This document shows, one piece after another, positions 1 through 14,316 of a stretch of DNA of 14,316 nt. The notes beneath the pieces were generated by a model. It worked only from the letters and a program-made list of their open reading frames with translations, was not told the DNA's origin and made no database searches. The translations under genes were made by a program, and so were the position numbers. The DNA is from a bacterium (GTDB lineage Bacteria > Bacillota > Clostridia > Oscillospirales > Acutalibacteraceae), in the NCBI GenBank assembly GCA_020626545.1, contig JAHKZS010000052.1, positions 1-14,316 of the forward strand, given 5' to 3'. Within the stretch, counting starts at the first letter, position 1, and every line of letters starts with the position of its first letter.

Positions 1-2
1 AC

Positions 3-365
3 GCGGTCGAAAAGAAATCCTCTAAGCTATGGCACTCAATCGCGGGAAGTGTGTATGTCCGCGATACGCTTAATATAAACGACGAGGATATTATTAATTC
101 AATTAAATACCATACAACAGGCAGAGCGGGAATGTCTTTACTCGAAAAAATTATATTTGTCGCTGATTTTATAAGCGATGAACGTAATTACAACGGTGTT
201 GATATAATGCGTGAAAAGGCCTTTAACTGCCTTGAAGACGCTATGTTGTTTGGATTAAAATTTACAATTACAGATTTAGCAAATAGAAATTTAACAATAC
301 ATAGCAACGCTATAAATTGTTATAATGATATTATATATATTTTAAAAGAGAAAGGGTTGCTGTAA
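3..365 (+). CDS. yqeK: YqeK-family HD-domain hydrolase, 3' fragment
   Basis: The frame is open from the left window edge (first full codon at 3) to TAA at 363-365, so the N-terminal part, including the first metal-binding HD residues, lies outside. The visible 120 residues are the C-terminal half of a YqeK-type HD domain: a KLWHS-IAG segment, then YHTTGRAGMS followed by LEKIIFVADFISDER, matching the family's 'HTTG..(M)S.L.KII..AD.I...R' block. Family knowledge: YqeK proteins are metal-dependent hydrolases that cleave diadenosine tetraphosphate (Ap4A) symmetrically, and the gene commonly sits just upstream of rsfS in Firmicutes. That is also the case here, with the stop and next start overlapping by one base (TAATG). 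The GTG at 51 is an internal valine codon, not a start. Identification rests on motif and synteny and is fairly secure; enzyme activity is inferred. Confidence 0.85.
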   Translation, partial: AVEKKSSKLWHSIAGSVYVRDTLNINDEDIINSIKYHTTGRAGMSLLEKIIFVADFISDERNYNGVDIMREKAFNCLEDAMLFGLKFTITDLANRNLTIHSNAINCYNDIIYILKEKGLL

Positions 366-727
366 TGACAACTTATGAACAGGCTATTAAAATAGCTCAA
401 ATCCTCGATAATAAAATCGCCGAGGATATTAAAGTTATTGAGATTTCAGATGTAACTATTCTGGCTGATTATATGGTTATTGCTACAGGAAGAAGCAGTA
501 CACAAGTAAAATCTTTAGCAGATGAGGTTGAATTTAAAATGGACGAGCTCGGTGTATCGGTAAGTCATATCGAAGGCCATCGCTCTAACAGCTGGATTTT
601 ACTTGACTATGTAGATATAATTGTTAACGTATTTAACGAGGAAGCTCGTGAATTTTATAACTTAGAACGTTTATGGCAGGACGGTAAAGAAATAGACTTG
701 TCAGATGTTATAAGTAACGGGAGGTAA
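365..727 (+). CDS. rsfS: Ribosome silencing factor RsfS
   Basis: This 120-residue protein is a complete RsfS/Iojap (DUF143) domain with no extra domains. Recognisable segments are the [24 protein letters not shown] block (about 33-57), the [37 protein letters not shown] block (about 68-104) and a short acidic tail. Known role: RsfS binds L14 (uL14) on the 50S subunit and blocks joining of the 30S subunit, which slows translation in starvation or stationary phase. The ATG at 365 overlaps the yqeK stop by one base, which implies translational coupling, and leuS begins five bases after the stop. Length and motifs are normal for the family. No independent promoter is visible, so it is probably transcribed with yqeK. 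Confidence 0.95.
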
Positions 728-731
728 AATT

Positions 732-3146
732 TTGAAGTATAATCACAAGAATGTTGAACCTAAATGGCAAAAAATATGGGAAGATAAGGGAGTTTTCCAT
801 GCCGAAAACGATACTTCCAAGGAGAAGTTCTACGCGTTAATCGAGTTTCCGTATCCGTCGGGACAAGGCTTACATGTAGGACATCCTCGTCCTTATACCG
901 CTTTAGATACAGTAGCCCGTAAGCGCAGATTACAGGGCTATAATGTGCTGTATCCTATAGGATGGGACGCGTTTGGACTTCCTACGGAGAACTACGCTAT
1001 CAAAAACCATATTCACCCCGAAATTGTAACTAAACAGAATATCGCGAGATTCAAAAAGCAGATTCAGTCGCTCGGTATTTCTTTTGACTGGAGCCGTGAG
1101 GTCAACACCACTGACCCTGAATACTATAAATGGACGCAGTGGATTTTCCTTCAGCTCTTTAAAAAAGGACTCGCGTATAAAAAAGAAATGAACGTTAACT
1201 GGTGTACTTCCTGTAAATGTGTATTAGCTAACGAGGAAGTTGTAAACGGTAATTGCGAGCGTTGCGGAAGCGAGGTTATTCGTAAGGTTAAATCTCAGTG
1301 GATGCTCAAAATCACAGAGTATGCCGACAGATTAATTAACGACCTCGATTTAGTAGATTATCCCGCTCGTGTTAAGGCTCAGCAGATTAACTGGATCGGT
1401 CGTTCTACAGGCGCCGAGGTTGATTTTACCGCGACAACAGGAGATACTCTTACAGTTTATACAACACGTTGCGATACGCTCTTTGGAGCTACATATATGG
1501 TTATCTCGCCGGAGCATCCTCTTATCGAGAAATGGGCGGATAAACTTAATAATATTGACGAAATAAGAGCTTATCAGCTCGAGGCTTCCAAAAAGTCTGA
1601 TTTTGAGCGTACCGAAGTTGCTAAAGAAAAGACAGGCGTTCGTTTAGACGGTGTTGAAGCAGTTAACCCGGTTAACAATAAAAAGATTCCTATTTTTGTA
1701 TCCGACTATGTATTAGTATCTTACGGTACAGGCGCTATTATGGCTGTTCCCGCTCATGATACTCGTGACTGGGAGTTCGCTAAGAAATTTGACTTACCGA
1801 TTATCGAAGTTGTAAAAGGCGGCGAGAATGTTCAGGAAGAAGCCTTTACCGACTGTGCTACAGGTGTTCTTACTAACTCCGGATTTATTGACGGGTTGTC
1901 TGTCGAGGACGCTAAAGAAAAAATGATTAAATGGCTTGAGGAAAATAAACTCGGTCGAGCTAAGGTTAATTATAAGCTTCGTGACTGGGTATTCTCACGT
2001 CAGCGTTACTGGGGAGAGCCTATTCCGATAGTTTACTGCGAAAAATGCGGATATGTACCGATAGACGAGAGCGAATTACCACTTAAACTCCCTATGGTTG
2101 ATTCTTATGAGCCTACAGATACCGGCGAATCTCCGCTCGCTAAGATGACTGACTGGATTAACACAACCTGTCCTTGTTGCGGCGGAAAAGCTTTAAGAGA
2201 AACTGATACTATGCCTCAGTGGGCGGGTTCATCATGGTATTTCTTAAGATATATGGATCCTCACAACAGCGAAGCTTTAGCTTCTAAGGAAGCTTTAGAG
2301 TATTGGTCTCCTGTTGATTGGTATAACGGCGGTTTGGTACTTACTTAGCTCCTCTTGTTAGATAGTCGATTCTGGCACAATTTCTTATACGATTTAGGTA
2401 TTGTTCCGACTAAGGAGCCTTACGCTAAACGTACAAGCCATGGTATGATTCTCGGCGAAAACGGCGAGAAAATGTCTAAGTCAAGAGGTAACGTTGTAAA
2501 TCCTGACGAAATTGTCGATGAGTACGGCGCGGATACAATGCGTCTTTACGAGATGTTTATCGGCGACTTTGAGAAAGCTGCTCCGTGGAAAACATCAAGT
2601 ATCCGAGGTTGCAGAAGATTTATTGAAAGATTCTGGAATTTACAGAATATTTTAGTTGACGAGGATATTATCAGACCTGAACTCGAAAGCGCTTTCCATA
2701 AAACTATTAAGAAAGTCGGCGAGGATATCGAGAACATTAAGTTTAATACCGCTATCGCGGCATTAATGTCCTTAATCAACGAGATTACATCCTTCGGTTC
2801 AGTTTCCAAGAAAGAGCTCGCTGTATTCGCAATCCTCTTAAACCCGTTCTCACCGCACGTTAGCGAGGAAGTATGGGAAGTATGCAACTTAGGAGAGGGA
2901 ATAGTAGCCGAGCAGAACTGGCCTGAATACGACGAGAGTAAATGTGTTGAGGAAACTATTGAAATCGCCGTACAGGTTAACGGCAAGATTAAGACTAAAC
3001 TCAACATTAACCCCGACGCTGAACAGGATGAAGTTCTAACGCTTGCTAAAGCTGACGAAAACGTAGCTAAAGCTATTGACGGAATGAATATAGTTAAGGA
3101 AATCTATGTAAAAGGCAGAATTGTAAATATTGTTGTAAAACCGTAA
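732..3146 (+). pseudogene. leuS: Leucyl-tRNA synthetase, interrupted by an in-frame stop
   Basis: LeuRS charges tRNA-Leu with leucine. The frame starts at TTG 732 behind GGGAGGT (719-725) and, read through one TAG at 2346-2348, gives about 804 codons to TAA at 3146, the normal bacterial length. Everything expected is present: the HVGH form of the HIGH motif (about residues 48-51), a zinc-binding Cys set (about 157-178), the CP1 editing domain with a threonine-rich TTRCDTLFG segment and the HDTRDWEFA aspartate, a second Cys-rich segment before [16 protein letters not shown] (about 579-583) and the anticodon-binding and C-terminal domains. The sole defect is codons 535-544: in the normally near-invariant block GGMEHTTLHLLYSRFW these ten residues read L-V-L-T-stop-L-L-L-L-D, then SRFW resumes in the same frame. 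The 3' part (from 2355) has no Shine-Dalgarno sequence and would lack the HIGH motif, so neither half should be active. Since LeuRS is essential, an assembly or sequencing error, or a second copy, must be considered. Confidence 0.9.
2334..2363 (+). other. leuS: Scrambled 30-base patch with premature TAG in leuS
   Basis: Ten consecutive codons read TTG GTA CTT ACT TAG, then CTC CTC TTG TTA GAT. The family consensus at this place is M-E-H-T-T-L-H-L-L-Y. The patch has exactly the right length, and the flanks (WYNGG before, SRFWH after) are intact. Back-translating the consensus with the fewest changes gives ATG to TTG, GAA to GTA, CAT to CTT, ACN to TAG, CAC to CTC and TAY to GAT, so five of about seven changes would be A to T. 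The parental codons are inferred, not observed. Confidence 0.75.
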
Positions 3147-3189
3147 AAATTTGCTTTTTAGTATTTTTAAACTAATTTTTCGATAGGTA

Positions 3190-3219
3190 TTGACATTTTA
3201 TGTCTACTTGTTGTATAAT
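3190..3219 (+). promoter_or_regulatory. Sigma-A promoter of rpsU
   Basis: A perfect -35 TTGACA (3190-3195) and a perfect -10 TATAAT (3214-3219) are separated by 18 bases. Transcription should begin near 3226. The preceding 3147-3189 is AT-rich and holds no convincing terminator for leuS, only a weak A/T-only stem. The strength of this promoter fits a ribosomal protein gene. Confidence 0.9.
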
Positions 3220-3225
3220 AACTAA

Positions 3226-3262
3226 TGCATTGGTATGCAAATTACCCATATTGATGGGAGGG
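3226..3262 (+). promoter_or_regulatory. Two small hairpins in the rpsU leader
   Basis: The roughly 44-base leader contains TGCAT (3226-3230) / ATGCA (3235-3239) around a TGGT loop, and CCCAT (3245-3249) / ATGGG (3254-3258) around an ATTG loop. The right arm of the second overlaps the first bases of the Shine-Dalgarno sequence GGGAGGG (3256-3262). GGTA (3232-3235) can instead pair with TACC (3243-3246), which is incompatible with both hairpins. This geometry could regulate translation, but the stems are only 4-5 bp and function is inference. Confidence 0.4.
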
Positions 3263-3269
3263 ATATAGA

Positions 3270-3446
3270 ATGTCAGAAGTAAGACTTAAAGAGAATGAAT
3301 CTCTCGAAAGCGCATTAAGAAGATTTAAGAAGCAGTGCGCGCGAGCAGGCGTTATCGCTGAAGTTCGTAAGAGAGAAGCTTACGAGAAGCCTTCCGTAAA
3401 GCGCAAGAAGAAGTCCGAAGCAGCTCGTAAACGTAAATACAGATAA
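3270..3446 (+). CDS. rpsU: 30S ribosomal protein S21 (bS21)
   Basis: A 58-residue, very basic protein. It starts [27 protein letters not shown], the conserved S21 N-terminal half, and ends in a lysine/arginine-rich tail ([15 protein letters not shown]). bS21 sits near the anti-Shine-Dalgarno end of 16S rRNA on the small subunit and helps translation initiation. The ATG at 3270 follows GGGAGGG (3256-3262) with a seven-base spacer. It has its own consensus promoter upstream and a strong terminator five bases after the stop, so it forms a largely monocistronic unit. In many Firmicutes rpsU is followed by yqeY; here that partner is absent and aroQ follows. Length is typical and identification is secure. 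Confidence 0.97.
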
Positions 3447-3450
3447 AATT

Positions 3451-3479
3451 AAGCGGACGTTTGTCCGCTTTATTTTTTT
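3451..3479 (+). terminator. Intrinsic terminator after rpsU
   Basis: A perfect 8-bp stem, AAGCGGAC (3451-3458) with GTCCGCTT (3463-3470), closes a four-base GTTT loop and is followed by TATTTTTTT (3471-3479). No promoter is visible between it and aroQ at 3500, so aroQ and pepP may depend on read-through. Confidence 0.93.
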
Positions 3480-3499
3480 ACATTAAAGGAGGTATTCCT

Positions 3500-3931
3500 A
3501 TGAAAAATATTCTTTTATTACTCGGTCCTAATCTTAATATGGTCGGTATTCGTGAAAAAGGTATATATGGTACCGAAACTGCCGAAAGTATTAATAATGA
3601 AATTATTGCTTTTGCCGAAGCAAAAGGTTTTAAATGTGATATTTATCAATCTAATCATGAGGGCAGTATAATTGACAAAATTCATGACGCTCTCGGAAAA
3701 TATGACGGCGCAATTATAAACGCCGGAGCGCTTACTCATTACAGCTACGCGCTCAGAGACGCTATCGCGAGTGTGAATATTCCTTTTGTTGAAGTTCATA
3801 TGTCTAATATACACGCAAGAGAAGAATTCAGACATACTTCCGTAATAGCTCCGGTATGTGTAGGTCAGATAGCGGGTTTCGGTAAGAATAGCTATAAACT
3901 CGCCGTAAACGCTTTAGAAGGAATGATTTAA
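3500..3931 (+). CDS. aroQ: Type II 3-dehydroquinate dehydratase
   Basis: AroQ dehydrates 3-dehydroquinate to 3-dehydroshikimate, the third step of the shikimate pathway, as a dodecamer in the cytosol. The chosen ATG at 3500 follows a strong AAAGGAGG (3485-3492) with a seven-base spacer. The longer open frame from 3461 begins inside the rpsU terminator and is rejected. The resulting 143 residues match the family length. Visible motifs are [11 protein letters not shown]...YG (9-24, with Arg18 and the catalytic Tyr23), HEGSIID (53-59), [15 protein letters not shown] (74-88, NAGA where NPGA is usual), VEVHMSN (97-103, catalytic His100) and REEFRHTS (107-114). The next gene starts with no gap after the stop. 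The aroQ-peptidase-efp order is the one known from Bacillus subtilis (yqhS-yqhT-efp). Confidence 0.96.
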
Positions 3932-5017
3932 TTGTCCGTATTTAAAAATAGAATAGATAAACTAAAAAAGCTGCTTGACGATAAATCTAAAGCCCTTTTT
4001 ATTACCGATGAAAAAAACGTCTATTACCTGAGCGGTGTATTAAACAGCGAGGGTAAAGTATTAATTACCTTAGATAAAGCCTATCTGTTCGTAGATTTCA
4101 GATATATTGAAGTCGCAAAAAACGTTTGCAAAGACTGCGAAGTTATCGAGTTTAAAAACTTAACTGAGGATATAGCTGAGGTTTGTAAAAAACATTCTGT
4201 TAACACTTTATTTATTGAATCGGAGAATATAACACTTAAAGCTTATCACAGTTATTTAAAAAGCTTTAATTCAAAAGGAATATCACTTATTTCAGACGAC
4301 AGTTTAAGTAAAAAGATTTCTAATCTAAGACTTATCAAGAGCGAAGAAGAAATTGCTTTGCTTCAAGAAGCTCAGGATATAACAGAAAAAGCGTATAACG
4401 AAGTTTTAAATCTTATAAAACCGGGCGAAAGCGAACGTACTATATCTATAGAACTTGAACGGCTTTTAAAAATCTACGGCGCCTCTGACGTAAGCTTCGA
4501 TTTAATAACTATAGCCGGTAAAAAAACTTCGCTTCCGCACGGTGTGCCGAGTGATGATATAATCCGCAAGGGTGATTTCTTTACTATGGATATAGGCTCT
4601 CTTTATAAAGGTTACCACAGCGATATGACGAGAACCGTCGCTGTCGGAAGCTGTGATGATTATAAAAGAGAAATTTATAATATCGTCTTAAAGGCACAAA
4701 CTACAGCCCTTGAAGCCGTTAAGTCCGGCGTTAAAGCGTGTGAGATTGATAAAATCTCGCGTGATATTATAAATAACGCGGGTTATTCCAAAAATTTCGG
4801 ACACGCTACAGGCCACGGAGTAGGACTTGATATCCACCAAAATCCGACCGTAAGCCCTAAGGGCGATACTATTTTATCTGAGAATATGGTAATAACTGTT
4901 GAACCCGGAATATATCTTGAAAATCAATTTGGAGTCAGAATTGAGGATATGGTTTTAGTTAAAGAAAACGGTTATAAAAACTTCGCGACCCTCAGCAAAG
5001 AACTAATTATTGTATAA
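3932..5017 (+). CDS. pepP: M24B Xaa-Pro aminopeptidase / proline dipeptidase family
   Basis: A 361-residue cytosolic metallopeptidase of the creatinase/prolidase fold. The N-terminal domain (about 1-130) carries the LFITDEKNVYYLSG segment typical of these enzymes. The C-terminal 'pita-bread' domain (about 135-360) has all five expected metal ligands: Asp220 and Asp231 in FTMDIGSLYKGYHSDMTRT, His295 in GHATGHGVG, Glu324 in VEPGIY and Glu338 in VRIED. Family members remove N-terminal residues before proline or split X-Pro dipeptides. The sequence does not decide between aminopeptidase and dipeptidase, so the symbol is provisional (B. subtilis orthologue yqhT/papA). The TTG start directly abuts the aroQ stop, and an AGAAGGA (3916-3922) inside aroQ serves as ribosome binding site, so the two are probably coupled. 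Confidence 0.9.
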   Translation: MSVFKNRIDKLKKLLDDKSKALFITDEKNVYYLSGVLNSEGKVLITLDKAYLFVDFRYIEVAKNVCKDCEVIEFKNLTEDIAEVCKKHSVNTLFIESENITLKAYHSYLKSFNSKGISLISDDSLSKKISNLRLIKSEEEIALLQEAQDITEKAYNEVLNLIKPGESERTISIELERLLKIYGASDVSFDLITIAGKKTSLPHGVPSDDIIRKGDFFTMDIGSLYKGYHSDMTRTVAVGSCDDYKREIYNIVLKAQTTALEAVKSGVKACEIDKISRDIINNAGYSKNFGHATGHGVGLDIHQNPTVSPKGDTILSENMVITVEPGIYLENQFGVRIEDMVLVKENGYKNFATLSKELIIV

Positions 5018-5020
5018 TAC

Positions 5021-5049
5021 TTGCAATTTACCGCTTTTTTATGTATAAT
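5021..5049 (+). promoter_or_regulatory. Sigma-A promoter of efp
   Basis: -35 TTGCAA (5021-5026), a 17-base spacer and a perfect -10 TATAAT (5044-5049) lie in the 76-base gap after pepP. The leader then runs about 38 bases to a strong AGGAGG (5080-5085) eight bases before the efp ATG. No terminator hairpin is visible in this gap, so pepP transcripts may also run into efp. Confidence 0.8.
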
Positions 5050-5093
5050 TAAATAAATTAGTTAATACTTTAATTTTTCAGGAGGTATAAATT

Positions 5094-5651
5094 ATGATTT
5101 CTGCAGGTGATTTCAGAAACGGCGTTACTTTCGAAATGGATGGTCAGGTTGTTTCTATTATCGAATTCCAGCACGTAAAGCCCGGTAAAGGCGCTGCGTT
5201 CGTAAGAACAAAAATCAGAAACGTTATCACTGGTTCTGTTGTTGAAAAAACTTTCAACCCTAACGATAAGTATCCTAAGGCTTTCGTAGACCGTAAGGAT
5301 ATGGAGTACAGCTATAATGACGGCGAGCTCTATTACTTTATGGATACTGAAACTTGGGAGCAGCTCCCGATCAACGCTTCAGTTCTCGGAGATAATTTTA
5401 AGTTTGTTAAAGAGAATATGATTTGTAAGATTCTTTCTTACAAAGGAAACGTATTCGGAGTAGAACCGCCCAACTTTGTTGAACTCGAAGTTACTAAAAC
5501 CGATCCCGGTTTCGCGGGCAATACAGCTACTAACGCTACTAAACCCGCTACAGTAGAGACAGGCGCCGAGGTTAAGGTTCCTCTCTTTATCAACGAGGGC
5601 GAAGTTATCCAGATTGATACACGTACAGGCGAGTATCTCGGAAGAGCTTAA
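5094..5651 (+). CDS. efp: Translation elongation factor P
   Basis: EF-P binds between the ribosomal P and E sites and relieves stalling at polyproline stretches. The 185-residue protein has the full three-domain layout: a KOW-like N-terminal domain (about 1-64), the middle OB domain (about 66-125) and the C-terminal OB domain (about 130-185) ending in [12 protein letters not shown], the family signature. The loop tip is [10 protein letters not shown], with Lys32 at the position that is post-translationally modified in other bacteria. There is a lysine here, as in B. subtilis and E. coli, not arginine. No EpmA/EpmB-type modification gene lies in the window, so the modification used is unknown. 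It has its own promoter and is followed closely by a zinc-ribbon gene whose AAGGAG overlaps the efp stop. Confidence 0.97.
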
Positions 5652-5660
5652 GGAGTACAT

Positions 5661-6110
5661 ATGTCAGTAAAAGATAATATGAGTATTTCCGAAAGAGCCG
5701 CTTACTTAAAAGGTTTATCCGAAGGTCTTGATTTAGATACGTCAAAACCCGAAGGAAAGCTTATCGAGGCTATGCTCGATTTAATCTACGATATGTCCGA
5801 CGAAATTACTTTTATCGAGGAAGATGTCCAGTTCTTAACCGAACAGAATGACGAACTTTTCGATATTATAGACGAAATCGGATATGAAGATTATGAAGAT
5901 TACGATGACGAATCCGACTACGAGGTAAAATGCCCTGACTGCGGAGCTGAGATTGTCGTTGATGAAGATACGCTTATCGAAGGCGAAATGAACTGTCCCA
6001 ATTGCGGCGGAGAGTTAGAGTTCGATTTCTCAAGCTTATTTGCCGATGAATTCTGCGACGATGACTGCGCTAACTGCAACGTCGAGGGTTGCGAAATTAA
6101 AGACGAATAA
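5661..6110 (+). CDS. Acidic zinc-ribbon protein, CD1247-like
   Basis: A 149-residue, strongly acidic protein of unknown function. The N-terminal part (about 8-70, SERAAYLKGLSEGLDL...) is predicted helical and resembles the domain that databases call the CD1247 N-terminal domain, found in Clostridia next to efp. Next comes an Asp/Glu/Tyr-rich linker (about 71-89), then a zinc ribbon with CPDC at 91-94 and CPNC at 112-115, and finally a separate Cys cluster C132-x3-C136-x2-C139-x4-C144 at the very end. The first four Cys very likely bind zinc; the second set could hold another metal or an Fe-S cluster (inference). AAGGAG overlapping the efp stop places it in the efp transcript, and a terminator follows. 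A translation- or transcription-related role is only a guess from context. Confidence 0.8.
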   Translation: MSVKDNMSISERAAYLKGLSEGLDLDTSKPEGKLIEAMLDLIYDMSDEITFIEEDVQFLTEQNDELFDIIDEIGYEDYEDYDDESDYEVKCPDCGAEIVVDEDTLIEGEMNCPNCGGELEFDFSSLFADEFCDDDCANCNVEGCEIKDE

Positions 6111-6123
6111 AATGTAACAATTA

Positions 6124-6159
6124 AACACCTCTCGTATAGAATAACGAGGGGTGTTTTTT
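6124..6159 (+). terminator. Intrinsic terminator after the efp operon
   Basis: A 12-bp stem joins AACACCTCTCGT (6124-6135) to ACGAGGGGTGTT (6144-6155) with a single T-G wobble, an eight-base loop, and TTTT after the stem, so six T in a row at 6154-6159. The right arm contains GAGGGG (6146-6151), which is also the only candidate Shine-Dalgarno sequence for yunB, and the T-run supplies the first two bases of its TTG start. Confidence 0.9.
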
Positions 6160-6799
6160 GCTTTATAAAAAGAAAACTTCAAGACTACATAAAAAACTGA
6201 GGAAGATATTTATTATATCAATATGCCTAATTATCTTTTTAACTGTATTATTCGAAATCCAGGCGATACCATTTACAAGAAAATGTGTAAATAAACAGGC
6301 TAAAACTATTTCGTCTAAGATAATAGGGGAGTCGGTATGTAGTATTCTCGATAAATACAATTACAAATATAACGATTTATCGGTAATTAATTACTCAAAG
6401 TCGGGACAGGTTAACTCTATATCCTCAAATACTGTAAATATTAACAGGATAAAGTCTAATGTTATTAAACGCATCCAAGATGAACTCGATAAAAGTAAGA
6501 CTTATAAGTTTTCATTACCCTTGGGTTCGTTTACGGATATAACTTTATTTAGTACACTTGGACCCGAGATAGAAATCAGCTTTATATTAACCGGTTCGGT
6601 TAATTGTGCTATAAAAAGCGATTTTAACAGTTCAGGTGTGAATCAGACTATACACCACATTTACCTTGTAGTCACTACCGAGATAATTACAATCAGCCCT
6701 GAATATAGTGAAAAAGTAAAATATACGACCGATTATGAAATAGCTCAGACAGTTATTGTCGGCTCGGTTCCGTCAACATACGCAGATATTGTGAGATAA
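6158..6799 (+). CDS. yunB: Sporulation protein YunB
   Basis: A 213-residue single-pass membrane protein: a basic N-terminus (KKKTSRLHKKLRK), one hydrophobic segment (about 17-38), then an extracytoplasmic domain. The C-terminal two thirds match the YunB family closely: GSFTDITLFSTLGPEIEISFILTGSV, then NQTIHHIYLVVTTEI, then a conserved ending with AQTVIVGSVPSTY. In B. subtilis yunB is expressed in the mother cell under sigma-E and is needed for normal sporulation; its biochemical role is not known. The start is unusual. The frame is closed upstream by TAG at 6137, no ATG or GTG lies between that stop and the membrane segment, and TTG 6158 follows GAGGGG (6146-6151) with a six-base spacer, all inside the preceding terminator. 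No promoter, sigma-A or sigma-E, could be recognised upstream. Confidence 0.9.
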   Translation: MLYKKKTSRLHKKLRKIFIISICLIIFLTVLFEIQAIPFTRKCVNKQAKTISSKIIGESVCSILDKYNYKYNDLSVINYSKSGQVNSISSNTVNINRIKSNVIKRIQDELDKSKTYKFSLPLGSFTDITLFSTLGPEIEISFILTGSVNCAIKSDFNSSGVNQTIHHIYLVVTTEIITISPEYSEKVKYTTDYEIAQTVIVGSVPSTYADIVR

Positions 6800-6844
6800 A
6801 ATTAAAAATAACACAAAATATAGTAAAAAACAGCACGAAATCTA

Positions 6845-6873
6845 TTGTATTATTTTAGGTTTTGTGCTATAAT
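6845..6873 (+). promoter_or_regulatory. Extended -10 promoter of the miaB-mutSL-miaA operon
   Basis: -35 TTGTAT (6845-6850), a 17-base spacer and a perfect -10 TATAAT (6868-6873) preceded by TGC, forming the extended -10 motif TGnTATAAT. Transcription should begin near 6880, which rules out the longer miaB frame starting at 6845. An imperfect 9-bp inverted repeat, AGCACGAAA (6832-6840) and TTTTGTGCT (6860-6868), surrounds the -35 and touches the -10. Confidence 0.82.
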
Positions 6874-6907
6874 TTTCAGGAATGTAATTAGATTGGAGCA
6901 ATTTGTC

Positions 6908-8326
6908 TTGGCAGAAAAGTTTAGTACTTTAACTGATTTTAACGAAACTCAGAGCGAGTACCTTAATCTTATTTTTGAAATAATGGAAAAACGCAAGCGC
7001 GGTGATAAACCTGTCGCGTATATCCACACCTACGGTTGTCAACAAAATGTTGCCGACGGAGAGAATATCAAGGGTATGCTTTCTAAGGCGGGGTTTGTTT
7101 TTGAGGATAAACCCGATAACGCTGATTTTATTTTGTTTAACACGTGTGCCGTTAGAGAACACGCGGAGGACAGAGTTTTCGGTAATGTAGGCGCTTTAAA
7201 AAATCTTAAACGTAAATATCCTAATATTATTATTGCTTTGTGCGGCTGTATGATGGAACAAAAACATATCGCCGATAGAATGTATAAAAGCTTTCCTTAC
7301 GTTAATCTTGTTTTCGGAACTCACGCCTTACATTTATTTCCTGAGTTGCTGTATAAAACCTTATCAGGCGGAAAACGTGTTTATCTAAGAGATAATGACG
7401 ACAGTATGATTCACGAGGGAATACCCGTTAAACGTGACGGCAGTTTTAAAGGCTGGCTTCCTATAATGTACGGTTGTAACAACTTCTGTACATACTGTAT
7501 CGTACCGTATGTAAGAGGCAGGGAAAGAAGCCGAGAGAAAGATATTATTCTAAAAGAAGCCAAAGAATTGATAGATCTCGGTTATAAGGATATTACCTTA
7601 CTCGGTCAGAACGTAAACTCCTACGGCAAGACCTTAAAGGAAGACGTTAATTTCTCGCAATTGATTTCGCAAGTCGATAGTATAGACGGCGATTATTGGC
7701 TTAGATTTATGACCTCACATCCCAAGGACTGCACCAAAGAGCTTATAGACACAATAGCCTCGTCTAAACATATAAGTAAACACTTACATTTACCTTTTCA
7801 GTCGGGTTCAGATAGAATTCTAAAACTTATGAACCGCCATTACGATAGGAAAAAGTACCTCGATATAGTAAATTACGCAAAAAGCAAAATTCCCGACGTA
7901 TCATTGACCAGCGACGTTATTGTAGGATTCCCAGGTGAAACTTACGAAGATTTTAAAGAAACCATATCTCTGATAAGAGAAGTTGAGTTTACATCTTTAT
8001 TTACTTTTATCTATTCTCCCAGAGTAGGAACTCCGGCGGCTGAGATGGATGATCCTATTTCCGCCGAAGAAAAGTCTATGTGGTTTAGAGAACTTCTCGA
8101 TGTCCAGGAAGAAATCGCGTCTAAGCGTTGCGGTTCAATGGTAGGGACTACTCAGAAAGTTTTAGTAGAATCAGAAAAAGGTAAAGACGATATACTAAAC
8201 TGCCGTACAAGCGGGAATATTATTGTTGAAACGAAAGCTCCGAAGGAATTAATCGGAACGTTTCAGAATGTAAAAATAACAAAAGCAGGAAATTGGATAT
8301 TAAAAGGTGATTTAGTAAAGGAGTAA
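6908..8326 (+). CDS. miaB: tRNA-2-methylthio-N6-dimethylallyladenosine synthase MiaB
   Basis: MiaB is a radical-SAM methylthiotransferase that converts i6A37 of tRNA to ms2i6A37 using two [4Fe-4S] clusters. In 472 residues it shows the N-terminal UPF0004 domain with its three cluster ligands (Cys44 in YGCQQN, Cys80 in NTCAVREHA, Cys114 in GCMMEQ), the radical-SAM motif C190-x3-C194-x2-C197 in YGCNNFCTYCIVPYVRGRERSR, and a C-terminal TRAM domain (about 410-472). The start chosen is TTG 6908, behind TTGGAG (6893-6898) and about 28 bases after the predicted transcription start. The frame can be extended to 6845, but that lies in the promoter; TTG 6893 would overlap the ribosome binding site. The next gene follows after three bases. 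MiaA, which makes its substrate, is encoded last in the same run. Confidence 0.94.
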   Translation: MAEKFSTLTDFNETQSEYLNLIFEIMEKRKRGDKPVAYIHTYGCQQNVADGENIKGMLSKAGFVFEDKPDNADFILFNTCAVREHAEDRVFGNVGALKNLKRKYPNIIIALCGCMMEQKHIADRMYKSFPYVNLVFGTHALHLFPELLYKTLSGGKRVYLRDNDDSMIHEGIPVKRDGSFKGWLPIMYGCNNFCTYCIVPYVRGRERSREKDIILKEAKELIDLGYKDITLLGQNVNSYGKTLKEDVNFSQLISQVDSIDGDYWLRFMTSHPKDCTKELIDTIASSKHISKHLHLPFQSGSDRILKLMNRHYDRKKYLDIVNYAKSKIPDVSLTSDVIVGFPGETYEDFKETISLIREVEFTSLFTFIYSPRVGTPAAEMDDPISAEEKSMWFRELLDVQEEIASKRCGSMVGTTQKVLVESEKGKDDILNCRTSGNIIVETKAPKELIGTFQNVKITKAGNWILKGDLVKE

Positions 8327-8329
8327 ATT

Positions 8330-8734
8330 ATGGATATAATTGATATGACAAGAGAACTCGGTAAGCTTCTCCAGCAAGAAGATTCTTACAAGAATATGCG
8401 AGCGGCCGAATCTAAAGCTGACGCTGATACTGAGCTTCAGGGCTTAATTAAGGATTTTAATTTAAAGAGATTATCCGTTAACGTAGAAACTCAGAAAACC
8501 GAAAAGGACGGAGAAAAAATCGCTCAGTTAAATAAAGAGATGCAGAAAGTTTACGCCGATATTATGGCTAATGAAAATATGAAAGCTTATAACGAAGCTA
8601 AACAGGAATTCGATAAAATCTCGGGCAGAGTAATGACTATTCTCCAGAATTGTATTGCCGGAGAAGATCCCGAAACTACTGACTTTGACGCGTCTTGTAC
8701 AGGAAGTTGCTCAACTTGCGGCGGTTGCGGTTAA
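8330..8734 (+). CDS. YlbF/YmcA (RicA/RicF) family protein with Cys-rich tail
   Basis: A 134-residue, mainly helical protein of the Com_YlbF family (residues about 3-115, with the typical ...LGKLLQQEDSYKNMRAAESKADADTELQ... opening). In B. subtilis the two members, YmcA (RicA) and YlbF (RicF), form a complex with YaaT (RicT) that carries [4Fe-4S] clusters and affects RNase Y-dependent mRNA processing, competence, biofilms and sporulation. Here the tail is C123-x3-C127-x2-C130-x2-C133-G, with another Cys at 108, a good candidate for cluster binding. Position directly after miaB matches ymcA in B. subtilis, so a RicA-like role is more likely than RicF, but sequence alone does not settle it and no symbol is given. 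It starts at ATG 8330, with AAAGGAG (8317-8323) inside the end of miaB. Confidence 0.88.
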   Translation: MDIIDMTRELGKLLQQEDSYKNMRAAESKADADTELQGLIKDFNLKRLSVNVETQKTEKDGEKIAQLNKEMQKVYADIMANENMKAYNEAKQEFDKISGRVMTILQNCIAGEDPETTDFDASCTGSCSTCGGCG

Positions 8735-8767
8735 TTAAGATTTATTGATAAAGAAAGGAGTGAGTTT

Positions 8768-11365
8768 ATGGAAAAGTTGTCGCCAATGATGCAACAGTAT
8801 TTAAAAATTAAAAATGAGAATAAAGACAGCATTTTATTCTTTAGGCTCGGAGACTTCTACGAGATGTTCTTTGACGACGCTAAACTCGCCTCTAAAGAAC
8901 TCGAACTCACTCTGACTGGAAGGGATTGCGGACTTAAAGAACGCGCTCCGATGTGCGGAGTTCCTTATCATAGTTGCGAGAGTTATATAGCCCGCCTTGT
9001 TCAAAAGGGTTATAAGGTCGCTATCTGCGAACAAATGGAAGATCCTTCTAAAGCTAAAAGTATAGTCCAAAGAGATATAGTACGTGTTGTAACTCCCGGT
9101 ACCGTAATTGAAAGCAGTATGCTTGATGAAAGCCGTAACAACTACATCTGCTGTATTTACGCCGAAAAGAATAACGTAGCTATGTGCTTCTGTGATATTT
9201 CTACAGGAGAATTATATGTTACCGATTTTAAAGGTAAGGATTGTGTAGAAAAGATTAAAAGCCAGCTTACAGGTTACAACCCTCGTGAGATATTAATCGG
9301 CGGAGATGTTATAGATTTTAAAGAACTTCCCGCCTTTATTAAAGACAAGCTTTCGACTACTGTTGAAATGCTTGACGAAAGCAGTTTTGCTTTTATGACA
9401 TGTAATGATGTTGTAAAATCTCAGTTTAAAAATGATTACGAGCTTATTTCGGATAAACAAATTATTATTTGCGCGCTCGGAGCGTTGATGTCTTATCTCA
9501 AAGATACTCAAAAAAACGGTCTTGAGCGTATTAACCGTATTAATCTGTTCTCCGAAAATCAGTTTATGCGTCTTGATTTTAATACCCAAAGAAACTTGGA
9601 ACTTACCCAAACTATGCTTACTAAAGAAAAGCGCGGCTCTTTACTTTGGGTACTTGATAAGACAAAGACATCTATGGGTAAACGTCTACTTAGAAACTGG
9701 ATAGAAAAACCTCTTTTAAATGTTACAAAGATTATCAATAGACAGAGCGCTGTAGAAGAACTCGTAAACGATACTGTACTAAGGCTGGATTTAACCGCCG
9801 CTTTAGTTGGTATATTTGATATCGAACGCCTTATGACTAATATCGTATACGGTTCAGCTAAAGGCAGAGAACTTCGCTCGCTCGCAAGCGCGGTAGAAAA
9901 GCTTCCTCAGATTAAGGAACTTTTACAGGGCTGTGAGTCAAGTCTTTTAAAACAGCTTTATAATAAGCTCGATACCTTAGAGGATGTTTATAAGCTTATT
10001 GACGATGCTATTGTTGAAGAACCTCCGTTTACCGTAAAAGAAGGCGGAATTATAAAACGAGGTTATAATCAGGAACTCGACGAAGTCAGCGAGGATATGA
10101 ACAACTCTACCGGTATTCTCTCTAAACTTGAGGAAGAACAGCGTGAGCTTACCAAAATTCCGAAGCTCCGTGTTGGTTATAATCGAGTTTTTGGTTATTA
10201 TATCGAGGTTACCAACTCTTATAAGGATATGGTTCCCGAAACTTATATTCGCAAACAGACTTTAACCAACTGTGAGCGCTATATAACTCAGGAATTAAAG
10301 AATATAGAAGGTCGTATTCTCGGCGCTAAGGACAAAGCTATAGCTCTGGAATATAAACTATTTGATGAAATTAGAAAACAGGTAGCTTCTCAGCTGGAGC
10401 GTATTCAGGATACCGCTTCGGCTATCGCGGAACTCGATGTATTAAATTCGCTCGCGAATGTCGCGTCAGATAACAGATACGTCCGTCCCGACGTTAACTT
10501 AAAGGATAATATACTTCTTAAAGACAGCCGTCATCCTGTAGTAGAACAGCTCTTAAACGGCGCGCCGTTCGTACCTAACGACGTATATCTTAATTGCTCC
10601 GCTAACAGAGTCGCTATTATTACAGGACCTAATATGGCGGGTAAGTCTACATATATGAGACAAGTAGCTTTAATTGTGCTTATGGCTCAAATAGGAAGCT
10701 TTGTACCTGCCGCTTCGGCTGAAATCGGAATTGTCGATAGTATATTTACAAGAGTAGGCGCTTCCGACGATTTAGCTTCGGGACAATCGACGTTTATGGT
10801 CGAGATGAGTGAAGTAGCTAATATCGTAACTAACGCTACCTCTAAGTCTTTACTTATTCTTGATGAAATCGGTCGAGGCACTTCCACTTTCGACGGTATG
10901 AGTATAGCGAGAGCTGTGCTAGAGTATGTTGCCGATAAGAAAAAGCTCGGCGCTAAAGCTTTGTTTGCTACTCATTATCACGAACTAACTGTGCTTGAGG
11001 AAGTTATCGACGGAGTAAATAACTTTAATATCGCTGTTAAGAAGAAAGGCGACGATATTACTTTCCTTAGAAGAATCGTTCCGGGCGGGGCTGACGACAG
11101 CTACGGTATTGAGGTTGCTAAATTGGCGGGTATTCCCGATTATATTACCGACAGGGCTAAAGAGATACTCTCTGAGCTCGAGAGCGGTAACAGCAAAATT
11201 GACGTAATAAATAAAACTAAAAAATCAGCTCAAGACATCGAACAGCTTAGCTTAATGCCGAGCATCGACTCCGCTATCGCTGATAAATTAAAAAATATAG
11301 ATTTAAATACGCTTACTCCTATAGAAGCGATGAATTTACTTTATGAATTAAAAAATATGGTTTAG
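8768..11365 (+). CDS. mutS: DNA mismatch repair protein MutS
   Basis: MutS recognises mismatches and small loops as a dimer and, with ATP, recruits MutL. At 865 residues it is full length. Visible are the N-terminal mismatch-binding domain with the Phe-x-Glu wedge F30-Y31-E32 in LGDFYEMFF, the connector, lever and clamp regions, the P-loop GPNMAGKST at about 620-628, the Walker B/DE box LLILDE (Asp699-Glu700) followed by IGRGTS, and a switch histidine region (FATHYHEL). It ends with a LTPIEAMNLLYELK helix like the usual 'DPxxLTPxEAL' C-terminus. ATG 8768 follows AAAGGAG (8754-8760). The gap before it (8735-8767) shows no promoter or terminator. It is the only gene in the window that clearly ends in TAG; the others use TAA. 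Confidence 0.98.
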   Translation: MEKLSPMMQQYLKIKNENKDSILFFRLGDFYEMFFDDAKLASKELELTLTGRDCGLKERAPMCGVPYHSCESYIARLVQKGYKVAICEQMEDPSKAKSIVQRDIVRVVTPGTVIESSMLDESRNNYICCIYAEKNNVAMCFCDISTGELYVTDFKGKDCVEKIKSQLTGYNPREILIGGDVIDFKELPAFIKDKLSTTVEMLDESSFAFMTCNDVVKSQFKNDYELISDKQIIICALGALMSYLKDTQKNGLERINRINLFSENQFMRLDFNTQRNLELTQTMLTKEKRGSLLWVLDKTKTSMGKRLLRNWIEKPLLNVTKIINRQSAVEELVNDTVLRLDLTAALVGIFDIERLMTNIVYGSAKGRELRSLASAVEKLPQIKELLQGCESSLLKQLYNKLDTLEDVYKLIDDAIVEEPPFTVKEGGIIKRGYNQELDEVSEDMNNSTGILSKLEEEQRELTKIPKLRVGYNRVFGYYIEVTNSYKDMVPETYIRKQTLTNCERYITQELKNIEGRILGAKDKAIALEYKLFDEIRKQVASQLERIQDTASAIAELDVLNSLANVASDNRYVRPDVNLKDNILLKDSRHPVVEQLLNGAPFVPNDVYLNCSANRVAIITGPNMAGKSTYMRQVALIVLMAQIGSFVPAASAEIGIVDSIFTRVGASDDLASGQSTFMVEMSEVANIVTNATSKSLLILDEIGRGTSTFDGMSIARAVLEYVADKKKLGAKALFATHYHELTVLEEVIDGVNNFNIAVKKKGDDITFLRRIVPGGADDSYGIEVAKLAGIPDYITDRAKEILSELESGNSKIDVINKTKKSAQDIEQLSLMPSIDSAIADKLKNIDLNTLTPIEAMNLLYELKNMV

Positions 11366-11377
11366 GTGGTGAGATAA

Positions 11378-13357
11378 ATGGGTGTCATTAATGTTCTGGA
11401 TAAACACGTAGCCGAACTTATTGCCGCGGGTGAGGTTGTAGAACGTCCCGCTTCAGCTATAAAAGAAATGATTGAAAACTCAATAGACGCAGGTTCAACA
11501 GACATTACTGTGGAAATTCAGAACGGCGGCATCACATTTATGAGAGTCACCGATAACGGTTGCGGCATAATGCGTGACGACGTAAAGCTAGCTTTTTTAC
11601 CTCACGCTACAAGTAAGATAAAACTTGAAAATGATCTTGACAGTATCTCAACTCTCGGATTCAGAGGCGAGGCTTTATCGTCTATCTCATCAGTTTCAAG
11701 ATTGCAGCTTCTAACCAGAAACGAAAACGAAGAAATCGGTGTATCATATGAAATTGACGGCGGGGAAGAAGTTTCATTTGATGACGCGGGATGTCCTGTA
11801 GGCACAACAATTATAGTCAGAGATTTGTTCTATAATATTCCCGCAAGAATGAAGTTCCTTAAAAAAGACAGAGCGGAAGGTAACGCTGTAGCTAATGTGA
11901 TAGATAAGATAGCATTATCACATCCTGAAATCTCGTTTACTTTTATTCGTGACGGAAAGCGTGCATTAAACACTTCGGGCGACGGTAAGATTAAATCAGC
12001 TATCTATTCTGTGTATGGTAGAGATTTTGCTAACGGTCTTATACCCGTTAACTACGAGCTTAACGGTATAACTGTAAAGGGCTATATCACAAAACCTGTA
12101 AACGCCCGCCCCAACAAAAGTATGCAAAACTTCTTTATAAACGGACGATATGTTAAGTCTGTAACTGCTATGGCAGCGATAGAGGAAGCGTGTAAGGGAA
12201 ATGTTATGGTTGGAAAATTTCCCGCTTGTGTCTTACATATAACCATTCCGTTTGAAGCTATTGACGTAAATGTTCATCCATCTAAAATAGAAGTAAGGTT
12301 TATAAACGAAAGACCTGTATTCGACGCTGTATATCACGCTGTTAAGACTTCTCTTAATAACAATGACGAGAGAAAATCCGTAACTTTTAATAATATTAAA
12401 AAAGATAACGCTTTTTCAGAAATTAAAAAGCCGAAACCGTTTGTATCAACTCCGGCAGTTTTTGAGAAAAAGGAAGAAAAGAATGCGTCAGATCCATTCG
12501 CTAAATTAAACGACGTTATTAAAAACGCTAAACCGATTCAGACGTTAAATCCGTCTGTTAGTAATTTTAACTCTCCTACGGATATTTACTCTGAAGAAGC
12601 CGTAAAACGAAAGGCTGATATCGAGTATAAAATTCAGGAGAATAATAAGAAATTTGAGCCCGAGGATACAACAATTGTATCCAAAAATAAAAATGAATTA
12701 AATATTCCCGACGAAGAATTAATTGTAAATAAGCCCAAAGAAGAACCAACCGACGAAGAACCCAAACCGCTTTTTGAGCAACCAAAAAATAAACTCACGT
12801 TTGTCGGAGAAGCGTTTAAAACGTATATTATTGTTGAAAAGAATGATAAAGAAATTGTCATTATAGATAAACACGCCGCTCATGAGAGAATGATTTACGA
12901 ACGTTTAAAGAAAGAGAGAGGCGAAGGTTTTACTCAGGTACTATTACAACCGATTACTGTTATCTTAAGCAAGAATGATTACGAAGCCGCTATAAGTAAT
13001 CTTGATATGTTTAAGGAATGTGCTTTCGATATTGAGGATTTCGGCAATGGAAGTCTAATTGTTAGAGGCGCTCCGCAATATCTTGACATAAACGATATTG
13101 AATCATCTGTAATTGAAATGGCGGGATATATCGCCCAGAATAAAAAGGATATACGAAGCGAAAAGATGGACTGGATATACCATAATGTCGCTTGCCGAGC
13201 CGCTATTAAAGGCGGTAATATAAGCACACGAGAAGAACTTATGGATATTGCGAATAAACTCGACGAAGATCCTACGCTTAGGTATTGTCCTCACGGAAGA
13301 CCTGTTTGTATGGTTATGAGCAGATACGAACTCGAAAAGCAGTTCGGCAGAGTGTAA
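11378..13357 (+). CDS. mutL: DNA mismatch repair protein MutL (endonuclease type)
   Basis: MutL couples mismatch recognition to strand incision. In this 659-residue protein the GHKL ATPase domain (about 1-330) shows Glu30 and Asn34 in EMIENSIDAGS, DNGCGI at 59-64 and GFRGEAL at 94-100. A charged, low-complexity linker spans about 335-470. The C-terminal domain carries the nuclease motif D497-K-H-A-A-H-E-R-M-I-Y-E508, the DQHA(x)2E(x)4E motif with Lys for Gln, plus ACRAAIKGG (about 605-613) and CPHGRP (about 637-642), and ends with YELEKQFGR. It is therefore the nicking type expected in bacteria that lack MutH and Dam methylation. ATG 11378 lies 12 bases after the mutS stop behind GGTGGTGAG, so MutS and MutL are probably coupled. 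Confidence 0.98.
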   Translation: MGVINVLDKHVAELIAAGEVVERPASAIKEMIENSIDAGSTDITVEIQNGGITFMRVTDNGCGIMRDDVKLAFLPHATSKIKLENDLDSISTLGFRGEALSSISSVSRLQLLTRNENEEIGVSYEIDGGEEVSFDDAGCPVGTTIIVRDLFYNIPARMKFLKKDRAEGNAVANVIDKIALSHPEISFTFIRDGKRALNTSGDGKIKSAIYSVYGRDFANGLIPVNYELNGITVKGYITKPVNARPNKSMQNFFINGRYVKSVTAMAAIEEACKGNVMVGKFPACVLHITIPFEAIDVNVHPSKIEVRFINERPVFDAVYHAVKTSLNNNDERKSVTFNNIKKDNAFSEIKKPKPFVSTPAVFEKKEEKNASDPFAKLNDVIKNAKPIQTLNPSVSNFNSPTDIYSEEAVKRKADIEYKIQENNKKFEPEDTTIVSKNKNELNIPDEELIVNKPKEEPTDEEPKPLFEQPKNKLTFVGEAFKTYIIVEKNDKEIVIIDKHAAHERMIYERLKKERGEGFTQVLLQPITVILSKNDYEAAISNLDMFKECAFDIEDFGNGSLIVRGAPQYLDINDIESSVIEMAGYIAQNKKDIRSEKMDWIYHNVACRAAIKGGNISTREELMDIANKLDEDPTLRYCPHGRPVCMVMSRYELEKQFGRV

Positions 13358-13360
13358 ATT

Positions 13361-14305
13361 ATGAAAAAATTATTTGTTATAGTCGGACCGACTGCATCGG
13401 GAAAAACCTCACTTTCAATCGAACTCGCGAAAATTTACGATGGTGAAATAGTTTCTGCCGACAGTATGCAGATTTATCGCGGAATGAATATCGCTACAGC
13501 TAAACCCACCGAAGAAGAAATGCAGGGTATTAAACATCACTTAATCGATTTCTTAGACGCGGATCAGTCGTATTCTGTTGGTAAATACGTCGACGACGCG
13601 AAATACGCTGTAGAAGATATAATAAGTCGAGATAAGTTTCCTATACTTTGCGGCGGAACGGGTCTTTACATAGATTCTTTCTTAAATGGTATTGAGTTTA
13701 TAGATAACAGTTCCGATCTTGATTTAAGAGCTGAACTTAATAAAATCGGCGAAGAAAAGGGAATAGACAGTCTTTTAAATATTCTTCTTGAAATTGATCC
13801 GTATTCTTACAGGCGTTTATTTGAAGAGCGTAACCAAAAGAGAATTGTTAGGGCGATAGAGTTTTATAAAACTACAGGCATAACAATTACCGAACAGATA
13901 GAAAATAGTAAATCTAACGATCCGGAGTATAACTATATGATTTTCGGATTAAAAGCTTTCGACAGACAGTTTTTATATGATAGAATAAATAAACGTGTTG
14001 ATATTATGGTTAAAAACGGGTTAGTCGAAGAAGCCGAAAAAGTTCTTAAATCCGATTTAAGCGAAACCGCTTCTAAAGCAATCGGATACAAGCAGTTAAA
14101 ACCTTATTTTGAGGGTGCTGCGTCATTGGAAGAGTGTATAGATAAAATAAAAACCGAAACTCGCCATTACGCTAAAAGACAGCTAACCTGGTTTAGACGT
14201 AATAATAATATTAATTGGATAAATATTGACGAGTTAAAATCAATCGATGAACAGATTGATTATATAAAAGGTTTAATTGATAACCGAGGATTTTTAAATG
14301 GATAA
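13361..14305 (+). CDS. miaA: tRNA dimethylallyltransferase MiaA
   Basis: MiaA transfers the dimethylallyl group of DMAPP to N6 of A37 in tRNAs reading codons that begin with U, giving i6A37, the substrate of MiaB. The 314-residue protein has the P-loop GPTASGKTS (9-17), the DSMQIYRGMNIATAKP segment (34-49) with catalytic Asp34, HHLIDFLD (59-66), CGGTGLY (97-103), the RNQKRIVRAIE helix region, and a C-terminal KAIGYKQL...Y...TRHYAKRQLTWFRR block. All are family hallmarks and the length is standard. ATG 13361 comes three bases after the mutL stop. No good Shine-Dalgarno sequence precedes it (only GGCAGAG), so translation probably depends on coupling with mutL. Confidence 0.97.
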   Translation: MKKLFVIVGPTASGKTSLSIELAKIYDGEIVSADSMQIYRGMNIATAKPTEEEMQGIKHHLIDFLDADQSYSVGKYVDDAKYAVEDIISRDKFPILCGGTGLYIDSFLNGIEFIDNSSDLDLRAELNKIGEEKGIDSLLNILLEIDPYSYRRLFEERNQKRIVRAIEFYKTTGITITEQIENSKSNDPEYNYMIFGLKAFDRQFLYDRINKRVDIMVKNGLVEEAEKVLKSDLSETASKAIGYKQLKPYFEGAASLEECIDKIKTETRHYAKRQLTWFRRNNNINWINIDELKSIDEQIDYIKGLIDNRGFLNG

Positions 14306-14316
14306 ATTATTATTTA
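14298..14316 (+). CDS. Start of a further downstream gene, cut by the window edge
   Basis: ATG 14298 lies within the last codons of miaA, in another frame, and the frame stays open for the six codons left (MDKLLF). A CGAGGA (14285-14290) seven bases upstream is a reasonable ribosome binding site, and the overlap is typical of coupled operon genes. Too little is present to name it. In many Firmicutes hfq follows miaA, but these residues do not resemble the usual Hfq start. Confidence 0.45.

Follow-up and report, generated by a model that had tools for sequence, protein, structure and literature searches.

Bacterial leucyl-tRNA synthetases (LeuRS), with 1h3n, 6q89 and 3zgz as solved relatives of the protein considered here, are recognized by a score above the curated TIGR00396 cut-off, an uninterrupted frame, the HIGH and KMSKS signatures, and the Glu and His of the priming loop. 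For the N. gonorrhoeae enzyme, the available excerpt of PMC9424281 describes a contact of H547 with the leucine carboxylate and a role of E546 (E532 in E. coli) in transfer; a role for E. coli E532 is also given in an excerpt of PMC5059758. According to a review (PMC8021871), assembly errors may be set off by conserved interspecies repeats where coverage is low, and some k-mers of coverage 1 are rescued by MEGAHIT.

The window analyzed here, the whole stretch of 14,316 bases, is one entire contig (C9) of a draft genome (G000). The reference was its nearest relative, a sister genome (G059, loci L039 and L124), to which the window aligns by BLAST as one collinear piece at 89% identity. The gene order of leuS is common to both genomes, and the neighbors are presumably rsfS and rpsU, names that were read off the sequence. 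The features of the gene are these:

Positions 732 to 3146, forward strand: leuS, leucyl-tRNA synthetase, with a TTG start, 804 codons, a TAA end and one internal TAG.
Positions 873 to 884, forward strand: HVGH, intact, read directly from the sequence, which we take to be the HIGH signature.
Positions 2334 to 2363, forward strand: the patch as first reported, codons 535-544, reading LVLT-stop-LLLLD, with 13 of 30 bases mismatched to the sister.
Positions 2334 to 2381, forward strand: the altered stretch at its full extent as judged, up to the changed Lys550 codon, with 16 mismatches to the sister.
Positions 2346 to 2348, forward strand: in-frame TAG, present in the sequence, the ORF list and the profile search.
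Positions 2469 to 2483, forward strand: KMSKS, intact, read directly from the sequence and taken by us as the signature of that name.

Like its solved relatives, the window's LeuRS matches the family model over its full length (993.3 bits against a cut-off of 548.4, model positions 1-843, with the stop read through in the profile search) and retains both signatures. Unlike them, it has lost the priming loop and the motif that follows, and its frame, open everywhere else, is split by the TAG into ORFs at 732-2348 and 2355-3146.

The original prediction had described one stop codon in an otherwise normal leuS, lying in a scrambled patch of unchanged length, and the coordinates, the frame and the content of codons 535-544 all hold. 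The codons are bounded by intact WYNGG on one side and SRFWH on the other, and alignment to the sister is free of gaps across 2334-2369. Only the extent was set too small: codon 550 encodes Asn in the window in place of a Lys kept in all 116 sampled loci showing the motif (near-duplicates counted), and for this reason we take the altered stretch to run to about 2381.

The motif had been described as near-invariant, and all 115 occurrences among sampled relatives are normal (MEHTTLHLLY in 114, MEHVTRHLIY in one; near-duplicate loci included, own loci excluded), as were 91 of 91 in an earlier count; the relatives are all of other species. Normal codons in reads or relatives had been named beforehand as the mark of an artefact, and a patch shared with relatives as the observation that would speak against a recent event. 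A search of 161 genomes of the genus for the 39-base patch, with up to three mismatches, returned only the window's own genome, the 160 others being without it. A LeuRS-profile match was present in 160 of the 161 genomes and exceeded the cut-off in 147, and among the matches listed an internal stop in leuS occurs only in the window's own.

Outside 2334-2381, leuS differs from the sister at 182 of 2,367 bases (7.7%), against which the excess of mismatches in the 30-base patch has a binomial P of 1e-7. The two proteins differ at 22 of 804 codons, seven of them within codons 535-550, and in columns where two near relatives agree there are 11 residue changes specific to the window, of which six fall in codons 535-544 and one is Lys550. 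Three other spots in the window are similarly divergent from the sister, at 6338, 12645 and 12744, and these sit in genes of lower conservation, where 31 of 213 and 50 of 655 residues differ. The remainder of leuS is under purifying selection, which bears out the earlier view that the patch is not ordinary decay. Absence from relatives, in a gene otherwise under selection, is the combination taken to indicate an artefact, and it is the combination found.

As to function, alignment to solved LeuRS chains places codons 535-538 on GIEHA, the priming loop of the N. gonorrhoeae enzyme. The Glu and His of the loop are changed (codons 536 and 537, the equivalence coming from the alignments), and the protein as written terminates after residue 538. 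Because residues of the leucine-binding loop are lost, the encoded protein should not work. Since the frame stays open beyond the TAG, one might suppose that recoding or suppression of this codon leaves the gene functional. However, reading through the stop leaves Glu, both His and Tyr missing, as had been anticipated, and Lys as well, so that this proposal is contradicted by the loss of the priming loop itself. Moreover, of 289 long stop-to-stop frames in the examined stretches, 35 end in TAG, and no tRNA with a CTA anticodon occurs among the 16 tRNA loci of the draft, an incomplete set. We reject recoding, the probability of which is vanishingly small.

By manual reading of the difference list, the 16 differences in 2334-2381 divide into eight that change residues and eight others. 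All of the former are transversions (A to T five times, and C to A, T to G and G to T once each), whereas seven of the latter are transitions; outside the patch, 891 transitions and 614 transversions were counted (41% transversions). At that background the chance of eight transversions is 0.408^8 = 8e-4, a post hoc figure. We read the patch as a probable burst of wrong bases superimposed on ordinary divergence between species. Within codons 535-544, a hand count finds 18 positions that are fixed whatever the synonymous codon, of which seven differ (A to T at five, C to A and T to G at one each). The earlier count of five A-to-T changes in about seven therefore stands at codon-fixed positions with no recourse to back-translation, whereas the implied preference for A over non-A positions is weak (Fisher P 0.049, from the same hand count). 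Ranked by A-to-T changes, the 48-base window 2306-2353 comes first of 202,835, with six against five for the next best and one of the six outside the patch, and so is not a strong outlier on its own; by total transversions per 48-base window, variable regions score higher and the patch lies outside the top eight.

Adenine-directed mutagenesis of the type practiced by diversity-generating retroelements would account for a change at five of the seven adenines among the codon-fixed positions (hand count). Yet all five went to T alone, C, T and G positions were changed too, and no near-copy that could serve as template was found in the draft, which is incomplete and part-masked. To our knowledge, LeuRS is not a target of such elements, and we regard this origin as barely conceivable. 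Other sources of the altered bases were sought with similar outcome. A template switch or inverted copy was rejected, since random 48-mers match the flanking 1 kb on either side as well as the patch does (283 of 300 controls were as good in direct and 218 of 300 in inverted orientation), and a repeat search of 2100-2600 gave none overlapping the patch. A paralogue in the same genome was likewise rejected, the only matches inside the patch being of 11 and 14 bases. A foreign origin was also discarded: viral contigs gave no exact match to two 21-base pieces, no plasmid match was found, and the matches to phage, three records of 21-23 bases with E of about 4, are at chance level.

The draft itself comprises 1.86 Mb in 271 contigs, with 86.8% completeness and 4.9% contamination; its tRNA matches number 16, below a full set. 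Its quality was assessed by comparing 61 of these contigs to 1.16 Mb of sister sequence, which gave 45 blocks of at least 80% identity totaling 205 kb. Projection of 188 sister genes (61,527 codons) onto this part of the draft yielded 22 in-frame stops, of which only that in leuS survived inspection, the remaining 21 being judged to be shadow frames or to lie upstream of start codons, in gaps or at alignment edges. The reverse projection gave, as a raw count, eight stops in 189 genes. Windows with at least six changed codons in ten numbered 38 in each direction and, apart from leuS, resemble linkers, repeats, and gapped or fast-changing places. The draft is mostly clean. The survival of the leuS stop alone is evidence against a generally noisy assembly, and a genome-wide error was rejected for the part of the draft compared. 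At another locus of the draft (L169, G000:C22), 12 of 36 columns differ from the sister between about 5766 and the contig end, beside an identical stretch, possibly another tail of base errors.

A search for a second leuS, suggested with the original prediction, found none above the cut-off in the draft with its short contigs masked; other matches scored at most 89 bits, against the required 548.4. In the sampled part the masking covers 16 of 61 contigs, each below 3 kb, and 34,644 of 427,694 bases. With the draft incomplete and part-masked, a second leuS could sit in what is missing or hidden, and the outcome of that search is to be read accordingly. This leaves room for a recent and real clustered mutation, by error-prone repair or local synthesis, that killed leuS in a genome with another LeuRS on the missing DNA; the unchanged flanks, still under selection, are in keeping with such an event. 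On the other hand, no second copy was recovered from the part-masked draft, the patch is absent from the 160 other genomes of the genus, and one would have to accept that a strain whose essential gene is dead at its normal locus supplied the majority sequence of a metagenome. A genuine event in a living population, in which some error-prone local DNA synthesis placed a burst of chiefly A-to-T transversions in 48 bases of leuS while an unseen second gene kept up the LeuRS function, is quite unlikely. If true, an essential gene would have undergone clustered mutation that is tolerated by way of an unseen backup.

The same gene was also examined in other drafts of the genus. Among the matches listed there are 24 truncated leuS matches, 13 of which end at model positions 425-569, an interval that makes up 17% of the model (P for clustering 4e-5, with the interval picked after seeing the data and G083 and G004 counted twice). 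The 24 rows were read by hand and do not include G159, G062 and G012, in which the frame is open over the full length; leuS of G159 and G062 was complete on inspection. Fourteen stretches from 12 genomes, chosen for match ends in or near the interval or for oddness and covering 11 of the 24 rows, were inspected, and contig ends within leuS codons 440-577 were verified in eight genomes (G171, G183, G090, G083, G132, G028, G133 and G156). In one locus (L251, G027:C12) leuS lacks 38 bases of the conserved core at about 2585-2592, in codons 488-500, and its frame is shifted. In another (L261, G023:C107, bases 1-98) leuS passes at codon 442 into 98 bases that have no LeuRS match and lie at a contig end, likely an assembly tail. 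The clustered truncations and the verified contig ends show that drafts of this genus often run into trouble in the catalytic core of leuS.

Such breaks at this place in leuS also lend something to the notion of a junction error, in which the leuS halves of two related strains were joined and the garbled stretch is the seam. In its favor, third-position divergence from the sister is 98 of 534 codons before the patch and 68 of 254 after it (Fisher P 0.009). However, the change point that fits best is at about 1614, away from the patch (permutation P 0.048), divergence tends to climb along the entire contig, and window and sister form one collinear alignment. We consider a seam distinctly unlikely. 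The climb is an observation in its own right: in the first gene (window 3-365), 5 of 120 codons differ from sister locus L124 at the third position, against 30 of 120 in the next, and such differences tend to increase toward the right end of the window, possibly reflecting a recombination mosaic.

The explanation that we favor, with a probability of roughly 0.88, is that the error lies in the sequence as assembled and not in the organism, with a normal leuS underneath. Among the causes listed at the outset, an assembly or polishing error is thus the one preferred, and the more exotic options found no support. A fragmented metagenome assembly would have met a hard-to-assemble stretch of leuS, which may have been spanned by a single read or a handful of reads containing clustered wrong bases, originating, for example, from rescued singleton k-mers, a bad segment of a read or a forced bridge. 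The outcome would be a stretch of correct length with both flanks intact. We infer that the normal motif would appear in the reads, that coverage was low, and which step of assembly failed. An error of this kind is supported by the fragmentation of the draft into 271 contigs, by the intactness of leuS elsewhere, and by the loss of catalytic residues in the sole match over the cut-off. In these respects, a fragmented draft and a conserved essential gene hit by a lesion absent from the examined relatives, the case is like the local base errors and misassemblies of metagenomes, and it is like the other drafts of the genus that break in the same part of leuS.

Several observations count against an artefact. 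De Bruijn assemblers require reads that contain the patch, and no other recognized lesion of the same kind was met in the 188 projected sister genes. Eight errors in 48 bases between good flanks are unusual, and the excess of A-to-T changes is without explanation. Exact 21-mers common to 109 relative loci reach their maximum about 90 bases upstream, with no peak at the patch. Most known assembly errors are joins, breaks or indels; the patch differs from these in being made up solely of substitutions that leave the length unaltered, and in its excess of A-to-T changes.

The real genome thus very probably has an ordinary leuS at this position. The case is a caution that errors made up of substitutions alone, with no change of length, can occur in a universal gene of a draft, and that a profile search reading through stops still scores such a faulty gene far above the cut-off.
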